Position numbers and translations under genes: made by a program. From NCBI RefSeq assembly GCF_023822045.1, contig NZ_CP084712.1, forward strand, positions 3,717,001 to 3,781,000: a stretch of 64,000 bases of DNA, read 5' to 3'. How positions within the stretch are numbered: the first letter of the stretch is position 1; each line of letters starts with the position of its first letter. Positions 1-64,000 of the stretch are shown here, piece after piece. The notes under the pieces were generated by a model. The model worked only from the letters and a program-made list of their open reading frames with translations, was not told where the DNA came from and did not search any database. The stretch is from Sphingopyxis sp. USTB-05. GTDB taxonomy: Bacteria > Pseudomonadota > Alphaproteobacteria > Sphingomonadales > Sphingomonadaceae.

Positions 1-3000
1 CGTCGAACGCGCCACCCGTCGGGACACTGACGTTGAGCACGCCGTCGAGGACAAGGTTGCCTCCTACGTTCACAAGGTCGTTGAGCGCGCCGCCTGCGAC
101 ACCCGCCTGCCCGAATTCGAAATCGAGCTGCGTCCCTGCCGCCAGCGACAGATTGCCGTTGATTGTCAGCGTACCCGCGCCGCCCGCGCCTGGCGCCAGC
201 CTGGCTCCACTGGCAAAGTCGACATTGCCGCCAATCGTCCCCGTGCCACCCAGCGTCGCGGCCGCGGCGACACTGGTTGCGCCCGTCGCCGCCGAATAGT
301 CGCCGTTGACGAACAAGCTGCCCGCTTCGACGGTCGTCGCACCCGTGAAAGACCCGGTGCCGCCAAGCGCAAGCGTGCCCGCGCCCGCTTTGACCAGACC
401 GCCCGCGCCGCCGACCGGCCCGGTCAGCATCAGCGTGGTGCCCGCATCACTGCGGAACACGCCGGCGCCGATCAGCGTGACGGTACGGCCCGAGACAATA
501 TCGGTGGTGGTGTGGAGAGCGCCGCCGCCGATCGACAGGCCCCCGGCCGCATCGCCCAGATTGGCATCGCTGCCGATCCGGACCGTGCCGCCGTTGATCA
601 GTGTGCCTCCGCTATAGCTATTGGCGCCGGTCAGGACGAGCGTGCCCGCATCGGTCTTCAGCAGTTGCGCCGTGCCGGCGATCTCCGCATCGATGGTCGC
701 AGTATAGCCCGCGCCTGCGGCGCTGCCATCGCCGACCTGAACGATCGCCTGCGCCCCCGTTAGCGTCAGCGCGTCACCCGTAATGACATAGCCGTCGCTG
801 GCGAACTGCATGCCCGACGCGAGGACATTGCCGCCGCTGTTGTCGATCGTGACGGTGCCGGGAGCCGCGGCGAAGACCGCAAAACTGTCCTGCGCATAAT
901 CGGCGTTGATCGAGCCATTGGCGTCGGTCCAGTTGTTGAGGGCGCCCGCAACGCGCCACACGCCATCGCCGCCGTTGAGGGCGCCGTCATGCTTGGGGCC
1001 GGCCGCGCCGTCCCAGAAGCTGAGCGCCAGTCCCAACGAATTGACGAGGTTCACCTGACCCGCGACTCCGGTCTGGACCGAAATACCGCCGGTGCCGCCC
1101 GGGATAGTCCCCAGCGTCAATCCGTTATCGATCAGCGTGCCGCCATAGTTGAACACGCGATACACGCCGGGGCCAAAGCTGCCCCCGGTCGGGACCGTCA
1201 CATTGATCGTCCCGTCGAGCGTCAGGTCGCCGCCGACATTGACCAGATCATTGAGCGCGCCGCCTGGGACATCGGCCTGCCCGAATTCGTAGTTCAGGAT
1301 CGAGCCGCCGGCGAGCGACAGATTGCCGTTGATCGTCAGCGTGCCGGGGCTTTCGCCCGGCGCAAGGATCGCGCCGTCGAGCATCGAAACATTGCTGCCG
1401 ATGGTCCCAATGCCGCCGAGCGTCGCGCCCGACAGGACCGTCATTGCTCCGGTTGCAGCCGACTGGTCGCCGTTGACCAGCAAGGTTCCCGCGTTGACGA
1501 AGGTTGCCCCCGCATAGCTGTTCGCACCGGTCAGCGTCAGCGTGCCGAGGCCTTCCTTGGTCAGCCCGCCTGCACCGACGAAGCGCGGCGAGATGCCGAT
1601 GTCATGACCATCGGTATCGATGATACCGCCGTTCGCGCCGAACGTGATGTCGTGCGTATCAAGATCGGTGAAAAAATAATCATTGTCCGCGATCGCGCGC
1701 AGCACCCCGCCGTCGAGCGTGACGTTCGCGTCGCCGAGGCCGCCGATAAATCCGGCGGTTTCCACGACCGCACGATTATTCGCCGGCCCCTGCAGGGTCA
1801 GCGTTCCATCGACGCCCGCTGCGGCGCCGAGATAGACTCCGCCTTCGGACCGCACGCGGCCGCCGTTTTCGATGAGGAGCGAACCGTCCGCCTGATTGCC
1901 GATCGTCAGAGTGAAATCCGTCACCAGCCAGTTCGACCCTGCGCCCGTCACGACGGCGCTGCCGTTGGCGTTGGCGCCGATATAGCCCTGGTTACTCGAA
2001 ACGCTTGCGCCGTTTTCGATGCGCAAAGTGCCGGTACCGAAGCTGCCGATATTCAGTTGCTGGGTGTTGATCCACGTCGAACCCGCACCGGATATGATCG
2101 CATCGCCATGTCCCGAAGCACCGACAACGCCGTCGTTGCTGGAGACCGACGCGCCATTTTCGATACGCAGGGTGCCAGTACCGGAACCGCCGACGTTGAT
2201 CCGTCCGCTGTTTTCCCACAACGAGCCGTCACCGCTGACCAGTACCTGGCCGACACCGTCGCTGTTGGCGCCGATTTGACCACCGACGCTGACGACCTTG
2301 CCGCCATCGGTGATGTTCAGCGTACCATTGCCGTCATAGCCGACCCGCACATCGCCGGCATTCGTCCAGGTCGAAGCCACACCATTCGCGCCGACGCCCG
2401 AGACGTTGACGATCCCCTGACCGCCGACGTTCGAACCGATCCAGCCCGACTGGGTGCCGACCTGACCGCCCGCGGTGATGTTCAGCGTTCCGCCGCCGAA
2501 CTCGCCGATGACGATGTCGCTCGTCCCCGTCCACGTCGACGCATTGCCATTGGCGTCCTGCCCCGAAACATTCACTGTCCCCTGGCTGCCCACATCGTCG
2601 CCGATATAAGCGATGTCCGCGACGGTCACGAGGCCGCCGTCGAGGATGTTGAGCGTGCCGGTGCCGAGGCGGCCGACACGGAGAATCCCCGTATTGGTCC
2701 AGGTCGAAGCGTTACCGCTTCCATCGGTGCCGATGACGGTGACAATGCCCTGCTCGCCGCTTTCGCGGCCAATCATGCCGTCAGCATTGGTCAGCGTGCC
2801 GCCGTCCGCGAGCCGCAGTTCGCCGCCGCGGACGTTGGTTTCGCCGGCGAAACTGTTTGCGCCGGTCAGCATCAGCGTGCCGCGGTCAGTCTTGATGACG
2901 TCGCCGATGCCGGTCAGGTTCGACGCGATCGTCGCCGTATAGCCCGCACCCCCGATCGTGCCGTCCCCGACGCGAATGATCGCCGCCGCATCGACGAGCG

Positions 3001-6000
3001 CAACATCGTCGCCCGCGACGAGATAGCCGTCGCTGGCGAACTGCATCCCCGAAGCCGTGACAGCACCGAGCGAAGCGTCGACGGTTACCGTCCCGCCGAC
3101 GCCCGAAAAGACGGCGAAGGCCGCATCGGTGAACGGCGCGTTGGCCGATCCGTCGAACTCGGTCCAATTGTCGTTGCCGGCGCTTGCCTGCCACAAGCCG
3201 TCGCCGCCGGTGATGACGCCGTCATTCTTGCCGCCGTTGACGCCGTCCCAGAAGCGCATGGTGAGGCCTGTGGTGTTGACCAGGTTGATCTGGTTCGCGA
3301 CCGAGGTCTGCACGAAATAGCCCGCATTGACCGTCAATCCGTTGTCGGTCAGCGATCCGCCATAGTTGATGATGCGATAAACGCCCGGCTCGAAATTGCC
3401 CCCAGGGGTTTCCTGGACATTGAGCGTTCCGTCGAGAACCAGGTTGCCGCCTACATCGATCAGGTCGTTGAAAGTACCGCCAACGACATTCGCCTGGCCG
3501 AAGTCGACGTTGAGCGTCGCCGCCGGCGCGAGGTAAAGGTTGCCCGCGATCGTCAGCCGGCCCGGAACCCCACCGACATCGCCGGGATTGAGATTGCCAT
3601 CAAAGATATCGACATTGCCGCCGATCGTCCCCGTGCCGCCCAGCGTGCCGCCGGTCGCTACGCTGACGAGGCTCACTCCCGCCCCAAGAATGCCGTCGAC
3701 GAGCAGCGTGCCGCCAGCGACCGACGTCGTGCTGATCAGGGCCGAGCTGTCGCCGGTCAGGCGGGTGGTCCCCGCCACATGGTTGATCGTGCCAAGGCCC
3801 GTCATGCTGTTGGCGAACAGATAGTCGGTCTCGGTGTGGTTGAAGTTCAGTTCGCCGTTGCCGAGTCCGAATATGATGTTGCCGTTGATCATACCGGCTG
3901 CGGCGGCCGCGCCGCCATCGACGCCGCCAATGTTGACCGTACCGGTGGAACCCGCCTGCGCGGCGAGCTGGAGGCCGGACCCTGCGATCGCCTGGCCACC
4001 GTCAGCGACCGTCAGAACCGCGGTGCCGGTACCGCTACCGATAACGAGATCGCCCGTCGTGGCGAAGCTGGAGCCCGCGCCCGATACCGTCAGGCGGGCC
4101 GCCTGTGGCGCCGTGCCGAACGTCGCAGATGCGAAGGTCGCTGCACCGTTCTGATCGACCGTGAAATTGCCTGCCGTCATCAGCAGCGAACCGACGCTCG
4201 TCCAGTTGGAGCCCGCGCCAGTGATCACGACGGCGATGGGGTTGGTGTTACTGGTCGCGGTGCCTATCTGGCTCGCCCCGGCCGTGCGCAGCGTCCCGCC
4301 CGCGCCGACCGTGAGGTCGAAGGGCGCGTTGAAGCTCGTGCTGCCCCGAATGCCGCCCGACACATCGGCCAGCGAGTTCGCGCCGGCAATGTTGATCCGG
4401 GTCGTCGCGGAGAGAGTGCGCAGATCCAGGTCGCCTGCCCGGATCCGGAGCGTACCGCCGTCCGTCACATTCACGATGGCCGAACCCGCGAAGGGAACAT
4501 TATTCCCACCGATGGAGTTCGTGCTGAAGAGCGAGTTCGCGCCGTCGATGCTCAGCGTTGAGCGGCCCATGATCGTGCCGCCGCCGGAAATGACGTTGGC
4601 CCCGCCAACAATGCGAAGCTCGCCGCCGATTCCGTTGATGGTCGTCCCACCCCCGTAATTGCTGTCGCCCGTCAGCGTGGTCACGCCGGTGCCCGTCACG
4701 GAAACACTGCCGGTTCCGGTGATCGATCCGCCATAGGTGTAAGCGTTCGAACGGAAAATGACGAACCGGCCGTTGTTTACCACGTCGCCGACGATCGACC
4801 CCGTCGTACCGCTGTTGCTGCCGATCTGCAGCGTACCTGCCTCGATCGTGGTGCCACCGGTATAGCTGTTGTCGGCGGCAAGCGCGAGCGAGCCGGCACC
4901 GAGCTTGGTCAACCCGCCATTCCCGCTCATCGCATTGAGAATGCCGTTGGCGGTCGCGGCGTTGGCAATATCGATCGCGCCACCGTTCGCGCCGAGAATA
5001 TAGGTGTGCGAATTGGCCGAGTTCGGACCGGTCATCCGCAGCGTCCCGCCGTCGAGCGTGATCGTGCCGGAGGGAGCACCAAGGAAGCTGTCGTCGGCGA
5101 CCGAAATCACGCCGCCCTCGATCCGTGTGCCGCCGGTATAGCTGTTCGTCCCCGTCAGCACGAGCGTGCCGCCGTCGGTCTTCACCAGTTGCGAGGCACC
5201 CGTGAGATTGGCGCCGATTGTCGTGGTGAAGCCCGCGCCAGCGGCGGTACCATCGCCGACACGAATGATCGATTCGGGCCCGACCAGCGTCAGCGGTGCG
5301 CCGTTCACGACATAGCCGTCCGTCGCGAACTGCATTCCCGCCGTGGTGACCGCACCGCCGCTGTTGTCCACCGTAACCATGCCCGGTGCGCCCGCAAAAA
5401 TTGCGAAGGTGCCGTCGGTATAGGCCGCGTTGATCGCGCCGTCAGCGCCTGTCCAATTGTTGTCGGCGCCGCCCAGGTGCCAGTTGCCGTTGCCGCCGTT
5501 CACGACATTATTGAACTTGGGTCCGACGCCGCCATCCCAGAAGCTGAGCGCCAGGCCTTCGCTGTTGATCAGGTTGACCTGACCCGCGATCGAAGTCTGC
5601 ACTGTGACATTACTGCCCGCAGGCATCGACCCCAGCACCAAGCCGTTGTCGACGAGCGTGCCGGCATAGTTGAACACGCGATAGATGCCGCCGCCAAAAT
5701 AGCCGCCGCCCGACCCGGTGACGTTGATCGTACCGTCGAGCGTCAGATTGCCGCCGACGTTGACCAGATCGTTGAGCGCGCCGCCGACGACATTCGCTTC
5801 GCCGAACTCGAAGTTCAGGACCGAGCCACCCGCCAGCGTCAGATCGCCGTTGATGTTCAGCGTACCGGGGCTGTTGCCCGGCGCGAGGATGCCGCCGTTC
5901 AGCACATTGACGCTGCCGCCGATCGTCCCGCTGCCCGCCAGCGTCGCGCCCGACGCGACGGTCACAAGGCCCGTTGCCGCGGACTGATTGCCATTGATGC

Positions 6001-9000
6001 GGAGCGTACCGGCGTTCACATTGGTCGCGCCAACGTAGCTGTTGTTTGCGCTCAGCGTCAGGATGCCCGCGCCCGATTTGGTCAGGTTGCCCGCACCAGA
6101 AATCAGGCCACCCAGCGCGAAAATCGTTCCCGCGTCGGTCAGGATCGTGCCCGTGCCGGTCAGGCTCGCATTGCGCGCGCTCGCGAAGGATGCGGTCGTG
6201 CGCAAGGTACCGTTCGAGAAGGTAAGGCCGCCCGCCGCCGCGCCGAGATTGCCATCGGCCGACACCTGCAATGTACCGCCGAGGATCGACGTGCCGCCCG
6301 CATAGCTGTTGATGCCCGAAAGCACCGTCGTGCCGCTGCCAATCTGTTGCACGGCGCCGCTGCCCGAGATCGTTCCCGCAAAATCGACAAGATCGGAACG
6401 GTTGAACAGGAGCAAGCCATTGTCGACGACGTCGCCGACGATGCTGCCCGTGGTGCCGCCATTGCCGAGCTGGAGCGTGCCCGCGTCGATCGTCGTGCCG
6501 CCGGTGTAGAGATTGGTACCGGTTAGGACGGTCGTGCCCGTCCCCGCCTGTCGCAGCGCGCCGGTGCCGACGATCTGGCCGCCATAGGCCAACAGGTCGC
6601 TGCGGTTGAAACCAAGCGTGCCGAAATTGTTGACGAGCGCACTGGCGATCGACCCCGTCGTCCCGCCGCCGCCGACGAACAGCGTGCCGCCGTTGATATT
6701 GGTCGAACCGGTGTAGCTGTGGTTGCCGGTGAGCACCCAGGTCCCGCTGTCGTTTTTAGCGAGCGTCGTGACGCCCAACCCGGCGTTGCCGATCGAGCCC
6801 GCGAGCGTGTTGTTGCCTGTATTGGTGCCGCCAAGCGCGATCGTGCGCGCCTGGTTATTGCTCGCCAGCGTCACCAGCCCGGTATCGGTGAAGACGATCG
6901 CGCCGGTGCCCGACGATTCGATGAAGGTTACACCCGCCGACAAGGTGAAAAGGCGGTTCGTCGTATCGCCCGTACCCGTGTAACGGAGCGTCGAGCCATT
7001 GCCGATGATCAGGTTCGACGCCGCCGCCTGCGAGGCACCGATGCTGCTGGCAAGCCCGCCATCGGAAAGTTTGTCGACCGCAAGAACACCGCCGCTGATC
7101 GTCGTGACGCCGGTATAGGTGCTGTTTGCATTGGTCAGCACCCAGGTACCCGCGTCGGTCTTGGTCAGGCGAGTCAGGCCCGTGCCATTGTTCGTGATCT
7201 GCGCGCCGAAGATGTTGTTGCCGGTGTTCGTACCGCCAAGCGTCAGCGTTTGCGCCGTGTTCGCACTGGCAAAGGTCAGCGGACCCGCATGGGTGAAAGC
7301 GATCGCACCGGTGCCCGATGCGTCGAGCTTGCTCGCCGTCGAGGCGCCGAGCGTAAACTGGCGGTTCGTACTGCCGCCCGTGCCGACATATTGCAGCGTC
7401 CCGCCGCTAAGCACGAGATTGCTCGCCGCCGCCGAGGACGAACCGATTGAGCTGTTCGCGCCGCCATCGCCAAGACAGGAAACGGAGAGAATGCCGCCGT
7501 TGATGACGGTCGTCCCGCCATAGCTGCTCGCACAGCCCGACAGTTGCTGGAAGCTGCCGCCATTCTTGATCAGGCCGCCGCTGCCCGAGATGGCCCCGCC
7601 GTAAATGACCCCGGCGCCGCCGCCATTGTTGATCGTCAGCGTCGCCCCGTCCAGAGCGATATTGCCGCCCGTGGCGCCACCGCCGATAAGGTAGAGGACA
7701 TTATTGTTGAAGCCGTCGAGGTCGAGCAGGACCCCAGCCGTGTCGTCGAGGGATACCCAGCCGCTTCCCAAGGCCGTAGTCGACGCGGCCTGCAAAGTGC
7801 CATTTATGACGCGGAAGTTGCCGGCCGCCTTGTTAGACCCCGACAGCAGCAGTGTCCCCGCTCCATCCTTGTTCAGTTGTCCGGCGCCGGCAATATTTCC
7901 GGAAAATTCCAGCGTCGTTCCTGCGTTAAAGACGTTGAGGTTGCCGTTTCCGGTCATCGCGAAGCCGCGATCGGTCGAGACGCTGGCGCCCGTATAGACG
8001 AGCGTACCACCCGCAAAAACAAGGTTCGACGAAGCCGACGACGAGGCACCGATACCGCTGGCCTGTCCGCCATTGGCGATGCAGTCGATCGAAAGCGCGC
8101 CGCCGATCGTCGTGACGCCGGTATAGTCGTTGTTGCAGCCATTCAAAATCTGGGTGAAGCCGCCGGTGCGCGTATAACCGCCGGTTCCGGTAATGCGTCC
8201 GGTAAAGAGGCCGCCCGCACCGCCCGTCGTCAGCGTGCGCCCGCCAAGGTCGATCTGCCCGCCGCCGATGATCGCCGCGACGCCGATGTCGAACCCGCCA
8301 AGATCCAGCGTCGCCCCGCTATTCACGGTCATAAAGCGGCCACCCGCACCGAACGCCCGCGCCGACCCGGCGCGCAGGATGCCCGCATTCACGGTCGTAT
8401 CGCCGGTATAGCTGTTGGTGCCGCTAAGGATGAGCGTGCCCGCACCATCTTTAAAGAAGGATCCGGCGCCGGTGGCGACCCCGCCGATCGTCAGCGTCGC
8501 CGCCGCATTCGCCACATCGATGCCGCCCTGTCCGGCCGCAAGCGTAAAGCCGCGGTCGATGGCGACGGTGCCGCCCGTATATTGCAGCCGGGCGCCGTTG
8601 CTGATCACAAGATTGGCCGCATCGCTGCTCGCCGCGCCGATGCCGCTCGCCACGCCACCGTCGGAAAGCGTGTTCACCGAAAGCGTGCTATTTCCGGCCG
8701 ACGTCTGGGTGATCGTCGTGACGCCGACATAATCATTGGCGGCGTTCGATAGAACCAACGTGCCCCAACCAGTCTTGGTCAGCCCCGCATCGTCGGGGCT
8801 GGTGACCAGGCCGGAAAACTCGACCGTACGTCCGGCCTCGACCTGGATTGCGCGCTCGGCGCCGCCGTTGACAAGTGTGATTCCGCGATCGGTGACCGCA
8901 TCGACGCCGCCCGTATAAGCCAGCGTGCCGCTTTCGAGGACAAGGTTCGCTGCGGCGGCGCTCGATGCGCCGATGCCGCTCGCGATACCGCCATTGGCAA

Positions 9001-11662
9001 GTTGCGCGACTTCAAGACGACCGCCGCTCAGCGTCGTGCCGCCGGTATAGCTGTTCGCCGCGTTCAGGCGGACCGTTCCGCCGCCGCTCTTGGCAAAGCT
9101 CGTCGCGCCGCCATTGTCGACGATCGTCGAGGCGATGGTGAGCGCGCCCGTGCCGTTATGCTGAACGCCCAGCGTTCCGCCCCCGTTGCTGCCGGTCAGC
9201 GAACCGCCCGTGATCGTCTGATTTGTCGCCCCCGTGCTCGGCGCGACGATGATCGTACCGTCGATGCCCAGCCGGTTGCCGGCGCCGATCGTCACGATCG
9301 ATCCGGACGCGGCGGTATAGCGCAGGCCGCCGAGTTGGACATTGCCGGTCACGGTGCCAAAGAAAGGCGTGTTAACGGCGCCCGCAGTATCGCTGATGAT
9401 ATCGCCGTTCGCCCAGGTTCCCGCATCGTCCTTGGTCGTGTAGTCGCTGGCGTCGAAGGCGAGGATGCCGCCGCCGACGACTTTCGCATAATCCGATCCG
9501 TTGATCGTTGCCCAGCCGCCGAGCACGCCATCGGCATTGCTCGTCGTGATTGCACCGCCCGTCGGCAGCACGAAATTGACCAGACCGCCCGCGCGCACGA
9601 TCGCGCCGAGGTTGAGGTTGACGATACCGCCCACGCCGCTCACCGCACGGACCGTGTTGCTGCCGGCACTGACCGTCAGGCCGTTGAAGCTCTGGTTATT
9701 GGTCTCGCCCGCCGCGCCGACCACTTCGAGCGTGCCGCCCGTCAGGACGAGCGCCGACGAGGCCGACACGATATTGCTGACAGGGCCGCCCGCGCCCGAA
9801 AAATCGAGCCCGAGCCTGCCGCCGCCAACCGTCGTCGCACCGGTGTAGCTGTTCGCGCCGGTCAGGGTCAGCGAGCCCGCACCCGTTTTACGGAGGCCGC
9901 CGGTGCCGGTGATGGTGCCGCCAAAGACCTGCGTGGTCTTGGCATCGACGGTCAGTGTCTGCGCGCCAAGTGCGACGGCCCCGCCACTCCCGGTAAGCGA
10001 CGGCGCGACGAGATCGAAGCCTCCGAGGTCGAGTGTGCCGCCGTTGACGATGAGCCCTGTCGCCGCACCAAAGGCACCGACAGAGCCAGCGCGCAGCGTG
10101 CCATTGTTCACAGTTACAGTACCGCGTTGGCTGTTCGCACCGCTCAATACCCACGTACCGGCGCTGTCCGCGACGATATTGCCATTGCCCGACATGGCAC
10201 CCGAGAAGATGTTGGTACCTGCGAAGCTGCCACCCAGAGTCAGCGTATCGGGGTTCGGGCTCGCCACGTTGAAGACAAGAGCGCCCGACAGGTCGAGTGC
10301 GCCGCTGCCGTTATTGCGGATCGAATTGGTGGCTCCGTTGACGAGCCATTCGCGATTGCTGGCATCGCCCGCCCCGTCATAGGCGAGCGTCCCGTTGACG
10401 AGGCTGATCGTGGTGCCCGCGCCAAGCGAGCTCTCGTTGCCGATATCGGCGAGCTTGCCGACGCGAATTTCGCCCGCGAGCGCCGCCACGCCGGTAAATG
10501 TGTTGGCATTGCCCAGTTGGACATGCCGCCCCGCCGAGGCGTTGAAGGCATAATTGCCGCCGCTGAGTGTGCCGAGCAAGCGGAAGTCCGCGGTCTCGGC
10601 ATAGAAACCGCCGCCAACCGAAATATCGACGTCGCCCGTGATTTCGAGCGTGCCCGTTCCCTGATTGCGGACGAGCCCGGCATCGCCGTTGATGTCCCAG
10701 TTGCGGTTCGAGCTGTCACCGTCGCCGAGATAGATGATGCTGTCGCTGTACTGACTGGACTGGGCGAAGACGATCGTACCGTTGGCGACCGTCACCGGCG
10801 CTCCGAGCGAGCTCGCCTCGCCGAGATTGCCGATCGAGGTAAAGCGTGTCGAGCAGGTGCCGTTGCAGCCGTTAAAGAGTGTGCGTCCGGTATAGTCGCT
10901 GAGATCGTTGCTCATCGTGATGCCGCTGGCGGCAAGCTGAACCGATCCGTCACCGCGTATCCGGGCGGCACCCGCGCCCGTTCCTTCGAGGATCAAATTG
11001 CCGCCGTTGCCGATCGTTACGGTCCGCGCGGTGTTCGCGCCGCCGATCGATAGCCGGACATTCGACGCCGCCGCGGTGAAGATATTGTTGCCCGCTGCTC
11101 CCAATGCACTGTCGGTCAACGCATAGAGGCTGCCTGCGTTGATGTTGATATTGCCCGTGAAGCTGTTCACCCCGCCGAGGACCAGTCCGCCGCCGCCTGC
11201 CTTGATCAATCCGTTCGCCCCCGCGAGCGCCGAGTTGATCGTGGTGTTACCGGTGGTCGCGGTGATCGTCGAACCGGCACTACCAAGCGTGATCGTGCCG
11301 CCGTTCAGGACGTAGCCTGCCGAACTGAAGGTGATATTGCCGACCGTCACCGGCGCGCCCACGGTTACCGTGCCTGCGGTGCTGCCGAAGATCGCATTGT
11401 CGAGGTCGCCGTTGACCCAAGGCTCGACAAATGGACCGCTCACCCCATCGCCATTGGGGCTCCAGTTGAGGTTTGCGAGGTTCCAGGTGCCCGTTCCGCC
11501 CGAGCCGACCGCGGTGCCATTGGCGTCCCAATACCGGTCCTCGGCATGCGCGGCCACCGGCGCACATGCCAGCACCGCCGCGAGCGAGGCACCGCAGAGA
11601 AGGCGCCGCGAACGCGCCTTCGCGTTCAGATCGCGGCGGCGGGGCATTTTCTTCTCGGTCAT
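1..11662 (-). CDS. Giant autotransporter-type adhesin with PATR beta-strand repeats (3' end outside window)
   Basis: The minus frame opens at ATG 11662 behind a GAGGA ribosome site and stays open to the left edge, giving more than 3880 residues with no stop. Residues 1-40 form a long signal peptide (basic MPRRRDLNAKARSRR, hydrophobic core, AHA cleavage site), followed by EDRYWDANG. The rest is Gly/Thr/Asn/Val-rich and repeats motifs such as GGTLVLTGTNSYTGGT, the signature of the autotransporter-associated beta-strand repeat (PATR, PF12951/TIGR02601). A passenger forming a surface beta-helix, secreted by the type V route through a C-terminal barrel, is expected. The barrel would lie left of position 1 and is not seen. 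No catalytic domain was recognised, so an adhesin or biofilm role is inference. All plus-strand frames here are antisense shadows. Confidence 0.9.
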   Translation of the reverse strand, partial: MTEKKMPRRRDLNAKARSRRLLCGASLAAVLACAPVAAHAEDRYWDANGTAVGSGGTGTWNLANLNWSPNGDGVSGPFVEPWVNGDLDNAIFGSTAGTVTVGAPVTVGNITFSSAGYVLNGGTITLGSAGSTITATTGNTTINSALAGANGLIKAGGGGLVLGGVNSFTGNININAGSLYALTDSALGAAGNNIFTAAASNVRLSIGGANTARTVTIGNGGNLILEGTGAGAARIRGDGSVQLAASGITMSNDLSDYTGRTLFNGCNGTCSTRFTSIGNLGEASSLGAPVTVANGTIVFAQSSQYSDSIIYLGDGDSSNRNWDINGDAGLVRNQGTGTLEITGDVDISVGGGFYAETADFRLLGTLSGGNYAFNASAGRHVQLGNANTFTGVAALAGEIRVGKLADIGNESSLGAGTTISLVNGTLAYDGAGDASNREWLVNGATNSIRNNGSGALDLSGALVFNVASPNPDTLTLGGSFAGTNIFSGAMSGNGNIVADSAGTWVLSGANSQRGTVTVNNGTLRAGSVGAFGAATGLIVNGGTLDLGGFDLVAPSLTGSGGAVALGAQTLTVDAKTTQVFGGTITGTGGLRKTGAGSLTLTGANSYTGATTVGGGRLGLDFSGAGGPVSNIVSASSALVLTGGTLEVVGAAGETNNQSFNGLTVSAGSNTVRAVSGVGGIVNLNLGAIVRAGGLVNFVLPTGGAITTSNADGVLGGWATINGSDYAKVVGGGILAFDASDYTTKDDAGTWANGDIISDTAGAVNTPFFGTVTGNVQLGGLRYTAASGSIVTIGAGNRLGIDGTIIVAPSTGATNQTITGGSLTGSNGGGTLGVQHNGTGALTIASTIVDNGGATSFAKSGGGTVRLNAANSYTGGTTLSGGRLEVAQLANGGIASGIGASSAAAANLVLESGTLAYTGGVDAVTDRGITLVNGGAERAIQVEAGRTVEFSGLVTSPDDAGLTKTGWGTLVLSNAANDYVGVTTITQTSAGNSTLSVNTLSDGGVASGIGAASSDAANLVISNGARLQYTGGTVAIDRGFTLAAGQGGIDVANAAATLTIGGVATGAGSFFKDGAGTLILSGTNSYTGDTTVNAGILRAGSARAFGAGGRFMTVNSGATLDLGGFDIGVAAIIGGGQIDLGGRTLTTGGAGGLFTGRITGTGGYTRTGGFTQILNGCNNDYTGVTTIGGALSIDCIANGGQASGIGASSSASSNLVFAGGTLVYTGASVSTDRGFAMTGNGNLNVFNAGTTLEFSGNIAGAGQLNKDGAGTLLLSGSNKAAGNFRVINGTLQAASTTALGSGWVSLDDTAGVLLDLDGFNNNVLYLIGGGATGGNIALDGATLTINNGGGAGVIYGGAISGSGGLIKNGGSFQQLSGCASSYGGTTVINGGILSVSCLGDGGANSSIGSSSAAASNLVLSGGTLQYVGTGGSTNRQFTLGASTASKLDASGTGAIAFTHAGPLTFASANTAQTLTLGGTNTGNNIFGAQITNNGTGLTRLTKTDAGTWVLTNANSTYTGVTTISGGVLAVDKLSDGGLASSIGASQAAASNLIIGNGSTLRYTGTGDTTNRLFTLSAGVTFIESSGTGAIVFTDTGLVTLASNNQARTIALGGTNTGNNTLAGSIGNAGLGVTTLAKNDSGTWVLTGNHSYTGSTNINGGTLFVGGGGTTGSIASALVNNFGTLGFNRSDLLAYGGQIVGTGALRQAGTGTTVLTGTNLYTGGTTIDAGTLQLGNGGTTGSIVGDVVDNGLLLFNRSDLVDFAGTISGSGAVQQIGSGTTVLSGINSYAGGTSILGGTLQVSADGNLGAAAGGLTFSNGTLRTTASFASARNASLTGTGTILTDAGTIFALGGLISGAGNLTKSGAGILTLSANNSYVGATNVNAGTLRINGNQSAATGLVTVASGATLAGSGTIGGSVNVLNGGILAPGNSPGTLNINGDLTLAGGSVLNFEFGEANVVGGALNDLVNVGGNLTLDGTINVTGSGGGYFGGGIYRVFNYAGTLVDNGLVLGSMPAGSNVTVQTSIAGQVNLINSEGLALSFWDGGVGPKFNNVVNGGNGNWHLGGADNNWTGADGAINAAYTDGTFAIFAGAPGMVTVDNSGGAVTTAGMQFATDGYVVNGAPLTLVGPESIIRVGDGTAAGAGFTTTIGANLTGASQLVKTDGGTLVLTGTNSYTGGTRIEGGVISVADDSFLGAPSGTITLDGGTLRMTGPNSANSHTYILGANGGAIDIANAATANGILNAMSGNGGLTKLGAGSLALAADNSYTGGTTIEAGTLQIGSNSGTTGSIVGDVVNNGRFVIFRSNAYTYGGSITGTGSVSVTGTGVTTLTGDSNYGGGTTINGIGGELRIVGGANVISGGGTIMGRSTLSIDGANSLFSTNSIGGNNVPFAGSAIVNVTDGGTLRIRAGDLDLRTLSATTRINIAGANSLADVSGGIRGSTSFNAPFDLTVGAGGTLRTAGASQIGTATSNTNPIAVVITGAGSNWTSVGSLLMTAGNFTVDQNGAATFASATFGTAPQAARLTVSGAGSSFATTGDLVIGSGTGTAVLTVADGGQAIAGSGLQLAAQAGSTGTVNIGGVDGGAAAAAGMINGNIIFGLGNGELNFNHTETDYLFANSMTGLGTINHVAGTTRLTGDSSALISTTSVAGGTLLVDGILGAGVSLVSVATGGTLGGTGTIGGNVDIFDGNLNPGDVGGVPGRLTIAGNLYLAPAATLNVDFGQANVVGGTFNDLIDVGGNLVLDGTLNVQETPGGNFEPGVYRIINYGGSLTDNGLTVNAGYFVQTSVANQINLVNTTGLTMRFWDGVNGGKNDGVITGGDGLWQASAGNDNWTEFDGSANAPFTDAAFAVFSGVGGTVTVDASLGAVTASGMQFASDGYLVAGDDVALVDAAAIIRVGDGTIGGAGYTATIASNLTGIGDVIKTDRGTLMLTGANSFAGETNVRGGELRLADGGTLTNADGMIGRESGEQGIVTVIGTDGSGNASTWTNTGILRVGRLGTGTLNILDGGLVTVADIAYIGDDVGSQGTVNVSGQDANGNASTWTGTSDIVIGEFGGGTLNITAGGQVGTQSGWIGSNVGGQGIVNVSGVGANGVASTWTNAGDVRVGYDGNGTLNITDGGKVVSVGGQIGANSDGVGQVLVSGDGSLWENSGRINVGGSGTGTLRIENGASVSSNDGVVGASGHGDAIISGAGSTWINTQQLNIGSFGTGTLRIENGASVSSNQGYIGANANGSAVVTGAGSNWLVTDFTLTIGNQADGSLLIENGGRVRSEGGVYLGAAAGVDGTLTLQGPANNRAVVETAGFIGGLGDANVTLDGGVLRAIADNDYFFTDLDTHDITFGANGGIIDTDGHDIGISPRFVGAGGLTKEGLGTLTLTGANSYAGATFVNAGTLLVNGDQSAATGAMTVLSGATLGGIGTIGSNVSMLDGAILAPGESPGTLTINGNLSLAGGSILNYEFGQADVPGGALNDLVNVGGDLTLDGTINVTVPTGGSFGPGVYRVFNYGGTLIDNGLTLGTIPGGTGGISVQTGVAGQVNLVNSLGLALSFWDGAAGPKHDGALNGGDGVWRVAGALNNWTDANGSINADYAQDSFAVFAAAPGTVTIDNSGGNVLASGMQFASDGYVITGDALTLTGAQAIVQVGDGSAAGAGYTATIDAEIAGTAQLLKTDAGTLVLTGANSYSGGTLINGGTVRIGSDANLGDAAGGLSIGGGALHTTTDIVSGRTVTLIGAGVFRSDAGTTLMLTGPVGGAGGLVKAGAGTLALGGTGSFTGATTVEAGSLFVNGDYSAATGATSVAAAATLGGTGTIGGNVDFASGARLAPGAGGAGTLTINGNLSLAAGTQLDFEFGQAGVAGGALNDLVNVGGNLVLDGVLNVSVPTGGAFD
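39..5800 (-). repeat. Super-repeats of a WDG-containing module inside the autotransporter gene
   Basis: Besides the short PATR units, a longer block recurs. Its core reads VQTS(I/V)AxQ(V/I)NL(I/V)N followed by SFWDG, with the plus-strand WDG site near 1011, 3248 and 5531. Each copy is followed in protein order by a conserved V(G)GNL-LDG stretch, seen near 39, 1210, 3420 and 5727, so a fourth copy straddles the left edge. Spacings are about 1.2, 2.2 and 2.3 kb. Copies have diverged at the DNA level, which suggests ancient internal duplication under selection for the protein fold rather than recent expansion. Bounds are approximate. Confidence 0.65.
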
Positions 11663-11679
11663 GGAATATCCTCGAACGC

Positions 11680-11701
11680 AAAAAAGCCCGCCCGAAGGGC
11701 G
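11680..11701 (-). terminator. Intrinsic terminator or attenuator in the leader of the autotransporter gene
   Basis: On the minus strand a perfect 5-bp stem CGCCC-TTC-GGGCG (11701-11689) is followed by GGC and a run of six T (11685-11680). It ends about 18 nt before the autotransporter ATG at 11662. Its place just ahead of the ribosome site suggests either an attenuator in that gene's own leader or a terminator protecting it from upstream transcription. The stem is short, so strength is uncertain. Confidence 0.5.
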
Positions 11702-12210
11702 AGCGAGACAATGGAGATGATTATTATTTGGCGGCGAAAGGGCGCGGCTTTGAAGGGCGCGCGGCCGACGGGTTATCGTAACCGGACGGGATGCAAGGAA
11801 ACACGCAACCTCTATTCATTCGACGACCCCCGGCTCCGACGCAGCCGCCAGCAAGCCCGGCAGCGCCTTTCCTCGATTGCTGCGCGAGCCTTTGGCGACC
11901 CGCTCAATCTGCCCCAGCCGCCCTGCCTCCGCCGCCGAAACGGGTCATCGCGGAGAACAACGCCAGATTCATCCACCGGAGCGCCCGAAGGATGATGTTG
12001 GCGGAGCTACAAAATAATGGTTTTCAATTGATTACCAATCCACCGTAAATCGGTGCATGTTACGGTATCGACAAGAAAATCTGGAACTGGGGTCACATCG
12101 CAGATGGCGAAATTTTGCTGCCTTGCGAACATGCGGACGCATCCTCTAATCCTCGTCCGGACAAATGCGCGATAGGGACGCGACCATGCCCGCAGGGGGA
12201 GCGAACAAGG
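11702..12210. other. Intergenic region between divergent autotransporter and serine hydrolase genes
   Basis: About 510 bases with no convincing gene; the small open frames lack ribosome sites and family resemblance. It should hold both divergent promoters. Two small dyads are visible: GGTTA-TCG-TAACC at 11771-11783, and CCGTAA...TTACGG at 12043-12065 in a locally AT-richer patch. Either could be a regulator site. No sigma-70 promoter could be called with confidence. Confidence 0.4.
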
Positions 12211-13452
12211 ATGAGTAACGGCACGATCGCCGGGCGACGGGCCGTGCTGACCGGCGCCGCAGCGCTGATCGCCGGTGGCCAGGCGGCCGCTGGCACCGAT
12301 GGAGGACCGCCTCGATGTTCGAGCGGCAATGCCGCGTGGATCCCGTCCGACGATTTGGTTCGCGACCTGCCGCGACTGATGCGAATTGCCGGGGTGCCCG
12401 GCGTCGCCATCGCGGTCGTGGACCGCGGGACACTCGCGTGGAGCCGGGGCTTCGGCGTCAAAAACATTCTCACCCGCGACCCTGTGCAGGGCGACACGCT
12501 GTTCGAAGCGGCGTCGATGACCAAGCCGGTCTTCGCTTATGTCGTGATGCGGCTGGTCGACGAGAAGCGCCTCGACCTCGACAAGCCGCTCGTTGCCTAT
12601 CGTCGGCCGGCGAACCTTGGCAGCGATCCGAATCTCGAGCGCATCACCGCCCGGCATGTGCTGGAGCATTCGACCGGCCTGCCCAACTGGGCTTCCGCGC
12701 CGCTCGTCACGAACAGCGCGCCGGGATCGGTCTACAGCTACTCGGGCGAAGCGTTCATCTGGCTCCAGTTGGTCGTGGAAACGATCATGGGAATGGGCCT
12801 CGGCAGCGTGATGCAGGCAAAGCTGTTCGGTCCGGCCGAAATGACCCGCAGCACCTTCGGCTGGGACGAGGCGATCGCAAGCTCGGCAGTCTTCGGCCAT
12901 TCCGAACCGCCCGAAGGCGAACAAAAGCTTCCGGCCCAGCCGACGCGCGAGTTGGGCGACCGGCTGCTTCGGGTCGCCTCGAAGAGGCGCAAGCCGATCG
13001 CGTCGTGGACGTGGGAGGATTCGGTCGCGGCGATGCGCGAGACGGATCCAAAGACGCCGCCGTCGACGCACGATCTTCTTGTCAATTCCGCAGGCGGGCT
13101 TCTGATGACGGCGTCCGACTATGCGAAATTCATGACGCTCATGATGGACCGGCCGAACCGTGCGGGGTGGGAGATCAGCGATGCGGCCAGGCGCGCGATG
13201 CTCGCCCCCCGGCTCGACGTGCGCGGCCGCGACATTATGCGGGGGCTGGGCTGGGAGATCGAGCAATCGTCAGCGGGTCCGCTGTTCCAGCACAGCGGAA
13301 GCAATTACGGGATCTTCAAAACCCTTGGCGTCGGCGACGCGCGAAGCGGGCGAGCGATCGTCGTCTTCACCAACGCAGCAAACGGAAATGCGCTCGCGGC
13401 GCGGATCGTTAGGGAGGCGACGGGAATCGACCGGCTGAAGTCACTGATCTGA
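12211..13452 (+). CDS. Serine hydrolase, beta-lactamase class C / EstB-like family
   Basis: A 413-residue member of the beta-lactamase/transpeptidase-like family (PF00144), which covers esterases, D-aminopeptidases and class C beta-lactamases. Ser102-Met-Thr-Lys105 is the SxxK nucleophile motif, Tyr175 in YSYSG matches the second motif, and HSG in QHSGSNYG matches the third. The N-terminus (IAGRRAVLTGAAALIAGG) looks like a twin-arginine signal, so a periplasmic enzyme is likely. ATG 12211 was chosen because it follows a purine-rich GGGGGAGCGAACAAGG and opens directly onto this signal; an in-frame upstream start at 12115 would bury it. Substrate unknown; the EstB-like motif pattern favours an esterase over true beta-lactam resistance. 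Confidence 0.85.
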   Translation: MSNGTIAGRRAVLTGAAALIAGGQAAAGTDGGPPRCSSGNAAWIPSDDLVRDLPRLMRIAGVPGVAIAVVDRGTLAWSRGFGVKNILTRDPVQGDTLFEAASMTKPVFAYVVMRLVDEKRLDLDKPLVAYRRPANLGSDPNLERITARHVLEHSTGLPNWASAPLVTNSAPGSVYSYSGEAFIWLQLVVETIMGMGLGSVMQAKLFGPAEMTRSTFGWDEAIASSAVFGHSEPPEGEQKLPAQPTRELGDRLLRVASKRRKPIASWTWEDSVAAMRETDPKTPPSTHDLLVNSAGGLLMTASDYAKFMTLMMDRPNRAGWEISDAARRAMLAPRLDVRGRDIMRGLGWEIEQSSAGPLFQHSGSNYGIFKTLGVGDARSGRAIVVFTNAANGNALAARIVREATGIDRLKSLI

Positions 13453-13544
13453 TCGAAAGGGACTTTTGCCCAAAAGTATCGGTGGCAGCGCACAGCCCCC
13501 GGCCCCTACGACCGGATCGTTCGCGACGGATTATCGTGGAAAAC

Positions 13545-13619
13545 TGGAGCGGGCGAAGGGATTCGAACCCTCGACCCCAACCTTGGCAAGGTTGTGCTCT
13601 ACCCCTGAGCTACGCCCGC
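13545..13619 (-). tRNA. tRNA-Gly (anticodon GCC)
   Basis: The minus strand folds into a full 75-nt cloverleaf including an encoded CCA. The acceptor stem is GCGGGCG/CGCCCGC, the D arm GCTC...GAGC, the anticodon loop TTGCCAA on a CAACC/GGTTG stem, and the T arm GAGGG-TTCGAAT-CCCTT. Anticodon GCC reads GGC/GGU glycine codons. It is intact, with no sign of element insertion on either side. Confidence 0.97.
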
Positions 13620-13788
13620 TCTGGCGGCTGGAAACCGGTCGGTTCCAGCGGGTGAGGCGGGCGATTAGCACCGGCTTTTTGACTCGGCAACCCCTGATTG
13701 CCCCGATTGCGCATTTTCTCCGAAGGGTTGGCATATCGCCTGAAATTCCCACATAAGCGGACATATAGATAATAAGGAGCTTTTCCCC

Positions 13789-14700
13789 GTGGCCACGCTC
13801 GGTCTGAACCCCTCTGAAAAGGAAGCCGTCGAAGCCTTCCGCCGCGATGTCGTCGAACCGTCGATGACGAGCCTCGTGATTCTCGATTTCTGGGCGGAAT
13901 GGTGCGGCCCCTGCAAACAATTGGGGCCGGTGCTGGAAAAGGTCGCCGCCGATTATGCGGACAAGGGCGTCGTGCTGGTCAAGGTCGACGTCGATGCGAA
14001 TCGCTTCATTGCCGGCCAGTTCCAGGTCCAGTCGATCCCGACCGTTTATGCGATTTTCCAAGGGCAGCCGGTCGCCAACCTGACCAATGCGCGCACCGAA
14101 AGCCAATTGAAGTCGATTCTCGATCAGCTTCTCGCGCAGCTCCCGATCGAAAGCGAAGCGAGTGCGCGCGCGGTCGAGATCGCGCCGCTCATCGAAATGG
14201 GCGATGCCGTCCTCGCCGAGGGCGACGGGCCGCGCGCGGCGAGCATCTTTGCGCAGATTCTTGAAATGGCGCCCGACAACGCCGCGGCGCACGGCGGGCT
14301 GATTCGCGCGCTGATCCTCGCGGGCGACGTCGAGGGGGCAGAGGCCGCACTCGCCATGATCCCCGCCGAAATCGCCGACGATCCGGCCGTCGCGCAGGCG
14401 AAAAGCGCGCTGGCGCTTGCCGCCGATGCGCCCGACGCGGGCGAGCTGGCGGCATTCGAGGCCGCGGTCGCTGCAAACCCCGACGATCATCAGGCGCGCT
14501 TCGATCTTGCGAGCGCGCAGATCGGTGCGGGCCAGCGTGATGCCGCCGCCGACAATCTGCTCCACATCGTCGCGGCCGACCGCGAATGGAACGATGACGC
14601 GGCCCGCGCCAAGCTGCTTTCGCTGTTCGAGGCCGTGGGTCTCGAAGACGCCTGGGTCGCGGCGCAGCGCCGCCGCCTGTCGCTGATTCTGTTCGGCTAA
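13789..14700 (+). CDS. YbbN/CnoX-type thioredoxin-TPR co-chaperone
   Basis: 303 residues. Residues 1-110 are a thioredoxin fold with the redox motif WCGPC (Cys39, Cys42); the remainder is alpha-helical and alanine-rich with TPR-like repeats, the YbbN/CnoX layout. In the family this cytosolic protein holds unfolding proteins under oxidative or chlorine stress and passes them to chaperones. Retention of both cysteines suggests redox activity, unlike E. coli CnoX, which has lost one. The start is GTG 13789, eight bases after AAGGAG. The gene lies 7 bp upstream of the Lon-N-domain gene and probably shares its transcript, giving a small protein-quality-control pair. Confidence 0.88.
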   Translation: MATLGLNPSEKEAVEAFRRDVVEPSMTSLVILDFWAEWCGPCKQLGPVLEKVAADYADKGVVLVKVDVDANRFIAGQFQVQSIPTVYAIFQGQPVANLTNARTESQLKSILDQLLAQLPIESEASARAVEIAPLIEMGDAVLAEGDGPRAASIFAQILEMAPDNAAAHGGLIRALILAGDVEGAEAALAMIPAEIADDPAVAQAKSALALAADAPDAGELAAFEAAVAANPDDHQARFDLASAQIGAGQRDAAADNLLHIVAADREWNDDAARAKLLSLFEAVGLEDAWVAAQRRRLSLILFG

Positions 14701-14707
14701 AGCACCC

Positions 14708-15358
14708 ATGGCCGATACCGCGCCCTTGACCATCCAGCGGATCGCGATTTTTCCGCTTACCGGCGCGGTGCTGTTCCCGGGGCTGCACCTGCCGCTCCAT
14801 ATCTTCGAACCGCGCTATTCGGCGATGGTGCAGGAGGTGCTGGCGCGCGACCGGCAGATCGGAATGATTCAGCCGCGCGTCCTGCCCGGCGAAGAGTCGC
14901 GCGAGCCGCCCGCACTCTACGACATGGGCTGCGTGGGCCGCATCATCGACGTCGAGGCGCTCGAGGAAGGGCGTTTCAACCTCGTCCTCGAAGGCGTCGC
15001 CCGCTTTCGTGTCCGCCGCGAACTCGACGTGACGACGCCGTTCAGGCAGGTCGAGGCCGAGATCGAGTTGGAAGCCGAAGAGGATGCGGTGCTCGCGAGC
15101 ATCGAACGCGCCAGCCTTGAGCGCGAGGCCAAGCGCTTTGCGGCGCGGCAGGGCTATGTCGTCGACTGGGATTCGGTCGGGCAGCTCGACGACGCCACCC
15201 TCGTCAACGGCATTGCGCAGGTCGCGCCGTTCGACGCCGCCGCGAAGCAGGCGCTGCTCGAGGCGTCGCCAATCGACGCGCGCGCCGAACTGGTCGTCCA
15301 GTTGATGCAATTCTTCGGCCGTTTCGACAGCGACGACGGCCGCGCCACGCTGCAATAG
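14708..15358 (+). CDS. Lon protease N-terminal-domain protein (no ATPase or protease domain)
   Basis: 216 residues matching the Lon substrate-binding (LON, PF02190) domain alone: IAIFPLTGAVLFPG, then LPLHIFEPRY, then an MGCVGRI segment and a helical C-terminal half. The AAA+ and Ser-Lys protease domains of full Lon are absent, which is normal for this stand-alone family. It probably binds or sorts unfolded proteins in the cytosol, but its reaction, if any, is unknown. Its position directly after the YbbN-like gene, 7 bp apart, supports a proteostasis role. Confidence 0.87.
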   Translation: MADTAPLTIQRIAIFPLTGAVLFPGLHLPLHIFEPRYSAMVQEVLARDRQIGMIQPRVLPGEESREPPALYDMGCVGRIIDVEALEEGRFNLVLEGVARFRVRRELDVTTPFRQVEAEIELEAEEDAVLASIERASLEREAKRFAARQGYVVDWDSVGQLDDATLVNGIAQVAPFDAAAKQALLEASPIDARAELVVQLMQFFGRFDSDDGRATLQ

Positions 15359-15407
15359 GCCAAAAGGCCAAGCCCCTAGAGTCTGATAACTTTGGATTGA
15401 CCCACGT

Positions 15408-15490
15408 CGTCATTGCGAGCGGAGCGAAGCAATCCAGAGCGGTTTGCGCAGGCTCTGGATTGCCGCGCGGCTTCGCCGCTCGCAATGACG
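15408..15490. repeat. REP-like palindromic repeat
   Basis: Left arm 15408-15440 (CGTCATTGCGAGCGGAGCG...) and right arm 15452-15490 (...CTCGCAATGACG) are near-perfect reverse complements around a short TTTGCG spacer. The result is an approximately 80-base hairpin between the convergent Lon-N and UbiH-type genes. The outer motif CGTCATTGCGAGC is, to my knowledge, a common dispersed repeat in sphingomonads. It could work as a bidirectional terminator or mRNA stabiliser; mobilisation by a RAYT-type transposase is inference. Confidence 0.8.
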
Positions 15491-15513
15491 AGTCCATTCA
15501 ATGTAATCACGCT

Positions 15514-16755
15514 TTAGATTTCGGCGCCGGCTAGCAAACGCGGCAGGTCGCCGGCCTCGCCGCGCGCTTCATCCATGAAGAAGCGCTTGAGCATCGGCAT
15601 CCGCTGCACCGCGCCAAGGCCGGTGCGCCGCACTGCGGCGGCGGTACGGCCTGGGATGCCGAACAGGCGGGTAAGCCCGTCGGTTGCGAGGCTGACCATC
15701 ATATTGTCGAGCCCGCGCCAGCGCTGATAACGTGCGAGAAGCGCCGCATCGCCAAGGTCAAGACCGAGACGCGCACCCTCGACCAGCACTTCGGTGAGCG
15801 CCGCGACATCGCGCAGGCCAAGGTTGAGCCCCTGCCCCGCGATCGGATGGATACCGTGCGCGGCATCACCCACAAGCGCGATGCGGTCGGCGACGATCGA
15901 CGCGCTATGATGAAAGCCGAGCGGATAGGTCATCCGCGGCGCGACAAGCTCCATTGCGCCCAACACGCCACCGGCGCGCTTCTGAAGTTCTGCTATAAAG
16001 CCGCGCTCGCCAAGTTTCGCGAAGCCGGGGCCATCCTTTTCGGACACCGTCCAGACGAAGGCCGAACGGTGCCGCCCCTGCGGGTCGTCGACGAGCGGCA
16101 ACAGCGCGAAGGGGCCCGACGGATAGAAGATTTCATGCGCGACATTGCCGTGCGGTTTTTCGTGCGCAACCGCCCCGATCATCGCATGATGATGGTACGA
16201 CCAGTTCGCGATGCTGAACCCGGCGGCATCGCGCGTCGGCGAGCGGCGCCCTTCGGCGACGATCAGCAACGGCGCCGCGAGTCTTGTCCCGTCGGCGAGC
16301 GTCAACAGGGCACCATGCGCGTCAATCTCTCGCGCCACGACCGCGGCGGGCATTAGCAGACGCACTAGCGGCGCATCGGCCAGCGCGGCAGCGAGCGCGA
16401 GGCGAAGCTGGCGGTTCTCGACCATCGTGCCGAGCGGCGGGTCGCCTTCGCCAGTGACAAAGTCGAGTTCGCCGCCGCGGCCGCTGTCGGGAGCGCCGTC
16501 GCCCACTTTAATGGCACGGATCGGGCAACCGTGCCCGGCAAGGCGGTCGGCGATCCCCAGCACCTCGAACATCTGCCAGGTCGCGCTGGCGATCGCCGAG
16601 GCGCGGCCGTCGAAGCCGGGCGCGATCGTCGCAACGGGATCGGCGGGATCGACGATCTGGACCGACAGGCCGTGATGGGAAAGGGCAAGGGCGAGCGCCT
16701 GGCCGACGAGGCCGCCCCCCGAAATCAGGACATCGCTGCGCAGCGTTTCACTCAT
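15514..16755 (-). CDS. UbiH/Coq6-family FAD-dependent monooxygenase
   Basis: 413 residues of a class A flavin hydroxylase. The N-terminal Rossmann motif is ISGGGLVGQALA. A GDAAHGIHPIAGQGLNLGL motif lies near residue 285; it binds FAD and is typical of the UbiH/UbiF/Coq6 group. These enzymes hydroxylate the aromatic ring of polyprenylated ubiquinone precursors at the inner membrane. Family members differ in ring position, so UbiH, UbiF or a broad UbiL-type enzyme all remain possible. The start MSETLRSDVL is natural. The gene is divergent from ftsK with about 125 bp between them for promoters. Confidence 0.88.
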   Translation of the reverse strand: MSETLRSDVLISGGGLVGQALALALSHHGLSVQIVDPADPVATIAPGFDGRASAIASATWQMFEVLGIADRLAGHGCPIRAIKVGDGAPDSGRGGELDFVTGEGDPPLGTMVENRQLRLALAAALADAPLVRLLMPAAVVAREIDAHGALLTLADGTRLAAPLLIVAEGRRSPTRDAAGFSIANWSYHHHAMIGAVAHEKPHGNVAHEIFYPSGPFALLPLVDDPQGRHRSAFVWTVSEKDGPGFAKLGERGFIAELQKRAGGVLGAMELVAPRMTYPLGFHHSASIVADRIALVGDAAHGIHPIAGQGLNLGLRDVAALTEVLVEGARLGLDLGDAALLARYQRWRGLDNMMVSLATDGLTRLFGIPGRTAAAVRRTGLGAVQRMPMLKRFFMDEARGEAGDLPRLLAGAEI

Positions 16756-16879
16756 TTCGTTGCCCTAGCGTGCGGCGGGACGGTTGGAAAGGCCGTGGGC
16801 AGGCTCGGGGCCGCGCTTGACGGCGAGTCCCCCCCATGCGCATATCGCCGTGGTTAACTGACAGGGACCGGACAAGAGC

Positions 16880-19192
16880 ATGGCTAGCCGCAAGGCCGCA
16901 CCAATAAAGGCTGATTGGCGCACCGTTTTCCGCCAAAGCATCGCGCGTTCGCTCGTGATCGCCGCATCGGTGGCGCTCGGCCTCTTCACACTATTCCTCG
17001 CGCTCGCGCTGGTCACATATGACAGCACCGATGCGGCGCTGAACACGGCCGCCCACGGCACCGCCGCCAACTGGATGGGCGGCGCGGGGGCGTGGTTCGC
17101 CGACCTGGGCCTGTCGATCGGCGGCGTCGGCGTCGCGCTGCTGCTACCGCTGCTCGCGATCATCGCCTGGCGTCTGTGGCTCGGCGAAGAGCAGCCTTAT
17201 TGGCCGCGCCAACTCGCATACAGCTTCATCGGCATCCTGCTCGTCGGCCTTGGCGCCGAACTCTGGGCGCCCGCGACAAACGCGCCGATGCCAGCGGGCT
17301 GGGGCGGGATCATCGCGCTGCTGATCGGTGGCGCGATAACGCCCCTGTTCGCGCAGGCAGGCGAGCCCGCGGCGGCGCTGATCCGCTTTGCCACCATATT
17401 GCTGCTCATCGGGCTTGGATTGTGGCTCGCATGGCGGGCGCTGCGGCTGGAGAAGGGCTGGGCCTCGCGCTTCAAGCTGCCGGCGGCAGAGAGCAGCCGC
17501 GTCGTCGAGCCTGCGCGCGTGCCAACTGAAGAGGCGAAGACACCGAACCTTATGGAGCGTGTCGTACGCCCGCGTGCTGTCGCCGAACCGAGCGACCGCG
17601 CGCCGCCCGAAATCGCAGATCCTGCCGAGCGTAGTCTACCCTCGAAGCCCAAGGCAAAACCGCAGACAGAGCTGTTCACCAATTACCAGCTGCCGTCGAT
17701 CGACCTGCTCGCGCCGCCGCCGCCGGGGCCGACGGGTCAGATCGACAAGGCGGGGCTGGAACGCAACGCGCGCCTGCTCGAATCGGTGCTCGAGGATTTC
17801 CAGGTCAAAGGCGTCGTCACCGCGGTCCGCCCCGGCCCGGTCGTCACCATGTACGAACTCGAACCCGCGCCGGGGACGAAGGCAAGCCGCGTGTCGAACC
17901 TGGCCGACGACATCGCGCGCAACATGTCGGCGCTGTCGGCGCGTATCGCCCCCATCCCAGGGCGCACCGTGATCGGCATCGAACTGCCCAACGCGCACCG
18001 CGAGTCGGTCGTGCTGCACGAAATCATCGGCAGCGCCTTGTTTCAGGACCAGACCGGCGCGCTGCCGATCATCCTCGGCAAGAATATCAGCGGCGACGCG
18101 GTGATCGCCGACCTCGCCCCAATGCCGCACCTGCTGATCGCGGGTACGACGGGTTCGGGTAAGTCGGTCGGTCTCAACGCGATGATTCTCTCGCTGCTCT
18201 ATCGCCTTGGTCCCGACCAGGTGAAGATGATCATGATCGACCCCAAGATGCTGGAACTCAGCGTCTATGACGACATTCCGCATCTGCTTGCCCCCGTGGT
18301 GACCGAGCCCAAGAAGGCGATCCGCGCGCTCAAATGGGCGGTTGAGCAGATGGAGGACCGTTACCGGATGATGTCGTCGCTGTCGGTCCGCAACCTCGCG
18401 TCCTACAACGACAAGGTCCGCGGTGCGCTCGCCAAGGGCAAATCCCTGGGGCGCCGCGTCCAGACGGGTTACGACCCCGACACCGGCCAGCCGGTCTATG
18501 AGGAAGAGACGCTCGATTATGCGCCGCTGCCGCAGATCGTCGTCGTCGTCGACGAGCTCGCCGACCTGATGATGACTGCCGGCAAGGAAGTCGAATTCCT
18601 GATCCAGCGCCTCGCCCAGAAAGCACGCGCGGCGGGCATCCACCTGATCCTCGCGACGCAGCGCCCGTCGGTCGACGTCATCACGGGCGTGATCAAGGCA
18701 AACCTGCCGACGCGCATCAGCTTCAACGTTACGTCAAAGATCGACAGCCGCACGATCCTTGGCGAAGCCGGTGCCGAACAACTGCTCGGCAAGGGCGACA
18801 TGCTCTATGTGCCCGGCGGCAAGCAGATCACGCGCATTCACGGCCCCTTCGTCTCCGACGATGAGGTCCGCGCCGTCGCCGATCACTGGAAAGGGCAGGG
18901 CCGCCCCGACTATATCGAGAGCGTCACCGAGGACCCCGAGGACGGCGGCTTCGCGATGGAGGGCGCGCCCGCGGGCGGCGACAGCGCCGAGGATCGGATG
19001 TACGCCAAGGCCTGCCAGATCGTCGTTGAAAGCCAAAAAGCGTCGACGAGCTGGCTCCAGCGTCAATTGCGCATCGGCTATAACAGCGCCGCGCGCCTGA
19101 TCGAGCGGATGGAAGAAGAAGGGCTGGTCAGCCCGCCCAACCATGTCGGCCGCCGCGACGTGCTCACCGACCAATATGGCCAGCAAAGGTGA
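16880..19192 (+). CDS. ftsK: DNA translocase FtsK
   Basis: 770 residues with the FtsK/SpoIIIE plan: several N-terminal membrane helices (about residues 20-50, 80-100, 112-130, 140-190) anchoring it at the septum, a charged linker (190-290), and an alpha-beta motor. Walker A is GTTGSGKS at about 422-429, Walker B is VVVVDELADLM, and a conserved LATQRPSVDVITG segment follows. The C-terminal winged-helix gamma domain (LQRQLRIGYNSAARLIERME) reads KOPS sites in the FtsK family. It pumps chromosome ends apart and activates XerCD at dif during division. Length and all motifs are complete. Confidence 0.95.
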   Translation: MASRKAAPIKADWRTVFRQSIARSLVIAASVALGLFTLFLALALVTYDSTDAALNTAAHGTAANWMGGAGAWFADLGLSIGGVGVALLLPLLAIIAWRLWLGEEQPYWPRQLAYSFIGILLVGLGAELWAPATNAPMPAGWGGIIALLIGGAITPLFAQAGEPAAALIRFATILLLIGLGLWLAWRALRLEKGWASRFKLPAAESSRVVEPARVPTEEAKTPNLMERVVRPRAVAEPSDRAPPEIADPAERSLPSKPKAKPQTELFTNYQLPSIDLLAPPPPGPTGQIDKAGLERNARLLESVLEDFQVKGVVTAVRPGPVVTMYELEPAPGTKASRVSNLADDIARNMSALSARIAPIPGRTVIGIELPNAHRESVVLHEIIGSALFQDQTGALPIILGKNISGDAVIADLAPMPHLLIAGTTGSGKSVGLNAMILSLLYRLGPDQVKMIMIDPKMLELSVYDDIPHLLAPVVTEPKKAIRALKWAVEQMEDRYRMMSSLSVRNLASYNDKVRGALAKGKSLGRRVQTGYDPDTGQPVYEEETLDYAPLPQIVVVVDELADLMMTAGKEVEFLIQRLAQKARAAGIHLILATQRPSVDVITGVIKANLPTRISFNVTSKIDSRTILGEAGAEQLLGKGDMLYVPGGKQITRIHGPFVSDDEVRAVADHWKGQGRPDYIESVTEDPEDGGFAMEGAPAGGDSAEDRMYAKACQIVVESQKASTSWLQRQLRIGYNSAARLIERMEEEGLVSPPNHVGRRDVLTDQYGQQR

Positions 19193-19299
19193 GGAACCTT
19201 CGCGCGCCTTGCGACTTGAACAACATCTGACGACAGGTTCAGCGCGGGTTCAATGCCCGGCTGCGATGACCGGCCACCATGTTTGAAAATGAGAGCCCG

Positions 19300-19950
19300 A
19301 TGATCCTGAAGACGAATATGACCCGCCTTGCCGCCTGGACGCTTGCGCCTTTGGCAGCAGCCAGCCTCGCGATCGGCGTGCCCGCAATCGCCCAGTCGTC
19401 GAACGCGCTGGCATCGGTGCAGTCGCACCTGAAGTCGACGAGTTCGATGACCGCCAGTTTCGTGCAGACCGACCGCAACGGTCAGCGGCTGAACGGCCAG
19501 CTCACATTGAAGCGGCCGGGCAAGATCCGCTTCCAGTACCAAAAGGGCGTGCCGCTGCTGATCGTTGGCGACGGCAGTTCGCTGACGATGATCGATTATG
19601 AAGTGCGGCAGGTGCAGCGTTGGCCGGTGAAAAATTCGCCGCTCGGCGCGCTGCTCGACCCCGACCGCGATCTTACCAAATATGCCAAGGTCCTGCCGAC
19701 CGGCAACGACGATGTGCTGAGCGTCGAGGTCAAGGATCCCAAGCGCCCCGAATATGGCACCATAACCATGGTGTTCGTGCGCGACGGCGCTGCGCCCGGC
19801 GGGCTTCGCCTGCGTGGTTGGGTTGCGCTCGATTCGCAGAACAACCGCACGCGGATCGATCTCAGCAACCAGAAATTCAACGTTGCTGTCGCCGACTCGG
19901 CGTTCAAATGGACCGACCCGCGTCCCAAGCAGCGCGGCCGCGCGGGCTGA
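19300..19950 (+). CDS. lolA: LolA-like outer-membrane lipoprotein carrier
   Basis: About 216 residues: a signal peptide (hydrophobic AAWTLAPLAAASLAIGVPAIAQ) and a mature beta-rich domain with SSMTASFVQTDRNG, GKIRFQY and LLIVGDGSSL. These match LolA/LolA-like carriers (PF03548), which ferry lipoproteins across the periplasm from LolCDE to the outer membrane. The start is uncertain: ATG 19279 lacks a ribosome site, while ATG 19300 follows GAGAG and leads straight into the signal. The HbpS-like lipoprotein of the cytochrome operon would be a natural client in this cell. A strong terminator follows at 19980. Confidence 0.87.
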   Translation: MILKTNMTRLAAWTLAPLAAASLAIGVPAIAQSSNALASVQSHLKSTSSMTASFVQTDRNGQRLNGQLTLKRPGKIRFQYQKGVPLLIVGDGSSLTMIDYEVRQVQRWPVKNSPLGALLDPDRDLTKYAKVLPTGNDDVLSVEVKDPKRPEYGTITMVFVRDGAAPGGLRLRGWVALDSQNNRTRIDLSNQKFNVAVADSAFKWTDPRPKQRGRAG

Positions 19951-19979
19951 TACGGGACCCGTCTCAGCCGCCAAATCAG

Positions 19980-20016
19980 GGCGCCGAATTCGCGAAATGA
20001 ATTCGGCGCCTTTTTT
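19980..20016 (+). terminator. Strong rho-independent terminator after lolA
   Basis: A perfect 12-bp stem, GGCGCCGAATTC (19980-19991) with GAATTCGGCGCC (19999-20010), closes a GCGAAAT loop and is followed directly by TTTTTT (20011-20016). It sits about 30 bases after the lolA stop codon. Confidence 0.93.
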
Positions 20017-20291
20017 CCGGACCAACGGACGTCTCGTATCGACGAACTGCAGGAATGGCGCCGGAGCGTCGATTTTGTTCAGCTTGGCGACAGGGAACAG
20101 AGGCTATTTCATATCTCGAAGGCGCCAACACGGCCCCCGGATTTGGGTTTCCCCCTGTTGCCCCACCCGGACTGCCTGGCACCTTCATTCAAGAGCGTGA
20201 CGAACGCTGACCTTGAACCCCCGTTCCACCGCCCCTGGGACGGGGGTTTAATTTGTCCGGCGTCGGTTTCTGCCGCTGACGCGGCGGGCGC

Positions 20292-20365
20292 ACCAGCCCG
20301 CTCCCCCACCCGGCCTCCCATTTCAGGATACGCTGTTGGGACGCTGGGTGGGGGAGCGGGCTGGT
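20292..20365. repeat. Long perfect inverted repeat (REP-like) in the lolA-xth gap
   Basis: ACCAGCCCGCTCCCCCACCC at 20292-20311 is matched perfectly by its complement at 20346-20365, around a 34-base spacer. A second dyad lies just upstream (AACCCCCGT...ACGGGGGTT, about 20215-20250). The roughly 395-base gap 20017-20412 holds only these repeats and presumably the xth promoter; no gene is supported there. Likely a dispersed non-coding palindrome. Confidence 0.8.
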
Positions 20366-20412
20366 ACCGCAATCACATTGCGAACAGCGTCACGCGCCGA
20401 TAGAGCCACCGC

Positions 20413-21207
20413 ATGACTCGCACCAGCATCGCTTCGTGGAACATCAACAGCGTTCGCGCCCGCATCGGCATCGTCGAAAAATTCCTGCGCGAAGAAGCTC
20501 CCGATATTCTGTGCTTGCAGGAAACCAAGGTCGAATGTGGTCTGTTCCCGCCCGAGATGTTCAGGCGGCTCGGATATGATCATATCGTCACGCACGGCCA
20601 ACGCATGCATCATGGCGTGGCCATCGTAAGCAAAGTTCCGCTGTCAGACGTGCGCAAATATGACTGGCAGGCAAATGGCGAAGCACGCCACGTCGGTGTA
20701 ACGCTGCCATCGGGCGTGCGGCTCGACAATGTCTATATTCCCGCGGGCGGCGATATTCCCGACCGCGAACTCAATCCCAAGTTCGGCCAGAAGCTCGATT
20801 TCTTCGGCCGCATGACCGAATGGTCGGGTGCGCTGGCCGATACGCCGACGGTGCTGACGGGCGACTTCAATGTCGCTCCGCTCGAAAGCGATGTGTGGAA
20901 CCACAAGGCGCTGCTCGACGTCGTCAGCCACACGCCGATCGAGGTCGAAACGCTCGCGCGGCTTCAGGCGGCGTCGAATTGGGTCGACCTTGGGCGTCAC
21001 TTCGTACCGGCGCCGGAACGGCTCTACACTTGGTGGAGCTACCGCGCGAAGGACTGGGAAGCGTCGAACCGTGGCCGCCGGCTCGACCATATGTGGGTCA
21101 CGCCCGACCTGATGCCCAAGGCGATATCGCACCGGATCGTCCAGCCCGCGCGCAGTTGGGAACGGCCGTCGGACCACATCCCGCTGATCACCGAGTTCGA
21201 CTTTTGA
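20413..21207 (+). CDS. xth: Exodeoxyribonuclease III (AP endonuclease family)
   Basis: 264 residues of the ExoIII/AP-endonuclease family. SWNINSVRAR carries the N-terminal metal-site Asn, LCLQETKVE the catalytic Glu, LTGDFNVAP the Asp-Asn pair, RLDHMWVT and SDHIPLITEFDF the C-terminal Asp-His. All catalytic residues are present. It nicks at abasic sites and degrades one strand of duplex DNA in base-excision repair. The stop codon overlaps the proposed TTG start of ribA, so the two genes are translationally coupled. Confidence 0.95.
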   Translation: MTRTSIASWNINSVRARIGIVEKFLREEAPDILCLQETKVECGLFPPEMFRRLGYDHIVTHGQRMHHGVAIVSKVPLSDVRKYDWQANGEARHVGVTLPSGVRLDNVYIPAGGDIPDRELNPKFGQKLDFFGRMTEWSGALADTPTVLTGDFNVAPLESDVWNHKALLDVVSHTPIEVETLARLQAASNWVDLGRHFVPAPERLYTWWSYRAKDWEASNRGRRLDHMWVTPDLMPKAISHRIVQPARSWERPSDHIPLITEFDF

Positions 21208-22271
21208 GCCATGCCGTCGACCCTGTGGGCGCTCGGAACGCCGCGCGCGCGATCGATGCGCTGCGGCGCGGCTGGCCCTTTCGTCTGATCGGCCCCGATG
21301 GCGCGCTCGACCTGATGGCCGTCGAAAGCGCGCGCGACGCCGCGCTGGCCGAATTCGGCAGCCACGACATATTGTTGTCGGGCGAGCGAGCGGTGACGCT
21401 CAAGCTCACGAACCAGCGTGTCGCAGCTACGCCGGGTCCAGTGCGCCTCGCGAATGCCGCCCCCGTGGTGGCCGCGGCGCTCGCGATCGCCGATCCCGCG
21501 CTCGATCTTGCCAATCCGCTCAAGGGCCCTTTTCATAGCATTGCTACCGGCGGCGACGCGGCTGCGGCCACAGCGATGGCCATGGCCCGCCACGCCGGCC
21601 TACTCCCCGCCTTCTTCGTGCGCGAAGCAGCAGGCGCCGCCGAAACCATGTGCAGCATCGAAGATGTTGTCGCCCTGCTCGATCCCGTCCGCCTTGAAAT
21701 CGCGGCGCGCGCAAAGCTGCCGGTAGAAGCCAGCGAGACCGCAGAGATCGTTGCATTCCGCTCGCCCGAAGAAGCCTCGGACCATGTCGCGCTCGTCATC
21801 GGCAAGCGCGACGGCAATCCGCCCGTCGTGCGTTTGCACAGCGAATGCCTGACCGGCGACGTACTCGGCAGCCTCAAATGCGATTGCGGACCGCAGCTCC
21901 ATGCCGCGCTCCACGCGATGGCCGACGCTCCGTGGGGCGTATTGCTTTACCTCAGACAGGAGGGGCGCGGGATCGGCCTCGTCAACAAGCTGCGCGCCTA
22001 TGCGCTGCAGGATCAGGGTTATGATACGGTCGATGCCAATCTGCGGCTCGGCTTCCCGGTCGAAGCGCGCGACTTCGCGATCGCCGGGCGGATGCTCGAA
22101 CTGCTCAACATCCCGCGCATCCGGCTGATGACGAATAATCCTGAAAAGGTTGCGCGGCTGGAGAAGGAGGGCGTCGAAGTCGTCGAGCGCATCCCGCTCG
22201 CACTACCGACGAATAAATATAACGAGCAATATCTCGCGACGAAGCGCGATCGCACGGGACACCAGCTCTAA
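21204..22271 (+). CDS. ribA: GTP cyclohydrolase II with N-terminal extension
   Basis: About 355 residues. The C-terminal half is GTP cyclohydrolase II: SECLTGDVLGSLKCDCG supplies the zinc cysteines, RQEGRGIGLVNKLRAYALQD the GTP-binding/catalytic stretch, and NNPEKV follows. It opens the GTP ring in the first step of riboflavin synthesis. The N-terminal ~150 residues are an extra domain that is not a recognisable DHBP synthase; long RibA forms occur in related bacteria. No ATG opens the frame. TTG 21204 overlaps the xth stop (TTGA) and GTG 21225 is the alternative. Termination: the hairpin at 22276-22302 has its T run only on the other strand. Confidence 0.87.
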   Translation: MSHAVDPVGARNAARAIDALRRGWPFRLIGPDGALDLMAVESARDAALAEFGSHDILLSGERAVTLKLTNQRVAATPGPVRLANAAPVVAAALAIADPALDLANPLKGPFHSIATGGDAAAATAMAMARHAGLLPAFFVREAAGAAETMCSIEDVVALLDPVRLEIAARAKLPVEASETAEIVAFRSPEEASDHVALVIGKRDGNPPVVRLHSECLTGDVLGSLKCDCGPQLHAALHAMADAPWGVLLYLRQEGRGIGLVNKLRAYALQDQGYDTVDANLRLGFPVEARDFAIAGRMLELLNIPRIRLMTNNPEKVARLEKEGVEVVERIPLALPTNKYNEQYLATKRDRTGHQL

Positions 22272-22275
22272 ACGA

Positions 22276-22302
22276 AAAAGGCGCCGGACGATGCCGGCGC
22301 CC
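22276..22302 (-). terminator. Rho-independent terminator of the two-component operon
   Basis: On the minus strand, GGCGCCGG (22302-22295) pairs with CCGGCGCC (22288-22281) across a 6-base loop and is followed by TTTTT (22280-22276). It lies just downstream of the LytTR regulator stop codon and between convergent genes. Confidence 0.88.
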
Positions 22303-22310
22303 TCATCAAA

Positions 22311-23113
22311 TCAATGCACGAAGCGCGCGACCACGTCGCGATAGCTTCGGCTGACCTTCACCTGCGCGCCCGAACCCAGCACGAGGAAGCATTCGCCGTT
22401 GGTGTGCGGCTTGACCTGCTTGACCTGTGACAGATTGACGATCGTCGAACGATGAACGCGCTGGAAGTTGCGCGGGTCGAGCCGCTTTTCCAGATCCTTC
22501 ATCGTCTCGCGCAGGATCAGGCTGTTGTCGGCCGTATAGATGCACATATAATCGCCCGCGGCGTCGATGCGTTCGATGCTGTCGACGTCGACGCGGAAGA
22601 TCTGGCCGCGATCCTTGATGTTGATCATCTTCTCGTAGCGATCGGCAGCGTGCGCGTCGGGCGCGACCTCAGCGTCATAATCCTCGACAGCTTCGGGCGC
22701 GACTTCGGCCAGCACGGTCTTGAGCCGTTCGACCTCGGCCACACCGCGCTTTTCGGCGAGGCGTTGACGGACCCGATCGAGCGCATCGGCCAGCCGCTCG
22801 GGCTCGACCGGTTTCACCAGATAATCGACGGCCTGCGCCTCGAAGGCGCGGATCGCATGGTCCGAATAGGCGGTGACGAACACCACCAGCGGCGGCTCGA
22901 CCTCCATCAATCCCTGAATCACCGAAAACCCGTCAAAGCCTGGCATCTGGATGTCCAGGAAAACGAGGTCAGGCTTGTGAGTCTTGATCTTTCGGATGGC
23001 TTCGCGGCCATTTTGTGCGGTGTCGACGATTTCGACGTCCGTATGCGGTTCCAGCCGCAACTGCAGGCCCTGAGTGGCCAATTTTTCATCATCCACAAGG
23101 ATGGTTCTGATCG

Positions 23114-23117
<4 letters not shown>
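22311..23117 (-). CDS. LytTR-family response regulator
   Basis: 268 residues. The receiver domain (about 1-120) has acidic DDE at 9-11, phospho-acceptor Asp55 in LVFLDIQMPG, Thr in VTAYSDH and Lys in DYLVKPVEP. A linker (125-165) leads to a C-terminal LytTR DNA-binding domain with VDVDSIERIDAAGDYMCIYT and FQRVHRSTIVNLSQV. LytTR regulators bind as dimers to paired direct repeats and often control envelope or secreted functions. The start overlaps the upstream kinase gene by 4 bases (stop/start coupling), so the two form one operon. Target genes cannot be inferred. Confidence 0.93.
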
Positions 23118-24238
<1,121 letters not shown>

Positions 24239-24302
24239 GGGCGTCTGTACGATGGCGATGGTCAGTCGCCGCGCGGGCGATATCGGAAACCAGTGCGGCC
24301 GA

Positions 24303-24827
24303 TCATTCGGCGGCGACCGGCGGCGCCATCGCACCCTCGCCGCGCACGCGCGCCTGACCAAGCGGCTGCAGTTCGGCGCGATGCTTCCACAGCAATTCCT
24401 TATAGCCGATCACGCGGCCATCGTGCGCAGTGAGCGTGACGGGACCGATCGGCTGCTCGTCACGCGCATCGACAAGCACCGGGGTAGAGGGCACGCCCGC
24501 ACCCCATTTTTCGCCCCATTGGCGCAGCGCAATCATCGCCGGCAGCAATTCGATACCCTTTTCGGTGAGCTGGTACCTGACCTTGCGCCGGTCTTCGGCC
24601 ATGACTTCGCGGGCCATGATTCCATGATCGACCAGACGTGACAGCCGGTTCGACAATATGTTGCGCGCGATGTTCAGTTCCTGTTGGAACTCTTCGAAAT
24701 GATGAACGCCGTTAAAGGCCGCGCGCAGGATCATGAACGACCATCGCTCGCCCATCGCTTCCAGCGCCAGCGGCAGGGCGCAATTGCCCCCATCCATGTC
24801 GTTCAGCAGTTCGCGTAATTTTCCCAT
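24303..24827 (-). CDS. HxlR-family transcriptional regulator
   Basis: 174 residues. Residues 10-100 form the HxlR winged helix: NCALPLALEAMGERWSFMIL, then FNGVHHFEEFQ, NILSNRLSRLVDHGIM and YQLTEKGIELLP. The ~70-residue C-terminal tail is longer than in minimal HxlR proteins. Such proteins bind DNA as dimers and often sense redox or electrophilic signals. It is divergent from the secreted CC_3452-type gene, and two short palindromes lie in the shared 125-bp gap, so autoregulation and control of the neighbour are likely. Confidence 0.9.
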   Translation of the reverse strand: MGKLRELLNDMDGGNCALPLALEAMGERWSFMILRAAFNGVHHFEEFQQELNIARNILSNRLSRLVDHGIMAREVMAEDRRKVRYQLTEKGIELLPAMIALRQWGEKWGAGVPSTPVLVDARDEQPIGPVTLTAHDGRVIGYKELLWKHRAELQPLGQARVRGEGAMAPPVAAE

Positions 24828-24881
24828 AACCGATGCCCTAACGTAAAATCGCCCCGTGCGCCAAAAAAATATAGGGCCTCC

Positions 24882-24931
24882 GTTGCATTTCGCAACTCAA
24901 AGTCTAGGGAGCGCTTCGTAACCTTTCGGTT
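24882..24931. promoter_or_regulatory. Candidate HxlR operator pair in the divergent promoter
   Basis: Two related dyads lie in the gap: GTTGC-ATTTC-GCAAC at 24882-24896 and AACC-TTTC-GGTT at 24920-24931 (within GTAACCTTTCGGTTGC). They share a GTTGC/GCAAC-like half-site and sit roughly 38 bases centre to centre, between the start codons of the regulator and of the secreted protein. Binding by the adjacent HxlR protein is inference. Confidence 0.5.
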
Positions 24932-24952
24932 GCGCAAAAACAGGAGGTCAAG

Positions 24953-25288
24953 ATGCCCAAATTAAAGCTTTCTCCCCTCACCCGATCCTTCACGCTGACG
25001 AGCTCCGTACTGATCGGTGGCCTCGCATTCATATCATCGGCCGCGACCGCCGCCGGCGGCGCCTATTATCGCGCCGAACTTGCCAGCCCTGCGCCCGAGG
25101 CACGCTTCGTTGCGCGCGACGTCGTGTGGGCTTGCACGGATGCCGGCTGCGTAGCGAGTCAGGGGACCAGCCGTCCGCTGATCATGTGCTCGGCACTGGC
25201 CAAAAAGGCGGGTCCGGTGACGAGCTTTGCCGCCGGTGGAAAGGCACTCGAAGCCGACGACCTCGCGCGCTGCAACGCCGCGAAATAA
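24953..25288 (+). CDS. CC_3452-type small secreted protein
   Basis: 111 residues: a signal peptide (hydrophobic SSVLIGGLAFISSAATAAGG) and a short mature domain with YYRAELASPAP, VVWACTDAGCVA, SRPLIMCSALAKKAGPV and LARCNAAK. The spacing of four cysteines and the SRP motif match what I recall as the CC_3452 family of alphaproteobacteria. Its function is unknown; it is probably a periplasmic disulfide-bonded protein. A strong AGGAGG lies 5 bases before ATG 24953. It is divergent from the HxlR regulator and is its likely target. Confidence 0.8.
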   Translation: MPKLKLSPLTRSFTLTSSVLIGGLAFISSAATAAGGAYYRAELASPAPEARFVARDVVWACTDAGCVASQGTSRPLIMCSALAKKAGPVTSFAAGGKALEADDLARCNAAK

Positions 25289-25481
25289 TCTGGCCACAAG
25301 CCTTTGAAAGCCGCCGCGCTTCATCCGCTTTTGCAGGCGGGGGCGCGGCGGCTTTTCTACATCTTCGCCGGCACCGCGAACGATGCTTCCAACCGACTTT
25401 ATCAAAGTTGCTGATCTCAAGCAGTTACGCGCAAGCAAATTTCGCATTGCAATATTGCCTGCATGAACGACATTGGACGCG

Positions 25482-27575
25482 ATGCTGAGGCAATATGAAC
25501 TTGTCGAGCGCGTACGCGCTTATGATCCCGACGTCGACGAGGCGCTGCTGAACCGCGCCTATGTGTTTACCGTCCAGAAGCACGGGAGCCAGAAACGCGC
25601 CTCGGGCGACCCCTATTTCAGCCACCCGGTCGAGGTCGCCGGGATTTTGACCGATCTCCACCTCGACAGCGAAACAATCGTTACCGCACTCCTCCATGAC
25701 ACGCTCGAGGACACGCTCACGACGCCGGAGGAGATAGAACGCCTGTTCGGCGCCGACGTCGGTCGGCTGGTCGACGGCGTCACCAAGCTGTCGAAGATCG
25801 AGGCGCAGACCGAAAACGAACGCGCGGCGGAAAATCTGCGCAAATTCCTGCTCGCGATGTCGGACGATATTCGCGTGTTGCTGGTCAAGCTGGCGGACCG
25901 GCTGCACAATATGCGGACGCTGCATTTCATCAAGAATCCCGAGAAGCGCCGCCGCATCGCCAAGGAGACGATGGATATCTATGCCCCGCTCGCCGAGCGG
26001 ATCGGCATGTATGAATATATGCGCGAGATGCAGCTTCTCGCGTTCAGCGAGCTGGAACCCGAAGCCTATTCGACGATCACCGGCCGCCTCGCCAAGCTGA
26101 GCGCGGGCGGCAAGGACAAGGTCGCGGGGATCAGCCGCGAATTCAAGGAACTGCTCGCCAAGAACGGTATCGAGGCCGACGTGTCGGGGCGCGAGAAGCA
26201 TCCCTATTCGATCTGGCGCAAGATGCAGGAGCGCCATGTCAGCTTCGAACAGGTGACCGACATCATAGCGTTCCGGATCATCACACCGACCGATGCCGAT
26301 TGCTATGCGGCGCTCGGTCTCCTCCATCGCAAATGGAAAATGGTTCCCGGGCGCTTCAAGGACTATATCTCGACGCCCAAGCGCAACGGTTACAAATCGC
26401 TGCACACGACAATCATGCACCAGCAGAATATGCGGATCGAGATCCAGATCCGCAGCCTCGGCATGCATCAACAGTCCGAATTCGGGCTCGCCGCGCACTG
26501 GGCATATAAGCAGGGCGGTTCGGTACCTGACGGGCAGGCGGGATGGATTCGCGACCTCATCGAAATCCTCGAACAGACGCACGACCCCGAAGAGTTTCTC
26601 GAAAACACGCGCATCGCGATGTACCAGGATCGCATCTTCGCCTTCACACCGAAGGGGAGCCTGCACCAATTGCCGAAGGGCGCCACTCCGGTCGATTTTG
26701 CCTATGCCGTCCATACGGGGCTTGGCGATCGCACCGTCGGGGCCAAGGTCAACGGACGACTGGTGCCGCTGCGTACCCAGCTTGCGAACGGCGATACGGT
26801 CGAAATCCTGTCGTCCGACAAGCAGACGCCGCAGCCCGCCTGGCTGGGCTTTGCCGTCACGGGCAAGGCGCGCGCCGCGATTCGCCGCCATGTCCGGTCG
26901 AAGGAAAAGGTCGAACTCGCGGCTCTCGGCCGCAAGATGTACGACGAGATCGCCCTGCGCCTACCGAACAAGGTCGGCGACAAGGCACGGATCGCCGCGC
27001 GCGAGCGGTTAAAACTCGACGACGATACCGCGCTCTATGTCGCGATCGCGAAGCAGCGCATCACCGACAATGCGCTGCTCGAAGCGCTGGTCCCCGGCAT
27101 CACCGCCGAGATGAAGACCAAGCCGGGCAAGCTCGTGCAGGGCGCGGCCGTATCGATTGCGGGGCTGACCCCGGGCGTCGCCTATCAACTCGCCGATTGC
27201 TGCCATCCCGTTCCAGGTGACCGTATCGTCGGCCTGTCGCGGCCGGGCGAAGGGATCGAGGTGCATGTCATCGACTGCCCGAAGCTCGCCGACGGCATCG
27301 ACGCGGACTGGATCGATCTGCGCTGGCAGGAAGACAGCGAGGGCGGCAATGCGCGGCTGTGCATCGTGATCCTGAACGAGCCGGGGACGCTGGCCGAAAT
27401 GTCAGGGATACTCGCGGCCAATTCGGCGAATATCACCAATTTGCGGCTGTCGAACCGCGAGGGCGGCTTTCACACCTATGACGTCGTCGTCGAGGTGCGC
27501 GACGTTCAGCATGTTATGCGGATATTGTCGGCGCTGCGCGCGTCGGACACGGTAGTGCAGGCGGAGCGGCAATAA
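25482..27575 (+). CDS. rsh: Bifunctional (p)ppGpp synthetase/hydrolase (Rsh/SpoT type)
   Basis: 697 residues with the full RelA/SpoT order. The HD hydrolase domain (about 20-180) has YFSHPVEVAGIL, ALLHDTLEDT and KLADRLHNMRTL. The synthetase domain (about 230-350) has IWRKMQE, YKSLHTT and EIQIRS. TGS domain near 385-450 (IFAFTPKGSLHQLPKGATPVDFAY), a conserved CCHP segment, and a C-terminal ACT domain follow. Intact HD motifs indicate hydrolysis as well as synthesis, as expected for the single Rsh of alphaproteobacteria that runs the stringent response. ATG 25482 is preferred to an upstream in-frame TTG at 25473. It ends 3 bp from the convergent decahaem cytochrome gene. Confidence 0.95.
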   Translation: MLRQYELVERVRAYDPDVDEALLNRAYVFTVQKHGSQKRASGDPYFSHPVEVAGILTDLHLDSETIVTALLHDTLEDTLTTPEEIERLFGADVGRLVDGVTKLSKIEAQTENERAAENLRKFLLAMSDDIRVLLVKLADRLHNMRTLHFIKNPEKRRRIAKETMDIYAPLAERIGMYEYMREMQLLAFSELEPEAYSTITGRLAKLSAGGKDKVAGISREFKELLAKNGIEADVSGREKHPYSIWRKMQERHVSFEQVTDIIAFRIITPTDADCYAALGLLHRKWKMVPGRFKDYISTPKRNGYKSLHTTIMHQQNMRIEIQIRSLGMHQQSEFGLAAHWAYKQGGSVPDGQAGWIRDLIEILEQTHDPEEFLENTRIAMYQDRIFAFTPKGSLHQLPKGATPVDFAYAVHTGLGDRTVGAKVNGRLVPLRTQLANGDTVEILSSDKQTPQPAWLGFAVTGKARAAIRRHVRSKEKVELAALGRKMYDEIALRLPNKVGDKARIAARERLKLDDDTALYVAIAKQRITDNALLEALVPGITAEMKTKPGKLVQGAAVSIAGLTPGVAYQLADCCHPVPGDRIVGLSRPGEGIEVHVIDCPKLADGIDADWIDLRWQEDSEGGNARLCIVILNEPGTLAEMSGILAANSANITNLRLSNREGGFHTYDVVVEVRDVQHVMRILSALRASDTVVQAERQ

Positions 27576-27578
27576 CCT

Positions 27579-30500
27579 CTAGTTCGCGTAGAGCAACGGC
27601 GGTCGCCAGGAATTCTGGTCGACTTCGTCGCGGACCTTGTAGACGATCCCGCGGCTGTTGAGGAACAGCTTCTCCATTTCGGGCCGCGTGAAGGGGCGTG
27701 AGCCGAGGCGGCCGAACACCGCCATCTGCCCGCCGGTCTCGTCAACCGCGCGGTCGCGGTCGAGGCCCTTCGACAGCGCCAGCGCCGGCGACGGGGTCTT
27801 CGCCCATGCGATCAGCTCGGGTGTCGGTTTGGGTGAGAAGCCATAGAGGCCGGGATTGTCGGGGCTGGTGAGCTGCAGCACCTTGATGCCGTTCCGCCCG
27901 TCGGCGACATAGCCGAACAGCGACGCATTGGTCGATGCGACGATCACATCCTCGGCATCGGTCAGCGCGCCGCCAAAGGTCAAGCCCGGCCAGACGACCG
28001 GCGCCGCGGGGCGCGTGACGTCGACGATGACGAGCCCGTCCTGCTTCGCCGCGACATACATATAGGTGCGCGCGAGATAGATTTTGCGCGCATTCGCAAG
28101 GCGTATCGTGCCCGCGGGCACCGCGACGGGCTGTGCCAGATTGGTGACGTCGAACAGCTTCACCCCCTCGGCGTCGGTGACCCAGAGATAGCGGAACTGC
28201 ACCGCGCTCGCGCGCGCGTCGGTCAGCGGCAATTGCGCGGTGACCTTCGGCTGGAGCGGCGTCGACAGGTCGAGCACGACGAGCCCGGCGTCGGTGGTGA
28301 TATAGGCCATGCTGCCCGCCAGCGTCACATGCCGCGCGCCGGCGAGCACATTGCCCTCGTTCCAGGTCAGCGCGCGCTTGAACTTGTTGTTGCGGAACTC
28401 GGCGTCGGCGAGCGTGTCGATGTCGACGAGCACGAGCCCTTCGATGCTGTCGGTGATGACGGCATAGCGATAGATGTCGTGCATCACCTGTTCGTGGTTC
28501 TCGGGGAAATTCTTCACGATATTCTCGTTGCGCGAGACGCTGATCGGCTGCGTCGTCGCAATCGCCATGCACGTCGCATTCTTCGTCTTCACATGCGTAT
28601 TCTGGCCGAGCGGCGAGAAGGGCGCGCGGATGATGCGTTCGGAGAAGCCCTTGTTGCCGATCGACGCAATGTCATAGACGCGGAACCCGCCCCTGCCTTC
28701 CGCTACGAACATATATTCGCCGCGCTGCTGCAGGCAGTTCACCCGGCCGCTCGTGCCCTGAACGATATTGGCGAATTCCTCGAGCGCGTGTGTTTCGCCC
28801 GAACCATCCTTGTCGAACGTCTTGCCGCGCACCCAGTTTTTGAGCTCGCGTCCATTCTGTTCGACGTGCAGCTTCCAATAATCGGGATAGGCATATTTCT
28901 GGAGATAGGAGCCGATCACCGCCTGCGGCTCGTCCCATTCGGTGACGCGCGTGGCCTGGAAACCGCCTTCCATCCCCGACCACACGTTGAGCCCGACGAA
29001 GTTGACGAAATTGGTGCCGAGCAAATTGAGCTGCGCCATGATCGCATTATTGTCGTCGGCCGCCGACAAATGGCAGTCGGAGCATTGCTTCGTTTCCGAA
29101 CGCCGCACCGTATGCGGGAAGTGCGGCGCGAATGCCTGGCTGGAATAGCCCGCCGACGAGATCGGCGGCTGCTGGATATAGATGCGTTCGCGGTTGATGT
29201 TCGTCGATGACAGGACGAGCGCCGAGGTCGACCGCACCGGGGTGATGATACCGCGCGCTTCGCCGTTCGGGCCGGGCTCGCCGGGCTTGGTCAGCTGATG
29301 GCGGCCGAGCTGGAACATTTCATCACGCGCCACCTGCGGGTTGTAAGTCGCGAAATTGCGCGTCTCCTCGCCCTCGAAATGGTGCATCTTGGTTTTCCAG
29401 TTCGCCTCGATGGGCAAATGGCAACCGCCGCAACTCGTCGTCCATGACAGGTGGCAGGTGAAGCAGGTCATCTTATCTTCGCCGTGCGCGCGATCTTCCT
29501 TCGCGACCCCCGGACCCCATTCGAACTTGCCGTCGTCGGCCCCCGCGCGTGCCATCAATTTGGCGCGCGCCGCCTTGGCGTTGAAATGTGGCCCCGGCGT
29601 CACCGCCTGCTTGACGAGGCTGACCTGCCATTCGAGCTTGGGATCGACGATCGATCGCTGGATCAGCCCGATCACCTCGGCATCGTCATTATATTGGAAT
29701 TCGAAGCGGCGGCGCCCATCGGGGTTGCGCAGCAGCGCCAGATTATTTCCCTGCGGCCGCGCCGCGACGTTCGAGGTGAGCAGGTTCGGGAAAGCGTCGG
29801 CGGTGCCGTGGCAATCCTTGCAGCTGATCTCGACCGCATTCGCGACTTCGCCCTGGATATAGCCATTGCCATGGCTATCCTGCGCGAAGTGACAATCGGC
29901 GCACTGCATCCCCTTTTCGGCGTGGATGTCCATCATATGGACCGCCTTGCCGGGGTTCAGCCCCGGCGGAACGAACTTGCCCTCGACGCCGGGACGGCCC
30001 GGGTCGGCGCTCGACAGGCAGAGGTCGCGTTCCTTGGGATCGCTGTAATGGCTGCAGCTCTTGCGCCACTTTTCGGGGTCCTTCGGATCGATGATGTTCG
30101 CGGTGTCGGTGCCATAGGTCGACATATTGCCGTCGGCAGTCAGCAGATTTCCGTTGCGGTCGCGCTTGAAGATGCCGCGGAAGTTCCAGCCATGGCCGTG
30201 ATAGTCGGCGAACTGCGTGTCCTTGTTGCTGTCGTTGACGTCATAGACGTCGCGCAGAAACTCGACATCGGCCCAAAGCCCGCGCGTCGCCGCGCCTTCG
30301 GGATTGCGTTCGAGCACCTTGTGGACTTCGGCCGCGGTCGGATAGCGCTGCTGCTTGTATTTCTTCTGATATTCCTCCTCGCTCATCCCCGGCGGGCGCG
30401 GCGCGGTGTTTTCCGGCCCCGGCCACATTTGCGGCGCGTCGGATTCATAGTCCCACATCGTGTAGCCGAGGTATGAGTTCAGGAAGATGTTCGGCTGGTG

Positions 30501-31922
30501 CATGTGGCAAGTCATGCACTGCGCGGTCGGGATCGCGCGCGTGAAAGTGTGGCTGATCGGATGGCCCGATTCCCGGCGTTGTTTCGGCGGTTGCTGTTGC
30601 GGCCCTGCGGCAGCCGCCACCGGATCGATCAGCGAACCATGTCCACCGTCGCTGCCATGGCCGTCGTTCGGCGCCATATGCGATGCGTCCGAATGGCCTC
30701 CGCCTGCGGGCTTTTTCTCGCCCCCATGGCCGTCATCATGGCCATCGCCGCCGGCCCGGAGCTTTTCGCGGATCGTTGGATCGACCGTGTCGGTCTCGCC
30801 GTCGCGGCCGAATTTGGCATAGGTCAGGCTGTGCCGCGGCTCGCGGTCGTTGGCATAGATGACGTGACAGCCCGAACAGCCCGAGTGGCGATAGTCGCCG
30901 GGCTGATCGTTCGTCCCCATGAACCACATCAAGGGATCGTTGAGGCGCGTCTTGTGGATGTTGAGGACGGGGATCGAGACGCGCAGGCCGGTGCCGGGTC
31001 CACGGTTCGACTGTTTGAGGTCGGGACGCCCCGGCTCCTCGAGCCGCTGGATGCTGCCGGTCGGGTTCGGCAGCCCGATTTCGGGGAATTGCGTGTTGAT
31101 GTTGCGCCCGCCGCGTTCGAACACGCGGAAAACGTCGCCGGGCGGAATGACGCTCCAGCGCGGCAGTGGGTACATTTTCGCGAGCGCGCCGCGCTTCTTT
31201 TCTTCGTCGGTCAGTATCTTGTCGAACCCGAAGCTCGGCTTGCACGCTTCCTTATATTCCTCCGCGGTCAGCCGCGACGAAGGCGACAGGACGCACGCGG
31301 GGGCGCCGGTGCGGGTATAGGCCTCACCGAACACATAATTCTTATACGGCACGATGCCGTTGTTATACGCCGCCCCGCCCCACAGCATCGCGCCGGTCGA
31401 CATCATCGACCGCTCGGTCGCCTCGATCACTTCGAGGTGGCACGAACCGCACGCCTCGCGCGCGACGCGATAGTCGCTGGGGTTCACGAAACGGATGAAT
31501 TCGGGCGATTCCTTGTTGAGCAATGTATAGCTGCGCTCGGGGTTCGCCGAGCTGTCGTGCCACGCGCCGGGCAGGGTCGGCTGCGGATGCGCGAGCTTCA
31601 TCACCGCCTTGTTCGTCGGATGCTGATAGCCGAGGCTGGGGGTGCCGCGCTGGGTCGCGTCGCCACCATGGCAGTCGGTGCAGCCAAGCCGGACGGCGGG
31701 GCTCGCGTGCATCGACGGTTGGTCGGTGCGCGTGTGGCAGCTGTAGCAGCCTTCCGATTTCTGGACGACCTCGGCTTCGCTCTGCTCGCGCGGCGCGGGC
31801 GGCGTGAAGCGATATTCAATCTTGAGCGGCTTTTCTTCCTCCGCGGCGCGGCCAACGCTCGCGCCAAAAGCGGCGCACATCGTCACGAAGGCGATCAGGG
31901 CGAAGAGTTTGCGCAGCATCAT
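27579..31922 (-). CDS. Decahaem c-type cytochrome fused to an LVIVD-type beta-propeller
   Basis: 1447 residues from ATG 31922, which follows GGGGGG. A signal peptide covers about residues 1-25. Ten CxxCH haem motifs lie near residues 59, 81, 158, 349, 469, 674, 701, 820, 831 and 947. A His/Gly/Asp-rich loop sits at about 393-430, between haems 4 and 5. From about 1040 to 1400 there are repeats such as YMFVAEGRGGFRVYDI, LVLVDIDTLADAEF, AYITTDAGLVVLDLSTP and MYVAAKQDGLVIVDVTRP, typical of LVIVD (PF08309) beta-propellers. The protein is exported, and haem attachment would use the Ccm system. It is the last gene of the cytochrome-barrel operon, so an electron-carrying terminal subunit, possibly at the cell surface, is inferred. 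Substrate unknown; an enzymatic role such as an oxidoreductase is an alternative. Confidence 0.92.
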   Translation of the reverse strand: MMLRKLFALIAFVTMCAAFGASVGRAAEEEKPLKIEYRFTPPAPREQSEAEVVQKSEGCYSCHTRTDQPSMHASPAVRLGCTDCHGGDATQRGTPSLGYQHPTNKAVMKLAHPQPTLPGAWHDSSANPERSYTLLNKESPEFIRFVNPSDYRVAREACGSCHLEVIEATERSMMSTGAMLWGGAAYNNGIVPYKNYVFGEAYTRTGAPACVLSPSSRLTAEEYKEACKPSFGFDKILTDEEKKRGALAKMYPLPRWSVIPPGDVFRVFERGGRNINTQFPEIGLPNPTGSIQRLEEPGRPDLKQSNRGPGTGLRVSIPVLNIHKTRLNDPLMWFMGTNDQPGDYRHSGCSGCHVIYANDREPRHSLTYAKFGRDGETDTVDPTIREKLRAGGDGHDDGHGGEKKPAGGGHSDASHMAPNDGHGSDGGHGSLIDPVAAAAGPQQQPPKQRRESGHPISHTFTRAIPTAQCMTCHMHQPNIFLNSYLGYTMWDYESDAPQMWPGPENTAPRPPGMSEEEYQKKYKQQRYPTAAEVHKVLERNPEGAATRGLWADVEFLRDVYDVNDSNKDTQFADYHGHGWNFRGIFKRDRNGNLLTADGNMSTYGTDTANIIDPKDPEKWRKSCSHYSDPKERDLCLSSADPGRPGVEGKFVPPGLNPGKAVHMMDIHAEKGMQCADCHFAQDSHGNGYIQGEVANAVEISCKDCHGTADAFPNLLTSNVAARPQGNNLALLRNPDGRRRFEFQYNDDAEVIGLIQRSIVDPKLEWQVSLVKQAVTPGPHFNAKAARAKLMARAGADDGKFEWGPGVAKEDRAHGEDKMTCFTCHLSWTTSCGGCHLPIEANWKTKMHHFEGEETRNFATYNPQVARDEMFQLGRHQLTKPGEPGPNGEARGIITPVRSTSALVLSSTNINRERIYIQQPPISSAGYSSQAFAPHFPHTVRRSETKQCSDCHLSAADDNNAIMAQLNLLGTNFVNFVGLNVWSGMEGGFQATRVTEWDEPQAVIGSYLQKYAYPDYWKLHVEQNGRELKNWVRGKTFDKDGSGETHALEEFANIVQGTSGRVNCLQQRGEYMFVAEGRGGFRVYDIASIGNKGFSERIIRAPFSPLGQNTHVKTKNATCMAIATTQPISVSRNENIVKNFPENHEQVMHDIYRYAVITDSIEGLVLVDIDTLADAEFRNNKFKRALTWNEGNVLAGARHVTLAGSMAYITTDAGLVVLDLSTPLQPKVTAQLPLTDARASAVQFRYLWVTDAEGVKLFDVTNLAQPVAVPAGTIRLANARKIYLARTYMYVAAKQDGLVIVDVTRPAAPVVWPGLTFGGALTDAEDVIVASTNASLFGYVADGRNGIKVLQLTSPDNPGLYGFSPKPTPELIAWAKTPSPALALSKGLDRDRAVDETGGQMAVFGRLGSRPFTRPEMEKLFLNSRGIVYKVRDEVDQNSWRPPLLYAN

Positions 31923-31935
31923 TTGCCCCCCATCC

Positions 31936-32013
31936 CGTTCGCATCGAGCGAAGTCGAGATGCCGTGAGAGCACGCGCTTCGGATGGGCGTCTCGACTTCG
32001 CTCGACGCAAACG
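31936..32013. repeat. REP-like palindrome inside the cytochrome operon
   Basis: The 28-base arms 31936-31963 and 31986-32013, both containing the TCGACTTCGCTCGA core or its complement, are imperfect reverse complements around a 22-base spacer. They form a strong hairpin between the barrel and decahaem genes, ending about 14 bases before the latter's start. It resembles dispersed sphingomonad palindromes. It may lower read-through or set the ratio of the large cytochrome to the upstream subunits. Confidence 0.8.
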
Positions 32014-32034
32014 GATGAGAGAAGAACAGCGCCA

Positions 32035-33966
32035 TCAGAAACTCACGATCACATTGGCGAGGACGGAGACATAGGCGTCATTCTTTTTCTTGTTGTCGAA
32101 CAGATCCTTGAACCCCTTGCCCGGCACCAGCACCGCGGCGCTGAGGCGACCGACGATATTCTGCGTCGCCTTGGGCCGCCAGATCGTCGCGACCGACAGG
32201 TCAAAGCCGATGTCCTTGGGGATCGATCCCTCGGTGCGCAGCGCCTGCAGCGACGACGTGTTTTCGAACCACAGATGGTTGAAATTGGTGCTCACGCGAA
32301 ATTCGGGGGTCAGGTCGAAATCGGCGCCCGCGCCGATGAATACCGTGCCCGGATTGTTGAAGTTCGACTGCCCCTCTTCCTTCGATGAGCGCAGCGAGTT
32401 CAATATGCCGTTGCGCCCACTGATCGAAATGACGCGGCCGCCGCCCGCAAAGGGGATCGTCTGGCGGATCCAGTAGCTCGTATCGGCGCCGCCGAAGATC
32501 GGATTTTCGAAGATCGCGTCGAAACCGCCCTCGGTCTTGTTATACGGATTGCCGTCACCGGTCGCATAGAGCCCCGACAGGCGGAAGCGCATCCAGTCAT
32601 GGTCGTAGCTGAGCTCGACCGCACCGAAGCCCGCACGGATTTCGGCGGGCTTGCTGGTGAAAAAGCTGTTCCGGTCCTCGCCGAGCGCGGCATAGAAGCT
32701 GGCGGTGACGTTGATCCGCCCGATCCGACCATCGGCGCTGTAACCCAGATAGGCGACGTCATATTCGCGCCCGCGCAAATCGCCGAGCAGCGCCGGGCGC
32801 ACCGGAAAGCCATTATGGTCGATCTGAACGTCATTTTTTTCGCGGTTCATATTATAGGTCACGCTGACCTGGCTGGTCAGCCCGACGACCGGGAAATCTT
32901 GGCGATAGAGATTGGCGGTGAGGACGAAATCGCTGCGCGGTGACTGGGTGATATCGTTGAGGCCGCTGTTGGTGTCTTTTTCGAGCCGCCAGAAGGCCGC
33001 AAGATTATATTGGAAGCGATTGTTGTCGCGGTTGCCGAACAGGCGGATGCCGAGCTGGCTGTCGTTGAACAGAAAGCCGCGGAAATCGCTCTGGAACGGC
33101 TGGATGCCGAGGCGGATCGAATAAAAGTCGAAGCGGTCGGACGTGTTGCCGAGATGCTTGTCGACGAACAATTCCTGCACCCCAAGGAAACTGTCGTAAC
33201 GATGGCTCGCCTTTGACGGGCGCACGTCGAGAACGCGCCGTTCGGGCACGTCGACATAATTGGCCTGATAGGCGAAGGTGGCGCGATATTCGATGTCGGG
33301 CGGCTTGAATGCCGTCGAACCCTTGATCAGCGCGGCCCCGACGATGAACGTCTGCGCAAAGACGAAGCTGCGATCCTTGCCGAACACGTCAAGGCTACCC
33401 GGTCGCTCGGTCGTCTGGACGCCGACGGGAATCGGAAAAGTGCGCGGTTCGAACACCGTGTCGGACACCGCATTGCCGACGAAGAACCAGTCGTCGCCCT
33501 TGATCGGCAGCCATTTGACCTTGCTGCGGTCGATCGCGCGGTCGCCCTTATAGGTGTTCTGATGATAGGGATCGAACCAGCGTTCCTTGACGACGCCCAG
33601 CGTTTCGATGAGGCGCCAGCGATCGGGAAGCGGCAGCTGATCCTCCATCCCCGGAAACGCCTGCGGCGGCGGCGGGCGCAATGCGCCGACATTGTCCTGC
33701 GTCAGCGCATCGGGCAGGTCCGGGCGATAGCCAGGACGGCGGCGGCCTTCGATGATGTCGGTGACAAGGTCGTCCTTGACCATCTCCTGCCAGTCGACGG
33801 GCGGCGGCGGCGGAGTCAGTTCTTCGGCCTGCTGTTCGGCCGGCGCTGCATCGCCCAGGACCGGCGGCCCCTCAGGCGTAGGAGGCGGCGGCAACGCCTC
33901 CGCTCCCGGCGCGCCCTGCGCCGCGAGTGTCGCGATGACCGGCCAAAGGCTGCCGCCCGTCATCAT
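32035..33966 (-). CDS. Outer-membrane beta-barrel protein of the cytochrome operon
   Basis: 643 residues. A short N-terminal export-like segment (SLWPVIATLAAQGAPGAEA) is followed by a proline-rich linker (about 25-55) and then alternating amphipathic strands rich in Tyr, Phe, Asn and Asp (for example YRATFAYQANYVDVPE, FQYNLAAFWRLEKD, VSVTYNMNREKND, MRFRLSGLYATGDG). It ends in VSVLANVIVSF, the terminal-Phe signature read by the BAM complex. It was not recognised as MtrB, PioB or a DUF1302 porin and has no CXXC. Only 3 bases separate it from the upstream lipoprotein stop. A pore holding or contacting the multihaem cytochromes is inferred from context; a stand-alone porin is possible. Confidence 0.82.
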   Translation of the reverse strand: MMTGGSLWPVIATLAAQGAPGAEALPPPPTPEGPPVLGDAAPAEQQAEELTPPPPPVDWQEMVKDDLVTDIIEGRRRPGYRPDLPDALTQDNVGALRPPPPQAFPGMEDQLPLPDRWRLIETLGVVKERWFDPYHQNTYKGDRAIDRSKVKWLPIKGDDWFFVGNAVSDTVFEPRTFPIPVGVQTTERPGSLDVFGKDRSFVFAQTFIVGAALIKGSTAFKPPDIEYRATFAYQANYVDVPERRVLDVRPSKASHRYDSFLGVQELFVDKHLGNTSDRFDFYSIRLGIQPFQSDFRGFLFNDSQLGIRLFGNRDNNRFQYNLAAFWRLEKDTNSGLNDITQSPRSDFVLTANLYRQDFPVVGLTSQVSVTYNMNREKNDVQIDHNGFPVRPALLGDLRGREYDVAYLGYSADGRIGRINVTASFYAALGEDRNSFFTSKPAEIRAGFGAVELSYDHDWMRFRLSGLYATGDGNPYNKTEGGFDAIFENPIFGGADTSYWIRQTIPFAGGGRVISISGRNGILNSLRSSKEEGQSNFNNPGTVFIGAGADFDLTPEFRVSTNFNHLWFENTSSLQALRTEGSIPKDIGFDLSVATIWRPKATQNIVGRLSAAVLVPGKGFKDLFDNKKKNDAYVSVLANVIVSF

Positions 33967-33969
33967 CGC

Positions 33970-35943
33970 CTATAGCCCGTCACAGACATTCTGGTTCGCC
34001 GTGTCGAGGAACGGCGCGAACGGGCAGCTGATATAGCGGAGGCGAACCCCGGCGCCGACATTGACCACGACGTTGTCCGACCGGATCGCCTTGGGCGCAT
34101 TGCCGATGCCGCCGATGCGCGCACCGCCATTATGCGCGCCGAGGAAGCTGATCATATCATCCTGATCGATGCCGTCGCCCGACACGCCGATCGCGCCGAC
34201 CAGTTGATTGCCGCGATAGATGGGGACCGATCCCGGAAAGATCTGGATGCCGTTTTGCAGCCGGTTCTGCCCCGCCGCGACATCGGGCAGGGTCGTGCAG
34301 CGCGCGGGGGTATCGGTCGGGCTGGCGCCCGACACAAAGCCCAGATGCGCGCCGAGATTGCCGATGATCAGCGCCGATTGCAGCCCGGTCGAGAAGGGAT
34401 TGAACTGCGCGATCGGGCGCGACAGCGGCCCTTGCGGACGGCCGACCTCGCCATCGGGGAAATAGGGGCGCGCCAGATTGCCGACCGCGCGATCGGCATA
34501 AGCGACATTGCCGGTGAGCGCTACCGGACTGTTCAGGAAGGTCCGCGTCGCGGTGACGAACTGGCTGACGTCGGCGCTGGCATTGGCGCTGAGCTCGGCG
34601 CCTGCCTGTGCGTTCGAGAAGAAGGCCGCCGTGCGCGCCTTTTGCAGACTGACATCGGTGCCGAAGATCGGCGCGTCGGGCGAACGCACGATGCCCAGCA
34701 CCGATCCGTGCGTGTCGACGATGCTGATCGTCACCTGCGCGCGGCTGTCGAGCGGGCGGCGGATCTGCGCGCGGGCGCGGCTCATCACCGCAAAGGCTTC
34801 CTCGAGCACCGCGCGCGCCTCGGCCTGCGTCAGCGGCGCGCTGTTCGTCGCGCCGTCGGTGCCCGCGCGCAGCGGATAGCGGTTGGTGCCGCTGCCGTCG
34901 GTGAGGACAAAGGCGTCGCGGTTCGAAAATTCGGCGGCGGTCGAGGCACGGATGCCCGAGGCTTCGCTGCCATAGGTGATCCCCGCGGTCACCGCGGCAT
35001 TGGCATAGCCGATCACCGCAACCAGATTGCCTGCAACGCCGTTGAGGCTCGCAAAGCTGGCGCTGCCGCTGCTCATCACTCCGGCAAAGGTCGCGTCGGA
35101 GAAGCGCAGCGACGTGCCGTCGACGGTGATCTTGTCGGCGGTGATCGTGCTGGGCGCCTCGAACCCGCGGGTGCCTGCGAGCGCGATAAATTCTTCGGGA
35201 TCATTGTCGATGTTGAGGATGTTGGAATCGCTGCCGTAAATCCCGTCGCCCATCACCCCGACGCCGCCGACGAGCACGCCATTTTTATAGAGCGGCAGTC
35301 CGCCCGGATCGGCAGCAAGGCCGAGCGGTGAGCGTTTCGGACCGATCAGCGCGGCGTTGCCCGCCGCCCCGAAGCGCGCCGACAGGTCGCTGCACGGGAG
35401 TTGACTGAACTGCACCCCGAACAAGGGTCCGCTTTCGAGGCCGACGGTCGTGGGAGCAGGCGGAAAATGTTCCTGGACGATCTGGCTCGCCGTGCGGGTC
35501 GAGAAGGCATTGCCGCCGCTCGACAGATAGGCGCCGGTCACGGCTTTCGCGATCGCGCCGCCCTCGGCGGGAAAGGTCACATTTTGCGCGTCGATATTCA
35601 CGCCATTGGGAGCGGGCGCGGTCGTCGCGGTCGCGCGCGCTCCATTCATGCGAAACACGCCAAGCACATTGCCGACGCGATCGGTCACCGCAATCACCGA
35701 CGGCAGTCCGCGCGCCTGTGCCTCGGAAATCGCCTGCGCGAGCACGCGTTCGACGTCGGCCGTCGTCAATGCTTCGGCGGCGGGCGGCGTGTAGACCGTC
35801 GTCGGCGTGGGCGTCGGGGTGGGTGTCGGCGTCGGGGTCGGCGTGCCGCCGCCGCCTCCTCCGCCACCGCCGCAGGAGGTGAGGAGAAGCGCGCCCATCG
35901 CAGCGACGGCGGCCGAACGGAAGAGATGGGTCTTGCTTTGCAT
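33970..35943 (-). CDS. Lipoprotein with two GlcG/HbpS-like haem-binding domains
   Basis: 657 residues. The lipobox LLTSC places the acylated cysteine at residue 24; a run of nine Gly and a Thr-Pro repeat tether (about 25-50) follow. Two related domains of the GlcG/HbpS/DUF336 kind come next: the first opens with LTTADVERVLAQAISEAQARGLPSVIAVTD, split here as LTTADVERVLAQAISEA plus SVIAVTDRVGNVLGVFRM; the second with LTQAEARAVLEEAF plus VTISIVDTHGSVLGIVR. Each contains a GGVGVMGDGI-like or GAIGVSGDGI turn. HbpS relatives bind haem or degrade it in oligomers. The start at 35943 is chosen for the signal peptide; the longer frame lacks one. It lies 4 bp after the c554-like gene. Envelope-anchored haem or electron handling is inferred. 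Confidence 0.85.
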   Translation of the reverse strand: MQSKTHLFRSAAVAAMGALLLTSCGGGGGGGGGTPTPTPTPTPTPTPTTVYTPPAAEALTTADVERVLAQAISEAQARGLPSVIAVTDRVGNVLGVFRMNGARATATTAPAPNGVNIDAQNVTFPAEGGAIAKAVTGAYLSSGGNAFSTRTASQIVQEHFPPAPTTVGLESGPLFGVQFSQLPCSDLSARFGAAGNAALIGPKRSPLGLAADPGGLPLYKNGVLVGGVGVMGDGIYGSDSNILNIDNDPEEFIALAGTRGFEAPSTITADKITVDGTSLRFSDATFAGVMSSGSASFASLNGVAGNLVAVIGYANAAVTAGITYGSEASGIRASTAAEFSNRDAFVLTDGSGTNRYPLRAGTDGATNSAPLTQAEARAVLEEAFAVMSRARAQIRRPLDSRAQVTISIVDTHGSVLGIVRSPDAPIFGTDVSLQKARTAAFFSNAQAGAELSANASADVSQFVTATRTFLNSPVALTGNVAYADRAVGNLARPYFPDGEVGRPQGPLSRPIAQFNPFSTGLQSALIIGNLGAHLGFVSGASPTDTPARCTTLPDVAAGQNRLQNGIQIFPGSVPIYRGNQLVGAIGVSGDGIDQDDMISFLGAHNGGARIGGIGNAPKAIRSDNVVVNVGAGVRLRYISCPFAPFLDTANQNVCDGL

Positions 35944-35947
35944 GATC

Positions 35948-37375
35948 TTATCGCAGCGCCCGGATCGCGCTGACCGCGCTGCCAAATGACGCCTGAAATT
36001 CGGTCGGCTTATAGGCATTAGGGTCCTTCACCGCGGCATAGGCGCGGTCGATATCGCCGCGAATGCCCGCCGCCGCACCGACGGTGACACGCCCCGACGA
36101 CACCATGGCGTTGAGCAAAGTATCGACGCCCATCACCGCCTGCTGCGACCCCGAATAATCGGTGTATCGATCGTTGATCGCCTTCGCCGAAATCGCATCG
36201 ACCATCGCAAAGGCGTCGGCGCCCGAGAAGCTCCGCGACGCAAAGGCGCTTTTGAGCGAAGCGACCGTCTGCGACAGCTGCGCCGCCGCCGCGACCGCGC
36301 TGGCCCGGTCGGTCGCCATCGCCTTGTGGAACGCCGCGGTGCGCACCGCGAGTTGATCGGCAAGCGCCGGCGCCGCGAGCCGCGCCGCGGCGGCGAGCAT
36401 GATCAGATTCTCGTCATTATAGGGCGGCATCCCTTCGGGGATCGAGCGCCCGGGGTTGTTCACGCTGGTCTTGACCGGCTTCGCCTGATCGAAAATGCGG
36501 CGGTGGCAGCTATGGCAATCGAGGAAGTAGAATTCGGGGAACATCCCCTCGGTCCCGCGCTTCGTCTGGAACAGCGCCAGGCTGCGTTCGAGCGCGGTTG
36601 CCTGTCCGACCGCCCACATCTGGACATGATCGGTGCGCCGGTTCGCTGCCCCGAATTTGCGCCAGCCATAATCCGCATCTTCCTGATGATGCGCCTGGAG
36701 CGACGAGAAAAGATCGAGTTCGAACGCGATGCGCGGATGCCCAGCCGCCATGATGCGGTGGGTGACGAACTGGCCGTCCGCGGCCGAACCGAAGTGGCAA
36801 TCAACGCAGACGCCTGCGCGCACGACCGGGTCCTCGAGCTTCTTCAAACCAGCCGACAGGTTCGCAAGATGCTTGTCGCGCATTTCGCGGTCGGGATCGG
36901 CGTTGGTTCCGACCCCCGCATAATGGCTGGCGAGCCATCCGCCCGCCGGGCCATGGCAGGATTCGCACCCGACGCCATCCTCGGCCGGGACGGCGCGCGC
37001 GACGCCCGCCGTGCTGTGGCAACCGAGGCACATTTGCGCCTTCGCCGGGTCGCCGATGCCGAGGTTGCGCGCAATGAACTGGCTACGATTATTGCTCAGC
37101 ACCGCCCAAGCGCGGCTGTGCGCGCCACCGGCGGTCGAGGGTTCCTGCCATTTCATCAGCTCGTCCTGGCGAACGACGGTGCCGTCGCCTTCCATCCGGC
37201 CGTGACAGGTCGAGCCCGCGCAGGAGGCAACGCCGGTATAGCGCGCACCGCTTTCGCCCTGCGATTGCGCGGGGGGTGCGAACACGAACGCCGCGATGGC
37301 GAGCAACATCAAGCCCAAGGCGGCAAAAGCCGCCCAAGCCCGATCGCCGCGCTCCTTCCCAGCGTGCGTGGTCAT
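35948..37375 (-). CDS. Multihaem cytochrome c, c554-like (five haem motifs)
   Basis: 475 residues with one N-terminal hydrophobic segment (about 13-36) that is either a signal peptide or an inner-membrane anchor. Four CxxCH motifs lie at about 116, 137, 190 and 287. The first haem site is unusual, CAGSTCH at 52-58 (CX4CH). The half up to residue 290 resembles the cytochrome c554 family (PF13435), whose members pass electrons between periplasmic partners. The remaining ~180 residues are helical and Ala-rich, with no haem motif. It is the first gene of the four-gene operon, 50 bp downstream of glutamate dehydrogenase. Its role as the periplasmic electron entry point is inferred. Confidence 0.9.
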   Translation of the reverse strand: MTTHAGKERGDRAWAAFAALGLMLLAIAAFVFAPPAQSQGESGARYTGVASCAGSTCHGRMEGDGTVVRQDELMKWQEPSTAGGAHSRAWAVLSNNRSQFIARNLGIGDPAKAQMCLGCHSTAGVARAVPAEDGVGCESCHGPAGGWLASHYAGVGTNADPDREMRDKHLANLSAGLKKLEDPVVRAGVCVDCHFGSAADGQFVTHRIMAAGHPRIAFELDLFSSLQAHHQEDADYGWRKFGAANRRTDHVQMWAVGQATALERSLALFQTKRGTEGMFPEFYFLDCHSCHRRIFDQAKPVKTSVNNPGRSIPEGMPPYNDENLIMLAAAARLAAPALADQLAVRTAAFHKAMATDRASAVAAAAQLSQTVASLKSAFASRSFSGADAFAMVDAISAKAINDRYTDYSGSQQAVMGVDTLLNAMVSSGRVTVGAAAGIRGDIDRAYAAVKDPNAYKPTEFQASFGSAVSAIRALR

Positions 37376-37425
37376 CGCAGTACCCCTTTTCCCCAGCCCG
37401 GCGCCTTTACGCCTGATGCTGATAT

Positions 37426-38781
37426 TTACACCACCCCAAAAGCCAGCATGGCGTCGGCGACTTTCTTGAAGCCCGCAATATTTGCGCCCTTCACATAGTC
37501 GATATAGCCGCCGCCGCGGTCACCATAGGTCAGGCAGCTTTTATGGATGCCGTCCATGATGTCCTTGAGCATCTGTTGCAGCTCGGGTTCGCTCCAGGCG
37601 CGGCGGCCGCTGTTCTGGCTCATTTCGAGCCCCGACACCGCAACACCGCCCGCATTGGCGGCCTTGCCCGGTGCAAACATGATCTTCGCATCCTTGAACA
37701 CATGCACGCCTTCGAGGTTGGTCGGCATGTTGGCGCCTTCGCTGACCGCGATGCAGCCATTTGCGACAAGCGCCTTGGCGTCGTCGCCGAGCAGCTCATT
37801 CTGCGTCGCGCACGGCAGCGCGACATCGCATTTGACGCCCCATGGGGTCTTGCCCGCCGTGAAGCTCGCGCCCTTGAACTCGTCGCAATATTCCTCGATC
37901 CGGCCGCGGCGATGCGTCTTGTGCGCTTTCACCCAGTCGATCTTTTCCTGCGTGATGCCGTCGGGATCGTGAATGAAGCCGCCCGAATCGGACAGAGTCA
38001 GCACCTTGCCGCCGAGCTGGACGATCTTTTCCGCCGCGTGCGTCGCGACATTGCCCGAACCGGAGATCACCGCGGTCTTGCCGACCAGATCCTGCCCTTT
38101 CGCCGCGAGCATGTTCGCGAGGAAATAGACTGCGCCATAGCCCGTCGCCTCGGTGCGGATCAGCGAGCCGCCCCATTCGAGCCCCTTGCCGGTGAGCACG
38201 CCGGTGAATTCGTTGGTGATCCGCTTATACTGGCCGAACATGAAGCCGATTTCGCGGCCGCCCACGCCGATGTCGCCCGCAGGCACGTCGATGTCGGCGC
38301 CGATGTGGCGATAGAGCTCGGTCATGAAGCTTTGGCAGAAGCGCATGATCTCGCGCACGCTCTTGCCCTTCGGATTGAAGTTCGATCCGCCCTTGCCGCC
38401 GCCCATCGGCAGCCCGGTCAGAGCATTTTTGAACGTCTGTTCGAATGCCAGAAATTTGAGCACGCTTTCTGTGACGCTCGGATGAAAGCGAATCCCGCCC
38501 TTGTACGGGCCGATGGCATTGTTGTTCTGGACGCGCCAACCGCGCTGAACGCGGATATTGCCATTATCATCTTCCCAGCAGACGCGGAAAGACACGACCC
38601 GGTCGGGTTCGGCAATACGCCGCAGGATTTGCTGTGCGTGATATTCTTCCTTGTCGGCAATGAAATCGAAGATGTCCTCGGACACCTCCTGCACCGCCTG
38701 GACGAACTCGGGTTGCCCCGGGTTACGTTTTTTCACGCCTTCCATGAACGTCGAAAAATCGACGTGATCCGAAACTGCCAT
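37426..38781 (-). CDS. gdhA: NADP-type glutamate dehydrogenase
   Basis: 451 residues, the normal length of hexameric bacterial GDH. PYKGGIRFHPSV, GLPMGGGKGGSNFNPKGKS (catalytic Lys) and PAGDIGVGGREIGFMFGQY mark the substrate domain; ISGSGNVATHAAEK is the nucleotide-binding motif. It interconverts 2-oxoglutarate plus ammonia with glutamate. ATG 38781 follows GGGGAGGGG; the longer frame up to 38994 lacks support. The gene precedes the cytochrome operon by only 50 bp on the same strand with no terminator visible, so co-transcription is possible, though a metabolic link is not evident. Confidence 0.95.
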   Translation of the reverse strand: MAVSDHVDFSTFMEGVKKRNPGQPEFVQAVQEVSEDIFDFIADKEEYHAQQILRRIAEPDRVVSFRVCWEDDNGNIRVQRGWRVQNNNAIGPYKGGIRFHPSVTESVLKFLAFEQTFKNALTGLPMGGGKGGSNFNPKGKSVREIMRFCQSFMTELYRHIGADIDVPAGDIGVGGREIGFMFGQYKRITNEFTGVLTGKGLEWGGSLIRTEATGYGAVYFLANMLAAKGQDLVGKTAVISGSGNVATHAAEKIVQLGGKVLTLSDSGGFIHDPDGITQEKIDWVKAHKTHRRGRIEEYCDEFKGASFTAGKTPWGVKCDVALPCATQNELLGDDAKALVANGCIAVSEGANMPTNLEGVHVFKDAKIMFAPGKAANAGGVAVSGLEMSQNSGRRAWSEPELQQMLKDIMDGIHKSCLTYGDRGGGYIDYVKGANIAGFKKVADAMLAFGVV

Positions 38782-38939
38782 GCACCCCTCCCCTGTATGA
38801 CTGGGAAAGCCGGTGCGACCCCTGACGATTTTATCGTTGACCGACCTTGTATGCCAAAGGCTACACCATCGCCAAGCAAAGGCAATATGACAGCGCGCAC
38901 ACTCCGTATTTTTTCGCGGCGCGCACAAAAGGGACAAAA

Positions 38940-39866
38940 ATGAGCGACAGCAAGGGCATGACAGGCGCAAACCGGACAATCCTGATCGCTGCATTCATAT
39001 TGCTGGCGACCGCCATCGGCTATGCAATTTGGCGCGATAATGGAGCCGCAAACCCCGATCCCGTGATCGAGAGCGGGGCCGCGCCATCCGACCAGATCGC
39101 CGAATTGGAAGCGCGGACGAAACGCGAACCGAACAGCGCCGAGGCATGGACAGCGCTTGGCGCGGCGAAATTCGATATGAGCGATTTCTCCGGTGCCGCC
39201 GCCGCCTATGAAAAAGCCGTTGCCTTGTCAGCCGAATCGGCAGGCCTGTGGTCGGCGTTGGGCGAAGCGCGCGTGATGGGAAGCGACAGCGACCCGATGC
39301 CTGCCACCGCGCTCGAAGCCTTCAAAAAGGCAATTGCGCTCGATGCAAAAGACCCGCGCGCACGCTATTTCCTTGCTGTGAAGAAGGATATCGGCGGCGA
39401 TCACAAAGGCGCGATCGACGACTGGTTCGCGCTGCTCGCCGACACGCCACAGGGCGCACCGTGGGAGGCCGACCTCCGCCGCACGATCGAACAGGTCGGG
39501 CAAATCCACAAGATCGACGTCGCGGCGCGGCTTGCAAGCACCCAGGCTAGGCCGCTGACCGCTAATGAAATGCCGGTGGCGGCGCGAGCGATTCCGGGCC
39601 CCAGCCGCGCCGACATGGAAGCCGCGTCACAGCTACCCAAAGGCCAACAGGACCAGATGATCGAAGGAATGGTGAGCGGGCTCGAAGCCAAGCTGAAAGC
39701 CAATCCGGCCGACGTCGACCGCTGGATCATGCTGATGCGCAGCCGCATGACACTGGGCGAGACGGCGAAGGCGGCACAGGCGCTGAAGGACGGGATTGCG
39801 GCGAACCCTGCGGCGGCGGGACGCTTGAAAGCGCAGGCACAGATGCTCGGCGTACCGGGAGCTTAA
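38940..39866 (+). CDS. CcmI/CycH-like TPR protein of cytochrome c maturation
   Basis: 308 residues. One N-terminal membrane helix (about 13-32, TILIAAFILLATAIGYAIW) is followed by TPR units (PNSAEAWTALGAAKFDMSDF, SAGLWSALGEARV, DPRARYFLAVKKD) and a second TPR cluster near the C-terminus (NPADVDRWIMLMRSRMTLG). This matches the periplasmic part of CcmI/CycH, which presents apocytochrome c to the haem lyase. Starting at 38940 removes an unlikely 31-residue leader. Standing near a cluster that needs about fifteen covalent haems, it may support their maturation. No other ccm genes are nearby, so a general TPR protein remains possible. Confidence 0.72.
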   Translation: MSDSKGMTGANRTILIAAFILLATAIGYAIWRDNGAANPDPVIESGAAPSDQIAELEARTKREPNSAEAWTALGAAKFDMSDFSGAAAAYEKAVALSAESAGLWSALGEARVMGSDSDPMPATALEAFKKAIALDAKDPRARYFLAVKKDIGGDHKGAIDDWFALLADTPQGAPWEADLRRTIEQVGQIHKIDVAARLASTQARPLTANEMPVAARAIPGPSRADMEAASQLPKGQQDQMIEGMVSGLEAKLKANPADVDRWIMLMRSRMTLGETAKAAQALKDGIAANPAAAGRLKAQAQMLGVPGA

Positions 39867-40073
39867 AAAACCGGATTGGCGGGCGGTTTCGAAAGCCATA
39901 GACTGCCCGTGCTGCGGGGGGCGCAAAAACATAAGGTCGCCGCGGCCCAATGCCGCGAGACGCTTTCGGACGTATTTGCCCGGGACAGTTGTCCACTCTG
40001 TATCGGGCCTCGTGGTTTCCACCTGCCGACTGATGCACGAGACGGTCACGCCTCGCACATCAGCCTTATACGG

Positions 40074-43000
40074 TCAGCTCGCCATCAGAGCGGCATTGCC
40101 GCCCGCCGCGGTAATGTCGGTCGAAATCGACTTTTCTTCGGCAAAACGGTGCAGATAGTGCGGGCCGCCAGCCTTGGGGCCGGTGCCCGACAGACCGCGC
40201 CCGCCAAAAGGTTGCGAGCCGACGATCGCCCCAATCTGGTTCCGGTTGACGTAAACATTGCCGACCTGCGCGCGCGCCGCAATATGCGCGGCGACGCCGT
40301 CAATGCGCGTGTGAACGCCAAGCGTTAGCCCGTAACCCGACGCGTTGATCGCGTCGATGAGCGCGTCGAGTTCGCCACCCTTCCATGTAGCGACGTGGAG
40401 CACGGGGCCGAAAATCTCGCGCTTCAGGTCAGTGACATGGTTGAGGCGGATCGCCACCGGTGGCACGAAATGACCGTCGTCGGGCAGGTTCGTGCGGCCC
40501 GCCTCGGCAATCACGCGGCCCGCAGCCCGTGCTTCGGCGACATAGGCAGCGATATTCGCCTGCGCCTCGTCGTCGATAATCGGCCCCACGTCGGTGGCGA
40601 GGATCGAAGGATCGCCAATATTGAGTTCGGCCATCGCACCCGCGACCATTTCGACCATTGTGTCGGCGACATCTTCCTGCACGCAAAGGAGGCGCAGCGC
40701 CGAACAGCGCTGCCCCGCCGACTGGAAGGCGCTGGCGACGGCATCGCGTGCGACCTGTTCGGGGAGCGCGGTCGAATCGACGATCATCGCGTTCGCTCCG
40801 CCGGTTTCAGCGATCAACGTCGCGATCGGACCGTCCCGCCCAGCGAGGCTGCGGTTGATCATCCGCGCGACCTCGGTCGAGCCGGTGAAGGCGACACCGA
40901 TGATGTCGTTGTTGCTCGTCAGCGCCGCGCCGACGGTTTCGCCGCGGCCGGGGAGGTAATGAAGCACATCACCGGGAATGCCAGCTTCGAGCAGGAGTTC
41001 GACCGCGGCGTGCGCGATCAGCGGCGTCTGTTCGGCGGGTTTCGCGAGCACGCTATTGCCCGCAGCTAGCGCCGCGGACACCTGACCCAAAAAGATGGCG
41101 AGCGGGAAGTTCCAGGGACTGATGCATACGAACACGCCCTTGCCCTCAAGCATCAGCTCATTGCGCTCGCCCGTCGGGCCGGGAAGCGCGACGGGGTAAG
41201 TGAAATCGGTACGCGCCTGCGCGGCATAATAGCGAAGGAAATCGACCGCTTCGCGTACTTCGGCAACCGCGTCGACGAGCGTCTTCCCCGCCTCGTCGAT
41301 CGCGAGGCCAAGGAAAAGCGCGTCATTTTCTTCCAGCAAATCAGCCGCGCGTTCGAGCCGTTCGGCGCGGAAAGCGCCACCGGCCAGGCTCCAATCGCCC
41401 TGCGCCTTGCTAGCCGCCGCGACGGCATCGGCGACCGCCGCCGCATCGGCTTCGATCACCTGACCGACGACGGCACCCGTTGCAGGGTTGCGTACGGGTT
41501 CGGCTTTGCCCTTTTGCGGAACGCCCCCGACAATCGGCGCCGCGACGAGGTCGCTCCGCCGTGCCGCGCCGATCGCCGAAACCAGTGCTTCAGGCACGCC
41601 GGGTTCGCCGAGGTCATAGCCTCGCGAATTGCGGCGAATGGGATCGAAGAGACCAAGGCCCGTCGCAATATTCGAGGTCGCCGCGCTCGCGACGCTGCGC
41701 GGATCGACTGCAAGCTGTTCAGCAGTGACGCCGGGATCGGAAAATTGATGGACGAAGCTCGAGTTCGCGCCATTTTCGAGCAGGCGGCGGACGAGATAGG
41801 CGAGCAGGTCACGGTGCGTGCCGACCGGCGCGTAAACGCGCACGGGGCGCGGCGGCGGGAAGAGCGCTACGAGCGCGTCATGCGCACCCTCGCCCATACC
41901 GTGCAGCCGCTGCAACTCGTAATCGGCGCCCGCGAACAATTCGGACACGAAGGCGAGTGTCATCGCATTATGGCTCGCGAAGGCAGGATAGATGCAATCC
42001 TGGCAATCACGCAGAAGCTGCGCGCAGCGCATATAGTTGAGGTCTGTGTGAAGCTTTGCCGTAAACACAGGGAAATCGCCAAGGCCGAGCGTCTGCGCGC
42101 GCTTGATCTCCGTATCCCAATAAGCGCCCTTGACGAGGCGCATCGACAGCTTGACCCCGCGCGTCCGCGCGCGGTTCGCAAGCCAGTCGATCACCGCCGG
42201 CGCGCGCTTCTGATACGCCTGGATCACGATGCCGAGACCGGTCCAGTCGTCGGCAATTCCAGCGTCGATCAGCGCCGCGAACACGTCCATATGCGGTTCC
42301 AGCCGGTCGCTTTCCTCGGCATCGATCATCAGCGGTATGTTTACCGCGCGGGCCGCCTTGGCGAGTTCGATGACATTGGGGATCAGTTCGTCCTGCACGC
42401 GGGCCGCCTGCAGATATTCATAGCGCGGGTGGAGCGCCGACAGCTTGATCGAAATGCCGTGGTTCGCGTGCGGGTCGCCCGGCTTCGCAGCCTTGCCGAT
42501 GCGCGCGATGGCATTGGCATAGCTGTCATAATAGCGCCGCGCATCTTCTGCGGTCCGCGCGGCTTCACCAAGCATGTCGAAGCTCGCGAGTTCGGATTTT
42601 TCCTTGTCGGCGCGTTTGACCGCCGCGTCGATCGTCTCGCCCATCACGAATTGCTGGCCCAGCATCTTCATCGCCGCGAGTGCCGCTTGGCGAATCACCG
42701 GTTCACCTGAGCGCCTGATCATCGATTTGATCAAGGTGAGTGGGTTCGCCTTGCTGCCCATCGCGTCAAGCATCAGCGTTGCAGAGCCGAGCGACAGCCC
42801 GCGCGACGACAGCGCGACGATCAGCGGGCTGTCCTCATCCTCGCCATCCTTCCAATGGCGTCCGGCAATCTTGTCGCGAATAAGCGCATTGGCGGTCGCA
42901 TTGTCGGGCACGCGCAGCAGCGCTTCGGCGAGGCACATCAGCACGACGCCTTCCTCGGTCGACAGGCGGTAGCGATTCATCAACTGCGCGACGAGCGTCT

Positions 43001-43169
43001 CGCGCTCGCCCTCTGCCTTCGCCTTGCGGATCAGTTCGAGCCCGCGACGCGTCACGGCGTCGACGCTGGCCGAAGAGGTGGCGAGAGCGTTGCGCAGTTC
43101 GGCGACGATGTCAGATTCACTGCGGCGAGCGAGGGCGCGGATGGGGGCGCGATCAGGGCTTTGGGTCAT
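40074..43169 (-). CDS. putA: Bifunctional proline dehydrogenase / P5C dehydrogenase PutA
   Basis: About 1031 residues. The FAD proline dehydrogenase domain (about 150-440) has SIKLSALHPRYEY, RLVKGAYWDTEIKRAQ and YPAFASHNAMT. The aldehyde dehydrogenase domain (about 520-1000) has FVCISPWNFPLAIFLGQ, AETGGANAMIVDST and AGQRCSALRLLCVQED with the catalytic Cys. It oxidises proline to glutamate with channelled P5C. There is no N-terminal ribbon-helix-helix, so it is the short non-DNA-binding type; regulation falls to the divergent Lrp-type gene. ATG 43169 is preferred, 43184 is possible. Together with gdhA nearby it forms a glutamate-centred metabolic neighbourhood. Confidence 0.95.
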   Translation of the reverse strand: MTQSPDRAPIRALARRSESDIVAELRNALATSSASVDAVTRRGLELIRKAKAEGERETLVAQLMNRYRLSTEEGVVLMCLAEALLRVPDNATANALIRDKIAGRHWKDGEDEDSPLIVALSSRGLSLGSATLMLDAMGSKANPLTLIKSMIRRSGEPVIRQAALAAMKMLGQQFVMGETIDAAVKRADKEKSELASFDMLGEAARTAEDARRYYDSYANAIARIGKAAKPGDPHANHGISIKLSALHPRYEYLQAARVQDELIPNVIELAKAARAVNIPLMIDAEESDRLEPHMDVFAALIDAGIADDWTGLGIVIQAYQKRAPAVIDWLANRARTRGVKLSMRLVKGAYWDTEIKRAQTLGLGDFPVFTAKLHTDLNYMRCAQLLRDCQDCIYPAFASHNAMTLAFVSELFAGADYELQRLHGMGEGAHDALVALFPPPRPVRVYAPVGTHRDLLAYLVRRLLENGANSSFVHQFSDPGVTAEQLAVDPRSVASAATSNIATGLGLFDPIRRNSRGYDLGEPGVPEALVSAIGAARRSDLVAAPIVGGVPQKGKAEPVRNPATGAVVGQVIEADAAAVADAVAAASKAQGDWSLAGGAFRAERLERAADLLEENDALFLGLAIDEAGKTLVDAVAEVREAVDFLRYYAAQARTDFTYPVALPGPTGERNELMLEGKGVFVCISPWNFPLAIFLGQVSAALAAGNSVLAKPAEQTPLIAHAAVELLLEAGIPGDVLHYLPGRGETVGAALTSNNDIIGVAFTGSTEVARMINRSLAGRDGPIATLIAETGGANAMIVDSTALPEQVARDAVASAFQSAGQRCSALRLLCVQEDVADTMVEMVAGAMAELNIGDPSILATDVGPIIDDEAQANIAAYVAEARAAGRVIAEAGRTNLPDDGHFVPPVAIRLNHVTDLKREIFGPVLHVATWKGGELDALIDAINASGYGLTLGVHTRIDGVAAHIAARAQVGNVYVNRNQIGAIVGSQPFGGRGLSGTGPKAGGPHYLHRFAEEKSISTDITAAGGNAALMAS

Positions 43170-43219
43170 GGCGCCCGATACCATATCGCTGCAAGTCGAT
43201 CCGACTTGTTTCGGCGTGT

Positions 43220-43252
43220 TTCATATATGAATTGACCAAGTTTTGGATCAAT
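43220..43252. promoter_or_regulatory. Candidate PutR operators between putA and putR
   Basis: The 97-bp divergent gap holds the perfect palindrome TTCATATATGAA (43220-43231) followed at once by the near-dyad ATTGACCAA-gtt-TTGGATCAAT (43231-43252). Both are AT-rich and lie just ahead of the putR start, which suits an Lrp/AsnC regulator. Binding is inferred from position and symmetry only. Confidence 0.5.
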
Positions 43253-43266
43253 CCTAGTTCGTATGC

Positions 43267-43737
43267 ATGAAAAATGCCTCATCGACAGTCGAATTGGATG
43301 AATTCGATCGCAAGATTCTCGCGATTCTCGGCCGCGACGGACGGATCACCTTTACCGAGCTGGCATTGCAGGTCGGATTGTCGAAGACTCCGTGCCAGCA
43401 ACGGGTGAAACGCCTCGTCGACAGCGGGCTGATCGTCGGCTTTCGTGCAATCGTCGATCCCGCCAAGGTCGGCCTCGACCATGTGGCTTTCGCCGAGGTG
43501 AAGCTCTCGGATACGCGAGAGGAAGCGCTCAAGCAATTCAACACCGCAGTCCGGCAGATTCCTGAGGTCGAGGAATGCCATATGATCGCAAGCAGCTTCG
43601 ACTATCTGCTCAAGGTCCGCACCCCGGACATCCGTCGCTATCGCATCGTGTTGGGCGAAAAGATTTCGAGCCTGCCGCATGTCGCGAACACATCCACCTT
43701 CGTCGCGATGGAAACAATCTGCGAATCGGCCCGCTAA
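43267..43737 (+). CDS. putR: Lrp/AsnC-family regulator, probable PutR
   Basis: 156 residues. The N-terminal Lrp helix-turn-helix (ELDEFDRKILAILGRDGRIT, LALQVGLSKTPCQQRVKRL) is followed by a RAM/ligand domain with FAEVKLSDTREEALKQF and EVEECHMIASSFDYLLKVR. It is divergent from putA, the arrangement of PutR in Agrobacterium, Rhodobacter and Caulobacter relatives, where it activates putA in response to proline. The ATG at 43263 is out of frame, so 43267 is used. Proline as ligand is inferred from context. Confidence 0.9.
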   Translation: MKNASSTVELDEFDRKILAILGRDGRITFTELALQVGLSKTPCQQRVKRLVDSGLIVGFRAIVDPAKVGLDHVAFAEVKLSDTREEALKQFNTAVRQIPEVEECHMIASSFDYLLKVRTPDIRRYRIVLGEKISSLPHVANTSTFVAMETICESAR

Positions 43738-43786
43738 TGCCAAGAGATTGACCGCCGCGCGCGGCTGTGCCAATCGCGCAGGCCAT

Positions 43787-43860
43787 GCGGGTGTAGCTCA
43801 ATGGTAGAGCAGAAGCTTCCCAAGCTTACGACGAGGGTTCGATTCCCTTCACCCGCTCCA
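43787..43860 (+). tRNA. tRNA-Gly (anticodon CCC), left boundary of an integrated element
   Basis: A 74-nt cloverleaf with encoded CCA: acceptor GCGGGTG/CACCCGC, D arm GCTC...GAGC, anticodon loop TTCCCAA on GAAGC/GCTTA (outermost pair G-A mismatched), T arm GAGGG-TTCGATT-CCCTT. The integrase-bearing element begins at its last base, so the 3' end (TTCGATTCCCTTCACCCGCT, then CCA) is the probable attachment core. No second copy of that core was noticed in the window. Confidence 0.95.
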
Positions 43861-43986
43861 TCTTGCTGCCCACGCGCAGTCGCTGATGGTTGAAAAAACC
43901 CCGAAAATCCGCTAGTTTTTGAGCATTCACTGGCTTCCGGTGATTGTCCATGATCGCACGTAGCTGAACGATTCGGGGGCATATCT

Positions 43987-44023
43987 GGGGGCCTTTCAAA
44001 AGCCCCTGATGTGCGAGGCCCCC
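43987..44023 (+). promoter_or_regulatory. Hairpin overlapping the integrase translation start
   Basis: GGGGGCC at 43987-43993 pairs perfectly with GGCCCCC at 44017-44023, ending two bases before the integrase ATG at 44026. In mRNA it would bury the translation start region, so it may hold integrase expression low. No experiment supports this here. Confidence 0.4.
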
Positions 44024-44025
44024 AA

Positions 44026-45234
44026 ATGGCGCTCACCGACACCGCGATCCGCAAAGCGAAGCCAAAAGATAAGCCCTATAAGGTCTCGGATTCGGGCGGC
44101 CTTTATCTTTTGGTCAATCCGATCGGCAGCAAGCTTTGGCGCGTTAAATATCGCCTTCATGGGGTGGAGCGTAAACTGGCGCTCGGCGCATATCCTGCAA
44201 TTACACTCGCCGAAGCGCGAGCGGCGAGAGATGATGCGAAAAAGCAGCTCGCCCATGCCGTAGATCCCAATACTGCCAAGCGGCAGGCTCGAATCGCTGC
44301 GAGCATCAGCGCTGGCAACAGCTTCTCAGCGGTGGCTGAAGAGCTGATAGCGAAGCGCGAGAAGGAAGGTGTCGCAGCCACAACACTTGAAAAGCATCGC
44401 TGGCTTTTGCGTTTGCTAGGCGCAGAGTTCGGGCGGCGGCCGGTGGCAGACATCACGCCTGCGGAGTTGCTCCACGAGTTGAAGAAGCAGGAACGGCGCG
44501 GGCGTTTAGAGACGGCCAAGCAGGTCCGGGGTTTCGCGAGCCGCGTCTTCCGCTACGCCGCCGCTACAGCGCGAGCCGAACGCGATCCCGCACAGATGTT
44601 GCTTGGCGCGCTCATCCAGCCGACCGTGAAGCATTTCGCGTCGATCACTGATCCAATGGAGTTTGGCGGCCTACTCCGTGCGATTGAGGGATATGTGGGT
44701 GACCCAGCGGTGATGCATGCGCTCAAGCTGACCCCGCATGTCTTTCAGAGGCCCGGTGAACTGCGCCAGATGGAATGGACTGAAATCGACTTCGCGAAGG
44801 CAGTTTGGACGCTGCCTGCAACCAGGATGAAAATGCGCCAACCGCATGCGGTGCCATTGTCGCGCCAAGCACTCGCTATTCTGGAAGGTATGCGCGGGCT
44901 TTCTGGTAACGGCAAATATGTGTTCCCCTCGGTACGAACACGGGCGCGACCGATCAGCGACAACACGATCAACGCAGCGCTTCGCCGTCTTGGCTTTTCC
45001 AAGGAGCAAATGACGGCTCATGGATTCCGGACCTCCGCCTCCTCGTTGCTCAACGAGTCGGGCAAGTGGAATCCCGATGCCATCGAACGCGCCCTCGCTC
45101 ACATGGTCGCGGGGAGCATCCGGCGCATATATAACCAATCGGCCTATTGGGCGGAACGCGTCGAGATGGCCCAGTGGTGGAGTGATTATTTGTGTCAGCT
45201 CCGTGATGGAGGCAATGTAGGCTTCCCTCGCTAG
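44026..45234 (+). CDS. int: P4-type tyrosine integrase
   Basis: 402 residues. The N-terminal arm-binding DUF4102 domain (ALTDTAIRKAKPKDKPYKV, then GGLYLLVNPIGSKLWRVKYR) is followed by a SAM-like core-binding domain and a C-terminal catalytic domain. The first catalytic Arg is in VFQRPGELRQMEW, the HxxR box is HGFRTSASSLLNE, and the Tyr nucleophile is in IYNQSAYWAERVEMAQWW. It recombines the element at the adjacent tRNA-Gly. ATG 44026 is chosen over an in-frame GTG at 44011 because it matches the conserved MALTD start. It is complete and probably active. Six bases separate it from the next gene. Confidence 0.95.
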   Translation: MALTDTAIRKAKPKDKPYKVSDSGGLYLLVNPIGSKLWRVKYRLHGVERKLALGAYPAITLAEARAARDDAKKQLAHAVDPNTAKRQARIAASISAGNSFSAVAEELIAKREKEGVAATTLEKHRWLLRLLGAEFGRRPVADITPAELLHELKKQERRGRLETAKQVRGFASRVFRYAAATARAERDPAQMLLGALIQPTVKHFASITDPMEFGGLLRAIEGYVGDPAVMHALKLTPHVFQRPGELRQMEWTEIDFAKAVWTLPATRMKMRQPHAVPLSRQALAILEGMRGLSGNGKYVFPSVRTRARPISDNTINAALRRLGFSKEQMTAHGFRTSASSLLNESGKWNPDAIERALAHMVAGSIRRIYNQSAYWAERVEMAQWWSDYLCQLRDGGNVGFPR

Positions 45235-45240
45235 GAGAAG

Positions 45241-46095
45241 ATGGTGGACGACCGGAAGGAAGTATTGCCGCTCCGCGTCGTCGCGGCTCGATTCATCAGC
45301 ACGGATGACCAAGCCGGACTTACCGAGCTCGACCGTATCACGGCGGAAGCTTGGCGCGTCATCCAGAGGCGATATTGGCTGTTATCTACCTCTTTCACGG
45401 CGGCCGCTTCTGTAACCGTCGCTACATTACTGACTGGGATCGCGCTCACTTGGAGTGAAACGCCTGGGGCCGAAATCGTCACGCTGATCGGATTGGGATG
45501 CTTCGGTTCAATGCTGGCCATCGCCGCGTCGTGGCGCGTGTTTCAGTATGGCGGGATGAAAGCTGCCGCGCCTCAGGAGCCCACATACGCGGACGTGGAA
45601 GACCCGGCCGTGCGGAATCTCGAACGCCTGTTCGCCATCCTCCAACTCGAATCGACGCCGCGCGCCTTTTACTTCGCGCGCAATGGCCGGCGTCGCTACG
45701 TCGATCATCGCTATTTCTTCGGCAAGCTTCGCGCCGCCCATGTTGCTAAGGGCGACACCATCCGCAACGCGCTCTTCGGACCGGTGGGCCTCTGGTTCGC
45801 GCGCGAACTGTTTCTGGAACTGGACGTCGACAAACTGATCGCTGAAGCCAAGGCGGATCCGAGTCGCAAGGGCGCACCGAAGCAATATGATCACACAAAT
45901 GCGATCATCGCGCTGATTGATCACCCAAAGGTGCGGGCGCTCGATATCTCAAAGAAGCGCGGCAATCAGAAGGAAATCATCGAGTTGATTGAGGATTGGT
46001 ATCGCGACAGACGCCTGAAGGTGCCAAGCCAGACGCAGCTTGCGCCTTACGCAAATCAAATTCTGGAGACGATCGCGAAAAATCGTTCGTCTTAA
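45241..46095 (+). CDS. Hypothetical protein with two N-terminal membrane helices
   Basis: 284 residues, family not recognised. Two hydrophobic helices (about 47-69, FTAAASVTVATLLTGIALTW, and 76-100, IVTLIGLGCFGSMLAIAASW) form a hairpin, leaving a ~180-residue C-terminal domain presumably in the cytosol. That domain is basic and has YVDHRYFFGKLRAAHV and TNAIIALIDHPKVRALDIS. A ribosome site (AGGAG) precedes ATG 45241, six bases after the integrase stop, so it is probably expressed with int. A role in element maintenance or defence is possible but unsupported. Confidence 0.7.
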   Translation: MVDDRKEVLPLRVVAARFISTDDQAGLTELDRITAEAWRVIQRRYWLLSTSFTAAASVTVATLLTGIALTWSETPGAEIVTLIGLGCFGSMLAIAASWRVFQYGGMKAAAPQEPTYADVEDPAVRNLERLFAILQLESTPRAFYFARNGRRRYVDHRYFFGKLRAAHVAKGDTIRNALFGPVGLWFARELFLELDVDKLIAEAKADPSRKGAPKQYDHTNAIIALIDHPKVRALDISKKRGNQKEIIELIEDWYRDRRLKVPSQTQLAPYANQILETIAKNRSS

Positions 46096-46105
46096 TCCTA
46101 CTCTG

Positions 46106-46163
46106 AATTACCGGGGAACCACGCATTTGCGTGGTTTCCGGAGGTAGGTAATTACCGGGGAAC
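46106..46163 (+). promoter_or_regulatory. Direct repeats flanking a perfect hairpin upstream of the AlpA-like gene
   Basis: AATTACCGGGGAAC occurs at 46106-46119 and again at 46150-46163. Between them is a perfect 9-bp stem, AACCACGCA (46117-46125) with TGCGTGGTT (46128-46136). There is no T run, so it is not an obvious terminator. Repeated sites next to a small AlpA/Xis-like gene suggest an operator or excision-accessory binding region. Confidence 0.5.
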
Positions 46164-46273
46164 AGCCACGAACGGCAGATTTCTGGTGCATCCACATGCT
46201 GTTGGAACTGTCGGCGCTTAGCTGCAAATGATCCTGTCGCCCGCCGCATCGCGGCACTCCAACGGAGGCGACA

Positions 46274-46447
46274 ATGGATGAACTCGCATACTCGATTAAC
46301 CGCACGGCCAAGGCGCTCGGCGTGGGCCGGAGCACAATCTACAAGCTCATCAAGACCGGTCAGGTCGATGCGCTCAAGATCGGCACGCGCACGCTTATCA
46401 CGACCGCGTCGATCGCGCGGCTCACCGAGGCGCGCCGTGAAACTTGA
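46274..46447 (+). CDS. AlpA/excisionase-like helix-turn-helix protein
   Basis: 57 residues: MDELAYSINRTAKALGVGRS, then TIYKLIKTGQVDALKIGTRT and LITTASIARLTEAR. This is the MerR-like helix-turn-helix of the AlpA/excisionase family (SINRTAKALGVGRSTIYKLI as recognition helices, then a KIGTRTLI wing). GGAGGCGACA supplies a ribosome site. Proteins of this type activate integrase or act as directionality factors for P4-type elements, which fits its place downstream of the integrase. It is complete despite its small size. Confidence 0.85.
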   Translation: MDELAYSINRTAKALGVGRSTIYKLIKTGQVDALKIGTRTLITTASIARLTEARRET

Positions 46448-46511
46448 TACCGGGACGGCAAATGCCTCGCCCGCACTGTCCCCAACACAATCGATTTTAG
46501 GAGGGCAGACC

Positions 46512-47039
46512 ATGTCTGTGATTCGCAATGCGCTCGCCCGCATCTTTCGCTCGCGCGAGACGTCCACCTTACATTTCGACGCCGATGTGCGGACTGCGGC
46601 TTTCATGCGTCCGATCATCGAGAAGTTGCTCGCAGATGGAGAGGACGGCGACACCTACCGCGCTGCGATCAATTTCTGGCGCTACGCCGAGCGGCCTCCG
46701 TTGGCGGTCTATGATGGCGATGTAAGCCACTGTCAGATCGACGGTCCACTTCAACTGGCAGGTAATCACGCGCTTCCCTTGGGCGGTGAAATCTTCAGCA
46801 ACGGCGTCACGATTGATCTCGATCCTTTCGAGGCGAACGACCTTCGCGAGCATATGAGAGCAGCTATCGAACGTGCCATCCTGGCTTGGCTTGCGGACAA
46901 TGGTCGCCGCAAATTTGTGCCGGCCGTAAATCCATATGATCGCCCAACGGCCGACCGCGAAGCCAAGGCAATGATTGCTGATTGGGTCGCTCGCGGAGAA
47001 GTGATGCGCCCCGTCACGGAGGGTCCGGATCATGTCTGA
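46512..47039 (+). CDS. Hypothetical accessory protein of the element
   Basis: 175 residues starting at ATG 46512 behind AGGAGGGCAGACC, a strong ribosome site. Not recognised. It is soluble, has no signal or membrane helix, with RAAINFWRYAERPPLAVYDG, LPLGGEIFSNGVTIDLDPFE and a helical C-terminal half. The frame also extends upstream to 46278, but that part overlaps the AlpA-like gene and is spurious. It lies between the AlpA-like gene and the repeat-rich region before the mobilisation genes. No function assigned. Confidence 0.65.
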   Translation: MSVIRNALARIFRSRETSTLHFDADVRTAAFMRPIIEKLLADGEDGDTYRAAINFWRYAERPPLAVYDGDVSHCQIDGPLQLAGNHALPLGGEIFSNGVTIDLDPFEANDLREHMRAAIERAILAWLADNGRRKFVPAVNPYDRPTADREAKAMIADWVARGEVMRPVTEGPDHV

Positions 47040-47117
47040 TACGGACGTCTTTGCGGCAAGGTCGCAGGGCCGCGATGCTACGCATCGGACCCGTAATTTG
47101 GATACACACCTCACGCA

Positions 47118-47232
47118 CGGGTGCATCCAGCTTTTCCGCCACTTTTCGAGGGTGCGATCAGGGTGCGCTCCGCCGTCGCTTCGCCGAAGCGACGTAATTC
47201 CGCCAAAATTCGAGGGTGCGATCCGCACCCTC
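47118..47232 (+). promoter_or_regulatory. Repeat-rich candidate oriT / RHH operator
   Basis: Four GGGTGC motifs occur between 47120 and 47220. A 24-base direct repeat is seen at 47136-47159 and 47200-47223, sharing TCGAGGGTGCGATC. Between the copies is a perfect dyad, CGTCGCTTCG-C-CGAAGCGACG (47174-47194). A second perfect dyad, GAGGGTGCG-ATC-CGCACCCTC (47212-47232), ends 14 bases before the RHH start. Iterated sites and hairpins directly upstream of the RHH-coupling protein-relaxase genes are what an oriT or RHH autoregulation site looks like. The nic site is not identified. Confidence 0.55.
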
Positions 47233-47246
47233 AGGGAGGCGGCGCG

Positions 47247-47615
47247 ATGAAGACCATCCAACATTCCATCCGCCTGCCCGCGGCGCTCGATACGGCGCTT
47301 CGCGCGCTGGCCGATCGGCAGGGGAAGACGGTTTACGCGATGCTCCGCCGCTGCGTGAAGACAGGGATCGACGGGCAGGCCAATCCTGCGATCAGCAGCT
47401 CAGACGATCGCGAACTTGTCGCCGAGGTTGCGTCGATCAGTACGCGATTGGCCGATGTCGAACGCCTGCTAGACCGAACCTTGCACACGGCCTGCGCCGC
47501 TTATTGCTATGCGCGCAGCGCCGCGAAGGGGGGCGGCAAGAGCGACGAGGTCATCAGCGCCGAGACTCAGCGGGCCTATGATCGGCAACGGGCGGCAGCG
47601 GGGGAACGGTCATGA
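47247..47615 (+). CDS. Ribbon-helix-helix (CopG-like) relaxosome/regulator protein
   Basis: 122 residues. The N-terminal ~45 residues match a ribbon-helix-helix: the strand TIQHSIRLPAALD, then the helices TALRALADRQGKTVYAMLRR. A helical, coiled-coil-like C-terminal part (ELVAEVASISTRLADVERLL) follows. Such proteins dimerise, bind direct repeats near oriT and assist the relaxase, as TraY/TrwA do. AGGGAGG precedes ATG 47247. Its end overlaps the coupling-protein start by 4 bases, so it is co-translated with the mobilisation genes; the repeats upstream are its likely target. Confidence 0.75.
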   Translation: MKTIQHSIRLPAALDTALRALADRQGKTVYAMLRRCVKTGIDGQANPAISSSDDRELVAEVASISTRLADVERLLDRTLHTACAAYCYARSAAKGGGKSDEVISAETQRAYDRQRAAAGERS

Positions 47616-49513
47616 GCGAGCCTCCCGATCTCCGACTTCATGCCGAGACGCTGCGGCGTCATCTTCGCTACAGCCAGACGCGGCGGTTCAAACGACAGCT
47701 CGCGATCTTGGTCTCAGCGATCGCGCTCGGCGGTTTGGCGGCCCCCTATCTGATGCTCGACCCGAGCATCCTTCGGGATACCGGCACCCATTATCACGCG
47801 AAGATGCTGTCATGGTTTTCCGGCAGCGCTGGCGGCGATCCCGGGATGGTGATCCATTACGAGGGCGCGGACTATCTGACTCCCGCCCGTACGGTCGCGA
47901 CCGATCCTTATTGGGTTCGCCGGGCGAGCATCGCCAAATCGTTCGTCATGCGCGGCGCCATGCTGGGGTTTGTCGCGTGGCTTTCAGGTCTTTTCCTGCT
48001 CCGCGATGTTGTCGCGCGTAGGCGCGAACGCGCGCTCCGGGATCGCGTCATCGACGGCACCAAGGTGACGAGCGAGAAGAAGCTTGCGAAGCTGGCGCGG
48101 GCCGAAGCAGGTTCGCACCCGCTGGCGATCGGTCCCGTACCCTTTCCCCGCCGCCTCGAAACCCGCCACATGGCGATGGTGGGCACGACCGGCAGCGGCA
48201 AGACCACGGTGCTGCGCCAGATGCTCGACGGGATCGCCGCGCGCGGCGAAGCCGCGCTGGTCTATGATACCAGCGGCGAGTTCATCGCCCATTATTACCG
48301 GCCCGAGTGCGGCGACATCATCCTCAACCCGTTCGATGCCCGCTGCGTCTATTGGTCGCCTTTCGCCGAGATCGCCCACCCCGCCGACGCCGATCGCATC
48401 GCGCAGCAGCTCGTTACCGAGACCGGGAAGCAGGACGATGACGTCTGGCTGGAGACCAGCCGCATCCTCGTCGCCAACATGATCCGGGAGCTATGGAAGG
48501 AGAATAAGTGCACGCTGCTCGATCTGCTTGAGGCGCTGCAGAAAATGGACAAGGACAAGCTCAAGGCCTGGCTCAAGGACACGTCGTCGGCGCGCACCTT
48601 CTCCGACGACGCCGACCGGGCCACCGGCAGCGTGCTCTTCATGCTCGCGAAGGCCGCGAACCTGATCCAGTTCCTTCGGATGCCAGAGGAAGGCGAGAAG
48701 GTCTTTTCGTTCCGGGAGTTCATCGCCGGCCTCGACGAAACGAAGGGAGCCAAGCCCTGGATCTTCGTGCCGCGGAAGGAAGAGCAATTTGCGGCATTGA
48801 AGCCGCTGCTCGCCTGTTGGCTCGAATGCGCCGCGAGCGCCATGTTGGCCCTGGCTCCGTCATCCGACCGCCGCGTCTGGTTCCTGCTCGACGAACTTGC
48901 CGACCTGCCGCGCGTCGATAATCTGACGCGGTTGCTGCCCGAGGGCCGCAAGTTCGGGGCAGCGGTCGTTCTGACCTTTCAGGGCGTGGGGCAGATGCGG
49001 CATCGTTACGGCGACGACCTTGCCGAATCCATGCTCGGCTGCTGCAACACCAAGCTCTTCCTCCAGATGGGCGATGGCGAGTCCCGCCGCTGGGCGAGCG
49101 ACACGATCGGCACCTGCGAGGTCGAGATCCAGACCATGACCGGCGCGCTTGGCGATGGCGACGACAAGCCACGAATGACGCTCGGCCGCCAGCGCAAGAC
49201 CCGTCCCGCCGTGTTCGAAAGCGAACTCCGCCTCGCACGCTACGAGGGCTATCTGCTGTTCCCCGACGGGCTTCCCGTCGCGCGCATCGGGCTCACCGCC
49301 GACCATATCGAGAAACGGGGCCAGCCGCGCCAGCCAGCTTTCGTCGCAGCGAATCCGGAGACGACGCTCTGGCACCGGTCGTTGGAGGCGGCGCCTAAAG
49401 AAGAGTCCGACAGCGCGGTGCCGCCACCGGCCGAGGCGCCGGTCGTCGAAAAGCAGAAGGCAAGGAAGAAGCCACCAGCGCCTCTGCCGACTGACGATGG
49501 TGGGCCGATCTGA
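47612..49513 (+). CDS. TraD-like type IV coupling protein
   Basis: 633 residues. Two membrane segments (about 28-50 and 110-130) flank a periplasmic loop. A cytosolic motor follows with Walker A GTTGSGKTT at about 191-199 and Walker B WFLLDELADLPRV. The region AAVVLTFQGVGQMRHRYGDD is typical of F-type TraD/TrwB proteins that bind the relaxosome and feed DNA to a type IV secretion channel. The C-terminal tail is charged and proline-rich, as often used for partner contacts. It overlaps the relaxase gene by one base (TGATG), so the stoichiometry is probably coupled. Confidence 0.93.
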   Translation: MSEPPDLRLHAETLRRHLRYSQTRRFKRQLAILVSAIALGGLAAPYLMLDPSILRDTGTHYHAKMLSWFSGSAGGDPGMVIHYEGADYLTPARTVATDPYWVRRASIAKSFVMRGAMLGFVAWLSGLFLLRDVVARRRERALRDRVIDGTKVTSEKKLAKLARAEAGSHPLAIGPVPFPRRLETRHMAMVGTTGSGKTTVLRQMLDGIAARGEAALVYDTSGEFIAHYYRPECGDIILNPFDARCVYWSPFAEIAHPADADRIAQQLVTETGKQDDDVWLETSRILVANMIRELWKENKCTLLDLLEALQKMDKDKLKAWLKDTSSARTFSDDADRATGSVLFMLAKAANLIQFLRMPEEGEKVFSFREFIAGLDETKGAKPWIFVPRKEEQFAALKPLLACWLECAASAMLALAPSSDRRVWFLLDELADLPRVDNLTRLLPEGRKFGAAVVLTFQGVGQMRHRYGDDLAESMLGCCNTKLFLQMGDGESRRWASDTIGTCEVEIQTMTGALGDGDDKPRMTLGRQRKTRPAVFESELRLARYEGYLLFPDGLPVARIGLTADHIEKRGQPRQPAFVAANPETTLWHRSLEAAPKEESDSAVPPPAEAPVVEKQKARKKPPAPLPTDDGGPI

Positions 49514-52317
49514 TGGTGGCGTCGGTATCTGCGCTGACCAGTTCGTCGCAAGCGAGCAGCTATTATGAGGCCGACGACTATTATGCCGAGGGCGGGCTGT
49601 CGCCGTCCGAATGGCACGGCAAGGGCGCCGAGGAGCTTGGGCTGTCGGGTGATGTCGATCGCGACCGATTTCGGGAATTGCTCGACGGCAAGGTCGCGGG
49701 CCAGCAACTCGGCACGGTTCGGGACGGCCAGCTCGAACATCGGCCCGGCTGGGATGTGACACTCAGTGCGCCCAAGTCGGTGTCGATCATGGCCGAGGTC
49801 GCGGGCGACCGGCGGTTGATCGAAGCACATGGGCAGGCGGTGAAGACCGCGCTCGCGCATGTCGAGGCGCATATGGCCGCGACCCGTGTTCGGCATGGCG
49901 GCAGCGTAACGCGCGAGGCCACCGGCAATCTCGTTGTCGCCAGCTTCCAGCATGGGACGAGCCGAGCTCAGGATCCGCAGCTTCATACCCATAATGTCAT
50001 CATGAATGCGACGCAGGGCGAGGATGGATCGTGGCGCAGCCTCGAACCGCGCGCCATCTATCAGCTCCAGAAGCAGATCGGCGCCATCTACCGGCAGGAG
50101 CTGGCCTTGAAGGTTCGCGAACTCGGCTATGAGATTGCACCGGGCAAGGAGTCGATGTTCGAGATCAAGGGGGTCTCGGCCGACGTCATGGCGGCATTCA
50201 GTACGCGAAGCGCGGCGATCGAAGCAGCGCTCGGCGAACGGGGAACGACGCGGGAGGACGCCAGCGCCGCCGAAAAACACGTCGCCGCGCTCGACACGCG
50301 GCAGGCGAAGGTTGCAGCCGACCATGGCGCGCTTGTCGCCGACTGGCGCGAGACTTCCGACCGGGCGGGATTCGATGCCGAGGCCCAGCTCGCGTTGGTG
50401 CGCGCGGCCGAGGCTAGGGCCGCGAGCGGCGTTCATCTTCCCGATCCATCGATCGCCGATCGCGCCGTCGCCCATGCCGCCGACAAGCTTGGCGAGCGGC
50501 AGTCGGTGTTTGCGGTCGCGGCGCTCCACGAAGAAGCAGGGCGGGTTGGACTTGGGAAGGTCGGCTATGCCGAGATTGGCGAAGCGATAGGGCGGGCTGC
50601 GCAGGAGCGCGAGTTGGTCGACCGTACCTTCGTCGATCGGCGCGGTGCGACGTTTGCCGGGTTCACAACTCGCCAGAATATCGCGGCCGAGAAGACGCTG
50701 CTTCGGATCGAGACCCACGGACGCAGTGCGCTAGCGCCGATCGCCTCGCCGCTTGCCGCCGCCAAGGCGGTTGCGGCAGCGGCGGCGCAATCGGAGCGGT
50801 CCGGCTTTGGCTGGAACCATGACCAGAAGGCCGCGACCGAGCAGCTCCTTACCAGCCGCAATCGCATCACCGCAGTACAGGGCTATGCCGGGACCGCGAA
50901 GACCACGACGGTACTCGCCACCTTCGCGCGCGAGGCCGAAGCGCGGGGTGTGTCGGTGGTCGCGCTGGCGCCGACCGCATCGGCGGCTATGACACTCGGC
51001 GAAGCGCTTGGCGCCCGCGGCGATACGGTGGCGCGCCATTTGCTCGTGCCGGAAGATTCGGCGCACGGTCAGCCCGTCGCATGGATTGTCGATGAAGCTT
51101 CGCTGTTGTCCGCGCGCGATACGGCACGGCTGTTCGGCCTTGCCGAGCAGCATAATGCCCGCGTCATCCTGGTGGGTGATGTGAAGCAGCTCGGATCGGT
51201 CGAGGCCGGCGCGGCATTTGCGCAGCTCCAGACCGCCGGTATGGAAACCGCCACGCTCGGCGAGATCGTCCGGCAAACGAACGACGCGGCCAAGGAAGCC
51301 GTGTTGGCGTCGATCGAGGGCGATGCGAAGAAGGCGCTCGCCGCGCTCGATCGCGGCGGCGGCCAGATTGTGGAACATGAAGATCGCGCCGACCGTTTCG
51401 CGGCGATCGCCGACCGCTACGCAGGGCTCGGCAAGTCCGGCCGAGCTCGCACGCTCGTCATTGAGCCATCGCGTGAGGGGCGCGACACGCTGACGGCGGA
51501 CATTAGGGCGGCGCTGGTCAGGGCGGGCGCGCTTTCCGGTCCCGCCGTCGCCGTCGAAAGCCTCGTCAACAAGGGCCTCACCCGCGCCGAGGCGCGCGAT
51601 CCGATGAGTTACGATCGGGGCGATGTCGTTCGCTTCACCCGCGATTATGCCGACAAGGGCGTCATGCGGGGCGAAGCCTATCGTGTCGAAGCCGTCGATC
51701 CGGCGAAAGCCGCCATTGCGCTGAGGTCCGAGGATGGGCGCGAGGTCGACTGGCGGCTTCGCCAATGGGGTGCCGGCAAGGCGCAGGTGTTCGCGCCTCA
51801 GAATATGGACCTCAGGACTGGGGACAGCATCCGCTTTACCCGTAACGATCGCGAAGCCGGGCGGATCAATGGCGCGCGCGGCGAAGTCACCGCAATTGAC
51901 GAGCAGGCGCGGACGGCGACGGTGCTTGGCGCGCGCGGACAGGTGCAGACGCTCGACCTCGATGCCGCGCGCGACCGGCATATCGCCCACGCTTATGTCG
52001 ATACCGCTTTTGCCGCGCAGGGACGCACCGCCGATTATGTCATAATCCACGCCGACAGCAAGGCGACCAATCTGGTCGACCAGAAAAGCTTCTATGTCGG
52101 CATCTCGCGCGCAAAGGAGTCGGCGACGATCGTCACCGATGATCGTGCGAAACTGACCTCGGCGATCAACGAGCGCGCGGGGGCCGTCCAGACCGCGCTA
52201 TCGCGGGCACCCGTCGCGCAAGCCGGCATATCGCAAGCAGCCATCGCTGCGCCCGACAAGGCGATCAGCGCGGCGGTCTCGCAAGTCGCGACCTCGCTGC
52301 CCGGCATGGGGCTTTAG
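49513..52317 (+). CDS. MobF-family relaxase-helicase (TraI/TrwC-like)
   Basis: 934 residues. The N-terminal relaxase domain has two tyrosine pairs (17-18 and 23-24) as nick nucleophiles and a histidine cluster (His147, His158, His160 in QLHTHNVIMN). A superfamily I helicase follows: Walker A GYAGTAKTT near residue 457, AWIVDEASLL, VGDVKQLGS and the late motif DTAFAAQGRTADYVI. It nicks oriT, stays linked to the strand and unwinds it during transfer. Length and motifs are complete, shorter than F TraI because the extra C-terminal domains are missing. It forms one operon with the coupling protein. Confidence 0.95.
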   Translation: MVASVSALTSSSQASSYYEADDYYAEGGLSPSEWHGKGAEELGLSGDVDRDRFRELLDGKVAGQQLGTVRDGQLEHRPGWDVTLSAPKSVSIMAEVAGDRRLIEAHGQAVKTALAHVEAHMAATRVRHGGSVTREATGNLVVASFQHGTSRAQDPQLHTHNVIMNATQGEDGSWRSLEPRAIYQLQKQIGAIYRQELALKVRELGYEIAPGKESMFEIKGVSADVMAAFSTRSAAIEAALGERGTTREDASAAEKHVAALDTRQAKVAADHGALVADWRETSDRAGFDAEAQLALVRAAEARAASGVHLPDPSIADRAVAHAADKLGERQSVFAVAALHEEAGRVGLGKVGYAEIGEAIGRAAQERELVDRTFVDRRGATFAGFTTRQNIAAEKTLLRIETHGRSALAPIASPLAAAKAVAAAAAQSERSGFGWNHDQKAATEQLLTSRNRITAVQGYAGTAKTTTVLATFAREAEARGVSVVALAPTASAAMTLGEALGARGDTVARHLLVPEDSAHGQPVAWIVDEASLLSARDTARLFGLAEQHNARVILVGDVKQLGSVEAGAAFAQLQTAGMETATLGEIVRQTNDAAKEAVLASIEGDAKKALAALDRGGGQIVEHEDRADRFAAIADRYAGLGKSGRARTLVIEPSREGRDTLTADIRAALVRAGALSGPAVAVESLVNKGLTRAEARDPMSYDRGDVVRFTRDYADKGVMRGEAYRVEAVDPAKAAIALRSEDGREVDWRLRQWGAGKAQVFAPQNMDLRTGDSIRFTRNDREAGRINGARGEVTAIDEQARTATVLGARGQVQTLDLDAARDRHIAHAYVDTAFAAQGRTADYVIIHADSKATNLVDQKSFYVGISRAKESATIVTDDRAKLTSAINERAGAVQTALSRAPVAQAGISQAAIAAPDKAISAAVSQVATSLPGMGL

Positions 52318-52357
52318 CTCTTGCCAAAGCGCCCGATCTTCTCGAAGATTCCGCTAC

Positions 52358-53278
52358 ATGCGTAACGATCTCACCCATCTTCCCGCCGCCAAGCAGCGCG
52401 AGCTCGAACGGATCGTCGAGACGATCTTCGAGGAGTTTCGGGGCGCGACCGAGAATGCGACGGGACCGCGCAAAGGTGCGCGCATCCTCAAGATCATCCT
52501 GTTCGGCAGTCATGCGCGGGGCGACTGGGTGGAAGCGCCGCTGTCGGCGAACCAGTATAAATCCGATTATGACATCCTCGTCATCGTCAGTCAGAAGGAG
52601 ATGACGGACCGCGCCGCCTATTGGGCGGCCGCCGAGGAACGTCTCATTCGCGCCTACACGATCGAGAAGACGCTCCACACGCCGGTCAACTTCATCGTCC
52701 ACAGCTTGCACGAGGTGAATGACGGGCTCTCGCATGGCCGCGTTTTCTTCATGGAGGTCGTGAAAGACGGGATCGCGCTCTACGAAGCCGATGACCGAGA
52801 ATTGGCTACGCCGAAGCCAAAGACACCGGAACAGGCGTTGGAAGCCGCCAAGGAATATTTCAACGAGTGGCTGACCAGCGCCATGGATTTTTACGATCAG
52901 GCAAAACATGCGATGGAGCGCGGGCGTGGCAAGATCGCAGCCTTTGAACTTCATCAGGCGACCGAGCGCTTGTATTCCTGCGTCCTGCTGACGCTGACTC
53001 TCTACACGCCCTATAACCATAACATCGCGTTCCTGCGTTCGCTGGCTGAGGGGCTGGACCGCCGCCTCTACGTAGTATGGCCCGAGGCGACGCATCGCGA
53101 ACGCGCGATGTTCCAGAAGCTGAAAGAAGCGTACACGAAGGCAAGGTATTCAAAACATTACCGGATCAGCGAACAGGAACTCGCATGGCTCAGCGAACGC
53201 GTCGAAGAACTGGGCCGCATCGTCCACCAGGTCTGTTCGGACAAGATCGCCGAGCTTGAGGCTGCGGCGCGCCGATAG
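52358..53278 (+). CDS. Nucleotidyltransferase-HEPN fusion protein
   Basis: 306 residues. The N-terminal nucleotidyltransferase domain has IILFGSHARGDW (Gly50-Ser51) and SDYDILVIV (residues 69-77), with the metal-binding Asp pair intact. The C-terminal all-helical part (about 150-295) resembles HEPN, with FELHQATERLYSCVLL and KARYSKHYRIS. In two-gene HEPN-MNT toxin-antitoxin systems the MNT modifies the HEPN RNase to silence it; here both are in one chain. It sits 40 bp after the relaxase. A role in element stability or abortive defence is inferred; a non-toxic nucleotidyl transferase is possible. Confidence 0.82.
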   Translation: MRNDLTHLPAAKQRELERIVETIFEEFRGATENATGPRKGARILKIILFGSHARGDWVEAPLSANQYKSDYDILVIVSQKEMTDRAAYWAAAEERLIRAYTIEKTLHTPVNFIVHSLHEVNDGLSHGRVFFMEVVKDGIALYEADDRELATPKPKTPEQALEAAKEYFNEWLTSAMDFYDQAKHAMERGRGKIAAFELHQATERLYSCVLLTLTLYTPYNHNIAFLRSLAEGLDRRLYVVWPEATHRERAMFQKLKEAYTKARYSKHYRISEQELAWLSERVEELGRIVHQVCSDKIAELEAAARR

Positions 53279-53320
53279 GCGCTGGGGTCGGGCGACTTGC
53301 CGGAACTCCCGGATTCTGAC

Positions 53321-53369
53321 ATAATCCGTCTCACGGAATGGAACGACTGGCGGCCATTCCGGGGATTAT
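53321..53369 (+). promoter_or_regulatory. Nested perfect dyads upstream of the second nucleotidyltransferase gene
   Basis: The outer arms ATAATCC (53321-53327) and GGATTAT (53363-53369) enclose the inner arms CGGAATGG (53334-53341) and CCATTCCG (53354-53361). No T run follows. A bipartite operator or a structured leader for the nucleotidyltransferase/sigma pair is likely. The remainder of the 219-base gap shows nothing else. Confidence 0.5.
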
Positions 53370-53497
53370 CCTGCCAGGCATCATGTAGGTCCGGCCGCGT
53401 GTCGGACGGTTGCTGATCGCCGCTCTGGCGGCACCACAGCGAACACCGCTTGCCCATCCGCGCCCAATCGTGCGGACCGCCGCGGTGCGAGCTGCAA

Positions 53498-53989
53498 ATG
53501 ACACCCCCAACAACTGACGTTTACGCGCGCGAGGTCGTGATGGCGCGCGTCGGCCATCTCATCCGGCGCAAGCAGCGCGAAATCGAGCGCATCACCCGCA
53601 TTCTCCGCAGCCTGTTCGACCCCTCGCAAATCCAGGCGCCCGAGCCGGGATCGATCAAGCGGATCATCCTGATCGGTCCCTATGCAAGGCGATCTTGGTA
53701 CGAAGACAGCCGGACAATCGAATTTTCCGATTATGAATTTTGGGTCGTCGTCAATCACCCCCTTTTTACTGACGAACGCTGCTGGCGGAGGGCGCGAGAA
53801 ACCGTCGAACGGGAACTTGTAAATCGCTGCGCCGTCGACGTCGAAATCTATTGTAAGTCCGACGTTCGTACGGCCAGGGCGGAACGCGACACTTTCATTC
53901 TCGACCGGATCGAGGCCGGCATCACCCTTTACCGCGCTTCGCGGGATGCACCTCTGCCCTCTGTCGGACGTCGGGGGGGCCGACCATGA
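53498..53989 (+). CDS. Stand-alone nucleotidyltransferase-fold protein with altered active site
   Basis: 163 residues from ATG 53498. The fold signature is visible as IILIGPYARRSW and FSDYEFWVVV, but the canonical Gly-Ser is Gly60-Pro61 and the usual DxD is Asp78-x-Glu80. It therefore resembles the N-terminal half of the preceding fusion protein, probably a diverged paralogue with reduced or changed catalysis. It overlaps the ECF sigma gene by 4 bases (ATGA), which ties the two products together. It could act as a regulator or antidote; this is inference. Confidence 0.72.
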   Translation: MTPPTTDVYAREVVMARVGHLIRRKQREIERITRILRSLFDPSQIQAPEPGSIKRIILIGPYARRSWYEDSRTIEFSDYEFWVVVNHPLFTDERCWRRARETVERELVNRCAVDVEIYCKSDVRTARAERDTFILDRIEAGITLYRASRDAPLPSVGRRGGRP

Positions 53990-54498
53990 CTGCCCCCGGT
54001 CCGTTCGCTTCGTTCGACGAATTCTACCGCTGCGAGAATCGGCAGCTGTTCCACTTCTTCAGGCGTCGCGTGGGGCGTGAGGAAGCCTCTGACCTCACGC
54101 AAGAAGCATTCACGCGCATGTTGCGGACCGGCGCATTCGAGCGGGTCGAGAATCCGCGTGCCTATCTCTTCCGCGCTGCTCACAATCTAGTGATCGAGCG
54201 CGCACGCCAGAGCAAACGCAAGGGAAAGGGATTATTCCCGTTCGATGAACATCGTGATGGGCCAGCCGGCCCAGAACAGACGTTGGCCATAGAAGCATCG
54301 GATTTGCGGCGAGGTTTACGACGCGCAATTCTTTCAATGCCGCGTCGCACGCGGCGCATATTTCTGATGCACCGGTTGCGGCGCCAGACTTACCGGGAGA
54401 TCGCCGAAGAAATGGGCATTCGCGAACAGGGTGTCGAATACCACATGATGCGCGCGCTCTCGCGATGTCGGAAGGCGGTAGCGTTTCAACGGTGGTAG
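53986..54498 (+). CDS. ECF sigma factor (FecI-like), no anti-sigma beside it
   Basis: 170 residues. Region 2 (FDEFYRCENRQLFHFFRRRV, EEASDLTQEAFTRML, NPRAYLFRAAHNLVIERARQ) and region 4 (RRTRRIFLMHRLRRQTYREI, EEMGIREQGVEYHMMRAL) are complete. FecI-type factors normally pair with a FecR anti-sigma and a TonB receptor. Neither is next to this gene, which is instead coupled to the nucleotidyltransferase by a 4-base overlap. It may switch on transfer or cargo genes of the element. Downstream, 189 bases hold no gene. Confidence 0.87.
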   Translation: MTAPGPFASFDEFYRCENRQLFHFFRRRVGREEASDLTQEAFTRMLRTGAFERVENPRAYLFRAAHNLVIERARQSKRKGKGLFPFDEHRDGPAGPEQTLAIEASDLRRGLRRAILSMPRRTRRIFLMHRLRRQTYREIAEEMGIREQGVEYHMMRALSRCRKAVAFQRW

Positions 54499-54687
54499 CC
54501 GTGACGGCGGCGCCGCGCCCCATGCCGGGAGATACACCATTGCCATCTGTCCGAAAAGAGCACCCGATCCGCGCCGTATGACAACGCCTTCGCGGCTCAA
54601 CCCGCACCGTCACATAACGGGCGTGACCAGCGCGCGTCGTGCGGGAGGACGGGAACGTCTCCCCCTACGATCCGCGCTCTGATCGAT

Positions 54688-56046
54688 TTAATCGCGGTTC
54701 AATCGTGCTGGTCTGCCCCATTTTCGTAGCACATCCGCGATATGGCTCGTCAGTCCAACGTCCCCTATGACGTTGACGCCGGCGTTGTCCGGTACTTGCT
54801 CAAGAAGCAGCCGAAGCGCTGGCAGTCCTGCAGCTACCTCGAAGTCGATCCACTCCTCGGCATCGCCTTCAACGAGCGCGTGCAGGCTCGTTTGCGTCGC
54901 GCCCACGTGGAGCTGCACGACCCACGGCTGGTTGCCGTCGTGGACCCATTCGATCCGCACCGGACCAAGCGCGGCGCTCAGCCTCGCATGCAACCGAACG
55001 ACATCCTCGACGATCGCCTCGGGTAGTTCTTCCGGCAGGCTTTCGCCAAGCATCAGGCTGTCGCCAGCGCCGGCCTTGCCTTCGATGAACACCATATCGT
55101 CGGCGCCGACAAGCGCCGCGCCAGACCATAGGGGGGGCACGCCCTCTTGCGCCAGAACGGAGGCGATCTGGCTGGCGTCAGGATCCTCCTCGGCGAGAAG
55201 GGCGAACGGATCGCGCCAGCCGCGCGCGGTGGTGAACAGCCCCGGTTGGGGTTCACGCGGACATGTGCGGATCCAGCGTTCGCCCGATCCGGTCGGACGC
55301 CCGAAAGTGAAAGGCGCGACACGGCGCGCGACGACGCTGGTCGAAGGCACGGGCGCGTCAAACCAGTTCGCCGCCAGCAGTCCGAACGCCTTGTCGCCGA
55401 TATGCCGGCTAAATCGGTTGGGCCAGCGCGGTACCGGTGCGGTGCGGGCGCCCGCGTCGGCTTCGATTTCCCATAGGAGCACGTTGGTCTGGCGCCAGCC
55501 GCGCGGACCAGGGTGGATGCTGAATTCGACTCGGTCGCGCGCGTCTCCGGGAATGTCCGGCGCGAAACCATAAACCTGTTCGAGGATGGCCAAGCCCATG
55601 TCGCGTGGCAGTGAGGCGATGTCGGGCTTTTCGACCGCGCGCGGGGTGTCATCCGGCGCGAACTCAATGATGGCGTCGTGCGCGACCCCTGAAACCCCGC
55701 CATCGCCGACGTCGATCGTCTCGTTGAGAATGAGATGAAGGCCTTCGGCGGCGAGCCGCTCCATATGAAGAAGCACATCCTCGACCCGCGTCAGGCCGTA
55801 AACAAATTCGCGGCTGCGCGGATCATCTGGAAGGTAGCTGCGGATATTCACCCGGCCGTCCTGGCTCGCCAAGAGAAGCGCGCCCGCCGCTTCCGCGATG
55901 CTGACGAACTCCGCGTTTGCGTCGCGGCCGATGAGTCGCGAATAACTTTGTCGGAGTTCTCCCTCCTCCGGGCGCCAAGCGATGAACTGCGCGACATTTC
56001 CGATCCCGGCGAGCCGGTCGAGAGCCTTGTCTTTGTGAAGTGTCAT
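54688..56046 (-). CDS. PEP-synthase/PPDK nucleotide-binding-like protein
   Basis: 452 residues from ATG 56046 (MTLHKDKALDRL); the frame extends to 56169 without a ribosome site. The family is not certain. The segment LGPVRIEWVHDGNQPWVVQL near residue 375 looks like the IEW...LQ motif closing the PEP/pyruvate-binding domain of PEP synthase and PPDK. AIVEDVVRLHARLSAAL before it also fits. The His phosphotransfer and PEP domains are absent, so it would be a stand-alone ATP-grasp-like piece. It is divergent from the two membrane-protein genes, 210 bp apart. A defence or modification role is inferred from location only. Confidence 0.55.
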   Translation of the reverse strand: MTLHKDKALDRLAGIGNVAQFIAWRPEEGELRQSYSRLIGRDANAEFVSIAEAAGALLLASQDGRVNIRSYLPDDPRSREFVYGLTRVEDVLLHMERLAAEGLHLILNETIDVGDGGVSGVAHDAIIEFAPDDTPRAVEKPDIASLPRDMGLAILEQVYGFAPDIPGDARDRVEFSIHPGPRGWRQTNVLLWEIEADAGARTAPVPRWPNRFSRHIGDKAFGLLAANWFDAPVPSTSVVARRVAPFTFGRPTGSGERWIRTCPREPQPGLFTTARGWRDPFALLAEEDPDASQIASVLAQEGVPPLWSGAALVGADDMVFIEGKAGAGDSLMLGESLPEELPEAIVEDVVRLHARLSAALGPVRIEWVHDGNQPWVVQLHVGATQTSLHALVEGDAEEWIDFEVAAGLPALRLLLEQVPDNAGVNVIGDVGLTSHIADVLRKWGRPARLNRD

Positions 56047-56256
56047 ATCCGTCCGGTTTGAGATGTGCGTGTCATATGTAGCCGCATTGGCCTGAAATGC
56101 GCCAGCCCTAGTAGCGGCGTAATGGGTGGCGATTATGGTTCTCAAGCCAATTTGAACAAGCTGATCCATATTGGAGCAAGTGCCAACGCGCGATTGCGGG
56201 CGGAAAATAGCCGCGCTATTGCCATTGGCAACAACAATGAGTACATTAGGGGAACG

Positions 56257-56529
56257 ATGACAGGCCTTTTGCTAACCCTGTTCGTGATCGGGATGAGCTA
56301 TCTCGCGGCACGCCTCATCAACGCGCTTCGGCATGTGCTCGCGGGCGGCGTCGATCAGACGGAGGAGTTTCTTCGTTCGGGCGTGACTTTCTCGGGACTC
56401 TGGAAAGGCGATGTGCCGGAACAGGAGAGCGGGTCACTGATCACGGTGCGCGAGGGCATTCGCCTTTCCACGAAAAAGGGAAAGGTGAAACTCGTCCCCA
56501 CCTCTACCATCTCGCGCGACCTTTACTGA
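56257..56529 (+). CDS. Small membrane protein
   Basis: 90 residues from ATG 56257, which follows AGGGGAACG. One N-terminal membrane helix (LLLTLFVIGMSYLAARLINAL) precedes a short basic soluble tail. In-frame upstream ATGs at 56122 and 56065 exist, but the intervening codons lose the strong GC third-position bias and lack a ribosome site. It lies 10 bp ahead of the four-helix membrane protein, so they are probably co-expressed and may form one complex. No family recognised. Confidence 0.6.
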   Translation: MTGLLLTLFVIGMSYLAARLINALRHVLAGGVDQTEEFLRSGVTFSGLWKGDVPEQESGSLITVREGIRLSTKKGKVKLVPTSTISRDLY

Positions 56530-56539
56530 TCCATCCATC

Positions 56540-58084
56540 ATGGTCGACACCGCTTGGGCGACAAGTGATCTGTCCTTCGCCGGATGGGTCCCCAATGTCG
56601 GCAGCCACCTCTCCTTCAGTCTGATCGGCTCGCGCGCCGGCGGCGGCGTCAGCCGTTTCTCGCTCCGCGTACGAAAGCCCGGGCGGATTGCCCGTTTGGT
56701 ATGCGCGTTCCAGAAGCGCGTGATCGACGATTTTCTGCTTCCGCCCTCGATCGTCAAATTCTGCTATCCGGATATCGAGCATCATTGGTTGTTGCTCGGT
56801 GAGACCGAAACCATCGAGGTCGCCCAAGCGGTTGATTGCGCAACCGACGGTGTTGAAAATGCCACGATCCAGACCGCGCCCGACGAACAGGGGGTCTTGA
56901 TCGGAACGATTTACGCGGTGCCATATGAGGAGGATGGTGACGAGCGCAAAGCGCAGAAGGCCGCGCTCGCGGCAATTCGGGCGCGTATCGACCAAGCCGT
57001 GCGCCGAGGCGACGGCGAGGCCGCGATCGCCGACATCCGGGAACGCATTCTAGCGGCCAGCGACGGTGTCAGGGCCGTGCGGTACGCCTTGATGCGCACG
57101 GGCGAGGTTCGCGTCTGGTTCGACGAACGTCTGGAGGGCTTCGACGATCACCAGCATGAGCATTTCGCGCGGCAGGCCTATTTCTTCATCAAGGATATGA
57201 CCCACCGGCACGTTCACCATCATCCATCCGAGGACCAGATCACCCCGCTGGTTCGCTTCGAGACCGATGACAGCGAGACGAGGCGGCGGTGTGAAATTGG
57301 ATGGCGCCGCGAAACCGTTTGGAACCTGACGCGCTTCAGCGAAAAGCGAATGGGAAATTCACGGCTCAACGAGATGCGCGAGGCGGTGGGCATGCTCGCT
57401 TACGCCGACGCCTTTCAGAAAAGCCTTCTCGATCATGTCCGGGATCCGGACGACCCGCTCAAATATGTCCCCAACAGTTCGGTCTACGGATATGATTTCG
57501 CCCATATCCGGGCATCGACGCAGGTGCGCATCGATCAGACTGCGGCCACGCGGACCGCCACCGGGCAACTTTTGATTGCGATCTTCGCCGGAGCGCTCGC
57601 CTCGCTCTCCCTTCTGACCGGCCTAGTTACCGCTTTCAACATGAGGCTACGCGACGCGAAAGCCCCGAACCTGGTCGATATCGAACTGACGGAATGGCTG
57701 CTGCGCTGGGGCGCCGCGCATCCTATCTCGACCGTCACCATATCGGGCATGATCCTCTACACGATATTCGCGCTATTCTTGTCTGACGTGCTCTTCAACA
57801 AGCCGAACCGCCCAGCTCAAGGTCTCAGGGGATTGATGCTAAGCCAGGCAATCCGGCTTCGTCTGTCGTCGCGGCGTGCTCATCAGCTTCTCATCGCGGC
57901 CTATGTCGTCGTCTTCGCGCTCGGCTTTCTTCTGGCCTGGGGCGGGATAAGCTATGTCACAAGCGGTCAGGCGGCCGCGCATGTCATGATGATATGGGAG
58001 GGCGTCGTCGCGTTCGCCTACGGGATTGGTCCAGCGCTCGCCAATTTTTTCGGCTGCGGCTGCGTAACCGTCGCCGCTTCCTGA
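56540..58084 (+). CDS. Large protein with cytosolic N-terminal domain and four C-terminal membrane helices
   Basis: 514 residues, not recognised. The N-terminal ~340 residues are soluble: a beta-rich start, a charged helical region (ERKAQKAALAAIRARIDQAV), and a His-rich DMTHRHVHHHPSEDQ. Four hydrophobic helices follow at about 347-370, 395-420, 450-475 and 483-510. The last has the odd GCGCVTV end. A large cytosolic sensor domain on a small membrane bundle recalls membrane effectors of defence systems, but no family motif supports that. It ends 3 bp from the convergent deoxyribosyltransferase-like gene. Confidence 0.7.
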   Translation: MVDTAWATSDLSFAGWVPNVGSHLSFSLIGSRAGGGVSRFSLRVRKPGRIARLVCAFQKRVIDDFLLPPSIVKFCYPDIEHHWLLLGETETIEVAQAVDCATDGVENATIQTAPDEQGVLIGTIYAVPYEEDGDERKAQKAALAAIRARIDQAVRRGDGEAAIADIRERILAASDGVRAVRYALMRTGEVRVWFDERLEGFDDHQHEHFARQAYFFIKDMTHRHVHHHPSEDQITPLVRFETDDSETRRRCEIGWRRETVWNLTRFSEKRMGNSRLNEMREAVGMLAYADAFQKSLLDHVRDPDDPLKYVPNSSVYGYDFAHIRASTQVRIDQTAATRTATGQLLIAIFAGALASLSLLTGLVTAFNMRLRDAKAPNLVDIELTEWLLRWGAAHPISTVTISGMILYTIFALFLSDVLFNKPNRPAQGLRGLMLSQAIRLRLSSRRAHQLLIAAYVVVFALGFLLAWGGISYVTSGQAAAHVMMIWEGVVAFAYGIGPALANFFGCGCVTVAAS

Positions 58085-58087
58085 CAT

Positions 58088-58681
58088 TTACGCGGAGTGC
58101 GGGAGGACGTGCCCCGGGGCGACCCGTTCGAGGACCGCGCGAAGCCGATTCCGCAGTGGCAGCAGCGCTGGCGTCCGCGCGCCCCGGACTCCCAAATCCT
58201 CAATAGCGGCCGCGAGCATCGCGAACCCAGTGCCGGTTGCTAGGGCGTTGCCCTCGATGTCGAAGGCCGGAAGGCTGTGAATGAGCGCCCGTTCAAACTC
58301 GAGCGCGCAGCCAATGCTATATTCCCAGCCGGGCATGAAATAGATATCTGCCGCGTGGCGTTCTATCAGAGTCGTCCAGAGCGTCAGATAATCATCCTGT
58401 GACCATTCGCGCACGCTAAGACTGGCGGGCTCAACCACAAGTCGAGGGGATCCGGCTCGAAGCTTGCGCGCGGCCGCTAGGATGGCGGCCGAATTGTCTG
58501 CGATCACGCGCGCTCGGTCATAATCTTCGCCTTCATGCTCGAGCGCGGCAGCCCAGCGCGGCCCAGTGGTGATCGGACCGCTGAGATAGCTGATCCGGGC
58601 GTCTCCGAGCACGCAGAGCCACGCCGACAGGATCAAGGCGTGATCCCGCTTCGCGTCATGGCCGTTTGTGTCGTTGCTCAT
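58088..58681 (-). CDS. Nucleoside 2-deoxyribosyltransferase-like (DUF4406-like) protein
   Basis: 197 residues from ATG 58681. YLSGPITTGPRW near the start, LVVEPASLSVREWSQDDY in the middle, and the block IYFMPGWEYSIGCALEFERAL resemble the nucleoside 2-deoxyribosyltransferase/DUF4406 fold, in which the SGP loop binds phosphate or sugar and the GWxxSxGCxxE stretch carries the active Glu. Such folds cleave N-glycosidic bonds of nucleosides or nucleotides and also occur in phage-defence effectors. About 60 residues beyond the core are unassigned. The 281-base gap to the McrC-like gene shows no other gene. Confidence 0.7.
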   Translation of the reverse strand: MSNDTNGHDAKRDHALILSAWLCVLGDARISYLSGPITTGPRWAAALEHEGEDYDRARVIADNSAAILAAARKLRAGSPRLVVEPASLSVREWSQDDYLTLWTTLIERHAADIYFMPGWEYSIGCALEFERALIHSLPAFDIEGNALATGTGFAMLAAAIEDLGVRGARTPALLPLRNRLRAVLERVAPGHVLPHSA

Positions 58682-58962
58682 ACCGCTTTCGCCCCTGAAT
58701 TCCTCGAACTCCTTCTCTGCCAGCGCGCAGGGCGCTTGACCACAGACAATATGCCACGCCGGACCTCGCAATGCGGGAGGGCGGCGAGCTGCCTTAGAGG
58801 TGCCATTCGCCGCGTTTCAAGGCAGCTAAGCTCAGCCGAAAAGTCGATCTATATCGTTAGAACGGCCGCAACGTGGTAGTTCGGCCGCTTAGGTGTCACA
58901 TTATGCGAGCCTTGGCCCGCTGCAGGAAAGAGGAAGCCGATTGCGTTGATGGCAGAGATACC

Positions 58963-60819
58963 TCAATTGCGAGGAAGGCGATGTTTATCTGCCAAGTAAT
59001 CCAGAATATCCGACAAAAAGGCTTGTAAAGTTGCCTTGCCCTCAGCCTCTTGTTGAGGCCTCACGACGAACGCGCCCAGACCCGGAAGAACCTCATGATA
59101 TTCACGCCAAGCGGAATTTCCACCGGAAGGTTCAGAAGCTGATCCTGGATAAAGGATGTAGGCGCCTTGTGAGCGCCTGATGGCATCCTTGTAGGCGTGC
59201 ATTTTCAGTAGATCGGCCCTTTTGTAGCTTCCGGCCCTTTGCAGCCTCTTTTCATCTCCTAGGTCGATTTCGGTGGGACCGAATAATTCCTCTACAAAAT
59301 CAACGCTATATTTTGCGTCGAAGTGCACATGGGCTATCGCCTCTTCGAGTTCCGCCCGATCGCTATCTAATGAGGCGGGCCAAATCGAAAGTGTAAAGTC
59401 CGGACGCATGGCCTTAGTCCATGACCCAGGTTCAGGGTGATTGCCCGAATATGGTATTCGCATACTGACCGTGCGGGTTTTGGCCGCCTTGAATGTGCGA
59501 TTATAGCTGAACTGGATGCTCAATCGAACGCCGTTGTGAAGGATTTCGAAGCCTTTCGCAGGGAAGAAGCGACCGGTCTTGAGTTTCAGCCCAAATCCGT
59601 TGGTGGATTGCTCCAGAATGTCCTTACTCAGGAGTTCTGAGGCAGCATCACCGAGGCGTGCCGACACGACATCCCATAGAACGAAGAACAACCAATATTC
59701 ATAAAGCGTCGCAATGTCCCGTTTACCCCCACCGAAAACATCGTCGCCGCCGCTCCAGACGAGACGGGCGGTGCTGCTGAAGCGAAGCCAGCTCCGCAAA
59801 ATCTCCCGGTATCCCGCCTTTCTTTGAAGAACTGGGCTTGAGAAGGCGATTTTTTCGACTGATCGGACGTCTTCAAAAAGATCGTGGTTCAGTAGCTCGC
59901 CGATCTTCATGCGTAGAGGCTCGACCTCTCTGCTTGCAAAGGACGCGTTGGCAGCGCCGGCGGCCTCCAGTCGTCGCGCGATCAGATCGAGGGTATCGAA
60001 GAATTCGGTTAGCACGAACTTTACAAACCGGTTTTCAGGTGTGTCGACCGTTTCTTCCAGCGATACAGCCGCGATCCTCGACGGTAAGCTTGGCGTTACC
60101 TTGCCATGGCCAGACAGTCGGCCGGCCAGCGGATGAGTCGCCGGGAGGGGGAGCCGCCTCCCCGCGGCGGCGAGATCCCGTCCGAGATTTTGCGTGGCAC
60201 GGAAAGATTTTGAAAGGTTACGGGTATCGGCGACCGGGATTAGGCGGCTGTGCGGCGTTCGAAGAATTCGCGCAATGGCCTCAGAAAACTCCTCCCCCTC
60301 TAACAACCCGCGGATGAAGAAAAACTGCTGCTGTATGCTCTCCGCGGAAGAATTTTCATCCATTTCAAGGCGAACTTGGGATGTCTCGGGGAGATAAGCC
60401 AACAAATCGAGCGATGCTTCTGCAATCCGCTCAAGCATGGCGCGATACTCTTCTCGGTAATTGAGTTTAGCCGATCTGACCTCGACAGACGCCATGGCAA
60501 CACGTTGACCCGACTCCACAACATATAGGCGTAGCAGCCCCGTATGCAGCCCAGTTGAGAGCTCGCCACGGTCGCGGTCTTCGGCACCGACAAGAAAGCG
60601 TCTGACGATTGCGGTTTCTTCGATGGTGTAGCCAGGCTTATTGAGTTCGTACTGGTATCGAACGCCCTCCAAAAGTTGCAGAGCCTCCTCGCCATTTTCT
60701 GCCGCTTGGGCGGTCGTTATTCGCAGAAATGGGCGTCCTTTTGATTCCGCTACTATTTTTGCGACCGCCACCGTTCCGCCACAGGGACTTTTGAACTCAA
60801 GGAACTCTTCAACTGGCAT
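58963..60819 (-). CDS. McrC-like restriction nuclease subunit with DUF2357 domain
   Basis: 618 residues. The N-terminal ~350 residues fit DUF2357, including VSLEETVDTPENRFVKFVL. A PD-(D/E)XK nuclease follows: the Asp in MRPDFTLSIW, then HFDAKYSVDF with the D-A-K catalytic pair near residue 500. In McrBC-type systems this subunit cuts DNA when the GTPase partner meets target sites. It is the last of three tightly packed minus-strand genes, 3 bp after the McrB-like gene. Visibly AT-richer than the chromosome. BsuMI and LlaJI nuclease subunits are the closest known analogues by architecture. Confidence 0.88.
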   Translation of the reverse strand: MPVEEFLEFKSPCGGTVAVAKIVAESKGRPFLRITTAQAAENGEEALQLLEGVRYQYELNKPGYTIEETAIVRRFLVGAEDRDRGELSTGLHTGLLRLYVVESGQRVAMASVEVRSAKLNYREEYRAMLERIAEASLDLLAYLPETSQVRLEMDENSSAESIQQQFFFIRGLLEGEEFSEAIARILRTPHSRLIPVADTRNLSKSFRATQNLGRDLAAAGRRLPLPATHPLAGRLSGHGKVTPSLPSRIAAVSLEETVDTPENRFVKFVLTEFFDTLDLIARRLEAAGAANASFASREVEPLRMKIGELLNHDLFEDVRSVEKIAFSSPVLQRKAGYREILRSWLRFSSTARLVWSGGDDVFGGGKRDIATLYEYWLFFVLWDVVSARLGDAASELLSKDILEQSTNGFGLKLKTGRFFPAKGFEILHNGVRLSIQFSYNRTFKAAKTRTVSMRIPYSGNHPEPGSWTKAMRPDFTLSIWPASLDSDRAELEEAIAHVHFDAKYSVDFVEELFGPTEIDLGDEKRLQRAGSYKRADLLKMHAYKDAIRRSQGAYILYPGSASEPSGGNSAWREYHEVLPGLGAFVVRPQQEAEGKATLQAFLSDILDYLADKHRLPRN

Positions 60820-60822
60820 TCG

Positions 60823-62559
60823 CTATGCCTCGGCGAAGCTCGCAAAGCCGTTTCTGCGCACTCGGTCCAGTAGCCGCACGATCTTGTCGTGCGACGTCGG
60901 CAGAAAAGCGCCGCTGTCTTTTGCCGGCAAGGAACCTTCTTGCACCGCGGATTGGGTCGTGAGCTGCAAAGCGCTCAAGTCTCCAGCGCTATCAGCCGAC
61001 CAAGCGCGATCCAAAGCGCAATAGGTCCCGAGTTCCAGCAATATAGGTTCCAGATGCTTTCGTGCACCGTGGAGCCTTGGCAAGATCTTTTGGCAAACTT
61101 GCTCGTCGAAAGCCTGACGCAGCAGATCGCGTTCGGCGTCCCACGGCAAACCCGCTTCGATATTTCGCGCCAGAGAGATATATCGCATAATCTCGTGAGC
61201 AGTTCTGAAGCCGAACTCCAGCTCGTATTTTGAGAGCACATCGAAGAGAAACATCATTTCCGCGCTGAAAATGGCCGAAACCGTGGCGTCTAGCTCTGAA
61301 TCTGCGTTCGCACGGGCCACGAATTCGGCCGCGTGTGCTTCGCCGCCCTTGGCGATGGTATCGGCTTCGGCTTTTCGAGGATTTTCCAGAAATCCGCGCA
61401 TAGCATGAGGATCGGCGCGAAACTCGATTACATTTGCACGATCCAAAACCTTCGGCGAAAACATGTAGGTGGTCTCGTCGACATTGACCGTCCCAATCAC
61501 AAAAAGATTGCGGGGCAGGCCCTTCAGAAAGGGTGGAACGTCCCCCCGTTCGGCTGCGTCGCCATGTAGATGCAGGGGTTCGTTCGGTGACTCAATGGCC
61601 GACAGGAAATCTGCAAAATACCCTTCAACATGCGACAAATTCATTTCATCAAGAATTAGAATGTGAGGCTCGTCAGGCGCCGCGGAGGCTCTTAAAATGA
61701 TTTCAACCGCAGCAGTTTTTACATATCGATCCGGGCTTAGAGCGTCGGGATATCCAAGAATGTTTTCGTTGGAAGTCCAATTTGATCCCACCGGCACAAC
61801 AACATAATTTTCTGCGGAGGGAGAAATCCACTTCGCGAATAGGCGTGCCAGCAGAGTCTTACCGGAACCTGAGAGGCCGGTGAGGATGACAAATCGTTTT
61901 GTCTGAAGTGCCAATGGCAGGCGTCGTTCCACGCTCCTGCTAGCGATGAAACCGGACCCTTTAAGATCGGAAAGCCAAGCCTCCATCATCGCCTTGTGCG
62001 CCATAAGAAGCTCCCCCGCTTTTGGAAATACGGCCGTTATTTGTTGGGTAATGTGGGCGGCCTTATCAGGATCAATCAACCACATGCTCCGGTCGCTTGG
62101 GCCGAGCAGAGCAAGTACGGCCGAATAAAGTTGACTCTCTTCCACTGGAACCGTTCGCGAGCTATCGCCGCCTGACCGGATTGTGATCCAAGACAGAGTA
62201 TTCGTGGATTTATCGAAGACCATGAACATCAGGTCTTGGGCTCGCATGTCGTATTTCGGCCCAGCGATAGCCTCGCCGGCCAGCCTCCAATTCTTTCCCC
62301 CGCCTTGATTGCGGATGGTGCGAGTATCAGCCTTTATCGTGTTCCCTGTCAGGTCAAAGCCATCAAGGTACCGGGAAGAAATATCGATGGGATCTTCATT
62401 CGCATCATCACGATCCGGGAACCATTCGTCCAAGACATTGCGATTGATGTTAATAGCTCGCTCTTTGCCAGCGTCTTCGCCGACGGTGCTTCGGGTAAAC
62501 AGGAACCAACCGAGACCTGATGCTGCAAGGCTCCGCGCGGCGAATACGAGCTCGCCCAT
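60823..62559 (-). CDS. McrB-like AAA+ GTPase restriction subunit
   Basis: 578 residues. The N-terminal ~190 residues should recognise DNA but match no domain I know. The AAA+ motor follows: Walker A GLSGSGKTLLARLF near residue 230, Walker B ILILDEMNLSHVEGYFADFL, sensor VIGTVNVDETTYMFSPKVLDRANVIEF (the TVNxDxTT block marks McrB-type GTPases) and a helical lid with GFRTAHEIMRYI. It should form a hexamer that translocates and licenses the McrC-like nuclease. It is 3 bp downstream of the methyltransferase stop, so all three genes form one operon. Confidence 0.9.
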   Translation of the reverse strand: MGELVFAARSLAASGLGWFLFTRSTVGEDAGKERAININRNVLDEWFPDRDDANEDPIDISSRYLDGFDLTGNTIKADTRTIRNQGGGKNWRLAGEAIAGPKYDMRAQDLMFMVFDKSTNTLSWITIRSGGDSSRTVPVEESQLYSAVLALLGPSDRSMWLIDPDKAAHITQQITAVFPKAGELLMAHKAMMEAWLSDLKGSGFIASRSVERRLPLALQTKRFVILTGLSGSGKTLLARLFAKWISPSAENYVVVPVGSNWTSNENILGYPDALSPDRYVKTAAVEIILRASAAPDEPHILILDEMNLSHVEGYFADFLSAIESPNEPLHLHGDAAERGDVPPFLKGLPRNLFVIGTVNVDETTYMFSPKVLDRANVIEFRADPHAMRGFLENPRKAEADTIAKGGEAHAAEFVARANADSELDATVSAIFSAEMMFLFDVLSKYELEFGFRTAHEIMRYISLARNIEAGLPWDAERDLLRQAFDEQVCQKILPRLHGARKHLEPILLELGTYCALDRAWSADSAGDLSALQLTTQSAVQEGSLPAKDSGAFLPTSHDKIVRLLDRVRRNGFASFAEA

Positions 62560-62562
62560 TAA

Positions 62563-64000
62563 CTATTCTGCCGCATCTAAGAGGGCGTCCGTGTCGACAA
62601 TTGATTTGCTTGCACGGTCAATTTGTTTCCGCAACGAATGCGCCACAGCATACGCAAGCAGAGGCGGCACAGCATTGCCGATCTGCGTGAGCTGCGTGTT
62701 CATGCTGCCCTCCAGATGAAAGGCATCTGGAAAGGACTGAAGGCGCGCGGCCTCCCGAACGGAAATACAACGCGCTTGGCTGCTGTCGAAATGGATGTGC
62801 GAGTACGAGTCCTTGCCAATGTGGGCTGGAACAGTCCTCGCCGGCTCATTCTTCGACATCTTTCGGAATTTGTTAGGATACCGATGATCTTTGTACGGCG
62901 GAACGATGCTGTCGCGGAGCAAGGCCCATTCCGGACTTCCCTCAGATATCTGTTTCCCTAGTTGCAGTTCCTTTTCGGCAAGCCGTTCCCGAAAAATTTC
63001 CCAAGCTGTTTTCAACGCCTCCGGATACATTCCGCCGCTTGGCATGCGACGAAAGGTTTCATAGTCCCTCGGAGTGTATCGGATCACATTACCAGAAAAT
63101 GTGTCGCCGGCTTCGAATTCCGGCCATTGTTTCATCTCGCGGGAGAATTCGGAATCTTTTTTCGTGTAACGGAATTGCTCGTCGATTTTGCGCTTGTTCC
63201 CTTTGCCCCGGCGGCCATCGAGGTGTTCCGTGATTTTTGGCAAGTCGGCGAAGGCGTCCCCCGCAGAAACAGCAGGCTTCAGGCTAGCTTCCGCATCTGC
63301 GTGATCGACGTAGTGGTCTGACGGCTCCAACACTTGCGAGAAACCGGTACCGGAGCGAGAAGTGGAGTATCCTACGGGAATGTCGCAATCGTGCCGGATC
63401 AGAGGGAATTCGGGTACGAAACCGAGCTCCTTCCGGACCGCAACAATAAACATGCGCTCGCGCAACTGCGGCACGCCGTACCAAGCCGCATTCAGTAGGC
63501 AATAACGGGCCTCATACCCCATCTCATCCGCCGTAACCGCAATTTCCTCCGCGATATTGCGGCCAACGAATTTTCCGATCTCGCGAACATTCTCCATCAC
63601 AAAGGCGATCGGTCGAAGCTCAGCGACATAACGCAAATAGTGGTGGTACATCGTTGCGCGCTCGTCTTCCCCGTGCGCGTGATCTTTTCCGGCAAGGCGC
63701 CAAAGCGCCGCACGCCCCAAACGCGAAAATGCTTGGCACGGCGGTCCACCGATTACGACATCAACAGCTTCGTGAACCTCTTCCAAATCGGTGAGATGCG
63801 CCACGGCCTCTTGCGGCGTAGTCTTCGTGACGTCGGAGAAAGAACGATAATGACCTGGAGCTGCGCGCCGACCAAAGTTCTTCTCGTGTGATAGTCTCGC
63901 GGCCTCATTAATTTCGACGGCAGCCACCGATTGGAATCCCGCGCGATGGAACCCCAAGCTCATTCCGCCACAGCCGGCGAACAAATCAATCGTCCTTAAA
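62563..64000 (-). CDS. DNA (cytosine-5) methyltransferase (5' end outside window)
   Basis: At least 478 residues; the frame is open through the right edge with LRTIDLFAGCGGMSLGF, so the true start is just beyond 64000. Motifs in order: FAGCGG (SAM), GGPPCQAFSRLGR with the catalytic Cys, ENVREIG, QLRERMFIV, a long target-recognition region, and QIGNAVPPLLAYAVAHSL. It methylates cytosine at C5 and protects host DNA from the McrBC-like nuclease encoded immediately downstream. LlaJI and BsuMI usually carry two such enzymes; only one is visible, and a second could lie upstream outside the window. Target sequence unknown. Confidence 0.93.
   Translation of the reverse strand, partial: LRTIDLFAGCGGMSLGFHRAGFQSVAAVEINEAARLSHEKNFGRRAAPGHYRSFSDVTKTTPQEAVAHLTDLEEVHEAVDVVIGGPPCQAFSRLGRAALWRLAGKDHAHGEDERATMYHHYLRYVAELRPIAFVMENVREIGKFVGRNIAEEIAVTADEMGYEARYCLLNAAWYGVPQLRERMFIVAVRKELGFVPEFPLIRHDCDIPVGYSTSRSGTGFSQVLEPSDHYVDHADAEASLKPAVSAGDAFADLPKITEHLDGRRGKGNKRKIDEQFRYTKKDSEFSREMKQWPEFEAGDTFSGNVIRYTPRDYETFRRMPSGGMYPEALKTAWEIFRERLAEKELQLGKQISEGSPEWALLRDSIVPPYKDHRYPNKFRKMSKNEPARTVPAHIGKDSYSHIHFDSSQARCISVREAARLQSFPDAFHLEGSMNTQLTQIGNAVPPLLAYAVAHSLRKQIDRASKSIVDTDALLDAAE

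Follow-up and report, generated by a model that had tools for sequence, protein, structure and literature searches.

A four-gene cytochrome and outer-membrane barrel operon of Sphingopyxis sp. USTB-05 and a co-occurring inner-membrane operon: a candidate PCC4-related trans-envelope electron conduit

In the stretch of DNA analysed here (the window, 64,000 nt from Sphingopyxis sp. USTB-05), four genes, designated A to D, are present on the minus strand at 27579..37375. The following features could be identified:

35948..37375, minus strand: gene A, c554-like pentahaem cytochrome, 475 aa (PF13435, E 6.5e-10)
33970..35943, minus strand: gene B, HbpS-like tandem protein, 657 aa (PF03928, E 3.6e-24, 85.6 bits, cut-off 25)
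32035..33966, minus strand: gene C, predicted 18-strand outer-membrane barrel, 643 aa, C-terminal Phe
31925..32022 (approximate limits), no strand: palindromic element between C and D, arms around TCTCGACTTCGCTCGA
27579..31922, minus strand: gene D, decahaem cytochrome with a C-terminal LVIVD repeat region, 1447 aa (PF08309, E 6.9e-12)

The gaps between A and B (4 bp) and between B and C (3 bp) agree with an earlier note on this DNA, which described four same-strand genes with 3-4 bp gaps at two junctions; the C-D gap is 112 bp. B and C lie in one reading frame, parted by TAG GCG. The start of B is most likely ATG 35943 (not 36018, as given by the ORF finder), and that of D most likely ATG 31922 (not GTG 31973).

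The A protein is characterized by four CXXCH motifs and one CX4CH motif (CAGSTCH), and has an N-terminal hydrophobic segment at residues 15-33. The CX4CH motif and at least four CXXCH motifs are found in all 32 aligned sequences, the window's own included. D has a Sec-type signal-peptide-like N-terminus (MMLRKLFALIAF...), and neither a lipobox nor any other surface anchor could be recognized in it by eye. Its ten CXXCH motifs are matched by ten in each of 47 clustered relatives, together with many invariant His residues. Shuffling the proteins 2000 times by residue gave at most one CXXCH per shuffle, compared to four observed in A and ten in D; at the DNA level the CXXCH pattern is uninformative genome-wide (248 matches, with 158 in the reversed control). 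The structure model of D, with a pLDDT of 46, is too poor to be used. At least 6,022 D-like proteins were matched in public data. With 5 sites in A and 10 in D, the operon encodes 15 covalent haem sites, the number that had been estimated beforehand.

The lipid-anchored, haem-binding-like protein proposed in the earlier note corresponds to B, which has a lipobox-like LLTSC (read by eye; B is lipoprotein-like in sphingomonads) and exceeds the cut-off of the HbpS-like PF03928 family, making it haem-binding-like as judged by sequence. Three PF03928 stretches are present, and the two halves of the protein align to each other at 27% identity (E 2e-7, single comparison). Conservation is high, with 150 alignment columns at least 95% identical among 38 sequences (the window's own counted in). 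We know of no role for this type of protein in any known conduit, even though it is strictly linked here.

Gene C encodes a protein without cysteine that ends in ...VSF, and the C-terminal-Phe outer-membrane barrel that had been postulated is supported by a single-chain structure model, in which 18 long strands form a predicted AlgE-like barrel. No Pfam or NCBIfam match was found at E 0.1, and a comparison to PHROGs gave nothing. The fold matches include solute and polymer porins (AlgE, OprD/Occ, chitoporin), and neither MtrB nor any other conduit barrel is among those listed (50 per listing). Identity to AlgE and OprD/Occ in the alignments is 8-14%, and unlike those porins C adjoins cytochrome genes in the loci studied. 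A simple porin had been named as an outcome that would speak against an electron conduit, and in part this is what was found, as C is modelled as an 18-strand barrel of AlgE/OprD type; its lumen is probably too narrow for an MtrA-like rod. Public data contain at least 7,401 C-like proteins.

Among the top 80 of the 222 loci found, 66 show the gene order A-B-C-D on one strand, and the remaining 14 are cut at contig ends; the 66 include one locus (L061) in which A, B and D are partial tblastn pieces with possible frameshifts or assembly errors. In a few loci the simple longest-ORF caller lost real genes to antisense ORFs (e.g. D in L161, L174 and L178), and such absences were not counted. The neighbourhood search suggested in the earlier note thus shows that the four families occur together wherever contigs are long enough, and that the system extends to other alphaproteobacterial families and to Colwellia; the first of the outcomes named there as refuting the idea was therefore not observed.

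A second operon was identified on the same chromosome, outside the window and 3.1 Mb from A-D:

G000:C1:637620-643774 (= L213:9620-15774): inner-membrane four-gene operon in the window's genome

Its four genes code for an FAD/cNMP-binding/4x[4Fe-4S] protein and a di-haem b protein, together with an FHA-like decahaem cytochrome and a protein resembling phosphodiesterases. The first of these (811 aa) combines an FAD domain with two cyclic-nucleotide-binding (cNMP) domains and PF13247 (39.4 bits, cut-off 26.2), its 16 cluster Cys residues are kept in 10 of 10 sequences, and the end of its gene overlaps the next start by 4 bp (ATGA). The b protein (L213:12052-12936) contains W100/H104/H118, SGLYG and W268/H272/H286; two WX3HX13H motifs are found in all 18 b proteins (250-340 aa), accompanied by SGXXG in 16 and TGXXG in two. 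The FHA-cytochrome has ten haem motifs in 30 of 30 sequences and nine further invariant His residues. Besides the phosphodiesterase-like gene inside the operon, a CHASE2-adenylate/guanylate-cyclase cluster gene (one member tested against Pfam) shares the stretch in 11 of 52 loci; both bear on the speculative cyclic-nucleotide-gated version considered below.

The presence of D, the FHA-decahaem cytochrome and the b protein was surveyed genome by genome. In the order sample, strong hits to all three coincide in 39 of the 196 genomes, i.e. in 39/39 carriers and in 0/157 non-carriers; weak hits were not counted (D in G086 at 1.6e-8, FHA in G145 at 2.3e-4, b protein in 13 genomes at 1.5e-8 or weaker). 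The inner operon lies within 10 kb of A-D in 20 of the 39 carrier genomes, the two halves are linked on pMSHV of Sphingobium herbicidovorans, and they are linked again in Colwellia echini. In five genera carriers stand beside one or more non-carriers, suggesting that the two halves have been jointly gained or lost more than once. In the class sample D is strong in 25 of 337 genomes and FHA in 30, among them all 25 with D (uncounted weak hits: five for D at 1.2e-13 or weaker, four for FHA at 9.6e-22 or weaker). Strong D hits were found in 11 of 398 genomes of the phylum sample, where 11 weak hits were left uncounted, and in the order of G847 one genome of 148 has both strong D and strong FHA (nine weak hits each uncounted). 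G246, G254, G299 and G450 have the FHA/b/FAD module but no D, so that the module is not specific to C and D; in G219 D is probably missing because the contig breaks off within B (L248). We dropped a plain HbpS/haem-uptake reading, since the strictest partner is this redox inner module.

Comparison with known systems places the inner half close to published ones. Two WX3HX13H motifs plus SGXXG are the signature of the inner-membrane protein of PCC3 and PCC4 (He et al. 2017, PMC5566968). As far as PCC4 is described there, it shares with our system a porin, multihaem cytochromes and a b protein with this signature; its periplasmic cytochromes have 4, 5 and 10 haems, compared to 5 (A), 10 (FHA) and 10 (D) here, and the passages on PCC4 describe it without an extracellular multihaem cytochrome. 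PCC4 subgroup II of the same paper has an Fe-S component (PF13247) upstream of the inner-membrane protein, as here, where FAD and cNMP domains are part of the same protein. Homologues of our b protein and FHA-decahaem cytochrome are found in L246 and L251, loci taken as PCC4-like by their features and not from published sequences, and A-like cytochromes in L245 and L246 (36% identity to A in L246). In contrast, the outer half of the PCC4-like loci combines a C554-type protein of 5 haems with a porin of 526-538 aa, a pair present in L245, L246 and L251 and absent from our two operons, which instead have B, barrel C and the decahaem-LVIVD protein D. Sequence kinship between C and these porins is undetectable (hhalign probability of the C profile 0.7% for L246 and 0.5% for L251). 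PCC3 shares the inner-membrane protein signature with our system, and the PCC3-like loci L239-L242 and L249 have a YpdA-like FAD protein nearby, but the published account gives PCC3 median values of 34 and 21 haems and porins of up to 42 transmembrane regions (PMC5566968), against 5/10/10 haems and 18 modelled strands here.

MtrCAB, PioAB and MtoAB likewise combine a barrel and a decahaem cytochrome in one operon. As had been noticed from the sequence, no MtrA, MtrB or MtrC family match above cut-off is present: A and the FHA-cytochrome score 14.7 and 22.2 bits against the MtrA/DmsE family TIGR03508 (cut-off 192.2). We rejected an MtrCAB reading because of these families and of the barrel size, the MtrB barrel having 26 strands (PMC12133095) against the 18 AlgE-like strands modelled for C. 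A 2026 metagenome study of Sterkfontein ghost-rock (PMC13264449) reports a 'first group' in which a decahaem gene of 4-5 kb adjoins that of a porin with about 20 strands, 7 of 11 having a 'ferredoxin-NADP reductase' nearby. By description this closely resembles D and C, and perhaps also the FAD protein, so that the C-D pair was probably glimpsed in that study; its text on this group does not describe B, an LVIVD domain or genome-wide co-occurrence, and the word stem 'sphingo' is absent from its main text. Apart from this likely pair, searches of open-licence PMC texts turned up neither the A-D operon nor the eight-gene set, and no EET phenotype tied to these genes. The idea of an undescribed conduit or surface complex thus holds for a conserved barrel/multihaem unit, but has to be narrowed, as the operon in the window is the outer half only, the inner half carries a published signature and the C-D pair has likely been seen before.

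We propose that A-D and the inner operon together form a PCC4-related trans-envelope electron conduit in which the outer-membrane module has been exchanged, and we regard this as the probable explanation. It is based on gene content, haem and ligand motifs, the co-occurrence of D, FHA and b protein, the kinship that both the inner half and A show with PCC4-like clusters, and the barrel model. Against it stand the porin-type barrel, D being devoid of a recognizable surface anchor, the presence of B, the occurrence of the inner module without D, the mostly aerobic hosts and the literature searches, which gave no EET phenotype. We infer the following order of electron flow: the cytosolic NAD(P)H/FAD protein, with its four [4Fe-4S] clusters and two cNMP domains, would exchange electrons with the two-b-haem membrane protein, which may also touch the quinone pool; the latter would pass them to the membrane-anchored periplasmic decahaem cytochrome with its cytosolic FHA-like domain, and from there they would travel via pentahaem A to D. 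Together with barrel C and the haem-binding-like lipoprotein B, D would sit at the outer membrane or thread through it, and be exposed at the surface. The flow could serve either the reduction of something outside or the oxidation of an external donor. Cyclic nucleotides may control the conduit; a cyclic-nucleotide-gated, pyridine-nucleotide-linked outlet, leading from NAD(P)H through the FAD/4x[4Fe-4S] protein, the b protein and about 25 c haems to the AlgE-type barrel and the outside, is a speculative and rather unlikely version, in which a second messenger would switch an envelope wire.

The inward direction, a sub-case of the proposed conduit in which electrons from Mn(II), Fe(II) or reduced humics reach quinone or NAD(P)+, is possible, if on the doubtful side. 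The hosts being largely aerobes fits with it. The authors of the PCC3/PCC4 study model a flow from donor to quinone pool, and list an Erythrobacter with PCC3 as a Mn(II) oxidiser (PMC5566968). However, a pyridine-nucleotide/FAD subunit fits export or redox balancing at least equally well, and sequence does not fix the direction. Alternatively, no electrons leave the cell, and the genes encode a periplasmic or outer-membrane reductase for soluble substrates (e.g. selenite or tellurite), with C as uptake porin, D as terminal reductase, A and the inner module as electron supply and B as a haem- or ligand-binding helper. We consider this unlikely. It would suit the porin matches of C, with no conduit barrel among those listed, and the c554-type domain of A, which is common to soluble cytochromes. 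The haem core of D is also locally and distantly like ExtM (NF040943), from a selenite/tellurite reduction operon, but its score of 70.9 bits is far under the cut-off of 800, and D differs in its added LVIVD region and its operon. Moreover, the inner-membrane protein has the signature of PCC systems, the ten conserved haem motifs and many invariant His residues of D look wire-like, and secretion is hinted at by T2SS/type IV pilus-type ATPase genes, which 4 of 20 distant loci have close to the cluster.

It could also be argued that the two operons do not form one system and simply follow the same lineages or accessory replicons, given the 3.1 Mb between them in the window's genome and their presence on large secondary replicons in Sphingobium relatives, where they could move together. 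The strict division between carriers and non-carriers, the five mixed genera, and the linkage within 10 kb in about half of the carriers and again in Colwellia echini make this very improbable.

The system comprises eight genes across two operons, and the proposed conduit would mean that porin-cytochrome systems can be split into an interchangeable inner module, common to PCC4-like clusters, and different outer modules. Sphingomonads are aerobes that abound in soil, in water, on roots and in drinking-water systems, and the hosts of A-D are mostly known as aerobes; to our knowledge, sphingomonads are usually not regarded as electroactive. In view of the numbers of D-like and C-like proteins in public data, the system may rank among the more widespread envelope electron systems that lack a name.

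Finally, the palindromic element between C and D has its two arms (TCTCGACTTCGCTCGA) at 31944-31959 and 31990-32005, i.e. two exact matches compared to a chance mean of 0.12, and folds with -70.1 kcal/mol (z -5.3). Its core was found in 8 of 255 loci, namely two copies of the window's own place plus L213, L031, L040, L044, L075 and L081. The C-D spacing is at most 15 bp in 39 of the 43 measurable loci of the Sphingopyxis group, compared to 112 bp in the window.

The four same-strand genes proposed in the earlier note could be confirmed on the minus strand at 37375–27579, and a palindromic element was identified in one of their intergenic gaps:

A, part of 37375–27579, minus strand: c554-like cytochrome with four CXXCH and one CX4CH motif
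B, start likely at 35943, minus strand: tandem HbpS-like lipoprotein
C, between B and D, minus strand: barrel protein with Phe as its last residue
D, start likely at 31922, minus strand: ten CXXCH motifs followed by an LVIVD region
Palindromic element, 31925–32022, about 100 bp in the C–D gap: core TCTCGACTTCGCTCGA, in inverted copies about 30 bp apart

The likely starts of B and D differ from those of the longest ORFs. Along A-B-C-D the intergenic gaps are 4, 3 and 112 bp, which bears out the short spacing claimed for two junctions (A–B and B–C); the claimed multihaem content also holds, the number of motifs in A and D being far from chance. In 39 of 43 measurable Sphingopyxis-group loci C and D are at most 15 bp apart, compared to 112 bp in the window. 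The 16-bp core of the element recurs in other sphingomonad loci (L213:4360–4421, L040:11962–12023 and L075). The element is a dispersed REP/MITE-like repeat, which may have inserted into the A–D operon.

A search of genome contigs with C gave 222 relatives, of which the best 80 were kept; all of these 80 with informative titles belong to the Sphingomonadales. Sixty-six of these best 80 loci match all four genes in the same order and strand; the remaining 14 are truncated by a contig end before the missing gene. The refuting condition of the earlier note, that the four genes do not co-occur elsewhere, is thus not borne out. Strong D matches were found in 39/196 genomes of the order sample, 25/337 of the class sample (five more matches, 1.2e-13 or weaker, were left out) and 11/398 of the phylum sample (11 weak matches left out). 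The last include one gammaproteobacterium; over 99% of its length, its C matches a protein named Colwellia echini with 100% identity. Identities between the window and Colwellia proteins are 31% (A), 46% (B), 55% (C) and 49% (D). All 47 clustered relatives of D have ten CXXCH motifs. In 20 distant loci (L161–L180) B, C and D occur together where called, and nine of the stretches also yielded an A call. The C family alignment (A1) has two majority cysteines near an N-terminal RRRPG/LP segment, which are absent from the cysteine-free C of the window. Read by eye, B homologues of some distant alphaproteobacteria (L166, L176) seem to have an ordinary signal peptide and no lipobox, and the predicted lipid anchor of B may not be universal.

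A second gene set, absent from the window, adjoins A–D in many relatives. In the window's own genome it forms a single operon at C1:637620–643774 (L213), 3.1 Mb from A–D, and encodes what we propose to be the inner half of the system:

FAD/Fe-S protein, about 810 aa: NAD(P)/FAD domains, two cyclic-nucleotide-binding domains and four [4Fe-4S] Cys sets
b protein, about 290 aa: membrane protein
FHA-cytochrome: FHA-like, transmembrane and decahaem parts (FHA assignment weak, Pfam scores below cut-off)
Metallophosphoesterase (phosphodiesterase-like): PF00149; its L182 homologue scores 133 bits with NF050112 (cut-off 400)

Strong matches to D, to the FHA-cytochrome and to the b protein fall in the identical 39 genomes of the order sample, while the other 157 have no strong match to any of the three; weak matches in G086 (D), G145 (FHA) and 13 genomes (b protein) were left out. 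Carriers and at least one non-carrier occur side by side in five genera. The distance between the halves is at most 10 kb in 20 of these 39 genomes, 10–50 kb in two, and more than 50 kb in seven; in ten they are on different contigs. Among the 64 of the 80 loci with at least 4 kb to the right of D, 22 have the FHA-cytochrome on that side, none with a Sphingopyxis title, and six of seven carriers of this genus have the two halves unlinked or on separate contigs. All 25 D carriers of the class sample have a strong FHA-cytochrome match, which occurs without D in 5/337 genomes, one of them (G219) probably cut by a contig end; four weaker FHA matches were left out, including G314 (9.6e-22), a PCC4-like locus. 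The whole set, with PGAP names, is present on plasmid pMSHV of Sphingobium herbicidovorans. The 404-kb replicon pMC4 of Sphingopyxis indica (L226, NZ_CP076395.1), typed as conjugative, shares the window's neighbourhood (relA/spoT-type gene, A–D, gdhA, putA); a chromosomal block may have moved to this plasmid, or the assembly may be at fault.

Together, A–D and the inner half are probably a chain of redox sites across the envelope, in which electrons might flow either outward or inward. The chain would consist, in order, of the cytosolic FAD/[4Fe-4S] protein, the di-haem b protein, the decahaem FHA-cytochrome, pentahaem A and D, whose partners at the outer membrane would be C and B. The AlphaFold2 model of C (73 sequences) has 18 long strands, with AlgE as best solved-structure match. 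As standard barrel geometry gives a C-alpha radius of about 16–18 Å at 18 strands versus 23–26 Å at 26, an MtrA-like rod would probably be too large for the modelled C; a small haem domain might fit.

The b protein contains W-X3-H-X13-H twice, plus SGXXG; the double motif is kept in 18/18 full-length relatives, with SGXXG in 16 and TGXXG in two. In the parts of He et al. (2017, PMC5566968) on the hypothetical porin-cytochrome systems PCC3 and PCC4, this combination is the signature of their inner-membrane proteins, for which two b haems are proposed. The loci taken for comparison were those with weak relatives or with no D. Some fit PCC3, with cytochromes of 19–49 haems, and L245, L246 and L251 fit PCC4, combining an A-like or 4-haem cytochrome, a 5-haem protein (587–641 aa) and a porin (526–538 aa); in L246 and L251 a b protein and FHA-decahaem cytochrome were called beside this trio. 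The b protein of L251 is 41% identical to that of our genome, the A-like cytochrome of L246 is 36% identical to A, and the FHA-cytochromes align (E 2e-21), whereas no sequence kinship was found between the PCC4-like porins and C. By this comparison, A and the inner half are of PCC4-like type, and the outer half is exchanged. Eleven complexes in which a 4–5-kb decahaem cytochrome adjoins a porin of about 20 strands, 7/11 with a ferredoxin-NADP reductase, are described in a section of PMC13264449 (2026); matched by description, they are probably the same C–D pair. Beyond these reports, the set was not found in the literature searched.

The PCC3-like loci L239–L242 and L249, from related genomes, have, within a few kb, a YpdA-like FAD oxidoreductase (436–459 aa) homologous to the FAD part of the fused protein of about 810 aa; it goes unmentioned in the PCC3 section of PMC5566968. 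ExtM-like cytochromes with 10–12 haems (L252:8208–10559, L253:9043–11424, L250:2350–7463; 177–301 bits, cut-off 800) are distant kin of the D haem core; gene calling in these stretches gave no relative of B or C.

Both cyclic-nucleotide domains keep an [FV]GE...R motif in 10/10 sequences, and a CHASE2-cyclase-type gene (one member tested by domain search) lies in the stretch in 11/52 loci; together with the phosphodiesterase-like gene, these hint at control by cyclic nucleotides. Genes for T2SS/type IV pilus-type ATPases near the cluster in 4/20 distant loci similarly hint at secretion. Upstream of A, several sphingomonads (L225:1–10950, L078, L081 and L103) carry a set of CHASE2 gene, small protein, ShlB transporter and giant protein that looks like two-partner secretion.
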